Assembly (NCBI RefSeq): GCF_000744835.1
Contig: NZ_JQMS01000001.1
Coordinates: 868,001-932,000 of the forward strand
Origin: Flavobacterium sp. 83
GTDB lineage: Bacteria > Bacteroidota > Bacteroidia > Flavobacteriales > Flavobacteriaceae
Reading direction: 5' to 3'
Length of the DNA: 64,000 nt
Positions 1-64,000 of the stretch are shown here, piece after piece. Numbering within the stretch: the first letter of the stretch is position 1; each line of letters opens with the position of its first letter. The notes below the pieces were generated by a model. The model was not told the DNA's origin and did no database searches. It was given only the letters and a program-made list of their open reading frames with translations. The position numbers were made by a program, and so were the translations under genes.

Positions 1-1032
1 AGTTGTATTTCCAGTATTTGGCAATGCATTATAGGCAATACCTGTAGCTCCAAAGTTATTATTCAATAAACTTACAGAATTTCCGGTCATATTAAGAACA
101 ATACTTTTTTTAACCCTTGTCACTGTTACAACACCACTTGTTGATGTAGTAGTTAAATCTTCGTTATAATTAACGGTAATTTTTCCAGCTTTGAAATTCA
201 ACATAGCTAAATTCCCATCACTGCTTCCTGATTTTTCGATTTTAAAATAAAGCCCTCTGAAATAGTCTTTAAAAACATCACTTGAAGCTAATTTACCCGC
301 ATTTGCACCATCAATAATCTTTGTTTTAAAATAGCTTTTATTCAAATTCAACTGCATTCCCGGTGCAGTTCGTGTAACAGTCTCTACTTTAGTGATAGAA
401 TCTGTTGTTTTAACCACATGTTCAGCAGGATCAAAGAAAAAATTATCGTTTTGAGCTAAATCGGCATCGTCATTCAAACGAGTAGAAACTTTAATATTAT
501 CGAAATCAGTATTTTGATTGGTATAATATTTTTGAGCAAGTTGAAATCCACCTGTAGGGTCACTATCTCTCATGTAATATCCACTTTCATGAATACTTAA
601 TTTCATTGGTGCTTTACTAACTCCGTAAATTGAATCTAATGTATAAATGTGACTACCGTCAGTATTCGTAACTGTTTTCGAAGCTTTATAATAGTAAGGT
701 ATAGTCAAAACTACACTTGTAACAAAAGGTCTTGAACTAATACCTGTGGCAGTTACCGTGGATGCTAAAGTCAATTGTGTATTGAAATTGGCTGTCGTTT
801 CTCCAAAATTAGGGTTTTTATATATCCCTAATGGATTTACAGCAAGATTATCAGATTGAATAGGTCCAGTTTTTTGGTTGTAAGCTACTACACTAAATAT
901 TGTGTCTTTAAGTCCAAAATGGTTATCCCCAATTAAATCCCCACCAATCGCATTATAATCTTTATCGCAGGAATACAAAAGAATGATACTTGATAAAACC
1001 AGTATTTTCTTGAAAAAAGAAATATTGTACAT
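1..1032 (-). CDS. DUF4270 family lipoprotein (C-terminus cut by window edge)
   Basis: This reading frame is open from an ATG at 1032 down to base 1, so the C-terminus lies outside the window and only the first 344 codons are visible. The protein begins with a basic, hydrophobic signal sequence ending in a lipobox-like LLYSC, so it is probably a lipoprotein with the Cys near residue 21 acylated. The mature part starts CDKDYNAIGGDLIGDNHF, the usual opening of the Bacteroidota DUF4270 family, and is rich in beta-strand and in Thr, Ser and Asn. The family is assumed to be surface or outer-membrane associated; its function is not known. It sits 21 bases downstream of the GT5-like gene on the same strand, so the two are probably co-transcribed. 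Confidence 0.8.
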   Translation of the reverse strand, partial: MYNISFFKKILVLSSIILLYSCDKDYNAIGGDLIGDNHFGLKDTIFSVVAYNQKTGPIQSDNLAVNPLGIYKNPNFGETTANFNTQLTLASTVTATGISSRPFVTSVVLTIPYYYKASKTVTNTDGSHIYTLDSIYGVSKAPMKLSIHESGYYMRDSDPTGGFQLAQKYYTNQNTDFDNIKVSTRLNDDADLAQNDNFFFDPAEHVVKTTDSITKVETVTRTAPGMQLNLNKSYFKTKIIDGANAGKLASSDVFKDYFRGLYFKIEKSGSSDGNLAMLNFKAGKITVNYNEDLTTTSTSGVVTVTRVKKSIVLNMTGNSVSLLNNNFGATGIAYNALPNTGNTT

Positions 1033-1053
1033 ATTAAATAATAAAAGTTTAAT

Positions 1054-1860
1054 TTAAAGAACCTCGTTTTTATAGAAATTAGTATACGCTTCCGCGAATT
1101 TATCTTTCGGCACGAAAGGTAAAAAAGGTTTACCCGAAGATTCTATAAATTTTGTTAAACTTGAAGACAGGTTTTCTGAAGCAATGATTACAGCATCAGA
1201 ATGCATAACTGTTGCTTTTATAATATTTTCATAATCGGGAATTGCTAAATCAGCTATTGCTTCATCAGGAACACCATCAAATTTCACCTTATTTATCATT
1301 TCTGCATCTAAAGTTCCTTCAAATGACTGACTGTAAACTGAGGTTACAATCTTTGTTTCTGAAAATAAAGCTTCATTTTTATAAAAATGTTTCATATATA
1401 TAGGCAACATTGCAGCCATCCACCCATGAACATGAATAATATCAGGAACCCAATTTAATTTTTTAACCGTTTCTACCACTCCTTTTGCAAAGAAAATAGC
1501 GCGCTCATCATTGTCTGGATACATAACACCTTCTTCATCTGCAAATGTGGCTTTCCTTTTGAAATATTCGTCATTATCTATAAAGTAAACTTGTATCCTC
1601 TCTTTAGGAATTGAAGCTACTTTTATAATCAATGGCATATCCAAATCATTTACTACCAAATTCATCCCCGAAAGTCTAATCACTTCGTGTAATTGGTGTC
1701 TTCTTTCATTTATATTTCCATATCTAGGCATGAAAATCCTTATTTGTCCTCCCTGATCATTAATCATTTTCGGCACGTCATAAGACATTAAAGAAACCTC
1801 ATTTTCAGCGAGATAAGGCACCACTTCAGATGATACATATAATATCCTCTTATCTTTCAT
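1054..1860 (-). CDS. Short glycogen/starch-synthase-like protein (GT5 catalytic domain only)
   Basis: The 268-residue product opens with RILYVSSEVVPYLAENEVSL, which aligns by eye with the N-terminal Rossmann domain of GT5 glycogen synthases. It continues with the typical IRIFMPRYGNINERR and HVHGWMAAMLPIYMKHFY blocks. Full glycogen synthases are about 480 residues with a second, nucleotide-binding GT1 domain; that half is absent. The usual ADP-glucose-binding KxGGL near the N-terminus is replaced by an unrelated stretch (AENEVSL). Short forms like this are familiar next to panC in Flavobacteriaceae, which argues for a conserved role rather than decay, but glycogen synthesis is doubtful. It diverges from panC across a 108-bp promoter region. 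Confidence 0.75.
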   Translation of the reverse strand: MKDKRILYVSSEVVPYLAENEVSLMSYDVPKMINDQGGQIRIFMPRYGNINERRHQLHEVIRLSGMNLVVNDLDMPLIIKVASIPKERIQVYFIDNDEYFKRKATFADEEGVMYPDNDERAIFFAKGVVETVKKLNWVPDIIHVHGWMAAMLPIYMKHFYKNEALFSETKIVTSVYSQSFEGTLDAEMINKVKFDGVPDEAIADLAIPDYENIIKATVMHSDAVIIASENLSSSLTKFIESSGKPFLPFVPKDKFAEAYTNFYKNEVL

Positions 1861-1898
1861 ATTGTAATTTACTTAGTTTATTGGTAATAAAAACCACG

Positions 1899-1906
1899 CA
1901 AAATTA
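1899..1906 (-). promoter_or_regulatory. -7 promoter element for the GT5-like gene
   Basis: On the minus strand this reads TAATTTTG, matching the Bacteroidota -7 consensus TAnnTTTG, 38 bases before the ATG at 1860. It lies back-to-back with a second such element serving panC. Confidence 0.5.
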
Positions 1907-1937
1907 CAAAAATTTATGCAGTTATTAACTAAAATAG

Positions 1938-1945
1938 TAAGTTTG
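1938..1945 (+). promoter_or_regulatory. -7 promoter element for panC
   Basis: TAAGTTTG matches the Bacteroidota -7 consensus TAnnTTTG and ends 23 bases before the panC ATG, implying a very short leader. Confidence 0.5.
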
Positions 1946-1968
1946 CATTTAATTTTAATAATACCACC

Positions 1969-2817
1969 ATGCATATTTTCTATGGAAAAGTAGCTTTGAG
2001 AGACTATTTGAAATCAATCAAAACTTCAAATTCCACCATTGGATTTGTTCCAACTATGGGCGCTTTACATCAAGGCCATTTGGCTTTAATGCAAAAATCG
2101 CTACTAGAAAATGAAAATACTGTAGTGAGTATTTTTGTAAATCCAACCCAATTTAACAATCCGGAAGATTTAGCAAAATACCCAAGGACATTAGAAGAAG
2201 ATGTGAAAAAACTTACCGCTTTGAGTCCAAAAATTATTTTGTATGCTCCAACTGTCGAGGATATTTATGACGGACAGCCCTTGTCTCAATCTTTTGATTT
2301 TGATGGATTAGAAAACCAAATGGAAGGAGAATTCAGACCTGGACATTTTAATGGTGTCGGAACTATTGTAAAACGTCTTTTTCAAATTGTAGAACCTACA
2401 AATGCCTATTTTGGTGAGAAAGATTTTCAGCAATTACAAATCGTCAAAAAGATGGTCGCTAAAGCGCATTTGAAAGTAAACGTAATTGGTTGCCCAATTT
2501 ACAGGGAACCCAACCACCTCGCTATGAGTTCTCGAAACGAACGTTTATCCCCTCACGAAAGAGAAGAAGCTGCAATAATTTACAAAAAACTGACTATTGC
2601 CAAAGAAAAATTTCAAACAGAAAGTCCTGAATCAGTAACGGAATGGGTTAAAAAAGCTTTCGAAAACAACACTCTTTTCAAATTAGAATATTTTGTAATA
2701 GCTGATGAAGAAACGCTATTACCCAGCGAAATAAAAGAATCCGATAAAAAATACCGCGCTTTTATAGCCGTTTTTGTCAACAATATTCGTTTGATTGATA
2801 CCATTTCATTAAATTAA
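1969..2817 (+). CDS. panC: Pantothenate synthetase (pantoate--beta-alanine ligase)
   Basis: Cytosolic enzyme that condenses pantoate with beta-alanine at the cost of ATP, the last step of pantothenate (vitamin B5) synthesis. The nucleotidyltransferase-fold signature PTMGALHQGH (residues 28-37, with His34 and His37) is intact, as are the downstream blocks SIFVNPTQF, FGEKDFQQLQIVKKMV and the KMSKS-equivalent AMSSRNERLS. The length of 282 residues is normal. The gene is followed after 14 bases by panD, whose product supplies beta-alanine, so the pair forms a pathway operon. A TAnnTTTG promoter lies just upstream. Confidence 0.96.
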   Translation: MHIFYGKVALRDYLKSIKTSNSTIGFVPTMGALHQGHLALMQKSLLENENTVVSIFVNPTQFNNPEDLAKYPRTLEEDVKKLTALSPKIILYAPTVEDIYDGQPLSQSFDFDGLENQMEGEFRPGHFNGVGTIVKRLFQIVEPTNAYFGEKDFQQLQIVKKMVAKAHLKVNVIGCPIYREPNHLAMSSRNERLSPHEREEAAIIYKKLTIAKEKFQTESPESVTEWVKKAFENNTLFKLEYFVIADEETLLPSEIKESDKKYRAFIAVFVNNIRLIDTISLN

Positions 2818-2831
2818 TTTACTTTTGTAAA

Positions 2832-3182
2832 ATGCAAATTCAAGTCGTAAAATCAAAAATACACCGAGTAAAAGTTACCGGAGCCGATTTAAATTATATC
2901 GGAAGCATTACAATTGACGAAGCTTTACTAGATGCGTCTAACATTATTGAAGGCGAAAAAGTATCTATTGTAAACATCAACAATGGAGAACGCTTTGATA
3001 CTTATGCCATCAAAGGGGAGAAAAATTCAGGCATCATAACTCTAAATGGTCCTGCTGCTAGAAAAGTACAAAAAGACGACATCATCATTATCATTTCATA
3101 TGCCACATTAGAATTTGAAGAAGCCAAAACCTTCAAACCGTGGATCATTTTTCCAAATGAAAATGACAATTCATTGACCTAG
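2832..3182 (+). CDS. panD: Aspartate 1-decarboxylase
   Basis: Makes beta-alanine from aspartate for pantothenate synthesis. PanD is made as a proenzyme that cleaves itself between Gly24 and Ser25 to create a pyruvoyl cofactor; the site is seen here as NYIGSITID with Gly24-Ser25 at exactly those positions. The other hallmark blocks, VNINNGERFDTYAI and GITLNGPAARKVQKDD-like, are intact (GIITLNGPAARKVQKDD). The length of 116 residues is normal. It directly follows panC in the same operon. Confidence 0.95.
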   Translation: MQIQVVKSKIHRVKVTGADLNYIGSITIDEALLDASNIIEGEKVSIVNINNGERFDTYAIKGEKNSGIITLNGPAARKVQKDDIIIIISYATLEFEEAKTFKPWIIFPNENDNSLT

Positions 3183-3308
3183 ATTTTTAGAATAAAAATA
3201 AATTGTTTGCTTTTTTGAACTGTAGTGTTTTTTGCTATTTCTATTTTAATAAAAGTAGTATATTGCTACTCCATTTAGAATAAATATAATTTCTAAAACT
3301 CCCAAATC

Positions 3309-4454
3309 ATGAAACAAATAGTACTCTTTTTACTTTTTTCTATTTCAGTATTTTCTCAAAAAACAACACTGCCATTCGATTCAAATAAAATAGGAAGTCG
3401 AGAAATTACTATTGGATTACCCCCATCCTATGAGAAAAACCCAAACAAAAGATATCCAATCCTAATTTTACTGGATAGTGATTACTTATTTGACCCTTTT
3501 TATGGCGCTCTGAACTATGGTGCCTATTGGGATGATCTACCTGAAACAATAATCGTTGGAATCAACCAAAACAAAAAAGACGAACGAACAGAAGATAGTA
3601 ATTATGATGCTGCAGACGGAGTCCCTTCAGGGAAAGGCGCTGCTTTTTTTGAATTTATTGGTGGCGAATTACTTCCTTATATCGAAAAAAAATACCGTAC
3701 TGTACCCTTCCGAATTATTGCCGGACATGACACTACTGCTGGGTTTTTAAACTTTTTTCTATACAAAGACGCACCATTATTTAACGCCTATATTTCTTTA
3801 AGTCCAGAACTTGCAACTGACATGGAAAACCGGATTCCAGAAAGACTTTCAAACACAAAACAACCTGTTTTTTATTATCAATCAACTGGAGATGGTGATG
3901 TAAAACGACTTCAGGAGCCTATAAAAAACCTCGACCAAAATATGAAGATGGTTACAAATCCTTTAATCAATTACAAATTTGATGATTTCAAAGGAGCATC
4001 CCATTACTCCCTCGTGCTTTACTCAATACCAAATGCTTTGTATCAGTTTTTTGATTCTTACAAACCAATTTCATCAACTGAGTACACAGAAAAAATCGCT
4101 GTACTTCAAGCTGGTTATGTCGATTATTTGACGAATAAATATGATGCTATATCAAAAAATTTAGGTCTAAAAATTCCTATTCGAATCAATGATTTCAAAG
4201 CAATTGAAGCGGCAATTCTAAAAAATAATGCTTATCAAGAATTGGATAAATTGTCTGATGTTGCCAAAAGAAATTATCCAAAATCAATGCTTGCCAATTA
4301 TGAATTGGGGCTTATGTATGAAAAAATGGGCGATCCTAAAAAAGCAGCAAAATTATATCAGTCAGCTTCACAATTAGAAGAAATTGGATCTTTGAGCAAA
4401 GATATGATGTACCAAAAATATGACGACATGAAAAGTCTAACACCAAAAAAATAA
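3309..4454 (+). CDS. Secreted esterase-D-fold protein lacking the nucleophile serine, with TPR-like tail
   Basis: A 381-residue protein with a signal peptide (MKQIVLFLLFSISVFSQ). Residues 25-255 follow the putative esterase (EstD/IroE/Fes-like alpha/beta hydrolase) pattern: LDSDYLFDPFYGAL, a strand-turn at RIIAGHDTTAG, and a C-terminal SHYSLV with the expected His (232). In active members the nucleophile elbow reads GHSxGG; here it is G139-H-D-T-T, so the serine is missing. The last 100 residues contain a helical repeat (ANYELGLMYEKMGDPKKAAKLYQ) typical of a TPR. It is probably periplasmic and may act by binding rather than hydrolysis. Its TAA stop overlaps the radA ATG by one base, so the two are translationally coupled. 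Confidence 0.65.
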   Translation: MKQIVLFLLFSISVFSQKTTLPFDSNKIGSREITIGLPPSYEKNPNKRYPILILLDSDYLFDPFYGALNYGAYWDDLPETIIVGINQNKKDERTEDSNYDAADGVPSGKGAAFFEFIGGELLPYIEKKYRTVPFRIIAGHDTTAGFLNFFLYKDAPLFNAYISLSPELATDMENRIPERLSNTKQPVFYYQSTGDGDVKRLQEPIKNLDQNMKMVTNPLINYKFDDFKGASHYSLVLYSIPNALYQFFDSYKPISSTEYTEKIAVLQAGYVDYLTNKYDAISKNLGLKIPIRINDFKAIEAAILKNNAYQELDKLSDVAKRNYPKSMLANYELGLMYEKMGDPKKAAKLYQSASQLEEIGSLSKDMMYQKYDDMKSLTPKK

Positions 4455-5815
4455 TGTCAAAAGTAAAAACTACTTTTTTTTGTCAAAACTGTGGAGCCCA
4501 ATATGCAAAATGGCAAGGGCAATGCAATTCCTGCAAAGAATGGAATACCATCGCTGAGGAAATCATTCAAAAACAAGAAAAAGTGGCTTGGAAGAGTGAA
4601 CCAACTTCGAGCAATAAAGCGACAAAACCATTAAAAATAAACGAAATTGATTCCACTCAGGAAATCCGAATGGATACTACTGACGGCGAACTCAATCGCG
4701 TACTTGGTGGCGGTATCGTTCCTGGTTCTCTAATTCTTTTAGGTGGTGAACCCGGCATTGGAAAAAGTACACTTTTGCTTCAAATATCCTTAAAACTGCC
4801 TTACAAAACCTTGTACGTTTCGGGCGAAGAAAGTCAGAAACAAATAAAAATGCGTGCCGAAAGAATTACGCCAAGCGGAGATAATTGTTACATTTTAACA
4901 GAAACTAAAACCCAAAATATCTTTAAACAAATTGAAGCCATACAGCCTGAAATCGTGATTATCGATTCCATTCAAACCTTGCACACGGATTACATTGAAT
5001 CAACTCCCGGAAGTATTTCTCAAATTAGAGAAACCACTGCCGAATTGATAAAATTTGCCAAAGAAACCAATATTCCTGTGATTCTGATTGGTCATATCAC
5101 CAAAGACGGAAACATTGCTGGGCCAAAAATATTGGAACACATGGTTGATACGGTTTTACAATTTGAAGGCGACCGGAATCATGTGTACCGGATCTTACGT
5201 TCGCTAAAAAACCGTTTTGGTTCCACTGCTGAAATTGGTATTTATGAAATGTTAGGCAATGGTTTACGCGAAGTTTCTAATCCTTCGGAGATATTAATTT
5301 CACATAAAGATGAGGAATTATCAGGAACTGCAATTGCCTCAACATTAGAAGGAATGCGACCATTGATGATTGAAATTCAATCGCTGGTTAGTACCGCCGT
5401 TTACGGAACCCCGCAACGCAGCACAACAGGTTATAATGCCAAAAGACTGAATATGATTTTGGCCGTTTTAGAGAAAAGAGCTGGTTTTAGGCTAGGCGCC
5501 AAAGACGTTTTTCTCAACGTAACTGGAGGAATTTCGGTAGATGATCCAGCCATTGACTTGGCCGTTGTAGCAGCTATTTTATCCTCAAATGAAGACATTC
5601 CGGTAAATAAAGATTTTTGCTTCGCTGGCGAAGTGGGACTTTCTGGCGAAATACGTCCTGTGAACCGCGTAGACCAGCGCATTCAGGAAGCCGAAAAACT
5701 AGGATTTTCGACCATTTTTGTTTCGAAATACAATAAAATCGCCTTAAAGAACACCGGAATTAATATTCGGTTGGTCGCCAAAATTGAAGACATTGCAAGT
5801 GAATTGTTTGGATAG
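4454..5815 (+). CDS. radA: DNA repair protein RadA
   Basis: Branch-migration ATPase acting with RecA in recombinational repair. Domain order is classic: an N-terminal zinc finger with Cys10, Cys13, Cys24 and Cys27; a RecA-like ATPase with Walker A GGEPGIGKST (97-106); the RadA-specific KNRFG motif (252-256); and a C-terminal Lon-protease-like domain. The length of 453 residues is normal. The start overlaps the preceding stop by one base (ATAATG), so expression is tied to the upstream esterase-like gene. Confidence 0.97.
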   Translation: MSKVKTTFFCQNCGAQYAKWQGQCNSCKEWNTIAEEIIQKQEKVAWKSEPTSSNKATKPLKINEIDSTQEIRMDTTDGELNRVLGGGIVPGSLILLGGEPGIGKSTLLLQISLKLPYKTLYVSGEESQKQIKMRAERITPSGDNCYILTETKTQNIFKQIEAIQPEIVIIDSIQTLHTDYIESTPGSISQIRETTAELIKFAKETNIPVILIGHITKDGNIAGPKILEHMVDTVLQFEGDRNHVYRILRSLKNRFGSTAEIGIYEMLGNGLREVSNPSEILISHKDEELSGTAIASTLEGMRPLMIEIQSLVSTAVYGTPQRSTTGYNAKRLNMILAVLEKRAGFRLGAKDVFLNVTGGISVDDPAIDLAVVAAILSSNEDIPVNKDFCFAGEVGLSGEIRPVNRVDQRIQEAEKLGFSTIFVSKYNKIALKNTGINIRLVAKIEDIASELFG

Positions 5816-6002
5816 AATTCCATTTATCTCGTAAAAAAATCAACTGAAACTTCTCATAATCTAATTTATAATCCTAGACAACTACGATATTTATAACAGA
5901 ATTCGGAAAATAAGTTAAATGAGTCTATTCTTTAGTTTTTTACCTGTAACTATTTATATTTATTGCGAACAAATAACATAAAACTATAAACTCGATTACA
6001 GT

Positions 6003-7646
6003 ATGAATTTAAAAATAAAATACATTGGATTGCTACTTTTAGCATTTCCCTTCTTTTCAAAAGCGCAACATGCCGAAAATCAAAATGCTTTTCCTGTTCA
6101 GATAACTACTGCAAACGGAATTATAGAAGGTGAATTTGATATAAAAACTAACATTCAGAGTTTCAAAGGAATTCCCTTCGCCCAACCACCAGTTGGTAAT
6201 TTACGTTGGAAAGCGTCTCAACCTTTAACTAATTGGACTGGAGTAAAACAAACCAAAAAATTTGGACCAAGAGCAATCCAATCCAATGTATTTGGCGATA
6301 TGGGCTTTAGAAGTGACGGGACAAGCGAAGATTGCTTATACCTTAATGTTTGGTCTCCTGCCAAATCTGCCAATGAACAACTACCTGTTTTAGTTTATTT
6401 CTACGGGGGTGGTTTTGCCGCAGGCGATGGTTCTGAAAATCGTTATGATGGTGAAAACATGGCCAAAAAAGGAATTGTAACCTTAACCGTAAACTATAGA
6501 TTAGGAATTTGGGGATTTTTCTCCCATCCTGAACTGACTAAAGAATCTCCTAATCACGCTTCTGGAAATTATGGTTTATTAGATCAAAATGCTGCCTTAA
6601 AATGGGTACAGGCTAATATCTCAAAATTTGGAGGTGACCCAAAACGCGTCACTATTGCAGGAGAATCAGCTGGTTCAATTGCCGTGAGCGCTCAAATGGC
6701 TTCTCCGTTATCAAAAAGTCTTATCGCAGGAGCAATTGGCGAAAGCGGCGGCTCCATCTTCCCTACTTTATCTCCGGTTCCTTTAGCCGATGCTGAAAAA
6801 ACAGGACTCGAATTTGCCAAAAAAATTGGTGCTCCATCATTAAAAGACCTTCGCGCTATGTCAACTTTTGAGCTGTATCAAAAATCACTAGGGTCAAGTT
6901 TAGGTGTTTTTAAAACAACCATTGACGGTTATTTTTTATCAAAATCACTACCCGAAATTTTTGAGGCCAAACAACAAGCAATGGTTCCTTTACTATTAGG
7001 ATGGAATTCAGAAGAAATGACTTACCGCGCTTTAACTATGGGGAAAGACATAGACAATGCAAGTTATATCCAAAAAGTAAAAGAATTATATGGCTCCAAA
7101 GCAGATGAAGTTCTAAAGTTGTATCCCGCAGGAACTCCTGAAGTAACGGAGCAATCTGCCACCGATTTAGCAGGAGACCGTTTTATTGCCTACAGCACTT
7201 GGAAATGGTTTGATTTACATCGAAAAAATAGCAGCCAGCCAGTATATCGTTATTATTATGCCCATCCAAGACCCGAAATGCGCGACAATGAACTTGAAGC
7301 AGCTCTCGCAGGCGGAGTCATTAAAAAGGACAAAAACACCCCAAAAGCTCCTATACCAAAAGGAGCCGTTCACTCTGCTGAAATTGAATATGCAATGGGG
7401 AATTTAGCAACCAATACAAACTATGCTTGGACAGATGATGATTATAAAGTTTCGGATACAATGATGAACTTTTTTGCCAACTTCATTAAAACAGGAAATC
7501 CAAACGGTGATAAACTCCCGGTTTGGCCAATGGCAAAAAATGAGCAAAGTCCAGAAATCATGATTATTGATGTAAATTCAAAAGCTGTAAAAGCTGAAAA
7601 CGATACCCGTTACTTATTTTTAGAAAAAGAATATTCGAAAAAATAA
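6003..7646 (+). CDS. Type-B carboxylesterase (secreted)
   Basis: A 547-residue alpha/beta hydrolase of the carboxylesterase/lipase type-B (COesterase) family. It has a signal peptide (MNLKIKYIGLLLLAFPFFSKAQ), the type-B signature SEDCLYLNVWSP (about residues 108-119), an oxyanion-hole run YGGGF (134-138), the nucleophile elbow GESAGS with Ser222, an acidic residue in the NSEEMTY region and the catalytic His in GAVHSAEIEYAMGN. All catalytic elements are present, so it should hydrolyse carboxylic esters, probably in the periplasm; the natural substrate cannot be read from sequence. It is a single gene with its own strong terminator downstream. Confidence 0.9.
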   Translation: MNLKIKYIGLLLLAFPFFSKAQHAENQNAFPVQITTANGIIEGEFDIKTNIQSFKGIPFAQPPVGNLRWKASQPLTNWTGVKQTKKFGPRAIQSNVFGDMGFRSDGTSEDCLYLNVWSPAKSANEQLPVLVYFYGGGFAAGDGSENRYDGENMAKKGIVTLTVNYRLGIWGFFSHPELTKESPNHASGNYGLLDQNAALKWVQANISKFGGDPKRVTIAGESAGSIAVSAQMASPLSKSLIAGAIGESGGSIFPTLSPVPLADAEKTGLEFAKKIGAPSLKDLRAMSTFELYQKSLGSSLGVFKTTIDGYFLSKSLPEIFEAKQQAMVPLLLGWNSEEMTYRALTMGKDIDNASYIQKVKELYGSKADEVLKLYPAGTPEVTEQSATDLAGDRFIAYSTWKWFDLHRKNSSQPVYRYYYAHPRPEMRDNELEAALAGGVIKKDKNTPKAPIPKGAVHSAEIEYAMGNLATNTNYAWTDDDYKVSDTMMNFFANFIKTGNPNGDKLPVWPMAKNEQSPEIMIIDVNSKAVKAENDTRYLFLEKEYSKK

Positions 7647-7683
7647 TTTTTCATCTTTCGAAAAAATTTAACTTTTACCAAAA

Positions 7684-7716
7684 GAGGATGTCATTTTTAG
7701 TGACATCCTCTTTTTT
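7684..7716 (+). terminator. Rho-independent terminator
   Basis: A perfect 10-bp stem (GAGGATGTCA / TGACATCCTC) with a 7-nt loop followed by TTTTTT, 37 bases after the carboxylesterase stop. Confidence 0.9.
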
Positions 7717-7926
7717 GCTTTAAATACATCTTAAGAAGCCTTCCGTAAAAAAACACAAAGCCTTGCCAGGTTTAGCAAACCGGATAATTAATTCTTTTTC
7801 CACTGAAAATCAAATAATTATATTTTGTTAAATTCACGTTTATTTCAATAAAAATAAAAAAGCAGGAATGAAATTCATTATTTTGTTGTAAATTTATATG
7901 TAGTTTTTTTATCTAAAGATTGAAAA

Positions 7927-8331
7927 ATGAAACCATCGCACCAAACCATGACGCATCTTTATGAGCACTTAGGAAAAGTGTTTTATTGTATTGCAACAAT
8001 AGACAAAACGGTTAGCAAAGAAGAAATTGAAGAACTCAAAGAAATAGTTAGAACTGAATGGCTTCCGCTTGAAGATACTATTAATGAATTTGGAGACGAC
8101 ACAGCCTATGAAATCGAAATTGTATTTGACTGGCTTCTAGCCAATAAATGGGATACTGAACAAGTCATTCCAGATTTTAAAATTTTCAGAAAAGAGCATG
8201 AACATTTGTTTAGCCCTGAGGTTATCACCTTGATTCTAAAAACAGCAAATGCCATTGCAAATTCATTTTTACAAAAAAACAAATCAGAACATGTTTTCAT
8301 AAGCCAACTAAGTGGTATTCTAGTACCGTAA
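7927..8331 (+). CDS. Small TerB-like helical protein
   Basis: A 134-residue cytosolic protein with no signal or membrane segment. It is predicted all-helical. The block LGKVFYCIATIDKTVSKEEIEELKEIVRTEW resembles the opening helices of TerB-like domains (an acidic DG/DK turn followed by KEE), which bind metal in tellurite-resistance TerB. The similarity is weak and based on pattern only. It stands before a small eRF1-like gene, with about 70 bases between them, suggesting a shared transcript. Function unknown. Confidence 0.55.
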   Translation: MKPSHQTMTHLYEHLGKVFYCIATIDKTVSKEEIEELKEIVRTEWLPLEDTINEFGDDTAYEIEIVFDWLLANKWDTEQVIPDFKIFRKEHEHLFSPEVITLILKTANAIANSFLQKNKSEHVFISQLSGILVP

Positions 8332-8402
8332 TGCTACATTAAGCCCCTTCTAAATAATGATAAAGCTGTTTAAACAATCTATTTAATATAAAAATAAAAG
8401 AC

Positions 8403-8843
8403 ATGAAAAAGCAAACTGGCATTTGGATAGACTCCTCAAAAGCAATAATTGTTGCTCTTGATGGTGATACAGAAAAAATTACTGAAATAGATTCTGATGT
8501 TGAAAACAGTGTTTATCACAACAAAGAAGGGAATAAAGGCACCTTTTCAGGAAGTCATCATGGTGACAGTGAGAAAAAATTTGATGACCGAAAAAAACAA
8601 GAACTGGATTATTTTATAAAATCAGTGCTGTCTTATGTTAAAAAATCAGATGAGTTAATTGTTTTTGGTCCAGCACAAACCAAAACAAAACTGGAGCAAA
8701 AATTAATGGATGAAAAATTAATTGAACCCGGAAAACTGAAATCAGTGGAAACAGCCGACAAAATGACCTTAAACCAGATTGTGGAAAAAGTAAGACGATT
8801 TTATAACCCGTTTGAATATAAAGAACCGGAGCCAAAAAATTAA
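8403..8843 (+). CDS. Small eRF1/Pelota-domain-like protein (putative translation-related)
   Basis: A 146-residue protein opening GIWIDSSKAIIVALDGDTEKITEIDSDVE, then a charged linker with a Gly/His-rich stretch, then DELIVFGPAQTKTKLEQKLMDEK. This matches a widespread family of about 140-150 residues starting WIDHREAxIV and containing an FGPGExK motif, which resembles the middle domain of eRF1/Pelota. Databases often call members translational machinery proteins, but I know of no demonstrated role. In eRF1 proper a GGQ motif gives peptide release; none is present here. The gene ends just before a rho-independent terminator. Confidence 0.6.
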   Translation: MKKQTGIWIDSSKAIIVALDGDTEKITEIDSDVENSVYHNKEGNKGTFSGSHHGDSEKKFDDRKKQELDYFIKSVLSYVKKSDELIVFGPAQTKTKLEQKLMDEKLIEPGKLKSVETADKMTLNQIVEKVRRFYNPFEYKEPEPKN

Positions 8844-8868
8844 TTTAAATACCATAAAACAAATTTAG

Positions 8869-8899
8869 AAACTACAATTTAGGTTGTAGTTTTTTTTTT
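8869..8899 (+). terminator. Rho-independent terminator
   Basis: Stem AAACTACAA / TTGTAGTTT with a 6-nt loop, running into an uninterrupted T tract, 25 bases after the eRF1-like gene. Confidence 0.85.
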
Positions 8900-9048
8900 G
8901 TTCTCCATAGAAAAACAAACAACATCTACACATTAAAATTCTAAAGAAAACCATAAAAAATTTTCCTTTTGTTTTATTTTCCTTTTCTTTATATGCGCTA
9001 TTCCAAGCGCCTCCTATTTTAGATTTTTTATCAAATACAATACTGTTT

Positions 9049-11016
9049 ATGAAAACCGGAAAACAAAAAATAATTCTAGCAACAAAAATACTTAGTGTAT
9101 TATTTGTGGCTCTAATTGTTGCCTTTTACATCTTTCGTGATGCGGTTTTACAACAGACCATTGCAAAGGTTTCCAATGAAATGGATGTTGATTACAACAG
9201 TACTTTCTCTGTTAAAAAAGCTTCTTTTGACGGACTCTCAGGAATTGATCTCTCCGATGTAGTATTAGCACCGAAAAATGCCGATACTCTTTTTAAAATA
9301 CAAAAACTAAAAACGAGTGTCAATCTTTGGCAATTACTGGCAGGTAATGTGCAACTGGGAACTTTAGAAATAAAGAATGGTTTTGTACAACTCGTAAAGA
9401 AAGGGAAAGTGAGAAATTTTGATGCCTTTCTAAAAAAAGATAAGCAAACAGAAATAGCGAACGAAAAAAGAGATTACGCTCAATTCGCCTACAGAATTAT
9501 CTCAAAAGCGCTGAATTTAGTTCCAACCGATATGGTTTTGGACAATCTTTCCTTTAGATTGGATGACAATGGGAAAAAAGCGATGATTAATTTGCAAAAA
9601 TTGAGATTGGTCAATAAGCAGCTTGAAACTTCAATAAAAGTCCAAACCAATACCTTTACACAACGTTGGAAAATCAAAGGATTTGCAGATCCAAGAAATA
9701 AAAAAGCCGATATTCGTTTTGTTAACATTGATACCGGCGCCATTAAAGTTCCTTATTTTGACGAACGTTTCAACCTAAAATCGAGTTTTGAATCCATTCG
9801 ATTGAATCTTGAAAAGATTGATAAAGACGGTGACGAATTGCATATTGATGGCTTTATGGCTATTACTAATTTGAAAATAAATCATCCAAAAATTGCCAGT
9901 AAAGATGTTATAATCAAAAATGCTAAATTTGATTATAGATTCTTATTAGGTTCTGATTTTATTTCAATAGACAGTACTTCAACGGTTCAATTCAACAAAG
10001 TAAAATTCCATCCTTATGTAGCTTATGAAACCGAGGAAGACACCATTTACAAGCTCAAAGTAGCCATCCCAAAAATGAAGGCACAGGATTTTATCGCTTC
10101 GCTTCCCGATGGTTTATTCACCCATTTTCAAGGAATGGAAGCCGAAGGCAATTTTGACTACAACTTGAATTTCATGTTCAATAAAAACAAACCCAACCAA
10201 CTGGTTTTTGACAGTAGATTGAATAAAGAAAATCTAAAAATTACAAAATACGGCGAAGCAAATCTTAATAAACTCAATGGAGAATTTATTTATCGGGCAC
10301 TTATAAAAAATGTATTGCAACGTCCAATTTTAGTTGGCTCAGCAAATCCAAATTATACGCCTTTGGACCAAATTTCCCCTTATTTAAGAAAATGTGTCTT
10401 AACAACCGAAGATCCGTCGTTCTTTTCACATCACGGTTTTATCAGCGAAGCATTCAAACAATCAATCGTAAAAAATATAAAAACCAAAAAGTTTTCCCGC
10501 GGTGCCAGTACCATCAGCATGCAGTTGATAAAGAATGTTTTTCTTACCCGAGAAAAAACAGTCTCGCGCAAACTGGAAGAAATTTTACTGGTTTACATTC
10601 TGGAAAATAACAGAATTGTAAGCAAGGAACGCATGCTGGAAGTATATTTTAATATTATCGAATGGGGTCCAAATGTATATGGAATTGGCGAAGCGAGTCG
10701 GTTTTATTTCCAGAAAAATCCTTCAGAATTGAACTTAAATGAATGCCTTTATCTTGCCCGAATTATTCCAAGTCCAAGAAAATTCATGTACCAGTTTAAT
10801 GACCAGGGGATGTTAAAAGATTTTGCTATGAAACAAGAATCTTTCTTAACTAATATCATGTTTAGAAGAGGGCTTTTGAGTCCTGACGATACCATTTACA
10901 AAACACAACCGATACTAATTTCAGGGCCTGCAAAAACATTTTTAAGGATAAAAGCTCAAGATACTACACAAATAAAAATCGATTCTTTGGCTGTTGACGA
11001 AGAATTTGATCTTTAA
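9049..11016 (+). CDS. AsmA-like / GT51 peptidoglycan glycosyltransferase fusion
   Basis: A 655-residue membrane-anchored protein: one N-terminal membrane segment (ILSVLFVALIVAFYIF), about 380 residues of AsmA/DUF3971-like repeating beta-structure, then a GT51 domain (about 430-590). GT51 polymerises lipid II into glycan strands. Its motifs are intact: TTEDPSFFSHHGF with the catalytic Glu at about 454, RGASTISMQL at about 484-493, and later EVYFNIIEWGPNVYGIGEASRFYF. No transpeptidase domain follows, so this is not a class A PBP; it is a monofunctional glycosyltransferase carrying a large periplasmic extension. Normal MtgA proteins are about 240 residues, so the AsmA-like half is the unusual part. 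A hairpin separates it from the convergent aldo/keto reductase. Confidence 0.85.
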   Translation: MKTGKQKIILATKILSVLFVALIVAFYIFRDAVLQQTIAKVSNEMDVDYNSTFSVKKASFDGLSGIDLSDVVLAPKNADTLFKIQKLKTSVNLWQLLAGNVQLGTLEIKNGFVQLVKKGKVRNFDAFLKKDKQTEIANEKRDYAQFAYRIISKALNLVPTDMVLDNLSFRLDDNGKKAMINLQKLRLVNKQLETSIKVQTNTFTQRWKIKGFADPRNKKADIRFVNIDTGAIKVPYFDERFNLKSSFESIRLNLEKIDKDGDELHIDGFMAITNLKINHPKIASKDVIIKNAKFDYRFLLGSDFISIDSTSTVQFNKVKFHPYVAYETEEDTIYKLKVAIPKMKAQDFIASLPDGLFTHFQGMEAEGNFDYNLNFMFNKNKPNQLVFDSRLNKENLKITKYGEANLNKLNGEFIYRALIKNVLQRPILVGSANPNYTPLDQISPYLRKCVLTTEDPSFFSHHGFISEAFKQSIVKNIKTKKFSRGASTISMQLIKNVFLTREKTVSRKLEEILLVYILENNRIVSKERMLEVYFNIIEWGPNVYGIGEASRFYFQKNPSELNLNECLYLARIIPSPRKFMYQFNDQGMLKDFAMKQESFLTNIMFRRGLLSPDDTIYKTQPILISGPAKTFLRIKAQDTTQIKIDSLAVDEEFDL

Positions 11017-11026
11017 TTTAAAAAAC

Positions 11027-11059
11027 AACCCTGTCAGGTTTTTGAACTCTGACAGGGTT
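11027..11059 (+). terminator. Terminator-like hairpin between convergent genes
   Basis: Perfect 10-bp stem AACCCTGTCA / TGACAGGGTT with a 13-nt loop. It lies 10 bases after the GT51 stop and 40 bases from the 3' end of the convergent aldo/keto reductase, so it may serve both. The T tract is short (TTTCTT), so confidence in termination is moderate. Confidence 0.65.
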
Positions 11060-11098
11060 TCTTGAAGATTTAAATTTATGTTTTTTATTTTCTACAAA

Positions 11099-12136
11099 TT
11101 ACGGTGCAGGATCAGGAAATACGGCCTGAACTTCGTCAATTGCTTTTAAGATTTCATCAGAAAGTGAAATATGAATTGTATCAATATTTTCTTTTAATTG
11201 TTCCATTGTGGTGGCGCCAATAATCGTGCTGGTTACGAACGGTTGTTGTTCTATGAATGCCAAAGACAATTCAGTCAAGGTCAGTCCATTTTTCTTGGCA
11301 ATTTCCTGATACAATCGAGTAGCTTCATAACATTGCTCGCTGTTGTATCTTGAAAATTGAGGGAACAAATTGATTCTGGCCTTTGGAAGACTTTCACCTG
11401 TTAGGAATTTACCTGACAAAACGCCAAAAGCCATTGGCGAATACGCTAATAATCCCACATTTTCTCTCATACAAATCTCAGCAGAACCCGCTTCAAAAAG
11501 TCGGTTTAGTAACGAATATGGATTTTGAATCGTTTTTATTTTTGGCAAATTATGGTATTTGCTTTCTTCCAGAAAACGCATAATTCCCCAAGGCGTTTCA
11601 TTAGAAAGCCCAATGTGTTTGATTTTTCCTTCTTTAACGAAACCGTCTAAGGTTTCGAGAACATTGTGAATATTATCTTCCCAACCATCTTCTTGCACTT
11701 TGAAACCGCGTTGCCCAAAAAAGTTGGTTTTGCGTTCTGGCCAATGCAACTGATACACATCAAGATAATCGGTTTGTAATCGTTGTAAACTTTGGTCTAA
11801 TGCAAACTTGATACTGGCTGGCGAAAAATCATTTTTCTCACGCATATACGTGAAATTAGGATTTGGTCCCGCAATTTTTGAAGCCAAAACTACTTCTTCT
11901 CTTTTTCCTGTTTTTTTGAACCAGGTTCCAAGAATTTTCTCGGTACTTCCGTAGGTTTCCTGACGCGCCGGAACAGAATACATCTCGGCAGTATCAAAGA
12001 AATTGACTCCTCTTTCAAGAGCATAATCCATTTGTGCATGACCGTCAGCTTCCGTATTTTGTTGTCCAAAAGTCATGGTTCCAAGGCAAATTTTGCTGAC
12101 TTTTATATCGGTATTCGGTAAAGTAGTATATTTCAT
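11099..12136 (-). CDS. Aldo/keto reductase (Tas-like)
   Basis: A 345-residue NADP(H)-dependent oxidoreductase with an (alpha/beta)8 barrel. The catalytic tetrad is visible: Asp48 and Tyr53 in FFDTAEMYS, Lys87 in LASKIAG and His131 in YQLHWPER. The insertion with ETYGSTEKILGTW and the ERKTNFFGQRGF loop resembles Escherichia coli Tas rather than the shorter DkgA-type enzymes. The physiological substrate is unknown. It is a single gene transcribed from a TAnnTTTG promoter 34 bases upstream. Confidence 0.9.
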   Translation of the reverse strand: MKYTTLPNTDIKVSKICLGTMTFGQQNTEADGHAQMDYALERGVNFFDTAEMYSVPARQETYGSTEKILGTWFKKTGKREEVVLASKIAGPNPNFTYMREKNDFSPASIKFALDQSLQRLQTDYLDVYQLHWPERKTNFFGQRGFKVQEDGWEDNIHNVLETLDGFVKEGKIKHIGLSNETPWGIMRFLEESKYHNLPKIKTIQNPYSLLNRLFEAGSAEICMRENVGLLAYSPMAFGVLSGKFLTGESLPKARINLFPQFSRYNSEQCYEATRLYQEIAKKNGLTLTELSLAFIEQQPFVTSTIIGATTMEQLKENIDTIHISLSDEILKAIDEVQAVFPDPAP

Positions 12137-12169
12137 AATTAAGGAAATTGTATTTTAATTTTTCAAAAA

Positions 12170-12177
12170 CAAAGATA
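12170..12177 (-). promoter_or_regulatory. -7 promoter element for the aldo/keto reductase
   Basis: Minus-strand TATCTTTG (consensus TAnnTTTG), 33 bases upstream of the ATG at 12136. Confidence 0.5.
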
Positions 12178-12237
12178 AAATTAGTTTGTTGTTTAGATTT
12201 GCTGTTAACACAAAATTGAGAAACGTTTACAAAAAAT

Positions 12238-12298
12238 AACCGCTAATTCGCAAATTAAAACCTCTCAATCGAAAGATAAAATTAGCGAATTAGCGGTT
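12238..12298. repeat. Dispersed long hairpin, copy 1
   Basis: Arms AACCGCTAATTCGCAAATT (12238-12256) and its inverted partner at 12280-12298 pair over 19 positions with one mismatch, around a 23-nt loop. Two related hairpins occur at 29071-29129 and 37431-37490. Confidence 0.8.
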
Positions 12299-12454
12299 AA
12301 AAAGGGTGCTTTAAACCATTAAATAAATTAAGTTTCATTAAGAATCAACGCTTAATTCTCTTAAAATCTTAATGGTGAAACTTGTTACTAACCTGAGTTT
12401 GATTATTATTTTACTAATAAATTGTATATCATTAATTTACAGTTAACTGATTTT

Positions 12455-12533
12455 CCTGCAAGGTCTTTTTTTTAACCTTGTAGGTATGTAAATCTAAAAA
12501 ATGGCACCTACAAGGTTTTGGAAACCTTGCAGG
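12455..12533. repeat. Nested double palindrome
   Basis: An outer pair (CCTGCAAGGT at 12455-12464 with AACCTTGCAGG at 12523-12533) encloses an inner perfect pair (AACCTTGTAGGT at 12474-12485 with ACCTACAAGGTT at 12506-12517). Each left arm can also pair with its neighbour, so two alternative folds exist. It lies 64 bases past the OmpA stop and might end that transcript, but no clean T tract follows. Confidence 0.65.
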
Positions 12534-12597
12534 ATTATAAACGGTATTAAAAATGAACACTTTAATAATCGAAATCAGGTTACTAGATATTTAAACC

Positions 12598-13539
12598 TTA
12601 ATTGATATCATTCAACATTTTAGAAATCTCGTCTAATCTTGGGGTTAAGATAATTTCGATTCTACGGTTTTTAGCTTTTCCTTCAGCGGTTGAATTGCTT
12701 ACCAAAGGAGAAAATTCTCCTCTTCCGGCAGCGGTTAGGTTTTCCTTATTGATTTTCTTGTTTTCACTCAAAATAGCAACTATTGCTGTGGCTCTTTTAG
12801 TTGATAAATCCCAGTTGTCTGCAATTGGTCCTGAACCTGCGAAAGCATCGTCATCTGTATGTCCTTCAATAAGAACTGAGATTTCCGGGTTATCACCCAA
12901 AACTTTTCCTAATTCTACAACTGCCTTTTTACCTTCGGAACCCACTGCCCAGCTTCCAGAATTGAAAAGCAGTTTGTTTTCCATGGAAACATATACTTTC
13001 CCGTTTTTTTGTTGAACTGTCAACCCTTTTCCTTCAAAGCTATTCAAGGCTTTAGACAAGGTTTCTTTTAATTTTTTCATGCTTGCTTCTTTGGCGGCAA
13101 TCAAAGATTCCAACTCATCTAAACGTTGTGCGCTTTTGTTTAAACGTTCTTGTTCTAATGCTAACGCTTTCCCTTTCTCGTCTAATTGATCCAACAAATC
13201 ACGATTTTTCTTCATGTTGCTTTGCAAAGCATCTCCGCTGTTTTTTTCTAAAGCAGCGTAGGAATCCTGCAACACTTTAAATTTATTTTGTGCAGCAGCA
13301 TAGTCGGCTTTCAATTTTTCCAGTTCCGATTTTGATTTGCTTAAATCTGATGTTAGAACACTTCGGTCCAATTCTAATTGATTTTTGGCTTTTAAAAGAT
13401 CTTCATTTTCATCCGTTAATCTTCTATTTTCTTTTTTTGAATCGGTGTACTTGCTTTCTAAGTCATTGTATATTTTCTTAGATACACATGAGCTTGAAAG
13501 TGCCAGTACCAGTAATCCGATGGAAACTCTTTTAATCAT
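12598..13539 (-). CDS. OmpA-family peptidoglycan-binding lipoprotein with coiled coil
   Basis: A 313-residue lipoprotein: signal peptide with lipobox SSSC (Cys18), a long charged coiled coil (about residues 25-165, heptads rich in Lys, Glu and Leu), and a C-terminal OmpA/MotB domain (about 180-305). The OmpA domain has the diaminopimelate-binding pattern VLIEGHTDDD...NWDLSTKRATAIV...GRGEFSPLVSN...NRRIEIIL. It probably tethers the outer membrane to the cell wall, with the coiled coil as a periplasmic spacer. It resembles the flavobacterial OmpA proteins of this length; a link to motility cannot be read from sequence. Confidence 0.9.
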   Translation of the reverse strand: MIKRVSIGLLVLALSSSCVSKKIYNDLESKYTDSKKENRRLTDENEDLLKAKNQLELDRSVLTSDLSKSKSELEKLKADYAAAQNKFKVLQDSYAALEKNSGDALQSNMKKNRDLLDQLDEKGKALALEQERLNKSAQRLDELESLIAAKEASMKKLKETLSKALNSFEGKGLTVQQKNGKVYVSMENKLLFNSGSWAVGSEGKKAVVELGKVLGDNPEISVLIEGHTDDDAFAGSGPIADNWDLSTKRATAIVAILSENKKINKENLTAAGRGEFSPLVSNSTAEGKAKNRRIEIILTPRLDEISKMLNDIN

Positions 13540-13603
13540 TTTATTAGTATTTATGTTGTTTCTATTGTTGTTTTGAAAGCAAAACGCAAATTATATTTGG
13601 ATG

Positions 13604-13688
13604 CCCTAGCCCCGATAAAAGTGAAAATCCTTTTTATTTTTATCTTTAAAAAATAAAAAGATTGTAACGGATAGCGGGAAATAGCTCC
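13604..13688 (+). ncRNA. Dispersed structured element, copy A (possible flavo-1-like RNA)
   Basis: About 85 nt beginning CCCTAGCCCCGAT, containing AATCCT, a central A/T hairpin (TTTTTAT...ATAAAAA), then GATTGTAACGGATAGCGGG and AAATAGCTCC. The same framework recurs at 35181, 41149 and 57326, always on the plus strand here, with the flanking blocks conserved and the central hairpin replaced by different but still pairing sequence. That pattern implies selection on RNA structure. Rfam has a flavobacterial ncRNA family called flavo-1 that this may represent; I could not check the match. Confidence 0.5.
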
Positions 13689-13690
13689 AG

Positions 13691-13710
13691 ATTGCTTTAT
13701 TCCTCGCAAT
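13691..13710. repeat. 20-bp dispersed sequence ATTGC(N10)GCAAT, copy 1
   Basis: Reads ATTGCTTTATTCCTCGCAAT. A near-identical copy (two mismatches) lies at 26776-26795. It has short inverted ends and directly follows the structured element at 13604. Confidence 0.5.
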
Positions 13711-13715
13711 GATTT

Positions 13716-14477
13716 TTATTCGATTTCTACCAAAATTGGGCAATGATCTGAATGTACCGCATCTGCAAGAATAACGGCTCTTTTGAGTTTATGTTTTAAG
13801 GTATCGCTAACTAAATTATAATCGATGCGCCAGCCCTTGTTGTTTCCTCTTGCTCCGGCGCGGTAACTCCACCACGAATATTGATGCGGTTCACTATTGA
13901 AATGGCGGAAACTATCCAAAAATCCAGACTTCATGAATCCATCGAGCCAGGCTCTTTCTTGTGGCAAAAACCCCGAAACGGTTTTGTTTCTGATGGGATC
14001 GTGAATGTCGATTGCTTCGTGACAAATGTTGTAATCGCCGCAGATAACCAGATTTGGTGTTTCTTTTTTGAGTTCGTCAATGTAGGTTTGAAAATCATCC
14101 ATGAACATAAACTTATGGTCTAATCGCTCGATATTTGTCCCAGATGGCAAGTACAAACTCATCACAGAAAAGTCATCGAAATCAGCCCTAAGGTTTCTTC
14201 CTTCAAAATCCATGTGGTGAATTCCAGTTCCGTGAACGACATTATTGGGTTTGATTTTAGAGAGAATAGCCACTCCACTATACCCTTTTTTTGTTGCCGA
14301 ATAATAATATTGATACGGATAACCCGCTTTTGTGATAGCATCTACCGGGATTTGTTCCTCGGTTGCCTTAATTTCCTGAAGACAAATAATATCAGGATTT
14401 GCGTGTTGCAACCAATCTATAAATCCTTTAGAAATGGCGGCTCTTATTCCGTTGACGTTGTATGAAATAATTCTCAT
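13716..14477 (-). CDS. xth: Exodeoxyribonuclease III (AP endonuclease)
   Basis: A 253-residue member of the exonuclease III/APE family acting in base excision repair, cutting DNA 5' to abasic sites. The metal-binding and catalytic blocks are intact: Asn7 in ISYNVNGIRAA, Glu35 in CLQEIKA, GDYNICHEAIDIHDP, the tryptophan-rich YSWWSYRAGARGNNKGWRIDY and the C-terminal catalytic HSDHCPI. The length is typical. It is transcribed in the same direction as the OmpA gene but separated from it by 176 bases holding two repeat elements, so it is probably its own unit. Confidence 0.95.
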   Translation of the reverse strand: MRIISYNVNGIRAAISKGFIDWLQHANPDIICLQEIKATEEQIPVDAITKAGYPYQYYYSATKKGYSGVAILSKIKPNNVVHGTGIHHMDFEGRNLRADFDDFSVMSLYLPSGTNIERLDHKFMFMDDFQTYIDELKKETPNLVICGDYNICHEAIDIHDPIRNKTVSGFLPQERAWLDGFMKSGFLDSFRHFNSEPHQYSWWSYRAGARGNNKGWRIDYNLVSDTLKHKLKRAVILADAVHSDHCPILVEIE

Positions 14478-14645
14478 TAAAGTGTTTTTTTGAATGTAAT
14501 TCGATAAATTATTACTAGCCTAAAGTTATCATGAACCCACTTTTAAATTTTATCGAAAAAATTTATATCGTTTTTATATGGATTTCAAATGTAACAAAAA
14601 AGTAGAAGTTTGATTCAGAAAAAGAGAGAAAATGGAGTTTTTTGC

Positions 14646-14653
14646 TATCTTTG
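14646..14653 (+). promoter_or_regulatory. -7 promoter element for the fused acyltransferase
   Basis: TATCTTTG matches TAnnTTTG and lies 27 bases before the ATG at 14681. I saw no convincing -33 TTG at the usual distance. Confidence 0.45.
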
Positions 14654-14680
14654 TTTCTTGCTCAAAAAAATTAAATATAC

Positions 14681-16483
14681 ATGGGTTTAGTAACCGCCAA
14701 AGAAGTCGCAAAAGCGATAAATGCAGATAAGTACGGAGTTCTTGGAACTTTTTCAGGCTGGATGCTCATGAAGGTGCTAAAAATTTCTACTTTAAACAAA
14801 GTATACGACAGAAACAAGCATTTGAAAGATGTTGATTTCCTGAACGGGATATTAGATGATTTACAAATAAAATTTGAAATCCCCGAAGAAGACTTAAAAC
14901 GCTTACCAAAAGAGGGGGCTTATATCACGATTTCAAACCATCCGTTAGGAGGAATTGACGGGGTTCTATTATTGAAATTAATGCTTGAAAGAGAGCCTAA
15001 TTTCAAAATTATCGCTAATTTCCTTTTGCATCGTATTGAGCCTCTTAAGAAATACATTATGCCGGTTAATCCTTTTGAAAATCATAAGGATGCTAAATCA
15101 AGCGTGGTAGGAATAAAAGAAACCCTACGTCATTTAAGTGACGGAAAACCATTGGGAATGTTTCCAGCGGGAGAAGTTTCAACGTATAAAGACGGGAAAT
15201 TAATGGTGGATAAACCCTGGGAGGAAGGAGCTATCAAAGTAATTAGAAAAGCACAAGTTCCTGTTGTCCCTATTTATTTTCACGCTAAAAACAGTCGATT
15301 ATTTTATTTGCTTTCTAAAATAAGCGGCACTTTTAGAACGGCAAAACTGCCTTCGGAAGTGTTTAGCCAGAAACACCGCGTAATCAAAGTGCGCATTGGT
15401 AAACCTATTTCGGTAAGTGAACAAAATGAACACGCAACAATAGAGGAATATTCGGAGTTTTTAAGAAAGAAAACGTACATGCTTGCGAATCCTTTCGAAA
15501 AAGAAAGTCCTTTTTTACCGACTCCTACTTTAAAAATCCCTAAAAGCCCAAAGAAAATTGTCACTGCCGCAAGTCAAGACAAAATGATTAAGGAAGTAGA
15601 TGCATTACGCAGTACGGATTGCCGACTTTTACAAAGTAAAAACTATGAAGTTTTCTTTACAGAAGCATCTAAGATTCCAAATATTCTCCATGAAATTGGC
15701 CGTCTTAGAGAAATTACTTTTCGAGAAGTGGGTGAAGGAACAAATGAACCCATTGATTTAGACAAGCACGACCAATATTATCACCACCTTTTTCTATGGG
15801 ATGCTGATGCCAATAAAATTGCCGGTGCTTATAGAATGGGATTGGGTTCAGAAATTTATCCTAAATACGGAATAAATGGTTTTTACCTAAACGATCTTTT
15901 TCGATTTGAACCCGAATTATATGATATGATGCACAAATCCATAGAAATGGGTCGCGCTTTTATCATTAAAGAATACCAACAGAAACCAATGCCGCTTTTC
16001 CTGCTTTGGAAAGGAATAATGCACACCACTTTACGTTATCCGGAACATAAATTTCTATTAGGTGGCGTGAGTATCAGCAATCAATTTTCAGATTTTTCAA
16101 AATCGCTGATGATTGAATTTATGAAGTCAAATTATTACGATCCGTATATTGCGCAATATATTCACCCGAAGAAAGCGTATAAGGTAAAACTAAAAGATGC
16201 CGATAAAGATTTCATTTTTAATGAAACCGAATCTGATTTGAATAAGTTTGATAAAATCATTGATGAACTGGAACCAGGAAGTTTGCGTTTACCGGTTTTG
16301 ATTAAAAAATACATCAAACAAAACGCAAAAGTGGTTGCTTTTAATGTCGATCCGCTGTTTAATAACGCCGTTGACGGATTAATGTACATCCGAATTGCCG
16401 ATATTCCGGAAAGCACCATGAAACCTGTAATGGAAGAATTTCAGGCTGAACTGGAACGAAAACTAAGCGAAAAAGAAGATTAA
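14681..16483 (+). CDS. Two-domain acyltransferase (OlsF-like: PlsC-type plus hemolysin-type GNAT)
   Basis: A 600-residue fusion. Residues 1-270 form a PlsC/lysophospholipid acyltransferase-like domain with the acceptor-site motif NHPLGGID (86-93) and FPAGEVSTYKDGK. Residues 320-560 form a GNAT-related N-acyltransferase domain like OlsB/GlsB (IGRLREITFREVGEGTNEPIDLDKHDQYYHHLFLWD, IAGAYRMGLG, SIEMGRAFI). Proteins of this build (OlsF) have been shown to make ornithine lipids by both N- and O-acylation, and related enzymes make glycine or serine lipids common in Bacteroidota. The inferred role is therefore synthesis of a phosphorus-free aminolipid at the membrane. It is monocistronic with its own promoter and terminator. 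Confidence 0.8.
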   Translation: MGLVTAKEVAKAINADKYGVLGTFSGWMLMKVLKISTLNKVYDRNKHLKDVDFLNGILDDLQIKFEIPEEDLKRLPKEGAYITISNHPLGGIDGVLLLKLMLEREPNFKIIANFLLHRIEPLKKYIMPVNPFENHKDAKSSVVGIKETLRHLSDGKPLGMFPAGEVSTYKDGKLMVDKPWEEGAIKVIRKAQVPVVPIYFHAKNSRLFYLLSKISGTFRTAKLPSEVFSQKHRVIKVRIGKPISVSEQNEHATIEEYSEFLRKKTYMLANPFEKESPFLPTPTLKIPKSPKKIVTAASQDKMIKEVDALRSTDCRLLQSKNYEVFFTEASKIPNILHEIGRLREITFREVGEGTNEPIDLDKHDQYYHHLFLWDADANKIAGAYRMGLGSEIYPKYGINGFYLNDLFRFEPELYDMMHKSIEMGRAFIIKEYQQKPMPLFLLWKGIMHTTLRYPEHKFLLGGVSISNQFSDFSKSLMIEFMKSNYYDPYIAQYIHPKKAYKVKLKDADKDFIFNETESDLNKFDKIIDELEPGSLRLPVLIKKYIKQNAKVVAFNVDPLFNNAVDGLMYIRIADIPESTMKPVMEEFQAELERKLSEKED

Positions 16484-16500
16484 TTTTCGAATTATAAATA

Positions 16501-16528
16501 AAAATCCCGTTTATGAACGGGATTTTTT
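16501..16528 (+). terminator. Rho-independent terminator (probably bidirectional)
   Basis: Stem AAAATCCCGTT / AACGGGATTTT with a TATG loop and a T tract, 18 bases past the acyltransferase stop and next to the 3' end of the convergent DUF2752 gene. An A tract on the other side makes it usable from both strands. Confidence 0.9.
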
Positions 16529-16539
16529 ATGTTTTATAA

Positions 16540-17004
16540 TTACCTCCAGATTGACTCTTTTAAAATAGCATCTAACGAATGGTTTTTTATAAAGAAAACC
16601 AATCTGATGATGTGATAAACAACAAGAAAGAATCCCAGACCATAAGCCAGTTTTTTATTATACAAAACAGCATTAAAATACTCTTTTTGGGTAATCAGTT
16701 CCATCGTTAAAACAACAATGGTAACAATACAGAATACAATCACAAAAGGACCTAATACATGATAGCTTATGGATTTATAAAAATCCCCCTCATAAAAATA
16801 AACCAATGATTTTGTAATTCCGCAACCCGGACATGGAAAACCTGTAACCATTTTAAAAGGACACAAAGACTGATCCGTTTCAAGATGATTGTCTCCATTA
16901 AAAAACATTAAAAAAAACGGAACCATCAGCGTTAATAAAGCGCCAATGATTCCGTAAACTTTGCGTTTTTCTTTAGTATTAATTGTATAATTTATTAATG
17001 TCAT
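16540..17004 (-). CDS. DUF2752 family membrane protein
   Basis: A 154-residue integral membrane protein with about three to four hydrophobic segments. It carries the DUF2752 signature CPFKMVTGFPCPGCGITKSLVYF (Cys-x-GC-G motif) followed by the short membrane-interface region HVLGP. The family's function is unknown. The gene start lies inside the end of the preceding gene (26-bp overlap), so the two small membrane proteins are co-translated and probably work together. Confidence 0.85.
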   Translation of the reverse strand: MTLINYTINTKEKRKVYGIIGALLTLMVPFFLMFFNGDNHLETDQSLCPFKMVTGFPCPGCGITKSLVYFYEGDFYKSISYHVLGPFVIVFCIVTIVVLTMELITQKEYFNAVLYNKKLAYGLGFFLVVYHIIRLVFFIKNHSLDAILKESIWR

Positions 17005-17362
17005 TTTGAACTATCATTGCAGCAATCATAGGAAAGAATAGCCCTAGAATCAATAACAAAACCGTATCGTCTTTTTGGCCTGAACCGGATCTATGATACA
17101 CTTCCGGAAGCCCGTCTCTGCCTGCCAAATAAAAGAAATAAACATTTACGGGATAACAACAACCTGCAAAAATTGCAATTGGTTGCGAGATAACTTCTCT
17201 TTCAGAAACCGCATTTAAAACTTCCGCAACTTTGATGTTCCAATAGATTAAATACAATCCGCAGGTTAAAAACCCAAAAATTAATACTAATACCGGATCT
17301 ACTTTAAAGACCGGAATAGGTTTTCTTGGAGTGTTCCAAGTTTCTTGTACAATTTCTTCCAT
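16979..17362 (-). CDS. Small DUF4234-like membrane protein
   Basis: A 127-residue protein with three hydrophobic helices. The pattern PVLVLIFGFLTCGLYLIYWNIKVAEVLNAV is typical of the DUF4234 family (FxxxGIYxxYWxYK). A short acidic, proline-rich N-terminus precedes it. Function unknown. It overlaps the DUF2752 gene by 26 bases; this pairing of two small membrane proteins recurs in Bacteroidota in my recollection. Confidence 0.7.
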   Translation of the reverse strand: MEEIVQETWNTPRKPIPVFKVDPVLVLIFGFLTCGLYLIYWNIKVAEVLNAVSEREVISQPIAIFAGCCYPVNVYFFYLAGRDGLPEVYHRSGSGQKDDTVLLLILGLFFPMIAAMIVQNDINKLYN

Positions 17363-17509
17363 TTTGGTTTGGTTTGGTTAAATTTAGTTAGTAAAAACAC
17401 AATGTAATTTGGCTCTCAAAGTTCAATTCAAACTCTTCAATATCCAAAATCATAAGACTGTATTTAAACAAAATTGTTACACCTGCCTCAGATAAATTTA
17501 TATTTTTAT

Positions 17510-18457
17510 TTAACCAAAATATTTTGCTTTAATCTTATCTACAATTACTTGCGCCAGTCGCTCATGGCTCTCGAATGTCCAACCGGCAATATGAGGCGTC
17601 AGAATCACATTCTTGGCTTTCAACAAATACTGAAAGGCTTCTGGTGTATTTTTATCTTGAAACAGCGTTTCAAAAGACAATTTTTCATATTCCAAAACAT
17701 CTAAACCAGCTCCTAGAATTTTGCCGGATTTCATCGCAGCAACCAAATCAGCAGTGACAATATTCTTGCCACGAGACGTATTTATAATCCAAAAAGGTTT
17801 GGCAAACCCATTTATAAAATCAGCATCCACCATTTTATCAGTTTCCGGAGTCCATGGAATATGAAGGCTTACTACATCCACTTTTTTCTGAAATTCTGCT
17901 AATGAAACTTGCTTTGCATTGCTGTCGCCCACGTTTTCCTGAATGTCATAACACAACACTTCTGCATCAAAACCACGGAGTTTCTTGGCAAATGATTTAC
18001 CCATATTTCCATAACCAATAATCCCTACCGTTTTCCCATCCAATTCATGACCACGATTGCTTTCTCTGTTCCAATGGCCGGAACGTATCTCGCTATCGGC
18101 TTCATTTAATTTATTAAAAAGAGACAAAATCATTCCTAACGTATGCTCGGCAACAGCATTTCTGTTTCCTTCTGGAGCTGCAATAAGCGTGATGTTTTTA
18201 GATATTGCATATTCGCAATCAATACTTTCTAATCCTGCTCCTACTCTTGCTATGAATTGCAAATTAGTGGCTTTGTCTAAAAATGCTTTATCAATCTTGA
18301 AACGGCTTCGAATAACAATTCCCTGATAATCTTGAATTTTTACTTCAATTTCTTCTTTTGAGGAAGTAAAATCACTGTGATTTATAAAACCGGCATTTTG
18401 CAATTGATCCCAAAGTAAGGAATGATTGCTATCGATATGAAGGATTTTAATATCCAT
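17510..18457 (-). CDS. NAD-dependent D-2-hydroxyacid dehydrogenase
   Basis: A 315-residue member of the D-isomer-specific 2-hydroxyacid dehydrogenase family, related to phosphoglycerate dehydrogenase (SerA) but without the C-terminal ACT regulatory domain. The NAD-binding motif VGIIGYGNMGKSFAKKLRGF is clear. The catalytic Arg (INTSRG), Glu (GLDVLEYEK) and His (LTPHIAGWT) are all present. It could serve serine biosynthesis or another 2-ketoacid reduction; serC is not seen nearby, so the exact substrate is open. Confidence 0.88.
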   Translation of the reverse strand: MDIKILHIDSNHSLLWDQLQNAGFINHSDFTSSKEEIEVKIQDYQGIVIRSRFKIDKAFLDKATNLQFIARVGAGLESIDCEYAISKNITLIAAPEGNRNAVAEHTLGMILSLFNKLNEADSEIRSGHWNRESNRGHELDGKTVGIIGYGNMGKSFAKKLRGFDAEVLCYDIQENVGDSNAKQVSLAEFQKKVDVVSLHIPWTPETDKMVDADFINGFAKPFWIINTSRGKNIVTADLVAAMKSGKILGAGLDVLEYEKLSFETLFQDKNTPEAFQYLLKAKNVILTPHIAGWTFESHERLAQVIVDKIKAKYFG

Positions 18458-18577
18458 AAAAAAGTTTCTAAGTTTTAGTACCCCAAATTAACAAAAAAAT
18501 AGTTCCCAAATGTGTAAATTAGCATTCTTTCTATTCTGAGATGTGTCTCAAGAATTCAATAGTACTAAAACTCAAAA

Positions 18578-19750
18578 ATGAAATTAACAAAAACATTTAA
18601 GGCCTTTTTTGAAAGCGAAAAAGCGGGAGGATTACTGCTGCTTTTTGTAACTATTCTTTCTCTTTGTCTTGCTAATTCCCCTTTTCAAACCGAATACATT
18701 GCCTTTTGGGAAACCCAATTGGGGCATCATTCAATCACACATTGGATTAATGACGGGCTGATGACTATCTTTTTCCTGCTAATAGGTTTAGAACTGGAAC
18801 GCGAAATTTATCATGGTGAATTGTCTAGTATCAAGAATGCTGCGTTGCCTATTTTTGGTGCTTTGGGTGGAATGCTGCTTCCAGCCGGAATATTTCTTGC
18901 TTTAAATTTTGGAACCTTAACCCAAAACGGAGCCGGAATTCCTATGGCTACGGATATTGCCTTTGCCATTGGTATTTTATCTTTATTAGGAAATCGCGTT
19001 CCTACATCGCTTAAAGTATTCTTGACAGCACTTGCCGTAATTGATGATTTGGGCGCTATAATTGTCATTGCCATATTCTACACTTCAACAATTGCTTTTG
19101 TCAATTTATTTATAGCCTTAGGGATTCTTGGCGGATTATTTATTCTGAATCGTATGAAGGTTCATAATTTATTCCCGTACTTAATTGGTGGTATTTTCAT
19201 GTGGTATTTCATGCTTAATTCTGGAGTGCATGCCACAATTACCGGAGTTTTATTGGCTTTTTTGATTCCGTTTGGTGATGGAGGAAAAAAAACATCATCG
19301 TATAAAATTCAGCATTTTTTACACAAACCTGTAGCCTTTTTTATCTTGCCTTTATTTGCAATAGCGAATACGTGTATTGCAATAGATTCTAACTGGCACG
19401 AAGGACTGAATCATCCTAACACAATAGGAATTATTGCAGGACTTGTGATTGGAAAACCACTCGGAATTTGGCTATTCTCGTTTTTAGGCGTTACGCTGGG
19501 CATTTGTGTTTTGCCCAAAGATTTACAATGGAAAACTCTTATTGGCGCAGGAATGTTGGGCGGAATTGGTTTCACCATGTCCATATTTATAACATTGCTT
19601 GCGTTTAAAAATGACGGCGAAGAAGTAATTACCTATTCTAAAATTGCGATTCTGATTGCTTCCTTTATAGCCGGAACAGCTGGTTTTCTTTGGTTAAAGT
19701 ACACATTGAAAACCCCAATCAAAAAAATAAAGACCAAATCAATAGTTTAA
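18578..19750 (+). CDS. nhaA: Na+/H+ antiporter NhaA
   Basis: A 390-residue inner-membrane antiporter with about 12 hydrophobic segments. The pair of essential aspartates is visible in ALAVIDDLGAIIVIAIFYT, and the pattern LPLFAIANTCI of the crossed, unwound helices is present, as is GLELEREIYHGELS near the N-terminus. It extrudes Na+ in exchange for protons, important at high pH or salt. Single gene ending at a strong terminator. Confidence 0.95.
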   Translation: MKLTKTFKAFFESEKAGGLLLLFVTILSLCLANSPFQTEYIAFWETQLGHHSITHWINDGLMTIFFLLIGLELEREIYHGELSSIKNAALPIFGALGGMLLPAGIFLALNFGTLTQNGAGIPMATDIAFAIGILSLLGNRVPTSLKVFLTALAVIDDLGAIIVIAIFYTSTIAFVNLFIALGILGGLFILNRMKVHNLFPYLIGGIFMWYFMLNSGVHATITGVLLAFLIPFGDGGKKTSSYKIQHFLHKPVAFFILPLFAIANTCIAIDSNWHEGLNHPNTIGIIAGLVIGKPLGIWLFSFLGVTLGICVLPKDLQWKTLIGAGMLGGIGFTMSIFITLLAFKNDGEEVITYSKIAILIASFIAGTAGFLWLKYTLKTPIKKIKTKSIV

Positions 19751-19764
19751 TTGATTTGTCCCTT

Positions 19765-19804
19765 AAAAAAAGGGTGTTTAGCTTAAAGCTAAACACCCTT
19801 TTTT
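19765..19804 (+). terminator. Strong bidirectional terminator
   Basis: A perfect stem of about 17 bp (AAAAAGGGTGTTTAGC with GCTAAACACCCTTTTT) closed by a 5-nt loop, flanked by an A tract and a T tract, between convergent nhaA and a beta-barrel gene. Confidence 0.92.
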
Positions 19805-19822
19805 ACTTGATTGTTTTTTTTA

Positions 19823-20419
19823 CTAAAAAATGTAGCCAATTCCCACATGCACATAGGGAATATATTGATTTCTATTATAGGCGCCATCTACATTTTGAAC
19901 ATTCCCATTAACCGAATTCTCTTTCAAATACACCACGCGATACCCAAATCCCACAGCGGTTTCATAAGTAAAATGAGTCCCTATTTGACGTTTCAACCCC
20001 CAGGTAGGAACAAGTGCTAAATCAGCTGTTTTAGTTACATTATCCGCTAAATTTATTACAAACCAATCCGGATGATAACTTGTTTTAATAGAGAAATAAT
20101 TTCCGCTATTATTGGTAGTGTTTTTACCTTTTGAATTCCTTTTTTCCAGATTATAATAATATCTTGGTTCTAATGTTAGCACCGGTTGCAAAATAAAACC
20201 GGCTCCATCATAATGATCTCCAACCGTAAAATCTTTCTCAAGGCCAATCTCGCTTCTTAACGCGATAGTATTTGATAATTTACTCTCATTATTGAACCAA
20301 ATTCCTGCGTGTACCCCAAAACCGGTTTGTACTCCAAAAATTGATTTTTCAACACTTACTTCTTGAGCGTTTGCGTTTAGATTGAATGCCAGAATTAGGA
20401 ATGCTATTACTTTTTTCAT
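19823..20419 (-). CDS. Outer-membrane beta-barrel-like protein of unknown function
   Basis: A 198-residue protein with signal peptide MKKVIAFLILAFNLNANAQ. The mature part has alternating hydrophobic and polar residues, many aromatic strand ends (PRYYYNLEKR, HTFYE-like THFTYETAVGFGYRVVYL) and ends in the aromatic VHVGIGYIF, a typical terminal beta-signal for Bam-dependent insertion. I recognise only the general small porin-like family; no substrate can be suggested. Confidence 0.75.
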   Translation of the reverse strand: MKKVIAFLILAFNLNANAQEVSVEKSIFGVQTGFGVHAGIWFNNESKLSNTIALRSEIGLEKDFTVGDHYDGAGFILQPVLTLEPRYYYNLEKRNSKGKNTTNNSGNYFSIKTSYHPDWFVINLADNVTKTADLALVPTWGLKRQIGTHFTYETAVGFGYRVVYLKENSVNGNVQNVDGAYNRNQYIPYVHVGIGYIF

Positions 20420-20481
20420 TTAAAGGATGCAAATTAATTATTTAGTAGTTATTTATTTTCTGTTTTTAAAATAGATTTCGT

Positions 20482-20862
20482 TTACTTATTAGCCCAATAA
20501 TCAAACACCGTGACTTTCTCAGGAGCTGGATTCAACAACGCCACAAAAGCTTTGTGATCCGGATGAATAAGATAAGCATCTCGATCACTTTCGCTGGTGA
20601 ATGTAAGTATAAAGCAATGTGTTAAACCATTGTTCAAGTTTTCTGGGCTGTTATTGGTTCCCCATTCCAATGATTTAATGGTTGGGATTTTATGCTTCAA
20701 ATCATTCAAAGCGGTCACTACTTTAGTAATATATGCGGCATCCGTTCCTTCTTTCCATCCAAACATCACTACATGTCGCAACACCGGTTTGTGTTTCTCT
20801 TGTTGGGCATTTACGGTATAGGTAGAAAGTAAAATAAGGGTTAGTAACAATAGTTTTTTCAT
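20482..20862 (-). CDS. Secreted Dabb-family (stress-responsive alpha/beta barrel) protein
   Basis: A 126-residue protein with a signal peptide (MKKLLLLTLILLSTYTVNAQ) followed by a Dabb domain: LRHVVMFGWKEGTD near the start, IPTIKSLEWGTN, then HCFILTFTSESDRDAYLIHPDHKAFV and the closing VFDYWANK. Dabb domains are small dimeric ferredoxin-like folds; some are enzymes or stress proteins. Export is unusual for the plant-type members but common in Bacteroidota copies. The function here is unknown. Confidence 0.85.
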   Translation of the reverse strand: MKKLLLLTLILLSTYTVNAQQEKHKPVLRHVVMFGWKEGTDAAYITKVVTALNDLKHKIPTIKSLEWGTNNSPENLNNGLTHCFILTFTSESDRDAYLIHPDHKAFVALLNPAPEKVTVFDYWANK

Positions 20863-20952
20863 GGTAGTTTTTTTTGAAATATACGAATTATTTAAATTAA
20901 ATCCGCAGGGAAGCTAACGCTATTGTAAATTGCTACTTGCTTTATTTTATTC

Positions 20953-20991
20953 TTATTGTGGGCTCAAAGTCAGAGACATTTGCGCAGCATA
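20953..20991. repeat. 39-bp direct repeat, left copy
   Basis: Matches 21452-21490 at 34 of 39 positions (shared core CTCAAA-TCA-AGACATTTGCGCA-CATA). The two copies are in direct orientation and bracket the small membrane-protein gene at 21023-21430. Confidence 0.75.
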
Positions 20992-21022
20992 CAGGGTGAA
21001 GAGAAAAAAAAGCATAATTGCC

Positions 21023-21430
21023 TTATATTGCTTTAGATAATTCACTAACAATTCTATCTTCTGTAGGTCTTAAAAATACAAGATATACTATTATCAAAAT
21101 TCCAAGTAGCAATAAATTTTGTTTTAAAAACAAAATAAGTAATGCTGAAGCTTCAAGAATGGCCCACCGAATAATTGAAGCTGTCTGATAAATAGGCAGA
21201 TTCTCTTCGGTTTTTAGTTTTGGGTCGGCTTGTTTAAGTTGCAATTTAAATAAAAAATTACTCAAAAAAAAAGCCAAAATTGGGATAGCAAAATATATTA
21301 AATCTGAGGAATCAGTAGTCTCTATTTTTAAACTTTCAAATGAAAGCTGTGCAATAAATAAATAGGCAATTACTATTCCCGCACAAATCGCAAGATGAAT
21401 AATTTGAAGTACTTTCATTTTTTCTTTCAT
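21023..21430 (-). CDS. Small four-helix membrane protein, unknown family
   Basis: A 135-residue protein with four probable membrane helices: near residues 8-28 (IHLAICAGIVIAYLFIA), 43-62, 85-103 and 106-122 (LLLGILIIVYLVFL). A polar segment KQADPKLKTEENLPIYQT connects helices 2 and 3. The layout is common among flavobacterial hypothetical membrane proteins; no function can be proposed. The gene is bracketed by 39-bp imperfect direct repeats, so it may have been inserted or duplicated as a cassette. A second Met at residue 5 is an alternative start. Confidence 0.7.
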   Translation of the reverse strand: MKEKMKVLQIIHLAICAGIVIAYLFIAQLSFESLKIETTDSSDLIYFAIPILAFFLSNFLFKLQLKQADPKLKTEENLPIYQTASIIRWAILEASALLILFLKQNLLLLGILIIVYLVFLRPTEDRIVSELSKAI

Positions 21431-21757
21431 TTTTTTATTTTTAAAGTTCAGTTATTGCAGGCTCAAATTCAAAGACATTTGCGCACCATAGATGATGAAT
21501 AATTTACGGAGCAAGGCGTTTTTAAATATAAGATTTATTTTATAAAATGATTCCTGATGTAGCATATTGTGCGCGTAACTTACACCGTGAATTCATAATT
21601 AAAGCTTTTAACTGTTTATATTTTAAATTCTGTGTGTCAAATACTTAACAATGTGTCAATGTTACAAATTTTAAAAAAAATTGTGTAAAAGTTATATTGT
21701 AAAGTATGCTGATATTTGTGTAAGTGAAAATTAATTCGCTCAATAAATACAAAAAAG
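21431..21757. other. 327-bp gap upstream of the DUF2383 gene
   Basis: Holds the right copy of the direct repeat and very AT-rich DNA with two TGTGTCAA stretches (near 21632 and 21652). No gene or clear promoter box was found. Confidence 0.5.
21452..21490. repeat. 39-bp direct repeat, right copy
   Basis: See the left copy at 20953-20991; five mismatches in 39 positions, same orientation, 499 bases apart. Confidence 0.75.
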
Positions 21758-22207
21758 ATGAACACTGAAAAATCAATTGACATATTAAATTCGTTAATCC
21801 AAATCAATAACGATAGAATCCAAGGGTACGAAACTGCTTCAAAAGAGGCTGATGAAACAGACTTAAAAACACTGTTTTCTCATTTTACTGAAACAAGTTT
21901 AAAATGCAAATCAGATCTTGTTGCGGAAGTAAAAAGATTAGGCGGAACACCAACTGAAGGAACAACTGCATCAGGTAAATTGTTTAGAGTATGGATGGAT
22001 ATTAAATCTGCCATGACAGGAAGCGACAGAAAAGCGATAATCAATTCATGTGAATATGGAGAAGAGGCTGCACTTGAAACCTACGATGACTCATTAACTC
22101 ATAATGAAGATTTATCTTCTGAACAATTGGTGATGATTAAAGAACAACGTACTGCTATAAAAGCAAATTACCAAAAAATAAAAGATTTAAGCAATCTTAT
22201 GGCTTAA
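21758..22207 (+). CDS. PA2169-type four-helix-bundle protein (DUF2383)
   Basis: A 149-residue cytosolic protein matching the DUF2383/PA2169 family: an N-terminal helix SIDILNSLIQINNDRIQGYETASKEAD, a central VAEVKRLGGTPTEGTTASGKLFRVWMDIKSAMTGSDR, and a final helix CEYGEEAALETYDDSL. The fold is ferritin-like; in other bacteria these genes are often stress-induced, but no activity is established to my knowledge. It stands alone between two structured intergenic regions. Confidence 0.88.
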   Translation: MNTEKSIDILNSLIQINNDRIQGYETASKEADETDLKTLFSHFTETSLKCKSDLVAEVKRLGGTPTEGTTASGKLFRVWMDIKSAMTGSDRKAIINSCEYGEEAALETYDDSLTHNEDLSSEQLVMIKEQRTAIKANYQKIKDLSNLMA

Positions 22208-22282
22208 ATTTTTGTTTGTTGTAACGGGCATTAGTCAAAATTCATTTTACTACCCAGTTGGTTATATTTATTTCAAGTAAAA

Positions 22283-22346
22283 AAATTGCTTAAACGATTA
22301 ATCAAGATACTAAATATCAGAATGTTGATTAATGGCTAAGCAATTT
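22283..22346. terminator. Long hairpin between convergent genes
   Basis: Arms AAATTGCTTA + ATTAATCAA (22283-22305) pair with TTGATTAAT + TAAGCAATTT (22325-22346), 19 bp interrupted by a 4/3-nt internal loop, with a 19-nt apical loop. It sits between the convergent DUF2383 and proC genes. No long T tract follows, so it may be a terminator or an RNA 3'-end structure. Confidence 0.55.
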
Positions 22347-22464
22347 CTATTTGGTAAATTATTGGAAATTATTTTTAACCTTTTAAAATTGCCTCGTCAC
22401 AACAACTAACTTTTACATACTATTTACCCAATAATTTGCGGAGCACTCCACGCCCTACTTACGT

Positions 22465-23241
22465 TTATCCCTTGATTTGTTTCAAAGAAGTTTTGATTCC
22501 GCGTATCAAGGACGAACTGAATCCATGCATTTCCATTTCGTTCAATCCCGCAATCGTACAGCCTTGCGGCGTGGTTACACGGTCAATTAATTGTTCTGGG
22601 TGTATTTGTTCTTCCATGATCATTTCGGCAGCGCCTTTTACGGTTTGTGCTGAAATAGCTAGTGCTGTTTGCCAGTCAAATCCTATTTCGATTCCGGCTT
22701 GCATCGATGCACGAATGTAACGCAACGCAAAAGCGGTTCCGCTCGCCGCCAAAACAGTTGCTGCATCCATCAATTTTTCGTCAATTATTGGAGCTGTCCC
22801 TAAGTCTTGGAAAAGAGTAACCGTGTTTTGCGCTTTCTCTTTGTTTTTTTCGTGAAAAGCGATACAAGTTGCCGAAGCACCAAATTGTGAAGCAATATTT
22901 GGCATAATACGTACGGCACTGTTCCCCTCGCCTATCTTGTTTTGTAGATTTTCAATCGACAATCCACTCACTGCCGAAGCGATTACTTTATTAGAAATCA
23001 CAGGAAGAATTTCGGCTAAAACGGTATCCACCTGATACGGTTTTATAGTAAGGATGATAATATCTGCGTCTTGAATGTTGTGTTTGTTATCTGTAGAAAC
23101 AGTTACGCCCAATTGCTCTAAATAGAGAATGCTTGACGTATTTCTTCGGGTGATGGTAATTTGATTTCCTTGCGAAAATTTTGATAATCCTTTTGCGATA
23201 GCTACGCCTAAGTTTCCTCCGCCAATTATGTGTACTTTCAT
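22465..23241 (-). CDS. proC: Pyrroline-5-carboxylate reductase
   Basis: Last enzyme of proline synthesis, reducing pyrroline-5-carboxylate with NAD(P)H in the cytosol. The N-terminal Rossmann motif HIIGGGNLGVAIAKGL is immediately after the chosen Met (23241). A further in-frame ATG at 23277 would add MRASGRGKTTIS, which does not match the family, so I prefer 23241 (258 residues). Family blocks VIASAVSGLSIENLQ, VRIMPNIASQFGAS and the C-terminal signature DRVTTPQGCTIAGLNEME are intact. Single gene. Confidence 0.94.
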   Translation of the reverse strand: MKVHIIGGGNLGVAIAKGLSKFSQGNQITITRRNTSSILYLEQLGVTVSTDNKHNIQDADIIILTIKPYQVDTVLAEILPVISNKVIASAVSGLSIENLQNKIGEGNSAVRIMPNIASQFGASATCIAFHEKNKEKAQNTVTLFQDLGTAPIIDEKLMDAATVLAASGTAFALRYIRASMQAGIEIGFDWQTALAISAQTVKGAAEMIMEEQIHPEQLIDRVTTPQGCTIAGLNEMEMHGFSSSLIRGIKTSLKQIKG

Positions 23242-23347
23242 GCTGATTGTGGTTTTTCCTCTCCCCGACGCTCTCATAAGATGAGAATGTCGCTACGGAA
23301 AGTGTTAATTGTAATTTTTAGTTTTTTGGTTGGTTGTATAGTTAGTA

Positions 23348-24697
23348 TTAAAATCCTAAAATGAGATTGGCAATTCCGAAGTAAATCATAATTCCAAAAA
23401 CATCATTTGTTGTTGTAATAAAAGGTCCTGTTGCAATGGCTGGGTCGATATTGTTTTTGTGCAGGAATAGCGGCACTAATGTCCCTAAAGTAGCAGCAAA
23501 TAATATAACGACAACAATAGATATGGAAATTGCCATTCCTACCTGGAATTGTCCATACATAAACGTATGATAGCCCAATACTAACAGTGCGATTATAGTC
23601 CCCGAAATCATTGCCACCGAAATTTCTTTGCTAAAATAATTACGACTAAATTCTTTCAAAGTACCATTTGCCAGACCTTGCACAATAATTGCAGATGCCT
23701 GTACCCCAATATTTCCAGCTGTTGCCGACAGCAGTGGCATAAAAATAATAAGTGTATAAAATTTTTGGGAAGTGGCTTCATTGCCTTTAATAACATAGGA
23801 CGCTATTAATTCAATAAACATTCCGATTAGCAACCAAGGCAAACGCGCTTTGGTATGTTCGTAAATACTGTCATTGGTTTCAACGTCTTGGGTAATACCC
23901 GCAGCCAACTGGTAATCCTTATCGGCTTCATCCTTGATTACATCAATAATATCATCAATGGTGATTCGGCCTACAAGTCGTCCCAATTCATCAATAACAG
24001 GAATGGCTTCTAAATCGTATTTCTGCATTATTCTCGCTACCTCAACATCTTCTGTATCTACATTGACCGAATTCAGTTTTCGAATGTAGACATCACTTAT
24101 CGCTGTTCTGGTTGAAGTTGTCAATAAATCCTTAAGCGACAAACGTCCTTTCAATCGATCTTCATCATCCACGACATAAATAGAATGCACCCGAGAGATA
24201 TTTTCGGCTTGAATTCGCATTTCTTTTACACACGTTAATACATTCCAATTTTCATTGACTTTAACCAACTCTTTGTGCATAATTCCCCCGGCTGTATCCT
24301 CATCATAACGCAATAAATCAACAATATCCTTGGCATGCTCAACATCTATTAATTCTGATATTACCTCAGCCTTAATTTCTTGCGAAAGTTCAGCAATAAT
24401 ATCAGCGGCATCATTGGTCTCTAATTCATCTAATTCTTCGGCGATCTCTTTTGGCGAAAGCCTGCTTAATATATTCTCCCGCAAATCATCTTCTAATTCA
24501 AGAAGAATCTCTGCCGTTTTTTCACTGTCTAATACTTTAAAAATGTAGGTTGCTTCGGCAAAATCAAGCTCATCAAGAATCTCGGCAATATCAGCATGGT
24601 GCATGTCGTTAAGTAAGGCTTCCAGTTCCTTATCATTTTTATTAACAATGTGTTGCTCTAATTCATGAATTAGCGCTTTGCTGATTTTAAACTCCAT
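23348..24697 (-). CDS. mgtE: Magnesium transporter MgtE
   Basis: A 449-residue Mg2+ channel of the inner membrane. Domain order is as in Thermus MgtE: an acidic superhelical N-domain (about 1-130, [12 protein letters not shown] repeats), two CBS domains (about 130-255; [32 protein letters not shown]) that sense cytosolic Mg2+, and five membrane helices (about 280-449) with the pore-region pattern [17 protein letters not shown] and [24 protein letters not shown]. The start overlaps the end of rsmA by 11 bases, so the two genes are one operon. Confidence 0.95.
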
Positions 24698-25466
24698 CGG
24701 CTTCTATTTTTTGAGTAAGTTCTATGAACTGTTCTACACTTAATTGCTCAGGTCGAAGATCAAAAACTTTGTCTTCTCTTAAACTATCGGACAAATTTAA
24801 GGTTTTTAAACTGTTTCGCAAGGTCTTTCTGCGTTGTTGAAAAGCAGTTTTAACCACAGTGAAAAATAATTTTTCACCGCAAGGCAAACTGTAATCTTTC
24901 TTTCTGCGCAAACGCAACACACCCGATTTTACTTTTGGTGGCGGAATAAATACATTTTCATCGACTGTAAATAGATATTCGGCATCATAAAAAGCTTGTG
25001 CCAAAACGGACAAAATCCCATAGGCTTTGGTTCCCTTTTTTTCACAAATACGCTGTGCCACTTCTTTCTGGAACATTCCCGCAAATTCAGGAATCTGATC
25101 GCGATATTCTAATGTTCTAAAAACAATTTGAGTCGAAATATTATATGGAAAATTCCCAATAATAGCGAATTGCTTTCCTTCAAAAATTTCATTGACATTG
25201 TATTTCAAGAAATCTTTAGAAATGATTTTATCTTTTAATTTCGGATAATTTTCGTCTAAATATGTAACTGATTCGGTATCGATTTCTATCACATACGTAT
25301 TGATTGGCTTTTCCAATAAATACTTTGTCAAAACACCCATTCCGGGGCCTATTTCTAATACATCATCATATCCTTCCAGGTTCAACGTGTCAGCAATATC
25401 TTTAGCAATGCTTTCGTCTTTCAAGAAATGTTGTCCGAGGTGTTTTTTGGCTGTTACTTTTTCCAT
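24687..25466 (-). CDS. rsmA: 16S rRNA adenine dimethyltransferase
   Basis: Methylates two adjacent adenines near the 3' end of 16S rRNA (KsgA). The N-terminus [17 protein letters not shown] is the family's typical start; an upstream in-frame ATG at 25541 would add a lysine-rich 25-residue leader not found in the family, so 25466 is preferred (259 residues). The SAM-binding motif [12 protein letters not shown], the catalytic IGNFPYNIS and the [15 protein letters not shown] block are present. It overlaps mgtE by 11 bases. Confidence 0.95.
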
Positions 25467-25613
25467 TTTGTTTGTTTTTTTGCCACGAAGGCACAAAGTA
25501 TTTTTTTGTTTTTTTATTTTGACATGAAGGCGAAAAGACAAAAAGCGTATTTATATATATTTTATAATTAAAGGTCGCAAATTATGCCTCTAATTTATGT
25601 CAAAAACTGAAAA

Positions 25614-26510
25614 CTATTTCCAGAGATTTTCATTATTCCAATTCGGCTTCATCCCGATTGCATTTGAATCAACGTTTGGATATTTTATAAAAAGAATATT
25701 TAATCTTTCGCTGAAATCATTTTCAGGTTGAATCCTATCTAATAAATATTTCATAATACAAAGATGGACGTACAGTTTTTCGTTCTGTTTTGGCACATCT
25801 TCAACCCAATTAAATGGTGGATTTGGTAATAATTTAGGGTTTCCTGGTAAATTTTTATTCCATAATCTAGAATGATGTGCGCAATAATTTCGAATTTGAG
25901 CAATGGATTGTAGCCAACTAGGCAAAAAAGTGTGATTAACAACCCCGAATTCTTTAGCAATTACGTCTTTAGAATGAACTGTATTCTTCAAATTACCATA
26001 TAATTTTGATAACGATCCAAAACTGGTTTGCTCTAATGACTTCCAAGCTGGTGGAAAACGCAAATCGTCTTTATGGTTTTTAAAATGATTTTTTATTGTT
26101 ATTTCTTTACTTCGTTCTAATTCTTCTTCTAGACTTGAAAGTGTTTTTACTAAAGCTTTACTGTCTATAAATAAATCGAAATTTTGAAACCACCAAGGAT
26201 TGAATTCGTGCGAAAGATGATAAATCAACTTGGTTCTTAAACTTATTTCTATTTTTTCTATGATATCAAATAACAAAATTTTTAGCTCTCCATCAAATTG
26301 ATAAAGCGCAATTACGTCTTTAAATTTACTATTTTCTTTAAAAATGTGGTTGACTTTATCCGATTGCATCGAATACCAATATTCACCTAACCGATAATAA
26401 CTTATATGAGATAAATAATGTGTTGCCTTATCTTCAGGAGTGATTTTTAAGCCTCGTGTTTGTAATCTTTCTATCTGTTCTTGAATAGTAAAAGGTAATT
26501 TTTCGAACAT
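25614..26510 (-). CDS. Abi_2 (AbiD/AbiF-type) abortive-infection HEPN protein
   Basis: A 298-residue protein of the Abi_2 family, phage-resistance proteins acting by abortive infection or as toxins. Signature blocks: an N-terminal FTIQEQIERLQTRGLKI, HYLSHISYYRLGEYW, the central helix EISLRTKLIYHLS (Arg92 and His98, an Rx5H), and IAQIRNYCAHHSRLWNK with the HEPN-type RNxxxH at 207-212. Two Rx4-6H motifs suggest an RNase active site. A hairpin-containing leader of about 100 nt precedes it on the same transcript, recalling the published abiF RNA motif. The genes around it (DUF4286 upstream, rsmA-mgtE downstream) form a typical flavobacterial neighbourhood, so this looks like an inserted defence unit. 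Confidence 0.85.
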   Translation of the reverse strand: MFEKLPFTIQEQIERLQTRGLKITPEDKATHYLSHISYYRLGEYWYSMQSDKVNHIFKENSKFKDVIALYQFDGELKILLFDIIEKIEISLRTKLIYHLSHEFNPWWFQNFDLFIDSKALVKTLSSLEEELERSKEITIKNHFKNHKDDLRFPPAWKSLEQTSFGSLSKLYGNLKNTVHSKDVIAKEFGVVNHTFLPSWLQSIAQIRNYCAHHSRLWNKNLPGNPKLLPNPPFNWVEDVPKQNEKLYVHLCIMKYLLDRIQPENDFSERLNILFIKYPNVDSNAIGMKPNWNNENLWK

Positions 26511-26610
26511 AATTAATATAAAAAATTAAAAAACGAAACGTATTTAAAGCAAAAGACACACCCTGGGACGCTGTCTTTATTACTAAAAACTGTAGCGTGG
26601 TGTGTACTGT
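26511..26610 (-). ncRNA. Structured leader RNA of the Abi_2 gene (candidate AbiF-type antitoxin RNA)
   Basis: Downstream of a TAnnTTTG promoter the minus strand can fold into a 12-bp helix: ACACACC-ACGCT (26605-26594) pairs with AGCGT-GGTGTGT (26572-26556), with a 5-nt bulge (CCCAG) on the 3' side and a 21-nt loop. An A/T-rich tail leads to the ATG at 26510. Comparative-genomics work has described an abiF RNA motif upstream of such genes, and later work proposed that it acts as an RNA antitoxin ancestral to Cas13 guides. Assignment here is by position and structure, not by a covariance-model match. The end points are approximate. Confidence 0.55.
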
Positions 26611-26615
26611 TGGCA

Positions 26616-26623
26616 CAAAGGTA
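26616..26623 (-). promoter_or_regulatory. -7 promoter element of the Abi_2 locus
   Basis: Minus-strand TACCTTTG fits TAnnTTTG. A -33-like TTGTTG lies at 26643-26648. Transcription would start near 26610, about 100 bases before the Abi_2 ATG, leaving room for the structured leader. Confidence 0.55.
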
Positions 26624-26664
26624 CCAAAAAAAATACACCAAACAACAATAACTTTTATTTTTTG

Positions 26665-26698
26665 AATTGGAGGTCACAAATTGCAACCTCCAATTTTT
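26665..26698 (+). terminator. Terminator-like hairpin
   Basis: Perfect 10-bp stem AATTGGAGGT / ACCTCCAATT with an 11-nt loop and T tract on the plus strand. No plus-strand gene lies upstream; it may end the DUF4286 transcript from the other strand or isolate the Abi_2 unit. Confidence 0.6.
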
Positions 26699-26775
26699 AT
26701 GCTTTATTGTAAATTCAACTTGATGTCATAAATTCCGACTTCAAGATTTTGATTCAAAACGATACCCTGAATGTG

Positions 26776-26795
26776 ATTGCTTCGTTCCTCGCAAT
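26776..26795. repeat. 20-bp dispersed sequence ATTGC(N10)GCAAT, copy 2
   Basis: Reads ATTGCTTCGTTCCTCGCAAT, two mismatches from the copy at 13691-13710. Confidence 0.5.
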
Positions 26796-26821
26796 GACAA
26801 CTGAATACTGAACACTTTTTT

Positions 26822-27133
26822 CTAGTGTTCCGAAATCAATTCTAACTCAGTTCTAAAAGCCAGCATTTTGTCTCCAAACAATTTCAATCCTTCTTCGCGA
26901 AAAGCGGGTGCATCTTCCTGATAATATTTCTCCAGAGTTTCCTTACTATCTGTTGTGTATTGTACGGAATAAGTCACTCCTCCCATTTCCTCTTCAATTA
27001 AAACCCGCACCATTCTTGCCGAGGAAAACTTTCCAGTAGCCAAAATTTCCGGAATGTGCTTGTGTTGCATCCAAATCATCCATTGGTCATGAACGCTTTC
27101 GTGTATGTTTGTGGTAACGTTGTATATTATCAT
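26822..27133 (-). CDS. DUF4286 family protein
   Basis: A 103-residue small cytosolic protein with a ferredoxin-like (Dabb/ABM-type) pattern: MIIYNVTTNIHESVHDQWMIWMQHKHIPEILATGKF, GGVTYSVQYTTDSKETLEKYY and a closing EGLKLFGDKMLAFRTELELI. This is the DUF4286 family, common next to serS and rsmA in Flavobacteriia. Function unknown. It follows the TPR gene's neighbourhood on the same strand, with a repeat-containing 84-bp spacer. Confidence 0.85.
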   Translation of the reverse strand: MIIYNVTTNIHESVHDQWMIWMQHKHIPEILATGKFSSARMVRVLIEEEMGGVTYSVQYTTDSKETLEKYYQEDAPAFREEGLKLFGDKMLAFRTELELISEH

Positions 27134-27140
27134 TTTTTTT

Positions 27141-27207
27141 AGATTGTTAGACTTTTAGATTATTAGATTGTTAGACTTTTTCAAAAAATCCAAAATCTAA
27201 TAATCTA
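27141..27207. repeat. Short tandem and inverted repeats between DUF4286 and TPR genes
   Basis: AGATTGTTAGACTTTT occurs twice (27141-27156 and 27165-27180), 8 bases apart. TAGATTATTAGA at 27156-27167 pairs with TCTAATAATCTA at 27196-27207, giving a 12-bp hairpin. Confidence 0.7.
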
Positions 27208-27217
27208 GCATTCTGTT

Positions 27218-29026
27218 TTATAAATTAGTATCCCCTCGCAATTGCCTGAATTTCTTTCTGGCTTCCACAAAATAAATACTGTCTTTGTGACTGAAAATTA
27301 TCTTTTCGTATAATGGTTTTGCCTTTTCGGGCTGTTGCAATTTTTTGTTATAAATTTCTGCTGAGAAGTATAAAGCTTCATCAATATAAATGCCGTCACT
27401 GTGCTGGTCTATAATAGTTTGATATTGGCTTAAAGCCAAAGTAAAATCACCTAATTTTTCATAAATTTTACCCAAACGCAATAATGTCACCGCCTCTATT
27501 TGCTTCGCCTGTTCGAGCGTAGCTCTCGGGTCCTGCCCTTTATAGTTTTTCAATATCGTTTGAAACTGCGCTATTGCTTCCTGATTTCTGTTTTGATATA
27601 AAAGATAATCTCCTTTGGCAAACTGTTTCAAAGCTGTTTGTGTCGAATCGGCAACGGTATTGTCATTTATTAAAAGAAAATATTCCAAAGCATCATTGGC
27701 AATCAATTGTGTATTCGCTGATTTTAATTCCTTGAATTGTTTCAAAGCCCAAATAAAATCCGTTTTGAAATAACTCGTTTTAGCGGCTTTCAAACTCGCT
27801 TCATGTGCCACAATATCATTTTTCAAATCCAATTCTATCTGTGAATAATAGATCAAAGCCTGATTGAATTTCTCTTCGTAAAGCAAAATATCCGCCAATT
27901 CCATTTTGGCCTGAGCCACATCATAATCATTCAATTGCAACTCCAGTGCTTTTTTGATTATTGCCTTTCCATCTTCCGGCTTTTTTAAATTAAAAGCTAC
28001 AAAATGTGCCTGAATCAGCTGCAAAGATAAGGTAAAAGGACTTATTTCAAATTGTTTCAACAAACCCTCTAATTCTGTATTGATGGCAACATATTCTTTT
28101 TCTTTAGCCTTCCCTATTTTCATTTTCATCAAATAGGAATTGGCTTGAATCAACAGTTCTAAATCTTTTGTGTTTTCCAATACAAAACCCAGAATTTCTT
28201 TGGCCGCATCGGGATTGTCTTCTTCAATAGCGAGTTGTCCTAAATTCACAATATTAGAAAGGGATTCCGGGTCGCGCTTGTAAATAGCTTTTTCCTGAAT
28301 AAATGCTTTCTCGAACTCTTTTTGTTGGGTATAAAACCAACTCAAATAATGATTCCAGAAAAGATCTTGGTTTTTTTGAGCTCTTATAATTAATGCTTTT
28401 CGAAGTATTTCGCTAAAATTGGCATCGCCCTCATCCACCATAAAACGAGACAGCTGATTTTGAATCTGTATCGAATTTTGAGGATTCGCATAGGCTTCAT
28501 TCAGAAAAGTATTAATCATCATTTCCTGATTGCCTAATTGCCCATAAAGCAACCCTATTTGATAATTAAAATTGAAATTCGGTTCTAATTCCGTTGCCGC
28601 TTGATAGGATTTCAAGGCATATTCCAACAACACCTTTCTCTCAAAAGAATTGGAAATACCGTACACTTCATTTGGGTTCTTTTTGATTCTGTCAAGTGCT
28701 TGCTCGTAGTAAATTTTGGCTTTGGCATCATTTTTTTGCAACTGATAATTGTATCCCAATTCGACCAGAAGATTCCCTTGCTTGTATTTGTCTAATCGGT
28801 CCAGTATTGCTTTTTCGGCAACAGAAAATTGCTGTAATTGTTGGTAACAGTCAATGGTTCTTAAAAAATACTGTGTGTTTTGTGGCAGGTTTTCCAGTAA
28901 CTCTTCATAACTGATTCTGGCTTTTTCAAAATCGCCTTTGTCATAATAATACTGCGCCAATTGTTCGTTTTGGGCGAAAGCAAATAGCGAGAATGACAAG
29001 GAGATATAAAGAAAAAGTTTTTTCAT
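27218..29026 (-). CDS. Exported tetratricopeptide-repeat protein
   Basis: A 602-residue protein with signal peptide MKKLFLYISLSFSLFAFAQ. The mature chain is a nearly continuous run of helical repeats; clear TPR units include LAQYYYDKGDFEKARISYEELLENLPQN (about 23-50), VELGYNYQLQKNDAKAKIYYEQAL, LADILLYEEKFNQALIYYSQIE and LRLGKIYEKLGDFTLALSQYQTIIDQHSDG (near the C-terminus). It is a periplasmic or outer-membrane scaffold; the partner is not evident. It lies downstream of serS on the same strand with a dispersed hairpin between, an arrangement I recall as common in Flavobacterium. Confidence 0.85.
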   Translation of the reverse strand: MKKLFLYISLSFSLFAFAQNEQLAQYYYDKGDFEKARISYEELLENLPQNTQYFLRTIDCYQQLQQFSVAEKAILDRLDKYKQGNLLVELGYNYQLQKNDAKAKIYYEQALDRIKKNPNEVYGISNSFERKVLLEYALKSYQAATELEPNFNFNYQIGLLYGQLGNQEMMINTFLNEAYANPQNSIQIQNQLSRFMVDEGDANFSEILRKALIIRAQKNQDLFWNHYLSWFYTQQKEFEKAFIQEKAIYKRDPESLSNIVNLGQLAIEEDNPDAAKEILGFVLENTKDLELLIQANSYLMKMKIGKAKEKEYVAINTELEGLLKQFEISPFTLSLQLIQAHFVAFNLKKPEDGKAIIKKALELQLNDYDVAQAKMELADILLYEEKFNQALIYYSQIELDLKNDIVAHEASLKAAKTSYFKTDFIWALKQFKELKSANTQLIANDALEYFLLINDNTVADSTQTALKQFAKGDYLLYQNRNQEAIAQFQTILKNYKGQDPRATLEQAKQIEAVTLLRLGKIYEKLGDFTLALSQYQTIIDQHSDGIYIDEALYFSAEIYNKKLQQPEKAKPLYEKIIFSHKDSIYFVEARKKFRQLRGDTNL

Positions 29027-29070
29027 TATTAATTTTTTACGCTAAATAGTACTTTATCCAAAGTCATTTA

Positions 29071-29129
29071 ACCGCAAATTCGCAAATTATTTTATAATTC
29101 AATAAAAATAAAATTTGCGAATTTGCGGT
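29071..29129. repeat. Dispersed long hairpin, copy 2
   Basis: Perfect 18-bp arms ACCGCAAATTCGCAAATT (29071-29088) and inverted partner (29112-29129) around a 23-nt A/T loop. It lies between serS and the TPR gene. Related copies are at 12238 and 37431. Confidence 0.85.
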
Positions 29130-29148
29130 AAATAAAAACAAGCTAAAT

Positions 29149-30420
29149 TTAATCTATAATATCAAACCCGCAATACGGACGCAAAACTTCTGGGATTACG
29201 ATTCCTTCCGGAGTTTGGTAATTTTCTAAAATTCCAGCCAATACTCTTGGTAAAGCCAATGAACTTCCGTTTAAAGTATGAGCCAATTGGTTTTTCCCGT
29301 CTTTGTCTTTGAAACGTAATTTCAAACGATTTGCTTGAAAAGTCTCAAAATTAGAAACCGAACTAATTTCTAACCAACGATCTTGCGCAGTAGAAAAAAC
29401 TTCGAAATCATACGTCAAAGCTGAAGTAAAACCCATATCACCGCCACAAAGGCGCAAAATTCTGTATGGTAATTTCAATTCCTGAAGAATACTTTTAACG
29501 TGTTCGACCATTCCGTCCAAAGCTTCGTATGATTTATCTGGATGTTCTACACGTACAATTTCCACTTTGTCAAATTGATGCAAACGGTTTAATCCACGTA
29601 CGTGCGCACCATAAGAACCTGCTTCACGACGGAAACAAGGCGTGTAAGCCGTTGTTAAAACTGGTAATTCATTTTCGTTAAGGATTACATCACGAAACAA
29701 ATTCGTTACCGGAACCTCCGCTGTTGGGATTAAGTATAAGTCATCGGTTTTGTCATGGTACATTTGCCCTTCTTTGTCAGGTAATTGTCCCGTTCCATAA
29801 GCTGATGCTTCATTCACCATATGCGGAACCTGAACTTCATTATAACCGGCAGCCGTATTTTTATCCAAGAAATAATTAATCAAGGCACGTTGTAATCGTG
29901 CTCCTTTTCCTTTATAAACAGGAAATCCTGCGCCAGTGATTTTTACACCCAATTCAAAATCGATGATGTCGTATTTTTTTACCAATTCCCAATGCGGTTG
30001 TGCTCCTTCATGCAAAACTGGAATTTCCCCTTCTTCAAAAACGTTTAGGTTTTCCTCCGGCGTTTTCCCAACAGGAACAATATCAGCTGGAAGATTGGGT
30101 AACGTATATAATTTCTCTAAAAGTTCTGCGGCAAGTGCATCGGCTTTTTCTGCTAAAACTTTGCTTTTCTCTTTGTTTAAAACAGTTTTTTCTTTTAGTA
30201 TTGCGGCTTTCGCTTTCTCTCCGCTTTTCATCAATTCGCCAATATCTTTGGATAATTTATTAGATTCGGATAAAATGTTGTCTAACTCCACTTGCGTAGC
30301 GCGACGTTTTTCGTCCAGTTGTACCACTTCTTCAACAACACTTGTAGCATCGATGTTTCTCTTTGCCAAAGCGGTGATTACTTTTTCTTGATTCTCTCTA
30401 ATAAATGCGATTTGTAACAT
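29149..30420 (-). CDS. serS: Serine--tRNA ligase
   Basis: A 423-residue class II aminoacyl-tRNA synthetase. The N-terminal 110 residues form the long antiparallel coiled-coil arm that grips the tRNA-Ser long variable arm (KRRATQVELDNILSESNKLSKDI...). Motif 2 is seen in FRREAGSYGAHVRGLNRLHQFDKVEIV and motif 3 in LAHTLNGSSLALPRVLAGILENYQ. Length and order are normal. A TAnnTTTG promoter lies 41 bases upstream. Confidence 0.97.
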   Translation of the reverse strand: MLQIAFIRENQEKVITALAKRNIDATSVVEEVVQLDEKRRATQVELDNILSESNKLSKDIGELMKSGEKAKAAILKEKTVLNKEKSKVLAEKADALAAELLEKLYTLPNLPADIVPVGKTPEENLNVFEEGEIPVLHEGAQPHWELVKKYDIIDFELGVKITGAGFPVYKGKGARLQRALINYFLDKNTAAGYNEVQVPHMVNEASAYGTGQLPDKEGQMYHDKTDDLYLIPTAEVPVTNLFRDVILNENELPVLTTAYTPCFRREAGSYGAHVRGLNRLHQFDKVEIVRVEHPDKSYEALDGMVEHVKSILQELKLPYRILRLCGGDMGFTSALTYDFEVFSTAQDRWLEISSVSNFETFQANRLKLRFKDKDGKNQLAHTLNGSSLALPRVLAGILENYQTPEGIVIPEVLRPYCGFDIID

Positions 30421-30460
30421 AGCTTGATTTTTTTAACGCTAACTTTTATAATAATGGAAG

Positions 30461-30468
30461 CAAATTTA
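30461..30468 (-). promoter_or_regulatory. -7 promoter element for serS
   Basis: Minus-strand TAAATTTG (TAnnTTTG), 40 bases before the serS ATG. Confidence 0.5.
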
Positions 30469-30645
30469 AGGAAATGTTTGATAGAAATGGGGGAAAAAAT
30501 TAGTCAAAAGTCGAAAGTCATAAAGTCCAATACTTATGTATGCTTCAAATGCCCTAATGTTTAATTTACATTGACAACATAACTTCAAAAAAACAAATAA
30601 AAACAGGACTTTAAAAACTTTATGACATTGGACTTTTGACTTACT

Positions 30646-31185
30646 TTAGTCTCTTTTAATCTCGTGCCCCACAAATTCTTCTAAGGTTGCAAACATGTCG
30701 TCTACAGAAAGGACTTCAAAATCGGGGTGTGTTTTAAGAAAATCAGCATTTAAAGTAATCAAGTTTTCTTCTATTTCGAAAAAAGTGTCGTTGTTAAGCA
30801 AATCTCGGATAGGATTTACACCTTCCAATTTCCCTTTCAGGAATTTATTCAGCTTGACACTGCTCATTAATTTTACTTTTTTGGATTGTTGTTGGAACAA
30901 TTCCAAATGCTTTTCGGCTCCAATCAATGCCAAACCTTCTTCTATCAATTCGTTTAGCTCTTTGTCCCAACCCGAATTATATACAAATTGAGCAAAATTT
31001 CCCTCGGTATATTGTGACGTATAATAATCTAAATAATAACTCATTATAGCATCTTCGTGAATCAAATCATCGCTTACACCTTCCTCACGCATTAAGTTGA
31101 TTACCGAAATATTAGAGTGAATTACATCTTGGAGATTTTCACTGTTCATTGCCGTTTCTGAAATAATTATTCTACCGAATTCCAT
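30646..31185 (-). CDS. DMP19/DUF4375-like protein
   Basis: A 179-residue acidic cytosolic protein. The stretch ILSYY-like AIMSYYLDYYTSQYTEGNFAQFVYNSGW resembles the DMP19 (DUF4375) family, named after a DNA-mimic protein of Neisseria. Its many Asp and Glu residues are compatible with DNA mimicry but do not prove it. An internal Met at residue 13 is a second possible start. Single gene. Confidence 0.65.
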   Translation of the reverse strand: MEFGRIIISETAMNSENLQDVIHSNISVINLMREEGVSDDLIHEDAIMSYYLDYYTSQYTEGNFAQFVYNSGWDKELNELIEEGLALIGAEKHLELFQQQSKKVKLMSSVKLNKFLKGKLEGVNPIRDLLNNDTFFEIEENLITLNADFLKTHPDFEVLSVDDMFATLEEFVGHEIKRD

Positions 31186-31254
31186 TTGTTTTGTGTTTAA
31201 ATACTAAAGTGCAAATTTCAGTTAAATTATTACAGTAAAGAAATACATTGTGAT

Positions 31255-31425
31255 TTATATGACATCAGATTCGTTACCATTCTTTTTCTGATTCATTTTT
31301 GTAACCAAAGCTTTCAACCGCAACGCTTTTTCTTTTTTTTCTTCTTGAAGTTTAGCCTTTTTCCGATTGAGCAATTTGGTATGTAAAGCCTTATTTTTGG
31401 TGTTTTTTTCGGGTCCTTTTGCCAT
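31255..31425 (-). CDS. Tiny basic protein, unknown
   Basis: A 56-codon frame beginning MAKGPEKNTKNKALHTKLL and continuing as a lysine-rich helix (NRKKAKLQEEKKEKALRLKALVTKMNQKK). No signal or membrane segment. Its composition (about one third Lys/Arg) suggests nucleic-acid or ribosome binding, which is inference only. Support for being real: it starts with ATG and fills an otherwise empty gap; similar small MAKGP- proteins are common in Flavobacterium as far as I recall. Confidence 0.5.
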   Translation of the reverse strand: MAKGPEKNTKNKALHTKLLNRKKAKLQEEKKEKALRLKALVTKMNQKKNGNESDVI

Positions 31426-31669
31426 GGTTTACAGTATTCTTTAATTATGTTTACAAAGATAAAAAAATGATAGTTATGGGCGATTAGAAATCCAACAGAT
31501 AGTGAGAATTTGCAATTCTAGCAGACAAACTATGACAAAAAAACAGGCAACATTTATTTGTAAAAATGATTATATACTAATTCGAATAATTTTGATTTTT
31601 GTTGCGGGAACAGATTGCAACTCTCCTATCGGGTCCTCAATCAATCCAATCGCCTATTGTGTGCAGTTT

Positions 31670-32446
31670 TTATATTTCTTTTAAAGTTGAATAATACTCA
31701 ACTACTTCTGATGAAAAAATTGGATTTTTAACATTTTCTCGAATTTGTTTAATATGTAAATTCAATTTTGTTTTTAACCAATCTAATTTTTCTTTTACCT
31801 CAATATTCTCATTATTGTAGTTTAAGAAAAAATTATTTCTTAAACTTTCAATATAATCATACAAACCAAATTCGATATCATCAAATTCTGATGATGATTT
31901 AGTAATATAGTCGATATAATACATACCATCATTATCTAACGAAAGAATATTCATTATGGATTCATTTTCGTCTTTTTCAGAATTTATATTTTTTCTGTGC
32001 TCTAAGCCATTTTTTATCACTTCTTCATCCACTATAATTCTTGGAAACTTGGCTTTTTTTGATTCGATTTCATATGCTTCAACCAATGCTGGTCCAAATA
32101 TAAGTTCAGAAGTATGTATTAATTTTCCAATACTAACACCTCCACGAATCAAAAAGCCTTTGTTTGCAAGTTCAAAACTTACATATAACAAATCTAATAA
32201 TGTATAAAATAATTGACTTGGCTCATTGTATTTATATGATATTACGATTGAATCTGAAAAATAAGTAATACATTTTGATTTGCAAAATCCTAAGTCATCA
32301 GTAATATTTTTAGATAGCTCTAAAATTGATTTTATTTTTTTAATTTTTTTTATATCATCTTCTCCATCAATATTCACTGTTTGATTAATGTGCTTTTTGA
32401 AACCTAAAATATCAATAAAACAACATATCCTTTTTTCGTAATTCAT
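31670..32446 (-). CDS. Class III nucleotide-cyclase-like protein
   Basis: A 258-residue soluble protein. It shows a degenerate class III adenylate/guanylate cyclase pattern: CCFIDILGF (Asp12 at the position of the first metal Asp), TYFSDSIVIS (Asp65 at the second), RGGVSIGKLIHTSELIFGPALVEAYEIESKKAKFPRIIVD (the strand and helix after the second Asp). Cyclases of this general sort make cCMP or cUMP in Pycsar anti-phage systems, but no Pycsar effector is seen here. It is the third gene of an operon with a PLD-J-domain protein and a gyrase-propeller-like protein (28-bp gap). Activity and product are unproven. Confidence 0.6.
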   Translation of the reverse strand: MNYEKRICCFIDILGFKKHINQTVNIDGEDDIKKIKKIKSILELSKNITDDLGFCKSKCITYFSDSIVISYKYNEPSQLFYTLLDLLYVSFELANKGFLIRGGVSIGKLIHTSELIFGPALVEAYEIESKKAKFPRIIVDEEVIKNGLEHRKNINSEKDENESIMNILSLDNDGMYYIDYITKSSSEFDDIEFGLYDYIESLRNNFFLNYNNENIEVKEKLDWLKTKLNLHIKQIRENVKNPIFSSEVVEYYSTLKEI

Positions 32447-32474
32447 TATTAAAATTGTTTGATTTTGATATATT

Positions 32475-33641
32475 TCATTTTATCGTTTTGTTAATTAAAT
32501 TGGGTAATTTAACTATAGCTTGAACATGTTCATTTTCATAAAAATCATTAATTTTTGTACCGTCAGGGAATCTTATACGGTTACTAATTAAATTGTTGAT
32601 TTTTATATCATCTGCCTTAAACTTATAAAAATATTTTTTGTTTGTAAGTAACAAAAAAATAGTTTCATCTTGTAAAATTTCTACATATGAAATAAATCTA
32701 TTTTTCGAAAATACTGGTTTCCAGTCTTCAATAGAATTATTAAGTACACTAGATTGTGTTTGTTGATTTTGAACAAAAAGCCCCTTTAATAAATTTTCTT
32801 CATTTTGTTTATTATTTAATTCTTCTATTGCTGCTTTAACTTCATGACTCCTCTCTTTATTTACATATGAAAATGTAACTTTTTCTTTTCTCACATAGTC
32901 TTTTTCAGAAACAAAAATTACATCATAATATTTCTCAGAGTTCTCAAGAATTGCCAGCCCGACAACGATATTATTGCCCTCTGCAAGTTTTCCTTGAATA
33001 TAACCAAATGAATTTTTAGGAGAACTTTTTATTTTAAATGCCTCATTATAAAATAATTGACCAAATTTAGAACTAATAACAATTAAACTATTTATATCCA
33101 CAATTTTTACTTTAACTAAAAAATCATATTCATTCAATTTTATAGCAAGCTCACTTGTCAATATTTCATCAATAAATAATTTGATTTTTGTTTTTTTTAC
33201 AAAACCATTTTGAGTGACAAAAAATAATTGCTTGCCTTTTATATTATTTAAATCATCAATTAATACAACATCAACTATTTCATCTTGAATTTCAATAGTA
33301 AATAAATCTTTTAAATCTTTTATTTTCAGTATTTTACCAATAGCTGTTGAAAAATATTTCCCAAATTTAGTAAAGAATATTATTTTAAATGTTCGAGTGA
33401 CTAATTCTATTGATATTAAATTTTCAATAAATACATTTTCGTTCTTTTTGTTGAAAATTAGATTTGCTGTTACGTTTTTGTAGTCTTCAATAGACATTGT
33501 TTGAAAATGAAAATCTCGACTAATTAATAGTAAAAATGATTGATTTGCTATTTCTAGAATTTTCTCTCCAATAGCAATTTGTTTTTCGATTTTTGCTAAT
33601 GAATTATTTACAGAGATTAAAGATTTATTATTTTCTTCCAT
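32475..33641 (-). CDS. GyrA C-terminal-propeller-like protein
   Basis: A 388-residue protein. After an N-terminal helix (LISVNNSLAKIEKQIAIGEKILEIAN, residues 8-33) come repeats of about 50 residues typical of the DNA gyrase A / topoisomerase IV C-terminal beta-pinwheel: KQLFFVTQNGFVKKTKIKLF, LIVISSKFGQLFYNEAFKIK, NIVVGLAILENSEKYYDVIFVSEKDYVRKEKV and a final IRFPDGTKIND. In gyrase this domain wraps DNA. No topoisomerase catalytic domain is present and a clear GyrA-box (QRRGGKG) is missing. It starts three bases after the stop of the PLD-J gene, so they are tightly coupled. It may bind or sense DNA topology; function unproven. Confidence 0.6.
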   Translation of the reverse strand: MEENNKSLISVNNSLAKIEKQIAIGEKILEIANQSFLLLISRDFHFQTMSIEDYKNVTANLIFNKKNENVFIENLISIELVTRTFKIIFFTKFGKYFSTAIGKILKIKDLKDLFTIEIQDEIVDVVLIDDLNNIKGKQLFFVTQNGFVKKTKIKLFIDEILTSELAIKLNEYDFLVKVKIVDINSLIVISSKFGQLFYNEAFKIKSSPKNSFGYIQGKLAEGNNIVVGLAILENSEKYYDVIFVSEKDYVRKEKVTFSYVNKERSHEVKAAIEELNNKQNEENLLKGLFVQNQQTQSSVLNNSIEDWKPVFSKNRFISYVEILQDETIFLLLTNKKYFYKFKADDIKINNLISNRIRFPDGTKINDFYENEHVQAIVKLPNLINKTIK

Positions 33642-33644
33642 ATT

Positions 33645-35054
33645 CTAAATAGTTGTTTCGTTTTTTAGTTCTTCAAGAATTTTTGTAAATTCTTCTTTTG
33701 TTTCCTCAAAATAATTATCCCAATTTTTAATATGGTTTATCTTGTTGAAAACATCAGTATTCTTGATTAATAATAACATTTCTTCTAGCTCATTACGTTT
33801 GCGAATTAAATTTTCTCTAATTATTTTAAGTTTATCTTTCTTATCTATAGTTTCACCTTGCGATTTGAAAATTCCTTTTTCTAAATCTTTTAAAATTTGA
33901 TTTACTTTTTCAAGATTATTATTATCGTAAGCGTTTTTTAAATCGGTAAATATTTTGGTTGCCAATTCTTTTTGGTCGTCCGTTACTTTGTCAGGATGAC
34001 AAAGTTTTGTCGCTTTACGATAATTTTTCTTTAATTCATTTTGTTTTTCTTCATCTAAAACAAAAGGTTTTGGCTCGTTTAATTTATCGTTATATGACTT
34101 TGAAAAATCTTCATAGTCAAATTTTGCTTCTTCGTATTCTTGCTGTTTTTGTTTGTCTTCCCTTGATTCTTTGGCAATTTTCTCAGCTACAACTTTCTTG
34201 TAATGAAGAATTTTGGTAATTAATCCCCCTAATTCTTCATTATACTTTAATTCAAAACTTCTGATGTTCTTTTCTATATCCGTTTTTTCGTCTGACAAAC
34301 TTGAAATTTGATATTCAAGACTTCTAATTTCTAATTGTAAAGCAGGAATTTCAGGATCGTTGTAAATACTTATCTTTTTGAATTCACCGGTGAAATTTTG
34401 AATTAAAACTACAGCCTGACTAAATTCTTTTTTTGAACAATGATTTAATATAATGGTTAATGAGTCCAGTTTTTTATCTGAATGATTTTTAGGAATAAGA
34501 CTTTTGGTTTTATCAACTTGATAATTAATATCTTCTAAATCTTCGAGCTTAATTACATTTACTAATGTTTCCAATCGTATAACAATCTTAATCCAATCTA
34601 TTTCCGCATTTGGATTGTAATATTTGTCTTTTATCTTGTCAAATTCCTGATTGAAATCTAAAATGAGGTTAAAATCCTCTTCAATCACAGTGATACTTTC
34701 GTGATTTGATTTTGCTTTTTGTGTCCAGTTATAAGAACCAAAAATTAAAATAGTATTGTCAATTACACAAAATTTGTTGTGCATTAAAGGCGCATAGGCA
34801 GTGTCTTTGCCAATCCAAAATATTTGTCCTCCATTTGTAATTAAATCTCGTGATTTTATATTGCTATCGTGATTTATTTCATGATTTGCCATAAGTAATT
34901 CAACCTGAATTCCTTCTTTGGCTTTCTCGCAAAGAATATCGAATAACTTCGCATCTGTAAACCAAGCCACTGCAATTCTAATACTTGTATGGGATTCTTG
35001 TAAACGAATTTCAATTTGTTTATGGATTTTTTCGAAGTAGGCTTGTGATTTCAT
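33645..35054 (-). CDS. Phospholipase-D-like nuclease with coiled coil and J-domain
   Basis: A 469-residue protein. Residues 1-135 are a PLD domain with one HKD motif: His92-x-Lys94-x4-Asp99 in HNKFCVID, followed by IFGSYNWTQ, as in Nuc-type nucleases and PLD6. One HKD implies an active dimer. Residues 240-325 form a charged coiled coil. Residues 330-385 look like a J-domain: LKKNYRKATKLCHPDKVTDDQKELATKIFTDLKNAYDN with the essential His353-Pro-Asp. J-domains recruit Hsp70 (DnaK). The combination suggests a nuclease recruited to or regulated by DnaK. It is the first gene of a three-gene operon and lies far from other chaperone genes in the window. Confidence 0.75.
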   Translation of the reverse strand: MKSQAYFEKIHKQIEIRLQESHTSIRIAVAWFTDAKLFDILCEKAKEGIQVELLMANHEINHDSNIKSRDLITNGGQIFWIGKDTAYAPLMHNKFCVIDNTILIFGSYNWTQKAKSNHESITVIEEDFNLILDFNQEFDKIKDKYYNPNAEIDWIKIVIRLETLVNVIKLEDLEDINYQVDKTKSLIPKNHSDKKLDSLTIILNHCSKKEFSQAVVLIQNFTGEFKKISIYNDPEIPALQLEIRSLEYQISSLSDEKTDIEKNIRSFELKYNEELGGLITKILHYKKVVAEKIAKESREDKQKQQEYEEAKFDYEDFSKSYNDKLNEPKPFVLDEEKQNELKKNYRKATKLCHPDKVTDDQKELATKIFTDLKNAYDNNNLEKVNQILKDLEKGIFKSQGETIDKKDKLKIIRENLIRKRNELEEMLLLIKNTDVFNKINHIKNWDNYFEETKEEFTKILEELKNETTI

Positions 35055-35180
35055 TAAATCTCTTTATTTCTTTAAAAGCTTGTATTTAGCTTTATATTCT
35101 TTCTTCAAATTTACAGAAAAGAAAATTCATTACTTTACGGCTTTCCGTAATTAAACAAAAACTTCATGTGATGCAGGATC

Positions 35181-35259
35181 CCCTAGCCCTGATAAAAGCG
35201 GTATCCTATTGTGCCGGGGTTCGGCACAATAGATATAGCGTAGAGCAGGAAATAGCTCC
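35181..35259 (+). ncRNA. Dispersed structured element, copy B (possible flavo-1-like RNA)
   Basis: CCCTAGCCCTGAT...GTATCCT, then a strong 11-bp G/C-containing hairpin (CTATTGTGCCG / CGGCACAATAG), then GATATAGCGTAGAGCAGG and AAATAGCTCC. Flanking blocks match copies A, C and D, but the central stem sequence is entirely different, the clearest case for structure conservation. Confidence 0.55.
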
Positions 35260-35297
35260 TGAAAACAATCCTAATATTTAAAAATACATGCAAGTAC

Positions 35298-35317
35298 GGA
35301 CAAGTCGCGACTTGTCC
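35298..35317. repeat. 20-bp perfect palindrome
   Basis: GGACAAGTCGCGACTTGTCC is its own reverse complement. It lies 17 bases before the metG -7 element, so it could be an operator or a mobile palindrome that happened to land there. Confidence 0.75.
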
Positions 35318-35333
35318 CTACCATAAAAAATCT

Positions 35334-35341
35334 TATTTTTG
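35334..35341 (+). promoter_or_regulatory. -7 promoter element for metG
   Basis: TATTTTTG (TAnnTTTG), 19 bases before the ATG; the leader must be very short. Confidence 0.6.
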
Positions 35342-35360
35342 CACTCAATAAAATTGAATC

Positions 35361-37421
35361 ATGATACAGAATCCAAAAAGATATACCATTACAGCGGCAT
35401 TGCCTTATACGAACGGACCGATTCACATTGGCCATTTGGCGGGTGTTTACGTGCCTTCGGATATATATTCCAGATATTTAAGATTGCAGGGAAGAGACGT
35501 TTTGTTTGTTTGCGGAAGTGACGAGCACGGCGTGGCAATTTCGATGAAAGCCAAAAAAGAAGGCATTACGCCACAAGAAGTAATCGATAAATATGATGGA
35601 ATAATCCGTAAATCGTTCTCTGATTTTGGAATTTCGTTTGATAATTATTCCAGAACTTCGGCTAAAATTCATCATGATACGGCTTCGGAATTTTTTAGAA
35701 AACTATATGACAAAGGTGATTTTATCGAAGAAGTGACCGAACAATTGTATGATGCAAAAGCAGACCAATTCTTGGCAGACCGTTTTGTGGTGGGAACTTG
35801 TCCAAAATGTGGCAACGAAGAAGCTTACGGTGACCAATGCGAAAAATGTGGTTCGACGCTAAACGCTACGGATTTAATTAATCCAAAATCGACAATAACT
35901 GGAGAAACTCCAATTTTGAAATCTACGAAACACTGGTTTTTGCCTTTGGACCGTTATGAAGATTTCTTGAAAGAATGGATTCTCGTTGGACATAAAAATG
36001 ACTGGAAACCCAATGTTTACGGACAAGTAAAATCATGGATTGACGGCGGACTCGAGCCTCGTGCGGTAACTCGTGACCTAGATTGGGGAATTGATGTTCC
36101 CGTTGAAGGTGCTGAAGGAAAAAAATTATATGTGTGGTTTGATGCGCCAATTGGCTACATTTCATCTACGAAAGAATGGGCTTTGCGCGAAGGAAAAGAT
36201 TGGGAACCGTACTGGAAAGATCAGGATACGAAACTGGTTCACTTCATTGGGAAGGACAATATTGTTTTCCATTGTATCATTTTTCCGGCGATGTTAAAAG
36301 CCGAAGGAAGTTATATTTTGCCGGACAATGTTCCTGCAAACGAGTTCTTGAACTTAGAAGGAAACAAATTGTCTACGTCTAAAAACTGGGCAGTTTGGTT
36401 GCACGAATATTTAGAAGAATTCCCGAATCAGCAAGATGTTTTGCGTTATGCGTTGACATCAAATGCGCCGGAAACTAAGGATAATGATTTTACCTGGAAA
36501 GATTTTCAAGCAAGAAATAATAATGAATTGGTAGCGATTTACGGGAATTTCATTAATCGTGTGGTGGTTTTAACCAACAAATATTACAACGGAATTGTTC
36601 CTCAACCAAATGAACTTTCAGAAGTAGACGAAGCGACTTTAACCGAATTGAAAGCGTACCCAGCTGTGATTTCGAGTTCTGTGGAACGTTACAGATTCCG
36701 TGAAGCTTTAAGCGAACTAATGAATGTAGCGCGTTTAGGAAATAAATATTTGGCAGATGAAGAGCCTTGGAAAGTCATCAAAGACAATCCGGAGCGCGTG
36801 CAAACGCAAATGTATGTGGCGTTGCAAATAGCTGCTGCGTTGAGTTCACTTTGCGAACCGTTCTTACCCTTTACAGCAAAAAAATTATCAAGAATTTTAA
36901 AAATAGAAAGCCCGTTGAACTGGAGTACCATTTCAGAAACATCTGATTTGATTCAGGCTGGACACCAAATTGGGGAAGCTGAATTGTTGTTTGCCAAAAT
37001 TGAAGACGAGGAAATCCAAAAACAAATCGACAAACTGGAAGCAACAAAAACGGCTAATACTGCCGAAAACAAAAAAGCAGAACCACAGAAAGAAGCGATT
37101 CAATTTGAGGATTTTGCCAAAATGGATATCCGTACAGGAACAATATTGGAAGCCGAAAAAATGCCGAAAGCCAACAAGCTTTTGATTTTGAAAGTTGACA
37201 CCGGAATTGACGTTCGTACGATAGTTTCGGGAATTGCCGAAAGTTTCAAACCAGAAGATATCGTAGGAAAAAAAGTTACTGTTTTAGTGAATTTGGCTCC
37301 AAGAAACCTTCGTGGTGTAGAAAGTCAAGGAATGATTTTGATGACTACAAATGCCGAAGGGAAACTGGTATTTGTAAATCCGGATACGGATGGCGTTGCC
37401 AATGGAGAGACTATAAATTAA
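35361..37421 (+). CDS. metG: Methionine--tRNA ligase
   Basis: A 686-residue class I synthetase. HIGH is present as PIHIGHLAG, the KMSKS loop as [12 protein letters not shown], and the zinc knuckle as [18 protein letters not shown] (four Cys). After a Lys/Glu-rich linker (about 555-580) comes a C-terminal EMAP/Trbp111-type tRNA-binding domain: [31 protein letters not shown]. This is the standard dimeric bacterial form. Confidence 0.97.
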
Positions 37422-37430
37422 GAAAAATCA

Positions 37431-37490
37431 ATCGAAAATTCGCTAATTAATATATACCATTACTATATTAATTAGCGAATTTGCGGTAAA
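37431..37490. repeat. Dispersed long hairpin, copy 3
   Basis: Arms AAATTCGCTAATTAATATA (37436-37454) and its perfect inverted partner (37464-37482) around a 9-nt loop, with a further GCGG end. Related to the hairpins at 12238 and 29071; it lies between metG and the HAD gene. Confidence 0.8.
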
Positions 37491-37501
37491 ATTAAACAAA
37501 T

Positions 37502-38188
37502 ATGAGCCTAAAAGTAATTGCTTTCGATGCCGACGACACCTTATTTATCAATGAAACTTATTTTGACGAAACCGAGAAAAAATTTTGTGGTTTGATGGAA
37601 GATTATTTATCCCATCAAGGAATTTCGCAAGAACTTTTTAAAGTGGAAATCGACAATTTAAAAATGTATGGTTATGGCATAAAAGGGTATATCCTTTCTA
37701 TGATTGAAGCGGCAATGAAAATTTCCAACAATACAATTCCAATTGAAATCATTGAAAAAATTATCCAATATGGGAAGGAATTAATTGAGAAACCTATTGT
37801 TTTATTAGATGGCGTTCAAGAAACCCTGGAAGCTTTACACGGAAAATACAAATTAGTCGTGGCAACCAAAGGAGATTTATTGGATCAACGCCGAAAGTTA
37901 CACAATTCCGGATTGGGAAAATACTTTCATCATATCGAGGTCATGTCCGACAAGCAAGAATTAGACTATCTGGATTTGATCAAGCGATTAGAAATAACTC
38001 CACAGGAATTCATGATGATTGGAAACTCATTAAAATCAGATGTTTTACCAGTTTTAGCCATAGGAGGACATGCTGTTCACATCCCTTTTCACACTACTTG
38101 GGCTCATGAAAAAATTGATTATAAGGTAGAACATGACAACTTTAATGCTTTTATTAAAATTTCAGATATTTTGAAAACAATTATATAA
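37502..38188 (+). CDS. HAD-superfamily phosphatase-like hydrolase
   Basis: A 228-residue cytosolic HAD hydrolase. Motif I AFDADDTLF supplies the nucleophile Asp (Asp9) and acid/base Asp11. Motif II is VVATKGD (Thr), motif III an Arg/Lys in the DQRRKLH region, and motif IV MIGNSLKSDVLPV with Asn and Asp in place of the more common GDxxxND. A C1-type helical cap lies between motifs I and II. The substrate cannot be read from sequence. It follows metG across a hairpin. Confidence 0.88.
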   Translation: MSLKVIAFDADDTLFINETYFDETEKKFCGLMEDYLSHQGISQELFKVEIDNLKMYGYGIKGYILSMIEAAMKISNNTIPIEIIEKIIQYGKELIEKPIVLLDGVQETLEALHGKYKLVVATKGDLLDQRRKLHNSGLGKYFHHIEVMSDKQELDYLDLIKRLEITPQEFMMIGNSLKSDVLPVLAIGGHAVHIPFHTTWAHEKIDYKVEHDNFNAFIKISDILKTII

Positions 38189-38374
38189 GTAAAAACTTGC
38201 TTTTTTAACCCATTAATGCCAATTTTAACCAATTACCATTAACAACCAACGATTTATATCTGCAAAAAAGCATATAAAAAATTAATGATAAACCAAAACT
38301 AGCACTTATTTATATAATTATTGGCAATAATTTCATAATTAACTGTTTGAAATTTCTTATCAAACAATATGTCG

Positions 38375-38382
38375 TATTTTTG
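38375..38382 (+). promoter_or_regulatory. -7 promoter element of the ompA-like gene
   Basis: TATTTTTG (TAnnTTTG) with TTTG at 38346-38349 as a possible -33. It lies inside a longer open frame that starts at 38369, which supports 38408 as the true start codon. Confidence 0.6.
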
Positions 38383-38407
38383 CAAAGAATTTAAAAATGA
38401 AAAAAAA

Positions 38408-39664
38408 ATGAAAAAACTTATACCTATTTTAGTATTTGCTCTGGCATTTACATCGATGAGTGCTCAAACTGAGTCAGAAAAAAGCACTAAAGAAGACTAC
38501 AACAAATGGTCTGTTGAATTAGCAGGAGGTTTTAACAAACCACAAAGACCTATGGCTTCGGGTTATTTTACTTCTACGCCAAGTCCTTATGTTGCCGATC
38601 TTGGAGTTAGATACATGTTTAATAACAAATTTGGTTTGAAAGCTGACTTTGGTTACAATAGTTTCCAAGGACAAAACAGTTCAAAAGATTTTGACACTAA
38701 GTACTACAGAGTAGACTTACAAGCAGTTGCAAACTTAGGAAGAATCATGAGTTTTGAAACTTGGACTAAAACAATTGGTTTATTAGGTCATGCTGGTTTT
38801 GGTTTAGCGCAGCTAGAAGATCAAAATTCTGCATGGAAAGACAGAATGGGTAACTTTATGGCTGGTGTAACAGGCCAAATCAAATTATCTGACAGAATCG
38901 CTTTAACAGGTGATTTCACAACCATTCTTAATGCTTCTCAAGATGGTACTTTTGATGCTGCAACTACGCGTACTTCAAGAGGGTTTTCAGGAATTCTTTT
39001 CAATGGTACAGTAGGTTTAACTGTTTACTTAGGTAAAAATGTAAAACACGCTGACTGGATTATTGATAATGAAAGTCGTTTAGACGGAATTGACGCAAAA
39101 ATTGCTGCTATTGAAAATAAAATGCTAGACTCTGATAAAGACGGAGTTGCTGATTATTTAGATGAAGAAGCTAATACTCCAGCCGGAACTATGGTGGATA
39201 CTAAAGGAAGATCAATTGATAAAAACAACAATAATGTTCCTGATGAAACAGAAGCTTACATCTTGAAAAATTATGGTAGTACGACTAATAACTCTCCGCT
39301 TTTAACAAACAACGAATTAATTAAAAGCTTAATCAACGGTGGTTATGTTGCAGTTTATTTTGATTTCAATAAATCTACTCCAACCAATGTCTCAACAGAA
39401 GGTACTGATTTTATGTTAACCTACCTAAGAAACAATCCTACTGCGACAATTGATATTGTAGGTCATGCTGACGAAATAGGAAGATCTGCTTACAATGATA
39501 AGTTATCTAATGCAAGAGCTAACAATGTGAAAAATACTTTGGTGAAAGCTAATGTTGATGCTTCAAGATTGAATGTAATTGCAGCTGGCGAAGATACTTC
39601 AGTAGATATTGATTCAGAAAACGCAAGACGATTAGTTAGAAGAGTTACTTTCAGAGTAAAATAA
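38408..39664 (+). CDS. OmpA-family outer-membrane porin-like protein
   Basis: A 418-residue outer-membrane protein. The start at 38408 (MKKLIPILVFALAFTSMSAQ) gives a clean signal peptide; the upstream ATG at 38369 would put extra residues before it and would overlap the promoter. Residues 25-220 form a beta-barrel (ADLGVRYMFNNKFGLKADFGYNSF). Then come thrombospondin-3-type calcium repeats (DSDKDGVADYLDEEANTPAG, KNNNNVPDETEA), and a C-terminal OmpA domain (about 300-418; FDFNKSTPTN, IVGHADEIGRSAYND, ARRLVRRV) binding peptidoglycan. It is likely one of the abundant outer-membrane proteins, with its own promoter and terminator. Confidence 0.93.
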   Translation: MKKLIPILVFALAFTSMSAQTESEKSTKEDYNKWSVELAGGFNKPQRPMASGYFTSTPSPYVADLGVRYMFNNKFGLKADFGYNSFQGQNSSKDFDTKYYRVDLQAVANLGRIMSFETWTKTIGLLGHAGFGLAQLEDQNSAWKDRMGNFMAGVTGQIKLSDRIALTGDFTTILNASQDGTFDAATTRTSRGFSGILFNGTVGLTVYLGKNVKHADWIIDNESRLDGIDAKIAAIENKMLDSDKDGVADYLDEEANTPAGTMVDTKGRSIDKNNNNVPDETEAYILKNYGSTTNNSPLLTNNELIKSLINGGYVAVYFDFNKSTPTNVSTEGTDFMLTYLRNNPTATIDIVGHADEIGRSAYNDKLSNARANNVKNTLVKANVDASRLNVIAAGEDTSVDIDSENARRLVRRVTFRVK

Positions 39665-39686
39665 ATTTAGTTTTTATTTCCAAAAG

Positions 39687-39718
39687 GCCCTAAAAGGAAT
39701 TTCTTTTAGGGCTTTTTT
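39687..39718 (+). terminator. Rho-independent terminator
   Basis: Perfect 10-bp stem GCCCTAAAAG / CTTTTAGGGC with a 6-nt loop and TTTTTT, 22 bases after the OmpA stop. Confidence 0.92.
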
Positions 39719-39874
39719 ATGTCTACTATTCTGGGTTCTTATCAGCAACAATTTCTTAATATCATACCATTACAAACATCAATTTTCTTCTTATTTACAA
39801 TAAAAATTAAATAAAATGAATTTAAGATTTGAAAGAATGCAATACTTTTAACTAATAAATAAAATCACAAAATC

Positions 39875-40504
39875 TTGAAAACACTTTTAGATATAGAAAA
39901 TTGGAATAGAAAAGAACACTTTTTATTTTTTAAACAAATGGAAGAACCATTTTTTGGTGCAACTGTAAACATCGATTGTACCAAAGCTTATGAAACTGCA
40001 AAAGCGTTAAACGCTTCATTTTTCATTTATTACTTACACAAAACATTAGTTGCGGTCAATACGATTGAAACATTTCGTTACCGAATATCTGATGACAAAA
40101 TCTTTGTTTATGACCAAATAAATGGTTCTGCCACAATTGGTAGGGAAGACGGTACTTTTGGTTTCTCTTTGATTGAATACAATGCTGATTTCACTGTCTT
40201 CAAAAAAACGGCTATCACAGAAATTGAACGCATACAGAACACTACTGGTCTTTTTACAAGAACTTTTGAAAATGATAATGTAATTCATTTTTCGGCAATA
40301 CCGTGGCTCAATTTCTCTTCCTTATCTCATGCCAGAAGTTATACTTTTCCAGATAGTTGCCCGAAGATTTCTTTTGGTAAAATGATGGTTGCTGAAAACG
40401 GAAAAAGAACCATGTCCATGTCTATTCATGTGCATCACGGATTAATGGATGGTTTGCATGTAGGTCAATTTGTAGATTATTTTCAAGAATTAATGAACCA
40501 TTAA
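39875..40504 (+). CDS. Chloramphenicol-acetyltransferase family protein
   Basis: A 209-residue CAT-fold acyltransferase. Family blocks: NWNRKEHFLFFKQMEEPFFGATVNIDCT at the N-terminus and the catalytic motif VHHGLMDGLHVGQF with the HHxxxDG signature (His187-His188...Asp192-Gly193). The ATG is missing; the frame begins with TTG at 39875, needed to include the conserved N-terminal block. CAT genes acetylate chloramphenicol, but many chromosomal family members act on other substrates, so resistance should not be assumed. It stands alone before a hairpin. Confidence 0.85.
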   Translation: MKTLLDIENWNRKEHFLFFKQMEEPFFGATVNIDCTKAYETAKALNASFFIYYLHKTLVAVNTIETFRYRISDDKIFVYDQINGSATIGREDGTFGFSLIEYNADFTVFKKTAITEIERIQNTTGLFTRTFENDNVIHFSAIPWLNFSSLSHARSYTFPDSCPKISFGKMMVAENGKRTMSMSIHVHHGLMDGLHVGQFVDYFQELMNH

Positions 40505-40548
40505 AATGGTCATGGCCAGTTGCAGCATTCGTCTTAGTGTTGTAAAAA

Positions 40549-40590
40549 AAACCACCGTTTACAGCTAAATTGAGCTGCAAACGGTGGTTT
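40549..40590. terminator. Bidirectional terminator hairpin
   Basis: AAACCACCGTTT-CAGCT pairs with AGCTG-AAACGGTGGTTT, 17 bp with one mismatch in the middle and a 6-nt loop, with A and T tracts at the sides, between the convergent CAT-like gene and ssb. Confidence 0.85.
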
Positions 40591-40607
40591 CGTATTGGAA
40601 CCTTGTT

Positions 40608-40940
40608 TTACTTTCCTAAAAGCAAAATATCATTAACCACTACTTCTGTAATATATCGTTTTTCTCCGTTTTTATCATCGTAACTTCTGTGAGCCAATTT
40701 ACCTTCGATGGCAATTTCTTTTCCTTTGGTTACGTATTTCTCAATAATTTCAGCAGTTTTTCCCCAAGCTACTAATTTGTGCCATTGGGTTTCTTCTACT
40801 TTTTCTCCTTTGTCGTTTTTGTAACTTTCGTTTGTGGCTAGAGTAAAATTGGCTAATTTTTTCCCTCCATCAAAAGTTTTGATTTCTGGATCATTCCCTA
40901 CGTGTCCAATTAACTGTACTTTGTTTCTTAATGCATTCAT
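40608..40940 (-). CDS. ssb: Short single-stranded DNA-binding protein
   Basis: A 110-residue OB-fold SSB: MNALRNKVQLIGHVGNDPEI, ANFTLATNESYKNDKGEKVEETQWHKLVAWGKTAE, GKEIAIEGKLAHRSYDDKNGEKRY. It ends at VNDILLLGK, so the disordered linker and acidic DDDIPF-like tip used to recruit repair and replication partners are absent. It is therefore probably an accessory SSB rather than the main replicative one; Bacteroidota often carry both. Single gene. Confidence 0.93.
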   Translation of the reverse strand: MNALRNKVQLIGHVGNDPEIKTFDGGKKLANFTLATNESYKNDKGEKVEETQWHKLVAWGKTAEIIEKYVTKGKEIAIEGKLAHRSYDDKNGEKRYITEVVVNDILLLGK

Positions 40941-41270
40941 GGCGTGTAAAATTTAAATGTTAGTGTATGTAAGTTCTTTGTTGAATCAGTGTTTCAAATC
41001 AACATTGCAAAGATGCGATGGCTCGCAAAAATTATTCGGTTACTAACTGTTTACTTTCGGTTGTAACTGTTTGTAAGCGTTTGTAAATGGAAAAAAATGT
41101 ATATATTTGACTGATTGTATTTGATTTATCAAAATAAAAAAATTAATTCCCGTTAGCCCTGATTGCAGTGAAAATCCTTTATTTTTTTCTTTAAAAAATA
41201 AAGATTGAAACGAAAAGCAGGAACAATATTAACAAATATGCACTGTTAATTCGCTTCAAAAAACAAAACT
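40941..41270. other. 330-bp gap with structured element copy C
   Basis: Lies between the 5' ends of divergent ssb and the zinc-ribbon gene. It contains structured-element copy C (41149-41226). No gene seen; promoters for both sides must be here. Confidence 0.5.
41149..41226 (+). ncRNA. Dispersed structured element, copy C (possible flavo-1-like RNA)
   Basis: CCCGTTAGCCCTGATTGCAGTGAAAATCCT, an A/T hairpin (CTTTATTTTTTT.. / AAAAAATAAAG), then GATTGAAACGAAAAGCAGGAAC. The 3' block is less well preserved than in copies A and B. Confidence 0.45.
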
Positions 41271-41621
41271 ATGAATAAAACCTGCTTAGAATGTGGCGAA
41301 AAGATTGTAGGCCGCGAAGACAAAAAGTTTTGCAGTGACGGTTGTCGTAATGCTTACAATAACAAGATAAACAAAGACAGCACAAATTTTATGCGTAACA
41401 TCAACAATAAGTTGCGTAAGAATTACCGCATTCTATCCGAACTTAATGTAGAAGGAAAATCAAAAACTACCCGAGCGAAACTCCTGAGCAAAGGCTTTGA
41501 CTTTGAATTTTTCACCAATATTTTACAAACCAAAACAGGAAATACCTACTATTTTCTGTATGACCAAGGCTATATGCATTTAGATAATGATTTTTATATG
41601 TTAGTCAAAAAAGATATTTAA
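41271..41621 (+). CDS. Zinc-ribbon (DUF2116-like) conserved protein
   Basis: A 116-residue cytosolic protein. The N-terminus CLECGEKIVGREDKKFCSDGCRNAYNNK contains four Cys arranged CxxC...CxxxC, a small zinc ribbon like DUF2116/YacG-type zinc fingers. The rest is a basic helical region and a C-terminal TYYFLYDQGYMHLDNDFYMLVKK. Similar proteins occur in other flavobacteria as far as I recall, with no assigned function. It is followed by an M28 peptidase after 29 bases and may share its transcript. Confidence 0.75.
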   Translation: MNKTCLECGEKIVGREDKKFCSDGCRNAYNNKINKDSTNFMRNINNKLRKNYRILSELNVEGKSKTTRAKLLSKGFDFEFFTNILQTKTGNTYYFLYDQGYMHLDNDFYMLVKKDI

Positions 41622-41650
41622 ATACCACAACCCCAATCTATTTCCTAATC

Positions 41651-44044
41651 ATGAAAAAAGATTATTTCTCCATTTTTGCCAGTTCATTTATCCTAGTCAT
41701 TTTGGGATTGATTTACTTTACGATGATGCCACGTTTTACTTCGGATGACGAAGGCTTGCTTTCTGAATTTTCGACAAAAAGGGCTATGGCTCAAGTAGAA
41801 TCCATTTCAAAGCAACCGCATTATGTAGGTTCAGATAATCATGAAGTTGTGGCAAATTATCTTCAAAAAGAGTTGAACAAACTTGGATTAGAAACCACTA
41901 TTCAGGAAGGCTATACGTTGAGTGATTGGGGAAATCTGGTAAAATCCAAGAATATATTGGCTCGAATAAAAGGTAGCAATAGCTCTAAAGCTTTGCTGTT
42001 GCTTACTCATTATGACAGCGCGCCGCATTCCTACTCTCATGGCGCAAGCGATGCAGGTTCTGGTGTAGCGACAATATTAGAGAGTGTTCGTGCTTTTTTA
42101 CACAATAAAACACCACATAAAAACGATATTATTATTTTGTTTTCGGATGCGGAGGAATTAGGACTGAATGGCGCGGCTCTTTTTGTAACCCGCCATCAAT
42201 GGGCCAAAGAGGTGGGTTTGGCACTCAATTTTGAAGCACGCGGTTCTTCAGGACCAAGCTATATGTTGATGGAAACCAATAAGGGAAATGCTGGATTGGT
42301 AAAAGAATTTGCTGCTGCTAAAGCTACTTTTCCGGTATCAAATTCCTTGATGTACAGCATTTATAAAATGTTGCCTAATGATACGGATTTGACCGTTTTT
42401 AGGGAACAAGGCAATATTCAAGGATATAATTTTGCCTTTATTGACGACCATTTTAATTATCATACCGTTCAGGATGACATCAACCATTTGAACAAAAACA
42501 CCTTAGCGCATCAAGGCACATACTTGATGCCTTTGTTAAACTATTTTTCGAATGCTGATTTGAATACTACACAAGCCACAGATGATGATGTTTATTTTAC
42601 TATACCGTATACATTTATAAGTTATCCTTTCAGTTGGGTTTTACCAATGGTGGTAATTGCATTGGCTTTATTCATTTTCCTGTTGTTTTTAGGAAGAGCC
42701 AAACGCATTTTATCTTTTCGGGAAATTGGTCGAGGATTTATTCCGTTTTTAGGCTCTGTAATCATCACGGGATTAATTACTTTTTTTGGATGGAAAGCAT
42801 TGCTTAAAGTCTACCCGCAATACAATGATTTACTCAATGGATTCACCTATAATGGACACGCTTATATCGCTGCATTTGTACTTTTGGCTCTAGCGATAAG
42901 CTTGGCATTTTACAACCGTTTTTCGGCCAAAAAAGTCACGATGAATCATTATGTAGCACCATTATTTCTATGGATTATCATCAACGGAGGTCTGGCTTTT
43001 ACTTTACAAGGTGCTGGCTTTTTGATTATTCCGGTTTACTTTGGGCTATTTGTTTTTAGTGTTTTTATTGTAACTCAAAGATCCAATAAAATACTAAATC
43101 TTATATGCAGCATTCCTGCTTTGATCATCATAGCCCCATTTATACAAATGTTCCCTATTGGTTTGGGATTAAAAGTGCTGTTTGGAAGTGCGATTCTTAC
43201 TGTATTGACTTTCGGTTTATTGTTGCCTATTTTTGGGGCTTTCGCCAAAAAAGGAATCTGGTCGTTTGTGTTTTTTGTCCTTGCCATCGGCTTTTTTGCG
43301 AAAGCGCATTCCGAATCAGGATACGAATTTGGAAAAGCTAAATCAAACAGTTTGTTATATGTTTATAATGCCGATACAAACACGGCAAATTGGCTAACGT
43401 ATGACACCAATCTTGATTCCTGGACCAAAGGCTATTTAGGCGAAAACCCAAAAGAAGCGACTGCCATGGAGGACACGCCATTGCCAAGTAAATACAATAC
43501 TACCTTTACATATCAATCCAAAGCTCCCATAAAAGTATTAGAAAAACCAAGTATCGAATTTCTTGAAGACCGAATTGTGGGCAATCAAAGGTATTTAAAA
43601 ATAAAAATTTCTCCGAACCGAAAAGTAAACCGTTATGATATTTTTGCCAATGAAAAAATGGCTATTCATAATTTTAAAGCAAACGGCGTGACCTCTTTAG
43701 GTCAGAAAAATTCATTGTACCAACGAAAAGGAAAGAAAATATTGAGTTACTATGTAGTTGACAATGCCCCTTTGGAAATACAATTCACTATAAATACGGC
43801 TACCGTTTTTGATATGGAATTAATGGAAAGTTCTTTTGATTTAATTACCAATCCTTTATTTGGAATAGCAAAAAGAGAGAACTGGATGATGCCAACACCT
43901 TTCGTTTTGAATGATGCGGTGGTGATTAAAGAAAAAATAAAACCAAGTCCAATAGTGATTGTAAACACTTTGAATACTGCCTTGACAACTCCTATTGTAA
44001 AAGATAGTTTGACGATTGTGAAAGACAGCTTGAAAGTCAAATAA
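41651..44044 (+). CDS. M28-family membrane metallopeptidase
   Basis: A 797-residue protein: an N-terminal membrane anchor (residues 9-26), an M28 zinc aminopeptidase domain (about 40-300) and a C-terminal part with about eight membrane helices (about 320-560) followed by a soluble region. This is the Fxna/ERMP1-like layout. Zinc-site residues are visible: His120 in THYD, Asp134 in GASDAGSG, the Glu168-Glu169 pair in FSDAEELG and a late His in FNYHTVQDDINHL. It should cleave N-terminal residues from peptides at the membrane. It is followed by an SDR-like gene after 13 bases. Confidence 0.9.
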   Translation: MKKDYFSIFASSFILVILGLIYFTMMPRFTSDDEGLLSEFSTKRAMAQVESISKQPHYVGSDNHEVVANYLQKELNKLGLETTIQEGYTLSDWGNLVKSKNILARIKGSNSSKALLLLTHYDSAPHSYSHGASDAGSGVATILESVRAFLHNKTPHKNDIIILFSDAEELGLNGAALFVTRHQWAKEVGLALNFEARGSSGPSYMLMETNKGNAGLVKEFAAAKATFPVSNSLMYSIYKMLPNDTDLTVFREQGNIQGYNFAFIDDHFNYHTVQDDINHLNKNTLAHQGTYLMPLLNYFSNADLNTTQATDDDVYFTIPYTFISYPFSWVLPMVVIALALFIFLLFLGRAKRILSFREIGRGFIPFLGSVIITGLITFFGWKALLKVYPQYNDLLNGFTYNGHAYIAAFVLLALAISLAFYNRFSAKKVTMNHYVAPLFLWIIINGGLAFTLQGAGFLIIPVYFGLFVFSVFIVTQRSNKILNLICSIPALIIIAPFIQMFPIGLGLKVLFGSAILTVLTFGLLLPIFGAFAKKGIWSFVFFVLAIGFFAKAHSESGYEFGKAKSNSLLYVYNADTNTANWLTYDTNLDSWTKGYLGENPKEATAMEDTPLPSKYNTTFTYQSKAPIKVLEKPSIEFLEDRIVGNQRYLKIKISPNRKVNRYDIFANEKMAIHNFKANGVTSLGQKNSLYQRKGKKILSYYVVDNAPLEIQFTINTATVFDMELMESSFDLITNPLFGIAKRENWMMPTPFVLNDAVVIKEKIKPSPIVIVNTLNTALTTPIVKDSLTIVKDSLKVK

Positions 44045-44057
44045 TTTAAAAATAAAA

Positions 44058-44861
44058 ATGACAAAAATTAGCATTCTAGGTTGTGGTTGGTTGGGTTTGC
44101 CTTTGGCGAAAGCCTTATTAAGAAAAGGGTTATCAGTAAATGGTTCGACTACTTCGGTGGAGAAATTATCAGTGTTGGAAAATTCAGGAATCAATCCTTT
44201 TTTACTGACCCTTTCAGAATATAAAACAGAAGGGGAAATAACCGATTTTCTAGAAAAATCCGAAATTTTGATAGTTGATGTTCCGCCAAAACTTCGTGGT
44301 TCAGAAAAAGAGAACTTCGTTTCTAAGATTAGAAATACAATTCCGTTTATAGAAAAATCTTCTATTGATAAAGTGATTTTCATAAGCTCCACATCAGTTT
44401 ATGGGGATATACATACAGTCGTTTCTGAAGAAACACCACCTCAACCGGATACTGAAAGCGGCAAACAATTATTGGAAACAGAACAGCTTTTACAAAGCAA
44501 TAAAAACTTCAAAACTACTGTGCTTCGTTTTGGTGGTTTAATTGGCGAAGACCGACATCCTATAAAATTCCTGGCGGGTCGTGAGAATCTTGACAATCCA
44601 GATGCTCCTATAAATCTAATTCATCAGGAGGATTGTATCGGTATTATTCTAAAGATTATTGCTACTAATTCTTGGGATGAAACCTTCAATGCAGTGACTC
44701 CTTATCATCCTTCCCGAGAAGAGTATTATAGCCAAAAAGCTATTTATTTAAATTTGGTTGCGCCAAAATTCAATCATTCCGAAAAATCAATAGGAAAAAC
44801 TATTTTGAATGATAAAGTGGAAACCATTTTAAATTATACTTTTACAAAACCAAATTTATAA
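44058..44861 (+). CDS. NAD(P)-binding SDR/epimerase-like protein (YeeZ-like)
   Basis: A 267-residue protein with a Rossmann N-terminus MTKISILGCGWLGLPLAKALLRKG (GxGxxG-type), then ILIVDVPPKLRGSE, FISSTSVYGD and the atypical SDR pattern FGGLIGEDRHPIKFLAGR. This matches the extended/atypical SDR group including E. coli YeeZ. The catalytic Tyr-x3-Lys of active SDRs is not clear (SVYGDI... only), so activity may differ. Its substrate is unknown. It is 13 bases downstream of the M28 gene. Confidence 0.78.
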   Translation: MTKISILGCGWLGLPLAKALLRKGLSVNGSTTSVEKLSVLENSGINPFLLTLSEYKTEGEITDFLEKSEILIVDVPPKLRGSEKENFVSKIRNTIPFIEKSSIDKVIFISSTSVYGDIHTVVSEETPPQPDTESGKQLLETEQLLQSNKNFKTTVLRFGGLIGEDRHPIKFLAGRENLDNPDAPINLIHQEDCIGIILKIIATNSWDETFNAVTPYHPSREEYYSQKAIYLNLVAPKFNHSEKSIGKTILNDKVETILNYTFTKPNL

Positions 44862-44862
44862 A

Positions 44863-45786
44863 GTGAGAACTAAAATTAAAAACGCTTTTTTATCTAAAAT
44901 AAACACTATTGGCTTGCCTATTTTGGCTTTATGTTGGGTAAGTTTTTTTTGGGGGACCACTTGGATTGCATCTAAGGAAGGTGTAAAGCATATGCCGGCT
45001 TTACAACTCGCGGGCATCAGACAATTTATAGGTGGGTTTCTTTATATTTCCTTTTTTATGTTTAAAAAAACGCCTTGGCCAAAAGGGAAACAGTGGAAAA
45101 CAATTATCATTCTCAGCATTCTTAATTTTGTTTTAAGCAATGGACTAAGCACTTGGGGCGTGAAGTACATCAGTAGTGGTTTAGGTGCTATTATAGGCGC
45201 ACTTGTTCCGCTATGGGTTGTAATTATTAGTTTTTTCAGGGGTGAACGACTGGCACGGTTAGCCGTTATTGGTTTAGTGGTAAGTTTTGGTGGTGTCTGT
45301 GTTATTTTCTACGATCATTTAAGTGACTTCTTACTTCCAGATTTCAGATTTGGAATTTTCATTTCGGTTATTTCAACCTTAACATGGGCGTTTGGAACCT
45401 TATATACAAAGAAAAAAGCGGCCAGTTTCAATCCATATTTCAGTTTAGGATTACAAATGTTCTTATCAAGTATTTTGCTTTTTGCCTTTACCGGTGCAAC
45501 GGGAACATCCGTAAGCTTAAGTTCTATACCAATGATTTCATGGTTATCAATTGCTTATTTAGTCATCTTTGGTTCCGTTCTTACCTTTATCGCATTCATT
45601 TATGCACTGCAAAATTTACCTGCTGAAATCAATAGTATTTATGCCTACATCAATCCAATTATCGCTGTAATTTTAGGTGCTCTTATTTTTGGAGAAACAC
45701 TCAATACAGCAATTGCATTAGGAGGAGCGGTCACTTTGTTTGGCTTATATATGGTAAATTATTCTTTGAGAAAAGAACGCCGATAA
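44863..45786 (+). CDS. DMT/EamA-family transporter
   Basis: A 307-residue inner-membrane protein with about ten hydrophobic helices in two EamA repeats (about 20-150 and 165-300): LALCWVSFFWGTTWIASKEG in repeat one and LIFGSVLTFIAFIYALQNLP and INPIIAVILGALIFGETLN in repeat two. Such proteins export metabolites. No ATG fits the start; the frame begins with GTG at 44863, one base after the previous stop, so it is translationally coupled to the SDR-like gene. Confidence 0.9.
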   Translation: MRTKIKNAFLSKINTIGLPILALCWVSFFWGTTWIASKEGVKHMPALQLAGIRQFIGGFLYISFFMFKKTPWPKGKQWKTIIILSILNFVLSNGLSTWGVKYISSGLGAIIGALVPLWVVIISFFRGERLARLAVIGLVVSFGGVCVIFYDHLSDFLLPDFRFGIFISVISTLTWAFGTLYTKKKAASFNPYFSLGLQMFLSSILLFAFTGATGTSVSLSSIPMISWLSIAYLVIFGSVLTFIAFIYALQNLPAEINSIYAYINPIIAVILGALIFGETLNTAIALGGAVTLFGLYMVNYSLRKERR

Positions 45787-46535
45787 TACATTAGTCATTG
45801 TACTGGCCCTAAACAAGTTGACTGAAAAAAAATTGAATTTTGGAACTTTAAATTTCGATTTTAATCGAGAAAAAGTAATTTTTGTCAGCTTCTTTTTTAT
45901 TCATTTTTATTAAAAAAAACAGCAACGCAAAACAAAAAATTCACTAACTTTAATATGCCAAAATCTAAAAAAAATTCAACAACGAAACCTATAAAAACTG
46001 AGATGAAAGTCAGTTTAGCATTTATTCAAAAAGAAGGCATAAGATGGTGGTTAATTTTGAGTATTTAGTATTTATTCAATACAATCTACAATTCATTTTT
46101 TTTAAGCAAAAGAAGAATAAAGTACTAAATTTCCATCTATTAAAACAAGGAACGAATAGAAAAATTTAAACTTTGGTTACTATCCAAACGATAAACTTAC
46201 AGCACGGTAAAATTTATATTGAGGCATTAAAATCATTTTTTGTTTTTCTTCAATAAAAAAAACCGTTACCGAAATCACTAAGGATGTAATACTTTACAAT
46301 GCTAACTTCATCCTTAAAACAATTTATCACAATGCTATCAAAACCAAATTGCAAACACGATAAAACTATTTTTCAAGACAGTTGGATTCAAAAAATGAAG
46401 ATGGAACAAAGCCAGTGGTTCTTTAAAACGTAACAGCGAAAAAATATTTTATAGAGTTGATTGAAATAACTTAGTCCTACCTGAAAAGACATTTTTTTAC
46501 CAACAAATCATCAATTATTAATAAAAAAAGAAATC
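45787..46535. other. 749-bp decayed region
   Basis: No intact gene. It begins with a sequence like an IS3-family end (45799-45824), followed by a 37-codon frame at 45955-46068 (MPKSKKNSTTKPIKTEMKVS..., ending TAG) and further short frames up to about 46430. The composition between 46130 and 46430 looks like degraded coding sequence, but I could not identify the original gene. It precedes the TonB receptor, whose promoter must lie at its end. Confidence 0.45.
45799..45824. mobile_element. Possible IS3-type terminal remnant
   Basis: TGTACTGGCCCTAAACAAGT followed by TGACTG resembles the common IS3-family end of the TGTACTGACCCC...AAGTT type. No matching inverted end and no transposase were found, so this can only be a remnant or coincidence. 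Confidence 0.3.
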
Positions 46536-48854
46536 ATGAAAAAATCTTTATTTATTATATTGGTTCTCACAGCAAATATGGTATTTGCACAACGAACAGT
46601 AACTGGGCTAATCACAGACAAAACAAACAAACCTATTGAAAATGTAAAAGTTAGTTTGAAAAACACACCCCTAAAAACTTTTACAGATGCGACAGGAAAG
46701 TATTCCATTGAAGTTCCAGCAGCTGCAGGAACTCTTGAATTTATAAAAGAAAATTTCAAAGTGCAAGCGATTGAAATCACCAGTGAAACGATAAATTTAA
46801 ACATAACATTGATTTCTGGCGTTGATTTTTTTGAACTCAGTCTGGAAGAACTAATGAATGTTGAAGTTATAACTGCTTCTAAAAAACCAGAAAATCAGAA
46901 AATTGCACCTGCAACCATTTACGTAGTCACTGAAAAAGATATTATTGAAAATGGCTATACTGATTTAACAAATTTATTAGAAAATGTCCCGGGTGTGGTA
47001 GCCATAAGAACCGACCATTTTACTTTTGGCGGACAACGCGGTTTTCTAAGTAATTTTTCGCAAACGCTACTGTTAATAAACGGACGAGAAATGCAAAATT
47101 TATATGCTTCCGAAACATTTATTTCAACACAATTTGCAATGCATAACATCAAACAGGTTGAAATACTGCAAGGCCCGGCTTCTGCACTTTATGGTGCCAA
47201 TGCTTTGGTTGGTGTTATTAATATCATCACAAAAAATGATTCCTCTGATTTTAATGAAATAGAGTATCATACTGAAGTTGGAACACAAGGAACTCAATCT
47301 CAAAGCATCGTTTTTGGAAGAAATCTAAATGATTTTCGCATTAGTGGTAGTTTTAGATATTTCCGTAGCAATCTTTGGGATTATAAAGATTTTATAAAAG
47401 ACACTATAAATTTCAGACAAGGAGTTCCAAATAAAGCATTTCCCGAAAACCAAGAATTCAAACAGTACAGCTGGTCGCTACCATATGCTGCTAAAATTTC
47501 TTATAAAGGTTTCTATGTGGGAATAGAGGGTTATGACATTAAAGGCAGTAAAGGACTTGAAAATATTTCGTTAGATTACACCAATCAAAGTGACCACCGC
47601 CAATTAACCTTGTATTATGCTGGTATAGAAAAAGAAATTACTGCAAAACTTAAAATAACTACAGAACTCCAGTTTTATAAAGAACGATTCTGGGGGGTAA
47701 ACTACACATTTGACACTGCTGTCTATGATACTCTTGTGAAAAATGGGCATAATCCAGATATAGCCCTTACGGATCATGAAATTAAAGACAATTTTATGTT
47801 GGCCTATTCACAGCAATCGAGTTCAGGTTCAAAACGATATAAAGGAAACGTGCAATTGAATTATGTTCCAAGTCAGACCTTATCAATTATTGGCGGGTAT
47901 ACATTTGATAGGCTTGACTTATTAGGTTTAGCACTTTCTACAGACCAATTAAACCCTAGTTTTGATGAAACACGTTCTATTGAAAACAGAATGCGCAAAC
48001 CATTTTTTCGTCAGGATAAAAATTCACTGTTTTTACAATTGCAAAAAACACTATTTGATAAATTATATCTCACGTTGGGAGGACGATTTGATTATCACAA
48101 TATCTATAAATCCATTTTCACCTTTCGCAGTGGACTAGTTTACAAACCATTTCAAAGAACTTCGATTCGATTTCTTTTTGGGCAGGCTTTCCGTGAACCT
48201 AATATTTTTGAACTTGGCGCCTCATCAGTAAAAAATGTGGTTAATGAACTTGATCCGGCTCGTATGAATACCTTTGAGATTGGAATTAATCAATCGTTTA
48301 CCAGTAATTTAATAGCAAATATTGTTGCCTACAAAAATATAGCTACAAATTTTATTGAACCTACCGAAACAGGCGGGTTCATAAATTCAGATAATGTAAT
48401 AAATGTCTTTGGTATTGAGAGTCAATTATTTTATAAAACAGGCAAAATTAGAACAGAAATTAGTTATTCATATGTTAAAAAAGATGCTGATGAATATGCT
48501 GGAGTTCGTACGGTAAATCTTGGTGTTTATCCCCATAGAATAACAGGAGGTTTGACTTTTGATGCAACTGACAACTTTACAATCAATTCGAGAATCAATT
48601 ATTATTCTCAAATTCAGGCAAAACATGGCAATAAAGACATAACACAAATAATTACGATTCCGTCTTATACTAAGTTAGATTTGACATTTTCGCATACAAA
48701 AATAAAAGTCTATGATGCCGAAATTACTGCCCAAGTATTAGTTACAAATGTGTTTGATTCAAAAATTTATCAACCTAATATTAGAATAGGTGGTCCAAAA
48801 GAATTTTTACAACATGGAAGACAACTATTTTGCAATTTAATAGTTAAATTTTAA
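46536..48854 (+). CDS. TonB-dependent receptor
   Basis: A 772-residue outer-membrane receptor. Order: signal peptide (MKKSLFIILVLTANMVFAQ), carboxypeptidase-regulatory-like Ig domain (about 20-95; VTGLITDKTNKPIENVKVSL), plug (about 110-235; LEELMNVEVITASKKPENQK, QVEILQGPASALYGANALVGVINIITK) and a 22-strand barrel ending in aromatic NLIVKF. It imports a TonB-driven substrate (siderophore, cobalamin or glycan); which one cannot be read. The TBDT plug type with LMNVEV...ASKKPE often occurs near YfiR genes, and one lies 4 kb downstream. Confidence 0.93.
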   Translation: MKKSLFIILVLTANMVFAQRTVTGLITDKTNKPIENVKVSLKNTPLKTFTDATGKYSIEVPAAAGTLEFIKENFKVQAIEITSETINLNITLISGVDFFELSLEELMNVEVITASKKPENQKIAPATIYVVTEKDIIENGYTDLTNLLENVPGVVAIRTDHFTFGGQRGFLSNFSQTLLLINGREMQNLYASETFISTQFAMHNIKQVEILQGPASALYGANALVGVINIITKNDSSDFNEIEYHTEVGTQGTQSQSIVFGRNLNDFRISGSFRYFRSNLWDYKDFIKDTINFRQGVPNKAFPENQEFKQYSWSLPYAAKISYKGFYVGIEGYDIKGSKGLENISLDYTNQSDHRQLTLYYAGIEKEITAKLKITTELQFYKERFWGVNYTFDTAVYDTLVKNGHNPDIALTDHEIKDNFMLAYSQQSSSGSKRYKGNVQLNYVPSQTLSIIGGYTFDRLDLLGLALSTDQLNPSFDETRSIENRMRKPFFRQDKNSLFLQLQKTLFDKLYLTLGGRFDYHNIYKSIFTFRSGLVYKPFQRTSIRFLFGQAFREPNIFELGASSVKNVVNELDPARMNTFEIGINQSFTSNLIANIVAYKNIATNFIEPTETGGFINSDNVINVFGIESQLFYKTGKIRTEISYSYVKKDADEYAGVRTVNLGVYPHRITGGLTFDATDNFTINSRINYYSQIQAKHGNKDITQIITIPSYTKLDLTFSHTKIKVYDAEITAQVLVTNVFDSKIYQPNIRIGGPKEFLQHGRQLFCNLIVKF

Positions 48855-49035
48855 CAATGCTAAAGGAATGATGTATGTTGTTCACATCAATTTATACGCT
48901 GGCAGGTTTTGTAAAGTCAATTTTGAAAAAACAAAAAAATTATAGTATTTATCCTAAAAATGCAACTGTTTTTAATTGTTCCACTATTGAAAATTGATAA
49001 AATTAAAAAGATTCTTTTTTAAAATTACCTTTTCG

Positions 49036-49043
49036 TATTTTTG
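49036..49043 (+). promoter_or_regulatory. -7 promoter element of the SCO gene
   Basis: TATTTTTG (TAnnTTTG). It overlaps an in-frame ATG at 49041 and lies 16 bases before the ATG at 49059, which fixes 49059 as the likely start and predicts a leader of only about 9 nt. Confidence 0.55.
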
Positions 49044-49058
49044 CATCAAATTACTTTT

Positions 49059-49724
49059 ATGAAATCTATTTTTTATAAATACCGAAAGTTCTTTGGTGTT
49101 TTATTAGTCTTTTCTATCATAACAATTTACTTGTTTTATGTGGCCCTTAAACCAAGTAAAACACTACCCATTTATAATCCTTCAGATGTAAACCCGGAAT
49201 TAGTAGACAGCACCGTTCAATACATCAGTAAATATCATACGATTGCTGATTTTTCATTTGTAAATCAAAACGGAAAAACCATTACCCAAAAAGACTATGA
49301 AGGCAAAGTATATGTAGCTGATTTTTTCTTTACCACCTGTGGTTCAATCTGTCCAAAAATGACAACAAATTTAGCCGAGGTTCAAAAAGCGATTATCAAT
49401 AATCCAAAAGTAATGTTGCTTTCCCATACCGTATTTCCAGAAGTCGACAGTATACCAGTTTTGAAAGCGTATGCACTAAAAAACGGAGTTATTGACAGCA
49501 AATGGAACTTGGTAACCGGCGATAAAAAAGACATTTACACGATGGCAAGAAAATCCTATTTGGCCGTAAAATTAGGAAGACCTGAACAGTTGTATGATAT
49601 GGTTCATACCGAAAATTTTGTTTTGGTTGACACTAAAAGACGGGTTCGTGGTTTTTATGACGGAACTAAAAAAGAAGATATGAAACGGTTGCTAGAAGAT
49701 ATTAATTTTTTATGTACCGAATAA
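49059..49724 (+). CDS. SCO1/SenC-family protein
   Basis: A 221-residue membrane-anchored thioredoxin-fold protein. An N-terminal helix (FGVLLVFSIITIYLFYVAL) anchors it; the soluble domain has the copper-binding CxxxC in FTTCGSICPKM and the later His in LLSHTVFPEVD, as in Sco1. It helps assemble the CuA centre of cytochrome oxidase or handles thiols. A Met 6 codons upstream lies inside the promoter, so the shorter form is chosen. Confidence 0.9.
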   Translation: MKSIFYKYRKFFGVLLVFSIITIYLFYVALKPSKTLPIYNPSDVNPELVDSTVQYISKYHTIADFSFVNQNGKTITQKDYEGKVYVADFFFTTCGSICPKMTTNLAEVQKAIINNPKVMLLSHTVFPEVDSIPVLKAYALKNGVIDSKWNLVTGDKKDIYTMARKSYLAVKLGRPEQLYDMVHTENFVLVDTKRRVRGFYDGTKKEDMKRLLEDINFLCTE

Positions 49725-49821
49725 AAAAGATTAAAATTTTGAATATCAACAGTTTTCTATTTTAATCAGTCCTGTTAATAGCCTTTATTTGCTAGTATTT
49801 ATTTATCTGAAAAAATTACAA

Positions 49822-49839
49822 AAATGATAATTATCATTT
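49822..49839. promoter_or_regulatory. Fur-box-like operator of feoAB
   Basis: AAATGATAATTATCATTT is a perfect 18-bp palindrome containing the GATAAT/ATTATC core of Fur boxes. It overlaps the promoter region directly upstream of the -7 element of feoA, where Fur-Fe2+ would block transcription when iron is plentiful. Confidence 0.75.
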
Positions 49840-49858
49840 GTTTTGGCATTAAAATATG

Positions 49859-49866
49859 TACTTTTG
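49859..49866 (+). promoter_or_regulatory. -7 promoter element of feoAB
   Basis: TACTTTTG (TAnnTTTG) with TTTG at 49837-49840 as -33, 18 bases apart; 26 bases before the feoA TTG. Confidence 0.65.
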
Positions 49867-49892
49867 TAATCTTAATTCAATCTAAATAAGTC

Positions 49893-50135
49893 TTGCGAAC
49901 AACGATACAGTCCCTCAAAAAAGGCGAAAAAGCCATTATCAAAGATTTTGATATTGATATCGTTCCTTTAAAACTACTAGAAATGGGTTGTTTACCCGGA
50001 AATATGGTAGAATTACTTCAAATAGCTCCTTTTGGAGATCCTTTATATTTGAATATTAATGGTTCACATGTTGCTATTCGCATAGAAACGGCACGAGAAA
50101 TCGAAGTTGAAATCATGAAAACCAACTTATGGTAA
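49893..50135 (+). CDS. feoA: Ferrous iron transport accessory protein FeoA
   Basis: An 80-residue SH3-like FeoA protein needed for FeoB function: SLKKGEKAIIKDFDIDIVPLKLLEMGCLPGNMVELLQIAPFGDPLYLNINGSHVAIR. The frame starts with TTG at 49893; no ATG fits. Its end overlaps feoB by 7 bases. It is controlled by a Fur-box-like palindrome. Confidence 0.93.
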   Translation: MRTTIQSLKKGEKAIIKDFDIDIVPLKLLEMGCLPGNMVELLQIAPFGDPLYLNINGSHVAIRIETAREIEVEIMKTNLW

Positions 50136-52231
50136 GCAATCGAAACATCAATGTCGCTTTAATAGGAAATCCTAATGTTGGGAAAACTTCCGTTTTCAAT
50201 CAATTGACAGGTTTAAACCAACAAGTGGGCAATTATCCCGGAATTACCGTTGAAAAAAAGATTGGTTTTTGTAAATTACCCAATAATGTAAAAGCCAATA
50301 TACTAGATTTACCAGGAACTTATAGTTTGAATGCCAGTTCCATTGATGAGAATGTAGTTATTGAATTGCTACTGAATAAAAATGACAAATTATACCCAGA
50401 CGTAGCCCTTGTGGTTACCGATGTTGAAAATTTGAAACGTAACTTACTTCTTTTCACACAAATAAAAGATTTAGAAATCCCTACTATCTTAGTCATAAAC
50501 ATGGCTGATAGAATGGAATATAAAGGAATAACACTAGACATTCCTTACCTTGAAGAACATCTAAAAACCAAGATTGCGTTAATCAGTTCCCGAAAAGGTT
50601 TTGGAATTGATGAACTAAAAAAATTGATTGTTACCTACAAAACGATTTCTAGTGAACCCTGTTTGAATGCGTCCAGTATTGATCCTGAATATTTCAATAC
50701 GTTACGCAAAACATTTCCTAACCAATTGTTGTATAAATTATGGCTAGTAATCACACAGGATGTAAATTTCCTGAATTTAGATCGTAACGAAATTCGAAAT
50801 TCGTTGACTAAATCACACTCAGATTTAAAACGTTTGCAACAAAAAGAAACTATAAAACGCTATCAGTTTATCAATGATGTGCTGAAAGTAGGACTAAAAG
50901 TAGATGAAACTGTCGCTAAAGATTTTCGAAGCAAACTCGATCGTGTCCTGACGCATAAAGTGTGGGGTTATGTCATTTTCTTTTTAATCTTATTCGTTAT
51001 TTTTCAATCCATTTTCGAATGGTCTAAAATTCCGATGGATTTTATCGACAGCACTTTTGCTTCGTTGAGTTCACTTGCGGCCGACAATTTACCAGCTGGA
51101 GTTTTAACCAATTTAATTTCGCAGGGAATTATCCCAGGAATTGGAGGAATTTTGATATTTATACCACAAATTGCCTTCTTGTTTATGTTCATTTCCATCC
51201 TCGAAGAAAGTGGTTACATGAGCCGAGTAGTTTTTTTAATGGATAAAATCATGCGAAAATTTGGTTTATCCGGTAAAAGCGTTGTACCACTTATTTCAGG
51301 AACAGCATGTGCAATTCCAGCGATTATGGCTACCAGAAATATAGAAAATTGGAAAGAACGACTTATCACCATACTGGTAACTCCTTTTACAACCTGTTCT
51401 GCAAGACTGCCCGTTTATGCCATCATTATAGCGCTTGTAATTCCTGACACACACATTTTTGGGATTTTGAATATGCAAGGAATGACGTTGATGTTATTGT
51501 ATCTTTTAGGTTTTGGAATGGCCATTTTATCTGCTTATATTTTAAATAAAATTCTAAAAATAAAAGGAAAAACCTATTTTGTTGTTGAAATGCCCAATTA
51601 TAAATTACCCCTTTTTAAGAACGTGGGAATTAATGTAATCGAAAAAACAAAAGCGTTTATTTTTGGAGCAGGAAAAATTATTTTAGCCATCTCCATCGTT
51701 CTATGGTTTTTAGCTTCCTACGGACCTGGAGAAAAATTCAATAATGCTGAAAAAATTGTAGCTAAAAAAACGATAAACAAACCACTGCCAAAAACAGAAT
51801 TTAATAATGCTGTTGCCTCACAAAAACTAGAAAATTCTTATATTGGTTTAATGGGAAAAACTATTGAACCTGCAATTTCTCCTTTAGGTTACGATTGGAA
51901 AATAGGTATTGCCATTATCAGTTCATTTGCTGCCAGAGAAGTATTTGTGGGAACATTAGCGACCATTTACAGTGTTGGAGGAAGCGATAATGAAGTTACC
52001 ATAAAGAATAAAATGGCATCCGAAATCAATCCTGAAACTGGTCAAAAAATATTCAATTTTGCATCAGGGATATCGCTACTATTATTTTATGCTTTTGCAA
52101 TGCAATGTGCCAGTACACTAGCGATTACCAAGAAAGAAACCAACAGCTGGAAATGGCCTTTGGGACAACTTATATTCATGAGCGGTTTTGCCTATGTTGT
52201 AGCTTTGATTGCCTATCAAATTCTAAAATAA
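50129..52231 (+). CDS. feoB: Ferrous iron transporter FeoB
   Basis: A 700-residue Fe2+ permease. The N-terminal G-protein has G1 GNPNVGKTS (13-21), G2/switch NYPGITVEKK, G3 LDLPGTYSL and G4-like INMADRMEYKG. The membrane part holds the Gate repeats (IPQIAFLFMFISILEESGYMSRVVFLMDKIMRKFGLSGKSVVPLISGTACAIPAIMATR). Feo imports ferrous iron and so responds to iron and oxygen levels. It overlaps feoA and is followed by the Cys-rich helper after 6 bases. Confidence 0.97.
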   Translation: MVSNRNINVALIGNPNVGKTSVFNQLTGLNQQVGNYPGITVEKKIGFCKLPNNVKANILDLPGTYSLNASSIDENVVIELLLNKNDKLYPDVALVVTDVENLKRNLLLFTQIKDLEIPTILVINMADRMEYKGITLDIPYLEEHLKTKIALISSRKGFGIDELKKLIVTYKTISSEPCLNASSIDPEYFNTLRKTFPNQLLYKLWLVITQDVNFLNLDRNEIRNSLTKSHSDLKRLQQKETIKRYQFINDVLKVGLKVDETVAKDFRSKLDRVLTHKVWGYVIFFLILFVIFQSIFEWSKIPMDFIDSTFASLSSLAADNLPAGVLTNLISQGIIPGIGGILIFIPQIAFLFMFISILEESGYMSRVVFLMDKIMRKFGLSGKSVVPLISGTACAIPAIMATRNIENWKERLITILVTPFTTCSARLPVYAIIIALVIPDTHIFGILNMQGMTLMLLYLLGFGMAILSAYILNKILKIKGKTYFVVEMPNYKLPLFKNVGINVIEKTKAFIFGAGKIILAISIVLWFLASYGPGEKFNNAEKIVAKKTINKPLPKTEFNNAVASQKLENSYIGLMGKTIEPAISPLGYDWKIGIAIISSFAAREVFVGTLATIYSVGGSDNEVTIKNKMASEINPETGQKIFNFASGISLLLFYAFAMQCASTLAITKKETNSWKWPLGQLIFMSGFAYVVALIAYQILK

Positions 52232-52237
52232 ACGATT

Positions 52238-52363
52238 ATGGAGATTCAAGAAATTATAGCTTTTGTTGCACTTGCAATTGCAGTAGCTTTTTTAATTCGA
52301 AAATTCTTCTGGAAGAAAAAATCTAAAAAGAATTGTGGTGATGACGATTGCGGTTGTCATTAA
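52238..52363 (+). CDS. FeoB-associated Cys-rich membrane protein
   Basis: A 41-residue protein too short for most gene finders: one membrane helix (IIAFVALAIAVAFLI) then KKKSKKNCGDDDCGCH with three Cys and a terminal His, the pattern of the FeoB-associated Cys-rich (FeoC-like) family. It starts 6 bases after feoB. Its tail may bind iron and help gate FeoB. Confidence 0.82.
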   Translation: MEIQEIIAFVALAIAVAFLIRKFFWKKKSKKNCGDDDCGCH

Positions 52364-52969
52364 AAATCTTGATTAAAAATTCATTTATTTTTAAAACTTT
52401 AAGAATCTGGCAGCAATTAAATTACACAAATTTAAAACCAGAATCTACCTTACTTTTTCTTGAAAAATTTACCTGTTTAATTTAAACTATTTGATTTAAA
52501 TTAACTAAATTTACATAGTATAAAATTGCTTTTTTAGACTAAAAATCAGTTACTTACATTTTTTTTTACAAAAAAAAATAATTTAATTTGTGTTTGAATC
52601 TAAGGTGTTTATTGAACATAATTTCAGGACTTTTAGCTGTACTCCTATACCACAATGGAATTATAAAACTACTATGAATTAGTAATTAGAATCTTTAATG
52701 ATTTAAAGGAGAAAACTACAAGAAACCTCAAAATAGCATCAATATGAAAAAAGCAACCTGTCTTTTTTCATAATTAGTCATTTTATTACCTGATTTACCC
52801 AAAAAATGCGTTAAATAACTAAATGAAAGTCCCTTACAGTAATTATATTGCAATTGATTTCAAATTAAGACACTTTAGGAACCTTTATTCTAAAATCAGA
52901 ATTTCTTAAAAATAAGACAGCATTAATTTTTTTCAAAACACGTCAGAACTTCGATAAAAATAAAATGTC
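52364..52969. other. 606-bp gap before the YfiR gene
   Basis: Very AT-rich, no gene seen. It contains one perfect 10-bp hairpin (TATGAAAAAA at 52743-52752 with TTTTTTCATA at 52763-52772, 10-nt loop) without a terminator T tract. The promoter of yfiR is presumably in the last 150 bases. Confidence 0.5.
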
Positions 52970-53491
52970 ATGACACTTAAAAATCATATCTTTTTTTGGG
53001 GAGTAATCATCATACTGATGGGAGCAAATCAAATAGCCGCCCAAGAGAATGCCGGAGGAAAGGAATATGCCTTAAAAGCTGCTTTTCTATATCGTTTTAT
53101 AGATTATGTTAACTGGAAAGACTATTCTAAAAATCAAGTTTTTAAAATAGCTATTCTGGAGCAAAGTCCAATAACCACTTCATTACAAGACATTCCAAAA
53201 ACTAAAAAAATTGATATTAAAGAATATCAAAATTTAGACGAAATCCCTTTTTGTAATATTCTGTTTGTTCCTTACAATAGTACCATCCCAATTGAAACTA
53301 TTCTTTCTAAATTTTCAGGCAAACCTGTATTGATAGTAACAGAGCGTAATGGTTATGGGAAAAAAGGAGCGCAGATGAATTTTGTTATAGTCGAAAATAA
53401 ATTAAAATTTGAAGTAAACTTAAAAGCAATAAATAAAGCCGGAATTGGAATCAGTTCCTTCTTGCTGCAACATGCTATTATTGTCCAATAA
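52970..53491 (+). CDS. YfiR-family periplasmic protein (DUF4154)
   Basis: A 173-residue exported protein: hydrophobic signal (HIFFWGVIIILMGANQIAAQ), then EYALKAAFLYRFIDYVNWK, FKIAILEQSPITTSLQ, NILFVPYN and VLIVTERNGYGKKGAQMNFVIVENKLKFEVNLKAINKAGIGISSFLL. This is the YfiR family; in Pseudomonas YfiR represses the diguanylate cyclase YfiN from the periplasm. Here the next gene encodes a membrane sensor with a CHASE-type domain but no cyclase, so YfiR may control that instead. Spacing to it is 132 bases. Confidence 0.88.
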   Translation: MTLKNHIFFWGVIIILMGANQIAAQENAGGKEYALKAAFLYRFIDYVNWKDYSKNQVFKIAILEQSPITTSLQDIPKTKKIDIKEYQNLDEIPFCNILFVPYNSTIPIETILSKFSGKPVLIVTERNGYGKKGAQMNFVIVENKLKFEVNLKAINKAGIGISSFLLQHAIIVQ

Positions 53492-53623
53492 GAATATCAA
53501 ATTGCAAATTTGTATCGTTTCATTTACGCGTCAATTTAAGTGAAAGTATAACTTCATAAAAAGTAAAATCACAGCACCTATTGTGTGCGAAGTACTATTT
53601 TTTACCATTAAAACAATAAACAA

Positions 53624-56077
53624 ATGATGAGTTTACGTAACATCTCCATTAAAAACAAGCTGGTACTCATGCAGGTTTTTACCTCGGCATTTGTATTAGC
53701 ACTTTGCATTACAACATTTGTTATAATAGATATAAAAGGATTCAAAGACCGGAAAATGACAAGTTCAATGGCTATTGCGCAAGTGGTAGGTTTTAATGGT
53801 GTTTCGGCTCTTGAATTTTTGGATAATGCTGCCGCTAAGAAAATTCTATCCGAATTAGCCGTACAAAACGACATTATAAATGCAAGCATACTGGACAAAA
53901 AAGGGCATGTTTTTGCATCCTACACTAAACCGGGCGCCAATCCTAAATTTCGGTTTGTTGTTCCTGCTATGGATCAGAAAAGTTTCAGATTTACCAATAA
54001 CAATCTTTTTGTTTACACCAAAATCAAAAAAGATAATAAAACAATAGGAATAGTTTGTATCAACTTTGAACTATCGGAATTGAATAAAATAAAAATGGAT
54101 GTTTTACGCCTGGGAATCGTATTGCTCATTGTGGGAATCGGACTTGCTTTTTTAATTGCGATGATCATTAAAAAATACATCTCAAAACCATTGTTAAACT
54201 TAGTAACAGTAATACAACAGATAAAGGATACCGGTAATTACAAAACCCGCATGATCGTTGAAGGAAAAGATGAAATCAGTACCCTCACATTGGGACTTAA
54301 TAATATGTTGGAAAACATTGAAAAAAGAGACTATGAAGTAGCACAATCCAAAGAACAACTGAATAACCAAAATACACTTTTACAATCAGTGATACAAAAC
54401 ATGGGTGATGGATTAATCGTTGCTGATGAGAATAAAAAAATTATCCTTTGGAATGCTGCAGGTGAAAAAATAATAGGAATTGGCCCCATGGATATTCCTA
54501 TAGAAAGATGGGCTCAAACTTATGGTTTCTTTTTGCCAGACACCAAAACAATTTTCAATACTGACGAACTTCCTTTAGTGAAAGCATTAAATGGCGAAGA
54601 AGTGGATAATATGGAAATATTCATCCAAAATTATAAAAAACCTGAAGGTCTTTCTGTAGTTGTAACCGCCAGACCATTAAAAAACCCAGCTGGAACTATA
54701 ACCGGCGGTGTTCTGGTAATCCATGACATCACGGAACGAAAAACTTCAGAAAATGAGATCAAAAAATTGAATGAAGAACTGGAACGCAAAGTAACAGAAC
54801 GTACTGCACAATTAGCAGAAGCTATAGAAACTCTTCGCAAAAGCGAAGAAAAATACCGTGAAATTGTAGAAAATATAAGTGATGTCGTCCATACTTCTGA
54901 TTACAAAGGGTATTTTACCTATATCAATCCTGCTTGTAAAAAACTTACAGGTTACTCTCAGGAGGAACTTATAGGAAAACATTTTTCAGAACTAGTCGCT
55001 CCAGAGTGGAAAGACCGCGTGGCGGAGTTCTACTTAAATCAATTTAAAAATAAAATAGATGAAACGGAATTTACATTTCCCATACTAACCAAATCAAGAG
55101 AACAAAAATGGGTAGAACAAACGGTGATGCAGTTAAGAGAAGGAAATACGATAACCGGGCATAAATCCATTCTTAGGGATATTACGGAACGAAAAGCAGC
55201 AGAACAAAAACTTAAAGAAAGCGAAGGTCAATTACAAACCATATTTAATGAGGCTCCAGATGCTTTAATTGTAATAAATGACCAAGGAATCATCATAAGA
55301 TGGAATCCTCAAGCTGAAAAAATATTTGGCTGGACAATTATAGAAGCCTTAGGCAAACGAATGCACGAATTAATTATGCCAAAACAGCATAGAGAGAATC
55401 ATTTAAAAGGACTTCAACATTTTATAGATACTAGCGAAGGACCTATTCTTAATAAAACATTTGAAACCACAGCGCTAAACAAACAAAATGTCGAATTTGA
55501 TATTGAGCTAACAGTATCACAAGCTACTATTTTAGGAAAATATATCTTCATTGCATTTATTAAAGACATTTCGATAAGCAAAAAACTTGAAAACGAGAAA
55601 ATAGAAGCTGATAAATTAGTGCGTCTTAATGAACTCAAATTAAAATTAATTCTGGAAAATATTGGTGAGGGCATTATTGTAACTGATAATCACAAACGAA
55701 TTGTTTTATCCAATCACATGGCAGAAGAAATAATAGGAATAAAGCAAGATGCCACAGCCCCAACAACCCTTGATTGGTCTACAAAATATGAATTGTATTA
55801 TCCTGACGAAAAAACCATTTTCCCGGCACAAAATCTTCCACTCGAAAAAGCATTAAAAGGAGAATCAACGGATGATGTTGAGATAATAATTGAAGATTCA
55901 GAAACTAAAGCCAAAAAACGGGTTATCATTAGTGGCAGACCAATAATTGATGAAAACAACTATGTTATAGCCGCCGTTGCTAATATAAAAGACATAACCT
56001 ATTACAAAGAACTTGAGGTCGCTCTAGAAGAAAGCGAGCAGAAATACCGAAAATTAATTGGTTTTAAAAAAGGATAA
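53624..56077 (+). CDS. CHASE8-HAMP-multi-PAS sensor without a recognisable output domain
   Basis: An 817-residue inner-membrane protein: helix 1 (about 15-38), a periplasmic CHASE8-like domain (about 40-155), helix 2 (about 160-185, LGIVLLIVGIGLAFLIAMII), HAMP (about 186-240), then four PAS domains (about 255-375, 415-525, 535-650, 665-795), each followed by a PAC DITERK-type strand. It ends VALEESEQKYRKLIGFKKG. No HisKA, HATPase, GGDEF or EAL follows and the frame closes with TAA, so the output is missing. Its partner is probably the upstream YfiR, and its C-terminal PAS is a paralogue of the last PAS of the protein at 61995. Confidence 0.85.
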   Translation: MMSLRNISIKNKLVLMQVFTSAFVLALCITTFVIIDIKGFKDRKMTSSMAIAQVVGFNGVSALEFLDNAAAKKILSELAVQNDIINASILDKKGHVFASYTKPGANPKFRFVVPAMDQKSFRFTNNNLFVYTKIKKDNKTIGIVCINFELSELNKIKMDVLRLGIVLLIVGIGLAFLIAMIIKKYISKPLLNLVTVIQQIKDTGNYKTRMIVEGKDEISTLTLGLNNMLENIEKRDYEVAQSKEQLNNQNTLLQSVIQNMGDGLIVADENKKIILWNAAGEKIIGIGPMDIPIERWAQTYGFFLPDTKTIFNTDELPLVKALNGEEVDNMEIFIQNYKKPEGLSVVVTARPLKNPAGTITGGVLVIHDITERKTSENEIKKLNEELERKVTERTAQLAEAIETLRKSEEKYREIVENISDVVHTSDYKGYFTYINPACKKLTGYSQEELIGKHFSELVAPEWKDRVAEFYLNQFKNKIDETEFTFPILTKSREQKWVEQTVMQLREGNTITGHKSILRDITERKAAEQKLKESEGQLQTIFNEAPDALIVINDQGIIIRWNPQAEKIFGWTIIEALGKRMHELIMPKQHRENHLKGLQHFIDTSEGPILNKTFETTALNKQNVEFDIELTVSQATILGKYIFIAFIKDISISKKLENEKIEADKLVRLNELKLKLILENIGEGIIVTDNHKRIVLSNHMAEEIIGIKQDATAPTTLDWSTKYELYYPDEKTIFPAQNLPLEKALKGESTDDVEIIIEDSETKAKKRVIISGRPIIDENNYVIAAVANIKDITYYKELEVALEESEQKYRKLIGFKKG

Positions 56078-56177
56078 AAAACCAGAATCACACTATCCAA
56101 TTAAACATAGAATACTGAACTGTTTTTTAAACTTAAATAAGAGTAAAACATCGCTATAATTACTGTTGGCACAAAGC

Positions 56178-56594
56178 TTATTTTATATACCCAATTTTGA
56201 TATAATAGTCTTTTTTAGTAATAGTTATACCTTGTTTTGGATACGGAAAAACACTGGCAGTTTTTATTTTTCTTTGTTTTTTCGGCAAATATTCAGCAAA
56301 CAATTGCTGGTTTGCTTCCTCATTTTTTGGAGAAAAAACGATGGTTTTATCTTCCACTAATTTTGAATCTTTATAAACGGAAATAACTGCTGAAGCTTCA
56401 CCAGCCCAAACACAAATAACACCATCCGGACAACGGGAATCAGAAATAACTTCCTTCAAAACCAATTGATACCCTATTTTTTTAAGGCATATTTTTTGAG
56501 TGATCTTTACGTATTTTATATTTTCCTTTTGTGCATTTTGAGCAAAAACGGAAGTACAAAAAATCAGTAAAAAGGCTAAGAGACTATTTTTCAT
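56178..56594 (-). CDS. Secreted protein of unknown function
   Basis: A 138-residue protein with signal peptide MKNSLLAFLLIFCTSVFAQ. The mature part is beta-rich and holds a pattern SDSRCPDGVICVWAGEASAVISVY, two Cys seven residues apart that may form a disulfide, found in a group of bacterial exported proteins of unknown role. It is convergent with the PAS sensor gene. Confidence 0.7.
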   Translation of the reverse strand: MKNSLLAFLLIFCTSVFAQNAQKENIKYVKITQKICLKKIGYQLVLKEVISDSRCPDGVICVWAGEASAVISVYKDSKLVEDKTIVFSPKNEEANQQLFAEYLPKKQRKIKTASVFPYPKQGITITKKDYYIKIGYIK

Positions 56595-56634
56595 TTGATT
56601 TTTCTTTTAATTATACCAAATATAGTCCTTTTGG

Positions 56635-57288
56635 TTACGTAGTTTTTACAAAAAGATTAGTGGCAATTTTATTCGAAATGGTTAAATCCTTTTGGTCTAC
56701 TTTTATTTTCAGAGACAAATCAAAACTTTCCTTACTTATAATTTCAATTTTAGAACCTAATGCGATTCCTTGCTTGTCTAAATATTTAAGGAATTCAGAT
56801 GAAGTGTCTTTTACTCCTACACATATTCCCATTTGATTTTCATGCAATTCTGAAAGCAATTGTTTTTCAATTTTAATCATGCGGCCATTAACATCCGGAA
56901 TGGGATCACCATGCGGATCTTCGGTTGGGTTTCCTAGAAAATCATCAAGTTTGTTGATTAGCTTTTCTGATTTAATATGTTCTAATTGTTCAGCAATATC
57001 ATGAACCTCATCCCAGGAAAAATTCAATTTTTCAACTAGAAAAACTTCCCATAAACGGTGTTTCCTTACAATCATTTTTGCAGATAATTTACCCTTTTCG
57101 GTTAAAGAAACCCCTTGGTATTTCTTATAATGAACCAAATCCTTTTCGGCTAATTTCTTGAGCATATCGGTTACGGATGAAGCTTTGGTTTCCATCATTT
57201 CTGCAATGGCATTAGTACTTATTTCTGAATCAGAAAGAATCGTTAGATGAAATATGGTTTTAAGGTAATTTTCTTCGGAGAAAGTCAT
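56635..57288 (-). CDS. DtxR/MntR-family metal-dependent repressor
   Basis: A 217-residue regulator. Residues 1-65 form the winged helix (MTFSEENYLKTIFHLTI...ISTNAIAEMMETKASSVTDMLKKLAEKDLVHYKKYQGVSLTEKG), residues 70-140 the dimerisation/metal-binding helices (HRLWEVFLVEKLNFSWDEVHDIAEQLEHI, with Glu and His ligands; HGDPIP), and 150-217 an SH3/FeoA-like domain. It is adjacent and co-oriented to an Nramp manganese transporter, so it is probably MntR-like: it represses metal uptake when Mn2+ is bound. Confidence 0.9.
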   Translation of the reverse strand: MTFSEENYLKTIFHLTILSDSEISTNAIAEMMETKASSVTDMLKKLAEKDLVHYKKYQGVSLTEKGKLSAKMIVRKHRLWEVFLVEKLNFSWDEVHDIAEQLEHIKSEKLINKLDDFLGNPTEDPHGDPIPDVNGRMIKIEKQLLSELHENQMGICVGVKDTSSEFLKYLDKQGIALGSKIEIISKESFDLSLKIKVDQKDLTISNKIATNLFVKTT

Positions 57289-57325
57289 TTGATTTGAGAT
57301 TGAAGATTATTGATTTTTGATTTTT

Positions 57326-57453
57326 TAGCCCCGATAGCAGTGGAAATCCTTTATTTTTTTTCTTTAAAAACAATAAAGATTACTTCACTATACTTTTATT
57401 TTCATTGGAGTTCAGTGAACTTTGTTTGTAACGTACAGCGGGAATAGTTGCTG
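57326..57453 (+). ncRNA. Dispersed structured element, copy D, with insertion
   Basis: TAGCCCCGATAGCAGTGGAA then ATCCT, A/T hairpin and AAAGATT as in copies A-C. Then about 46 nt not present in the others (from 57381, holding the palindrome AGTTCAGTGAACT), then GTAACGTACAGCGGGAATAG closing the conserved frame. It lies between the DtxR gene and the transporter gene, antisense to their transcription. Confidence 0.45.
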
Positions 57454-57480
57454 ATACTAAACCAAATTCAGCTTCAGCAT

Positions 57481-59352
57481 TTAATTCTTTACGACAAGTA
57501 ATGGAATTTTAATTTTGTGCCTTAATTTGTCAACAGTAGTTCCAAAGATTAAATCTTTGAACCCGGTATGCCCGTGAGTTCCCATGACCAAGACATCAAA
57601 ATTTCCTTCATTGATAATTGTAGGAATCACTGTATTTGGTTTTCCAAAACCCAATTGTATTTCGACTATAAATCCTTTTTCTGACAGCATTTCTTTGTAT
57701 TCGTTCAATAGTTTTTCGTCAATTAAAGTTTCATGATCGTCAATTTTTTCTCCATAAACGAGTGCTCCTACCGTTTCTACTACGTGAATTAAGGTGTATT
57801 TTGCATCTATTCCTCCTAATTGAAATGCGTTGTTTAATGCTACTTCATCCGCGCTTGAAAAATCTACTGAAACGGCAATATTCTTTTTAGTGTAGATCGC
57901 AGTTTTAGAAAATTGCAGTTTTAAATTGTGTGGTGAATGGTTTAGAATCCTAGTTTTGGTTTTGGCAATAAATGGTTTCACTACGATGTAAAGCAACAAA
58001 ATCAAGAAACCAAATGCTAAAGGAACCACGGTAAACCATAATACAATTGGGTTATCAGAGGTTTCGAGCCAACCGTTTATTTCATCAAAAACTAATTTGG
58101 CATTTAGTGAAACGATAATTGTTGCTATAATCCAAGAAGCAATTTGGGTAATTGTACCAATATGAAATCCTTTCATTTTTGATTTATCGCTGACAAAATG
58201 AATTAGCGGAATAATTGCAAAACCCAATTGCAAACTTAAAATTACCTGGCTTAAAATCAATAATTTTCCTGTGATGCCTTCGCCAAAAATGGAAATTACA
58301 ATTACGGCAGGAACAATGGCGATTAATCGGGTGATTATTCTTCGAACCCAAGGTTGGATTCGTAAATTCAAATAGCCTTCCATAATAATTTGCCCGGCTA
58401 ATGTTCCGGTAACGGTTGAGCTTTGTCCTGCAGCAATCAAGGCCACGGCAAATAATATTGGTGCCCATTTATTGCCTAAAAGTGGTGCTAAAAATTTGTG
58501 TGCATCTTGAATTTCGGCAACTTCATACATGCCGTTTTTATAAAATGTGGCTGCTGCCAATATTAAAATAGCGGCATTTACAAAAAAGGCCAGATTTAAT
58601 GCAATGGTAGAATCTATGAAATTGTATTTTAAAGCCTGCTTAATACCAGCATTGCTTCGGTCGAAATTTCTGGTTTGCACCAATGAGGAATGCAGGTACA
58701 AATTGTGCGGCATAACCGTTGCACCAATAATCCCTATGGCAATGTAAAGTGCTGCTTCATTAGGCATCGAAGGAATTAGTCCATAAATAACTTTCCCTAT
58801 TTCCGGCTGGGCAAAAAACATTTCAAAAATAAACGAGAACCCAATGATTGCAACCAATACAATGATAAAAGCTTCCATTTTTCGGATGCCCTTATTGATT
58901 AAGAACAGTAGTAAAAAAGTATCTAAAACGGTTATAATCACGCCTTCAATAAGCGGAATGTCAAATAATAAATTGATACCAATTGCCATTCCCAAAACTT
59001 CGGCAAGGTCACAGGCGGCAATTGCAATTTCGGCAAGAAAATAAAGAATATAATTGATAAACGGCGAATAGGTTTCCCGTGAGGCTTGCGCCAAATCGCG
59101 TTGGGTTACAATTCCCAATCGTGCGCTTAAACTTTGTAATAAAAGCGCCATCAGGTTACTCATCAATAAAACCCAAAGCAAGGAATAACCAAACTGGCTT
59201 CCGCCGGCAATGTCAGTCGCCCAATTTCCCGGGTCCATATAACCAACACTGATTAAATAGGCTGGACCAAAAAAGGCTACTATTTTTCTAAAGGCCGATT
59301 TTTTATTTTGAGTAGAAACTGACTGGTGTACATCTTCTAAAGATTTTCCCAT
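57481..59352 (-). CDS. Nramp metal transporter fused to a universal-stress-protein domain
   Basis: A 623-residue protein. Residues 20-460 are an Nramp/MntH divalent-metal:H+ symporter with about 11 membrane helices; the metal-binding DPGN is present in SVGYMDPGNWATD and the second-site motif in GATVMPHNLYLHSSLVQTR. Residues 485-623 are a UspA domain: IAVSVDFSSADEVALNNAFQL...TLIHVVE...VLVMGTHGHTGFKDLIFGTTVDKLRHKIKIPLLVVK with the nucleotide-binding GTHGHTG...G. Nramp-Usp fusions occur in Bacteroidota and Gram-positives, possibly for ATP-linked gating. Its regulator is probably the DtxR gene next door. Confidence 0.93.
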   Translation of the reverse strand: MGKSLEDVHQSVSTQNKKSAFRKIVAFFGPAYLISVGYMDPGNWATDIAGGSQFGYSLLWVLLMSNLMALLLQSLSARLGIVTQRDLAQASRETYSPFINYILYFLAEIAIAACDLAEVLGMAIGINLLFDIPLIEGVIITVLDTFLLLFLINKGIRKMEAFIIVLVAIIGFSFIFEMFFAQPEIGKVIYGLIPSMPNEAALYIAIGIIGATVMPHNLYLHSSLVQTRNFDRSNAGIKQALKYNFIDSTIALNLAFFVNAAILILAAATFYKNGMYEVAEIQDAHKFLAPLLGNKWAPILFAVALIAAGQSSTVTGTLAGQIIMEGYLNLRIQPWVRRIITRLIAIVPAVIVISIFGEGITGKLLILSQVILSLQLGFAIIPLIHFVSDKSKMKGFHIGTITQIASWIIATIIVSLNAKLVFDEINGWLETSDNPIVLWFTVVPLAFGFLILLLYIVVKPFIAKTKTRILNHSPHNLKLQFSKTAIYTKKNIAVSVDFSSADEVALNNAFQLGGIDAKYTLIHVVETVGALVYGEKIDDHETLIDEKLLNEYKEMLSEKGFIVEIQLGFGKPNTVIPTIINEGNFDVLVMGTHGHTGFKDLIFGTTVDKLRHKIKIPLLVVKN

Positions 59353-59407
59353 TTTTTAAAGTTATATCAGCAAATATAATAAATTTTTATATACAAAATA
59401 TATTTTT

Positions 59408-59415
59408 TAGTTTTG
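59408..59415 (+). promoter_or_regulatory. -7 promoter element of the outer-membrane gene
   Basis: TAGTTTTG (TAnnTTTG), immediately before the palindrome at 59416-59433 and 22 bases before the ATG at 59438. Confidence 0.5.
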
Positions 59416-59433
59416 TCTAAATTTTTATTTAGA
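59416..59433. promoter_or_regulatory. Candidate metal-repressor operator
   Basis: TCTAAATTTTTATTTAGA is a perfect 7-bp inverted repeat with a 4-bp spacer, sitting on the start site of the outer-membrane gene and within the divergent Nramp promoter region. Position and size fit a DtxR/MntR operator, which is inference. Confidence 0.45.
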
Positions 59434-59437
59434 AATA

Positions 59438-60190
59438 ATGAAAAAAAATATTTTAGTACTTATAATGTTGCCATTTTCCAACCTGCTATTTTCGCAAAAT
59501 TATCCGTCCATTCAAACCGACAGACCAGACCAGACGGAGTGTCCTTTCATTACACCTAAGAATTATTTTCAACTAGAAAATGGTTTCATTTATGAAAAAA
59601 ATAACACCAATTCAACCGAAATTGTTGTGCCTACAATTTTGACCCGTTTTGGAATAAATGATCATTTAGAGTTACGTTTAATCACCGAATATGTGATTGA
59701 AAAAAATAGTTCTGACAAAATATCAGGATTTAATCCAATACTGATAGGATTCAAAACCCGACTTTTGGAAGAAACAGGAATAATTCCAGCTGCGTCCTTT
59801 ATTGCACACATTTCAATTCCTAAAGTCGGTTCTGAAAATTTTAAAAGCCAATTCTATACGCCTGAATTTAGATTCACAATGCAACACACCATCTCAGATA
59901 AACAATCATTAAGCTACAATCTTGGCGCCGAATGGAATGGAGAAACAGCTGAACCTACATTTATTTATACTTTCACAACAGGATATTCCATCACTGAAAA
60001 AATAGGTGGATATATTGAATTCTATGGATATATTCCTCAACTAGAAAAACCAGACCATCGATTTGATGCTGGATTAACCTGCTTATTTAATCCAAACCAT
60101 CAATTAGACATTTCTGGCGGACTGGGTTTATCTAAATCTTCCCCAAAATATTTTGCCGCTTTAGGTTATTCGTTTCGATTTAAAATTTGA
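59438..60190 (+). CDS. Outer-membrane transporter-like protein (phenol-MetA family)
   Basis: A 250-residue beta-barrel with signal peptide MKKNILVLIMLPFSNLLFSQ. It opens YPSIQTDRPDQTECPFITPKNYFQLENGFIYE, the typical start of the MetA-pathway-of-phenol-degradation family (PF13557), and ends in aromatic FAALGYSFRFKI. The family is named from a phenol operon but most members have no known substrate. Divergent from the Nramp transporter and sharing a palindromic operator, it may take part in metal passage. Confidence 0.75.
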   Translation: MKKNILVLIMLPFSNLLFSQNYPSIQTDRPDQTECPFITPKNYFQLENGFIYEKNNTNSTEIVVPTILTRFGINDHLELRLITEYVIEKNSSDKISGFNPILIGFKTRLLEETGIIPAASFIAHISIPKVGSENFKSQFYTPEFRFTMQHTISDKQSLSYNLGAEWNGETAEPTFIYTFTTGYSITEKIGGYIEFYGYIPQLEKPDHRFDAGLTCLFNPNHQLDISGGLGLSKSSPKYFAALGYSFRFKI

Positions 60191-60212
60191 TTTCGATTCC
60201 TTCAAAATTCAC

Positions 60213-60220
60213 TATTTTTG
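60213..60220 (+). promoter_or_regulatory. -7 promoter element of crtY
   Basis: TATTTTTG (TAnnTTTG), 22 bases before the crtY ATG. Confidence 0.55.
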
Positions 60221-60242
60221 ATAAAAATTGTCATCAATATAA

Positions 60243-61394
60243 ATGAAACACTTCGATTACATCTTTACTGGAACTGGCTTATCGGCTTTGATGACCGTTA
60301 ATAAAATGGTACTTTCGGGAAAATTTAAGCATAAAAGTATTTTGCTTATTGATGAAAACACTAAAAAAACCAACGATAGAACCTGGTGTTTTTGGGAAAA
60401 GCAAGAAATAATTTGGGAACAATCAATTTCAAAAAAATGGAATTCGGCATTGTTTGCCAACAAAGACTTTCGCCGCAATCTAGATCTAAAACCCTATCAC
60501 TACAACATGGTGAAAGGTTCGGATTTTTACAAGCACGTATTTGATTTGATTTCGAAACAAAGAAATATCACTTTCGTCAATCAAAAAGTATTGGAAATTG
60601 AAGAATCCGAAAATATAATTCTGCTACAAACTGATTCTGAAAGTTTCTCCTGTTCTAAGCTTTTTAATAGCATTTACAACAACCAAAAAGTAGAAAATCA
60701 ATCAAAATACCCTGTTTTACAGCAACACTTTATTGGTTGGTTTATCAAAAGTGAGCAAGCTGTTTTTAACCCGGAACAAGCCATATTCATGGATTTTTCG
60801 GTAGAACAAAGAGGAAATACGCGCTTTATGTACGTATTGCCCACTTCCAGAACCGAAGCTTTACTGGAATACACTTTATTTTCTCATCAACATTTAAAGA
60901 AAGAGGAATATGAAACTGAAATCAAAAAATACATACAAAATCTTGGCATAATAAATTACGAAATCATAGAAAAAGAGCAAGGAAGTATTCCTATGACGTG
61001 CTATCCTTTTTGGAAATTAAACACAAAAAATGTTATTAATATAGGCACTTCAGGTGGCTGGACTAAAGCCAGCACAGGCTATACTTTTAAAAATTCCGAT
61101 AAAAAATCTACTGAATTGGTTTCTTTTTTGCATACGGAAACTAATTTCACGAAGTTCCATAAAAAGAGTAAATTCTGGTTTTATGATTTGTTGCTTTTGG
61201 ATATTTTAGACCGTAAAAATGAATTGGGAAGCACTATATTTTCTTCCATGTTCAAAAAAGGAAATCCAACGCTAATTTTTAAATTCTTAGACGAAGAAAC
61301 TTCTTTTCCAGAAGACATACAAGTGATATTAAAATGTCCTAAAATGCTATTTATCAAAGCTCTATTTCATGTTATTTTAAAACAAATAAAATAA
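60243..61394 (+). CDS. crtY: Lycopene beta-cyclase (CrtY type)
   Basis: A 383-residue FAD-dependent enzyme that closes beta-rings on lycopene to make beta-carotene, a step toward zeaxanthin, the yellow pigment of flavobacteria. The FAD-binding N-terminus YIFTGTGLSALMTVNKMV and the lycopene-cyclase signature NDRTWCFWEK (Asp45-Trp51) are clear, as are FMDFSVEQRGNTRFMYVLPTS and GTSGGWTKASTGYTFKN. Other carotenoid genes are not within the window, so it is a detached member of the pathway. Confidence 0.92.
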   Translation: MKHFDYIFTGTGLSALMTVNKMVLSGKFKHKSILLIDENTKKTNDRTWCFWEKQEIIWEQSISKKWNSALFANKDFRRNLDLKPYHYNMVKGSDFYKHVFDLISKQRNITFVNQKVLEIEESENIILLQTDSESFSCSKLFNSIYNNQKVENQSKYPVLQQHFIGWFIKSEQAVFNPEQAIFMDFSVEQRGNTRFMYVLPTSRTEALLEYTLFSHQHLKKEEYETEIKKYIQNLGIINYEIIEKEQGSIPMTCYPFWKLNTKNVINIGTSGGWTKASTGYTFKNSDKKSTELVSFLHTETNFTKFHKKSKFWFYDLLLLDILDRKNELGSTIFSSMFKKGNPTLIFKFLDEETSFPEDIQVILKCPKMLFIKALFHVILKQIK

Positions 61395-61451
61395 CAATCA
61401 AACTATAACAAAACTTTATACTACAAATAAACCTGTTGGATTTAAACTTTG

Positions 61452-61459
61452 TAACTTTG
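61452..61459 (+). promoter_or_regulatory. -7 promoter element of the bacilliredoxin gene
   Basis: TAACTTTG (TAnnTTTG), 44 bases before the ATG. Confidence 0.5.
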
Positions 61460-61503
61460 CATGATTAAACAAAGGTAATTTTAAACTTTTTAAAATAAAA
61501 AAT

Positions 61504-61914
61504 ATGTATCCAGAAGAAATGGTAAAACCAATGCAAGCTGAATTAACAGCTGCAGGTTTTCAAGATTTACATAGTGCTGAAGCAGTTGAAAACGCAATGA
61601 AAGCTGAAGGTACAACATTAGTGATTGTGAATTCAGTTTGTGGTTGTGCTGCAAGAAATGCACGTCCGGGAGCAAAAATGAGCTTAGATGGAGCAAAAAA
61701 ACCAGACCATTTAATCACTGTTTTTGCAGGAGTTGACAAAGAAGCAGTTGATGCTGCAAGACAACATATGTTCCCTTTTCCTCCATCATCGCCAAGTATG
61801 GCTTTATTCAAAAACGGAGAATTAGTCCATATGTTAGAGCGTCATCATATTGAAGGTCGTCCAGCTGAATTAATTGCTGAAAACTTAAAAGATGCTTTCA
61901 ACGAGTATTGCTAA
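61504..61914 (+). CDS. Bacilliredoxin (BrxA/BrxB family)
   Basis: A 136-residue thioredoxin-fold protein with the CGC active site (Cys46-Gly-Cys48 in VNSVCGCAARNARPG), plus family blocks MYPEEMVKPMQAELTAAGF, FPFPPSSPSMALFKNGELVHMLERHHIEGRPAELIAENL. In Bacillus these remove bacillithiol from proteins; Bacteroidota also make bacillithiol-like thiols in some lineages. Thiol repair is the likely role. Ends in a clear terminator. Confidence 0.93.
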   Translation: MYPEEMVKPMQAELTAAGFQDLHSAEAVENAMKAEGTTLVIVNSVCGCAARNARPGAKMSLDGAKKPDHLITVFAGVDKEAVDAARQHMFPFPPSSPSMALFKNGELVHMLERHHIEGRPAELIAENLKDAFNEYC

Positions 61915-61931
61915 AATTCAATACAAAAGAC

Positions 61932-61960
61932 AAAAAACCACGTTCATTCGTGGTTTTTTT
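61932..61960 (+). terminator. Rho-independent terminator
   Basis: Stem AAAAAACCACG / CGTGGTTTTTT with a 6-nt loop, 18 bases after the bacilliredoxin stop, between convergent genes. Confidence 0.9.
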
Positions 61961-61994
61961 GATTATATCAGTTCCTGTTTTATTTTATAAAAAA

Positions 61995-64000
61995 TTAAAT
62001 AACGGTATCTCCTCCTTTTCTAAAACCGATTAACTTTCGGTATTTTAATTCCGTTTCTTTCAATTCCTCTTCCATTTGTTTGTATTTACTGATGTCCTTT
62101 ATGGTTACAACAGCTGCAACAACATTATTGTCCTGATCAACTAATGGCCTGCCACTAATGAGAACCCGTCTCTTTTGCTGAGCAACAGGATTCCAAAGGA
62201 CCAAATCGATATCATTTGTTTCCTCTCCGTCCAGCGCTAGTTCCATGGGTAATTTTTGAGAAGGAAAAACCGTTTTTTCATCAGGAAAATACAGTTCAAA
62301 ATGATCTGTTAAATCAGATGATATTTTATCATCCTCTTCAATTCCAAAAATTTCATTGGCCATATAATTCGCCATTACTACTTTTTTATCGGCATTAGCG
62401 ACAATAACGCCCTCGCTAATATTCTCTAAAATTAAACGTAACTTTTCTTCATTCTCATACAATTCATCAACGGCTTTTTTACTTTCAGTAATATCTCTTA
62501 CAAAACCAATAAAAAGATATTTTTCACCCCTTTTAATAGGCGAAACACTTATAGACACAGGAAATTCAGCGCCCGCTTTATTTACAGCTTCTATCTCATA
62601 TGTTTTATTTATGATATTTCCTTCACCAGTGGTTAAAAAGTGTTCCATGCCTTTTTTATGGGATTCGCGATGCTGCGTTGGAATAATAAATTCATACAAC
62701 GGTTTCCCTATAATTTCGGTTGTTGTCCATCCAAAAACAAATTCTGCCTTTGCATTCCATCTTAAAACATTGCTTTCACTATCAATTACAATTACCGGAT
62801 CAGGAGCGCCATCAAAAATGGTTTGTATCTGTTGTTCATTATCTTTTAATTTCTGGGTGTAATTAGTTAACATTTCATCATCAAGCCTTTTTTGGGTAAT
62901 ATCTCGTAAAACTGCATATATCATTCCTTCTTTAATATCTGTTGCTACAACTGATTCCGTCCATTTATAGGAACCGTCTTTGCATAATAATGGAAAAATA
63001 ACATCTGATTCTACCTGCTCTCCTTTCAACCTTTTTTCTCTTCTTTCACTGACAATTTTCACATAATCTGGATGCAACAGATCCAAAAGTGATATTTTCT
63101 CTAAATCTTTTTGATCATAGCCTAAAATTTTAGTGAAAGCAGGGTTGATTTTTATGATTTTATTACCTTTTTCAACAAAAAAAGCATCAAATGACATCTC
63201 AAAAAAATTGTTGACTAATTTTAGCGACTCTTCATTTTTAATCTTTTCGGTTATATCCCGTGCAACTGAATACAGTATGCCTTGTTCTACATCGATAGTA
63301 CTATGCCAGTTCAGCCATTTATAGGTACCATCTTTACAGCGAACACGATCTTCAAAATTTACAACTTCATCCCCTCGTAGTAGTTTAGCTAGCACTTCAT
63401 CGGCTATATTTTTATCATCGGGATGCGTTAATTCCATAAATTTTAAGGTATTCATATCCTCTTGGGTATAACCCAATGTTTTGGTAAAAGCCGGGTTTAT
63501 TTTTATAAAATACTCCCCTTTTGCAACGACAAGTAAGTTATTGGACATATTGAAAAATTTATCGGCAACAACCAGAGAGTCTTCCGTTACTTTTTGTGCG
63601 GTAACATCCCGCGCCACAGCATATAATAAACCTGTCGAAAGTTCAGGTGAAATGGACCATACAAGCCATTTTATTGAACCGTCTTTACAAACAAATCTAT
63701 TTTTAAACTGAATCATTAAAGCACCCGTTTGCAGTTTAGCAACTTCTCTTTTTGTGATCTCTAGGTCATCCGGATATACAAAAAAAGTGTAGGGTTTATT
63801 CAACAATTCCTCTTCTGAGTAACCCAAAATCTTAATAACGGCAGGGTTAACTTTACCAAATTTTTCTTTGGTTCCAATAATCATCAAATCCGAAGACATA
63901 TTAAAAAACTTATCCGTTACTTTGAATGACTCTTCCAGTTTTTTTCTTTCAGAGATATCTGTCGAAATTCCGCCAATAGCATAAATCCTTCCGGTTGAAT
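61995..64000 (-). CDS. Multi-PAS signalling protein (N-terminus beyond window edge)
   Basis: The frame stays open from the stop at 61995 to the window end, so the true start lies to the right; the Met at 63899 is internal. The visible part (about 668 residues) starts in the tail of one PAS/PAC unit (GRIYAIGGISTDISERKKLEESF) and then shows five more PAS domains, three of them near-repeats (NPAFTKTLGYTQEDM, NPAFTKILGYDQKDL, PAVIKILGYSEEEL; each with YKWLNW/IKWLVW PAC strands). It ends KYRKLIGFRKGGDTVI with no kinase, cyclase or phosphodiesterase domain. The last PAS matches the C-terminal PAS of the protein at 53624. Confidence 0.85.
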   Translation of the reverse strand, partial: STGRIYAIGGISTDISERKKLEESFKVTDKFFNMSSDLMIIGTKEKFGKVNPAVIKILGYSEEELLNKPYTFFVYPDDLEITKREVAKLQTGALMIQFKNRFVCKDGSIKWLVWSISPELSTGLLYAVARDVTAQKVTEDSLVVADKFFNMSNNLLVVAKGEYFIKINPAFTKTLGYTQEDMNTLKFMELTHPDDKNIADEVLAKLLRGDEVVNFEDRVRCKDGTYKWLNWHSTIDVEQGILYSVARDITEKIKNEESLKLVNNFFEMSFDAFFVEKGNKIIKINPAFTKILGYDQKDLEKISLLDLLHPDYVKIVSERREKRLKGEQVESDVIFPLLCKDGSYKWTESVVATDIKEGMIYAVLRDITQKRLDDEMLTNYTQKLKDNEQQIQTIFDGAPDPVIVIDSESNVLRWNAKAEFVFGWTTTEIIGKPLYEFIIPTQHRESHKKGMEHFLTTGEGNIINKTYEIEAVNKAGAEFPVSISVSPIKRGEKYLFIGFVRDITESKKAVDELYENEEKLRLILENISEGVIVANADKKVVMANYMANEIFGIEEDDKISSDLTDHFELYFPDEKTVFPSQKLPMELALDGEETNDIDLVLWNPVAQQKRRVLISGRPLVDQDNNVVAAVVTIKDISKYKQMEEELKETELKYRKLIGFRKGGDTVI

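Follow-up and report, generated by a model that had tools for sequence, protein, structure and literature searches.

The locus lies in a 64,000-nucleotide stretch of the Flavobacterium sp. 83 genome (contig NZ_JQMS01000001.1), hereafter called the window. Re-reading of the sequence confirmed the three minus-strand genes, their coordinates and the gaps of 3 and 28 bases that an earlier sequence-only reading had described as one operon (Table 1). All three genes sit in an insert of ~3.8 kb that adjoins metG. In a closely related genome, G003, the site is empty, with metG and then directly the small gene, and nucleotide alignment to it is interrupted at 31462 and 35291. The GC content of the insert is 21-30% in most 500-base intervals, compared with 36-42% over metG and 31-33% just left of the insert. 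Searched as DNA, the insert had no match in plasmid records, and the only repeats found within it were imperfect, mostly short AT-rich matches.

Table 1. Features of the insert and its three genes (window coordinates).
Feature	Position	Strand	Remarks
Low-GC insert (islet) with all three genes	31463..35290	.	flanks: metG, small gene 31258-31425
TAAATTTG	35106..35113	-	52 bases upstream of gene 1; read by eye
Gene 1, PLD-J, 469 aa	33645..35054	-	single-HKD PLD nuclease domain, long middle region, J-domain, tail
PLDc_2 domain, residues 17-141 of gene 1	34632..35006	-	E=3.7e-21, above Pfam cut-off
HKD motif H92xK94x4D99 ... G106-S-Y-N109 of gene 1	34728..34781	-	sequence motif
J-domain core, residues 335-377 of gene 1	33924..34052	-	Pfam DnaJ E=2.1e-6
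HPD motif, residues 353-355 of gene 1	33990..33998	-	C-H353-P-D355
Gene 2, adaptor and GyrA-CTD-like propeller, 388 aa	32475..33641	-	Pfam, NCBIfam, PDB matches
N-terminal adaptor, residues 1-33 of gene 2 (MEENNKSLISVNNSLAKIEKQIAIGEKILEIAN)	33543..33641	-	common to partners otherwise unrelated
GyrA C-terminal-domain-like region, residues 31-294 of gene 2	32760..33551	-	NF004043 E=6.5e-16
Gene 3, class III cyclase-like protein	31670..32446	-	same insert, separate mobile family, outside recurring unit
Asp12 of gene 3, predicted metal ligand	32411..32413	-	invariant 6/6 and 11/11
Asp65 of gene 3, predicted metal ligand	32252..32254	-	invariant 6/6 and 11/11

Profile searches recovered the PLD, J and GyrA C-terminal domains that had been named from the letters alone. 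In gene 1 (PLD-J), both the HKD motif (H92-N-K94-(4)-D99) and the HPD motif of the J-domain are present, and the PLDc_2 and DnaJ models agree with them. With 28.2 bits, the DnaJ match passed the cut-off of 27.8, and two relatives fell under it (L116, 26.1 bits; L115, 24.4 bits). The HKD motif was found in all 12 PLD-J sequences that cover the region (two others of the set do not reach it), and HPD in 12 of the 13 that cover its site, G031 having HPN instead. Between the two domains, the middle region is helical or coiled by appearance, and much of it had no Pfam match. Gene 1 is under purifying selection, as revealed by comparison with G031 (dN 0.066, dS 0.87 by NG86; dN/dS about 0.05-0.08).

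Gene 1 shares its HKD domain with the single-HKD PLD nucleases NucT and Nuc (NucT models, E=6e-12; PDB matches 6ehi, 2.6e-13, and 1byr, 1.4e-12), and BfiI-type enzymes also belong to the single-HKD PLD family. PADLOC searches matched MkoC (5.3e-8) and DrmC (1.5e-6); on gene 1, the NCBIfam models for NucT and DrmC score far under their curated cut-offs. In contrast to NucT, Nuc, BfiI and DrmC, gene 1 additionally has a J-domain and a long middle region. It also differs in context from DISARM, where DrmC accompanies DrmA/B and a methylase, since the three-gene insert contains no DISARM genes and the resemblance is limited to the weak DrmC similarity of gene 1. A PLD match at E<=1e-8 was found in one of 50,697 phage records. 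Among plasmid records, 80% of gene 1 was covered in 0 of 18 and 80% of the L116 PLD-J in 0 of 19, the best of the latter reaching 66% over the coil/J part.

Gene 2 has GyrA C-terminal-type repeats with no topoisomerase, in agreement with the sequence-only reading. The Pfam GyrA-C model matched weakly (E=0.0012, 18.7 bits, cut-off 27). Full GyrA models aligned their C-terminal domain to residues 31-294 (NF004043, E=6.5e-16; TIGR01063, E=2.3e-13), with scores far under cut-offs that are set for whole GyrA, and topoisomerase IV/GyrA chains in the PDB matched with a best E of 1.2e-8. Thus, gene 2 has propeller repeats like those of the GyrA/ParC C-terminal domain, but it lacks the topoisomerase domain and carries a short adaptor in front. 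The GyrA-like protein encoded elsewhere in this genome is just 23% identical to gene 2 over residues 31-255, and we therefore rejected the possibility that gene 2 is a recent duplicate of the host GyrA. The GyrA-box is needed for DNA wrapping. By eye, no R-G-G box was seen at the aligned place in gene 2, but the motif pattern used failed to pick up the host GyrA as well. No plasmid record matched gene 2 at E<=1e-5. The corresponding partner of G467 matched 43 plasmid records; among the 20 matches listed, 13 were annotated gyrA and 7 were unannotated there.

Comparison of 15 PLD-J loci showed that the recurring unit consists of two genes, PLD-J and an adaptor-bearing partner, and not three. The partner lies directly 3' of PLD-J at nine of these loci, with a spacing of -11 to +10 bases. 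Behind an adaptor of ~30 residues, the partners carry repeats of four classes: a GyrA propeller in two (the window and G467; G467 E=8.6e-34, Pfam 4.7e-12), WG repeats in two (G238, 2.5e-57; L115, 2.1e-96), leucine-rich repeats (LRR) in one (G168, 1.3e-45) and a 25-residue WSE repeat in four. The WSE repeat is found in G031, G234 and G784 (weakly periodic) and, recognised by eye, in the broken copy of G140, a locus at which both genes are broken. Between the window and G031, a segment of 1,496 bp that starts with the gene 1 ATG and runs as far as codon 27 of gene 2 is 85.8% identical in DNA, and past this codon (33561) no DNA similarity was detected in the stretches compared.

The count of 15 includes G238 despite its missing PLD half and excludes proteins in which only the coil/J part is present (G872 and the plasmid matches H15/H41 and H40). 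At six of the loci no adaptor was seen. Two of them (G093 and G206) stop at contig ends and so cannot show a partner, three (G231, G309 and G258) form a sister group with no adaptor, and in L116 an LRR gene lies upstream in which no adaptor was recognised.

We found that identity between PLD-J proteins correlates with identity between their adaptors (Mantel r=0.83, p=0.0001, n=9; r=0.73, p=0.0016 without G031) and not with repeat class (r=0.07, p=0.28, n=9). These tests cover 8 or 9 adaptor-bearing loci, which is few, with a short aligned adaptor and only the PLD-J columns present in the C-terminal fragment of G784; because adjacent genes are co-inherited, the correlation alone is no proof of contact. 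In G238 the gene before the partner has no PLD half, indicating that the adaptor goes with the coil/J half.

Strong adaptor-profile matches (E<1e-10) occurred in 4 of 249 same-genus genomes and 3 of 228 phylum genomes, with the window's genome counted in both sets, and all lay beside PLD-J. This result is circular in that the matched proteins had themselves served to build the profiles, and its informative part is the absence of strong matches elsewhere. One divergent partner, that of G238 on C60, escaped the first profile and was recognised by eye; a second WG protein with the adaptor (L108) lies on its own contig in the same genome. Four loci with weak matches were inspected, L108 among them; L088 and L093 seemed unrelated. 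The G140 match was counted as real because it lies directly after PLD-J. A loose DNA pattern for the adaptor matched 218 of the 249 genomes and was useless. The idea that the adaptor is a clearly amphipathic helix was unsupported by shuffling: most copies have an ordinary hydrophobic moment, and the shuffle fraction is below 0.06 in two of nine.

The earlier proposal that gene 2 senses or wraps DNA finds only partial support. Its counterparts at other loci are WG, LRR or 25-residue repeats, and DNA wrapping therefore cannot be the general function of the partner. Alternatively, PLD-J may be a chaperone-assisted repair or quality-control nuclease, which gene 2 and DnaK would direct to host substrates such as DNA supercoils or aggregates, independently of phage. 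DNA could be bound by the propeller and by the basic partner, for which pI values of 8.9 and 9.4 were obtained beyond residue 36, and a J-domain implies DnaK. However, the gene is patchy, with a PLD match in 23 of 249 same-genus genomes and an empty site in a near relative, and the swapping of partner classes, including LRR and WG repeats, is unlike a housekeeping role. We consider such a function quite unlikely.

Tight spacing, recurrent pairing and exchange of the body of one partner would also suit a toxin-antitoxin or intercellular-competition pair, in which PLD-J would be a toxic nuclease and the adaptor protein its inhibitor (immunity), with the repeats varied by selection for specificity. 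Also in its favour, an Enterobacter plasmid protein that matches the coil/J part adjoins an Hcp gene. However, models of delivery domains had no match to gene 1 (signal peptides lay outside that search). Furthermore, an antitoxin usually keeps its binding body, whereas here a short tag is kept and the body exchanged, and the usual antitoxins are smaller than 300-500 aa. On balance this explanation appears unlikely.

The sequence-only reading had treated all three genes as one conserved set, an idea that the comparison did not sustain. The sequence read at the 14 other PLD-J loci showed no gene 3. Its relatives are present in 7 of 189 same-genus genomes, and the six other than the window's are not among the 23 with a PLD match. 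On the basis of these locus stretches and genome counts, co-occurrence of the three genes was rejected. The relatives sit in other settings (plasmids, viral contigs and chromosomes), and DNA similarity to G072 sets in at 32463, which is 17 bases ahead of the start codon of gene 3. No phage record matched gene 3 at E<=1e-5.

The claim that gene 3 carries class III cyclase motifs held in so far as Asp12 and Asp65 are present and invariant, both in a family set of 6 members obtained by tblastn or patterns and in a second set of 11, where the invariance of Asp12 is partly built in because this residue sits in one of the two search patterns. Neither Pfam nor NCBIfam offered a family for gene 3, a single-sequence search of the PDB gave no match, and none of the six family members, gene 3 included, matched a cyclase model. 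Aligned by hhalign with real cyclase domains, its profile gave E=3.3e-4 and a probability of 38%, collinear over 137 columns, and placed D12 and D65 on cyclase aspartates; a thinner profile gave E=0.011 and 4%, and an unrelated control E=0.26. These matches suggest that a class III cyclase fold is likely, though not proven.

A signal-making role for gene 3 is doubtful. The metal-binding aspartates are kept, but in the weak alignment, read by eye, V122 and E126 occupy the positions of the transition-state Asn and Arg. Gene 3 resembles Pycsar and other class III cyclases in its two metal aspartates and collinear weak profile match, and differs from them in the replaced Asn/Arg pair and in having no recognised receptor gene beside it. 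We judge it very unlikely that the three genes act together and that the nuclease is controlled by a cyclic nucleotide which gene 3 makes or senses. Their common strand, the 28-base gap and the shared low-GC insert would fit such a role, but the failure to find gene 3 in the stretches read at the other loci, its relatives' other settings, the onset of the G072 similarity and the replacement of the catalytic Asn and Arg in the profile alignment all speak against it. Gene 3 is best read as a passenger, or as a second function of this insert that is independent of the pair.

At the loci of the sister group, VWA, PP2C-like and kinase-like genes come after PLD-J. For G231 the VWA (1.2e-7) and kinase (3.7e-5) matches pass the Pfam cut-off and the PP2C match (8e-4) is below it, and in G309 and G258 the assignment is by sequence resemblance only. 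VWA, PP2C and kinase together make up the TerY-P triads, which accompany defence clusters according to PMC11090510. The window's group, whose insert likewise has no triad, differs from the sister loci in this absence and in having an adaptor-repeat protein as partner. In addition, McrC adjoins the G231 locus and a type IIG restriction enzyme the G258 locus. Six flanking proteins of adaptor-bearing loci matched no defence family in Pfam, one of them being a DUF3293 protein. Taken from the patchy insert and from the restriction and signalling neighbours of the sister group, a role in defence is plausible.

We propose, with about even confidence, that genes 1 and 2 form one variant of a system in two parts, a nuclease and a receptor, in which the sensor is swapped between loci and which most likely acts against phage. 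Gene 1 would be the constant effector, a PLD nuclease that is probably dimeric in view of its single HKD motif. Its J-domain, together with the cell's DnaK, would either hold it inactive or release it. Gene 2 would be the receptor, docking through its first ~30 residues on the non-catalytic half of gene 1, and its propeller would bind an infection-associated ligand, as WG, LRR or WSE repeats may do elsewhere. Ligand binding would free or activate the nuclease, and nucleic acid of the phage or of the cell would be cut.

More tentatively, and with doubt outweighing confidence, the loci may represent an immune architecture in which a constant nuclease-co-chaperone takes interchangeable receptors through a docking tag of ~30 residues, so that any tagged repeat domain could become a new trigger, with sensing gated by a built-in DnaK cycle. 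In many known bacterial immune systems the sensor is kept and the effector varied, or both reside in one protein. Here it is the nuclease that stays the same, and within one gene a sharp boundary marks where the presumed sensor is exchanged. The way in which a recognition domain programs its effector thereby becomes open to direct test, as does restraint of the nuclease by its J-domain through DnaK. Should the adaptor dock in the proposed way, laboratory strains could be used to try new receptors. A GyrA propeller serving as a receptor with no topoisomerase would be unusual.

Chaperone-coupled phage sensing has a precedent in bNACHT25, an NLR-like protein that needs host DnaJ: according to PMC12169576, J-domain mutants fail to restore defence, and the defence involves DNA degradation and depends on the J-protein/DnaK cycle. 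The present case would differ from bNACHT25 in having the J-domain inside the nuclease and no NACHT module. Among the matches listed for open-licence PMC articles, no title or abstract start described a PLD-J protein with swapped partners; the accessible part of PMC12839542 names no DnaJ, gyrase or leucine-rich protein, and phospholipase D appears there in the reference list only.

A search of the insert for expression signals found 30 sigma-70-like sites where 25.9 would be expected, and nothing resembling a terminator. In Bacteroidota, the -7 promoter box reads TAnnTTTG. The octamer upstream of gene 1, TAAATTTG, resembles this box by eye, with no matching TTG seen at -33, and the resemblance is offered as a suggestion only.

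The three genes lie in a low-GC insert of a 3.79 Mb genome that is held in a single contig, 64 kb of which make up the window. Gene 1 encodes PLD-J (a PLD nuclease domain, a coil middle and a J-domain), gene 2 its partner (an N-terminal adaptor and a GyrA-type propeller) and gene 3 a class III cyclase-like protein. We confirmed the gaps of 3 and 28 bases between them given in the sequence-only reading, and its residue numbers in all three proteins were correct on re-reading.

Positions of the three genes in the window
Gene	Position	Strand
gene 1	33645-35054	minus
gene 2	32475-33641	minus
gene 3	31670-32446	minus

The insertion site was examined against G003, a close relative with a MetG identical across the 328 residues present on its contig. 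In G003 a small gene directly follows metG, whereas in the window it lies beyond gene 3. The DNA alignment breaks at 35291 and restarts at 31462, so that about 3.8 kb in the window correspond to about 230 bp in G003. Measured in 500-base windows, GC content was 21-30% for most of the insert, 36-42% for metG and 31-33% for the DNA immediately to the left of the insert, making the contrast sharp toward metG and mild on the other side. Four of 12 relatives compared (G003, G005, G007 and G008) were found to have the small gene, which adjoins metG directly in two of them (G003 and G008). Other open frames separate metG from this neighbourhood in G005, G006 and G007, and about 7.5 kb after the small gene of G008 hold eight open frames of at least 80 aa. 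The insertion place is a variable site. Across the interval from metG to the serS neighbourhood (window 31425-35361; loci L144-L151), relatives within the genus differ in gene content.

Pfam matched gene 1 to PLDc_2 at residues 17-141 (E=3.7e-21) and, barely over the cut-off, to DnaJ at residues 335-377 (E=2.1e-6). All 12 compared PLD-J sequences covering the region have a single HKD motif; single-HKD PLD nucleases work as dimers. HPD was present in 12 of the 13 covering its region, the exception being G031, the window's closest relative. J-domains stimulate DnaK, and the HPN of G031 (L037:1264-2670) should weaken this stimulation. Between the window and G031, gene 1 showed dN 0.066 and dS 0.87 (NG86), or 0.057 and 1.14 (YN00), indicating that it is under purifying selection.

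Gene 1 matches occurred in 23 of 249 same-genus genomes (E<=1e-10), with eight hits extending into the J region. A PLD-J profile (E<=1e-25) matched in 14/397 family genomes and 12/395 phylum genomes, mostly through the PLD half alone. Viral contigs gave nine matches, among them two further full-length PLD-J genes (L115 and L116), which were recovered again in a second search. The genomes sampled were drawn evenly from one phylum, with viral contigs added, so any partners in other phyla may have escaped notice. We counted 15 PLD-J loci: the window (G000), G031, G168, G140, G234, G238, G231, G093, G206, G467, G309, G258, G784, L115 and L116. G238 was counted with its coil/J half only, though its contig runs on upstream; PLD-J of G140 and G206 has internal stops, and that of G784 is divided between two contigs.

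At nine of the 15 loci (the window, G031, G168, G234, G140, G238, G467, G784 and L115) we found an adaptor-bearing partner. It starts -11 to +10 bases from the end of gene 1 on the same strand, and its first ~30 residues are similar at all nine; beyond them the proteins are unrelated. A GyrA C-terminal propeller follows the adaptor in the window and in G467 (E=8.6e-34), WG repeats in G238 (Pfam E=2.5e-57) and L115 (Pfam E=2.1e-96), and leucine-rich repeats in G168 (E=1.3e-45). The partners of G031 and G234 carry a 25-residue repeat, LPWSEDFxxKYxDKWDWxxLSxN, which is more diverged in G784 (lag-25 self-identity 31%, 20% and 12%, respectively) and, as judged by eye, present as a broken copy in G140. 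The contigs of G093 and G206 end at the locus, hence no partner is visible there. In L116 a leucine-rich repeat gene lies upstream of PLD-J, and the adaptor was not recognised in it. The sequence-only reading had gene 2 sensing or wrapping DNA. The propeller may bind DNA, but its replacement by WG, leucine-rich or 25-residue repeats argues for recognition as such rather than for DNA wrapping.

The 25-residue repeat (L002:2677-4023, L074:708-2048, L032:5392-6888, L195 and L196) had no convincing Pfam or NCBIfam model, and it also occurs on Salinibacter and Acinetobacter plasmids. In G238 the coil/J gene without a PLD half (L033:8981-9883) precedes an adaptor-WG protein, and a second adaptor-WG gene lies on a separate contig (L108:699-1988).

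At the nine adaptor-bearing loci, the more alike two PLD-J proteins are in their C-terminal part, the more alike are their adaptors (pairwise identities, Mantel r=0.832, p=0.0001, 40,000 permutations), and this held without G031 (r=0.73, p=0.0016). PLD-J identity was uncorrelated with repeat class, both over all nine loci (r=0.07, p=0.28) and with G031 removed (r=0.22, p=0.12). An eight-locus version of the tests was also run. Since neighbouring genes are co-inherited, the first correlation alone is no proof of contact; the telling point is the contrast inside the partner gene, where the adaptor tracks PLD-J and the repeats do not. DNA of the window and G031 is 85.8% identical over 1,496 bp, from the start codon of gene 1 to codon 27 of gene 2, with no further similarity between window 31400-35200 and L037 1001-8000. 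The adaptor is kept beside the PLD-less gene of G238, which suggests that any docking would be on the coil/J half of PLD-J.

With a six-adaptor profile, strong matches (E<1e-10) came from 4/249 same-genus genomes, in each case from the gene immediately following PLD-J; 37/249 had some match at E<=0.1. Among 228 phylum genomes, a nine-sequence profile found three strong matches, each again following PLD-J, and another five that were weak. Only the absence of strong matches elsewhere is informative, because the strong ones belong to the training sets. The divergent G238 partner (contig C60) was missed by the first profile and spotted in frame translation.

The proposal that the three genes form one set did not hold. 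Gene 3 was not found in the stretches compared around the 14 other PLD-J loci (8.6-20 kb each; two stretches for G784), and its contexts elsewhere differ. It is present in 7/189 same-genus genomes, none of which, the window's genome aside, is among the 23 with a gene 1 match. In its relative in G072 (62% identical), DNA similarity begins 17 bases ahead of the gene 3 start codon. From these comparisons we take gene 3 to be a module of its own within the same insert. Its closest relative, that of G072 (L188:5443-7516), comes after a protein whose glycine loop resembles that of kinases, in surroundings that look mobile by eye.

Gene 3 relatives were found in 49 plasmid records (E<=1e-5) and 12 viral-contig loci, and the family corresponds to phrog_23933 in PHROGs (E=5.5e-37), which is without assigned function. 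One follows repABC on an Agrobacterium plasmid. By eye, from open frames, others lie beside an integrase (L114), among tail genes (L165 and L166) or directly behind a ParA-like ATPase (L168 and G170). Such varied settings recur in several viral contigs and plasmids (L114, L160, L162-L168; L189:5790-7514).

Gene 3 itself had no Pfam or NCBIfam match and, as a single sequence, no PDB match; cyclase family models matched 0/6 family members. A six-member profile against PDB gave adenylate cyclases as six of seven matches (E 0.12-0.5). Compared as profiles, the gene 3 family and 11 Guanylate_cyc domains of the phylum were collinear (E=3.3e-4, probability 38%; thinner profile E=0.011), with D12 and D65 falling on the cyclase metal Asps. 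Both residues are invariant in 6/6 and, in a second set, 11/11 members, D12 in the latter partly forced by the search pattern. The catalytic Asn and Arg positions are V and E, which makes ordinary cyclase activity doubtful.

The most economical reading of the PLD-J/partner pair is that PLD-J would be an effector, and that the adaptor would tie exchangeable receptors to it. Searches of the open-licence PMC literature listed no paper describing this pairing. A published precedent for phage sensing linked to the J-domain cycle is bNACHT25, which requires host DnaJ, defence not being restored by DnaJ H33Q or D35N (PMC12169576).

In a sister group (G231, G309 and G258), PLD-J is followed by VWA, PP2C-like and kinase-like proteins; in G231 VWA and kinase were over the Pfam cut-off and PP2C below it, and those of G309 and G258 were assigned by resemblance. 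McrC adjoins the G231 locus, and the neighbours of the G258 locus include a type IIG restriction enzyme (3,006 bits) and a DrmD-like helicase. A defence role for PLD-J and its partner is suggested by these neighbours, together with the patchiness of the insert and the pattern of swaps. The sister genes (L034:7038-14525, L059:5212-11592 and L060:4399-10691) head a run that also includes DUF4407-type genes. A Salmonella plasmid (L156:6022-7197) and an Enterobacter plasmid (L029:7380-8549) encode proteins that match PLD-J over its J and coiled part but lack the PLD part; the gene for the Enterobacter protein is close to an Hcp gene.
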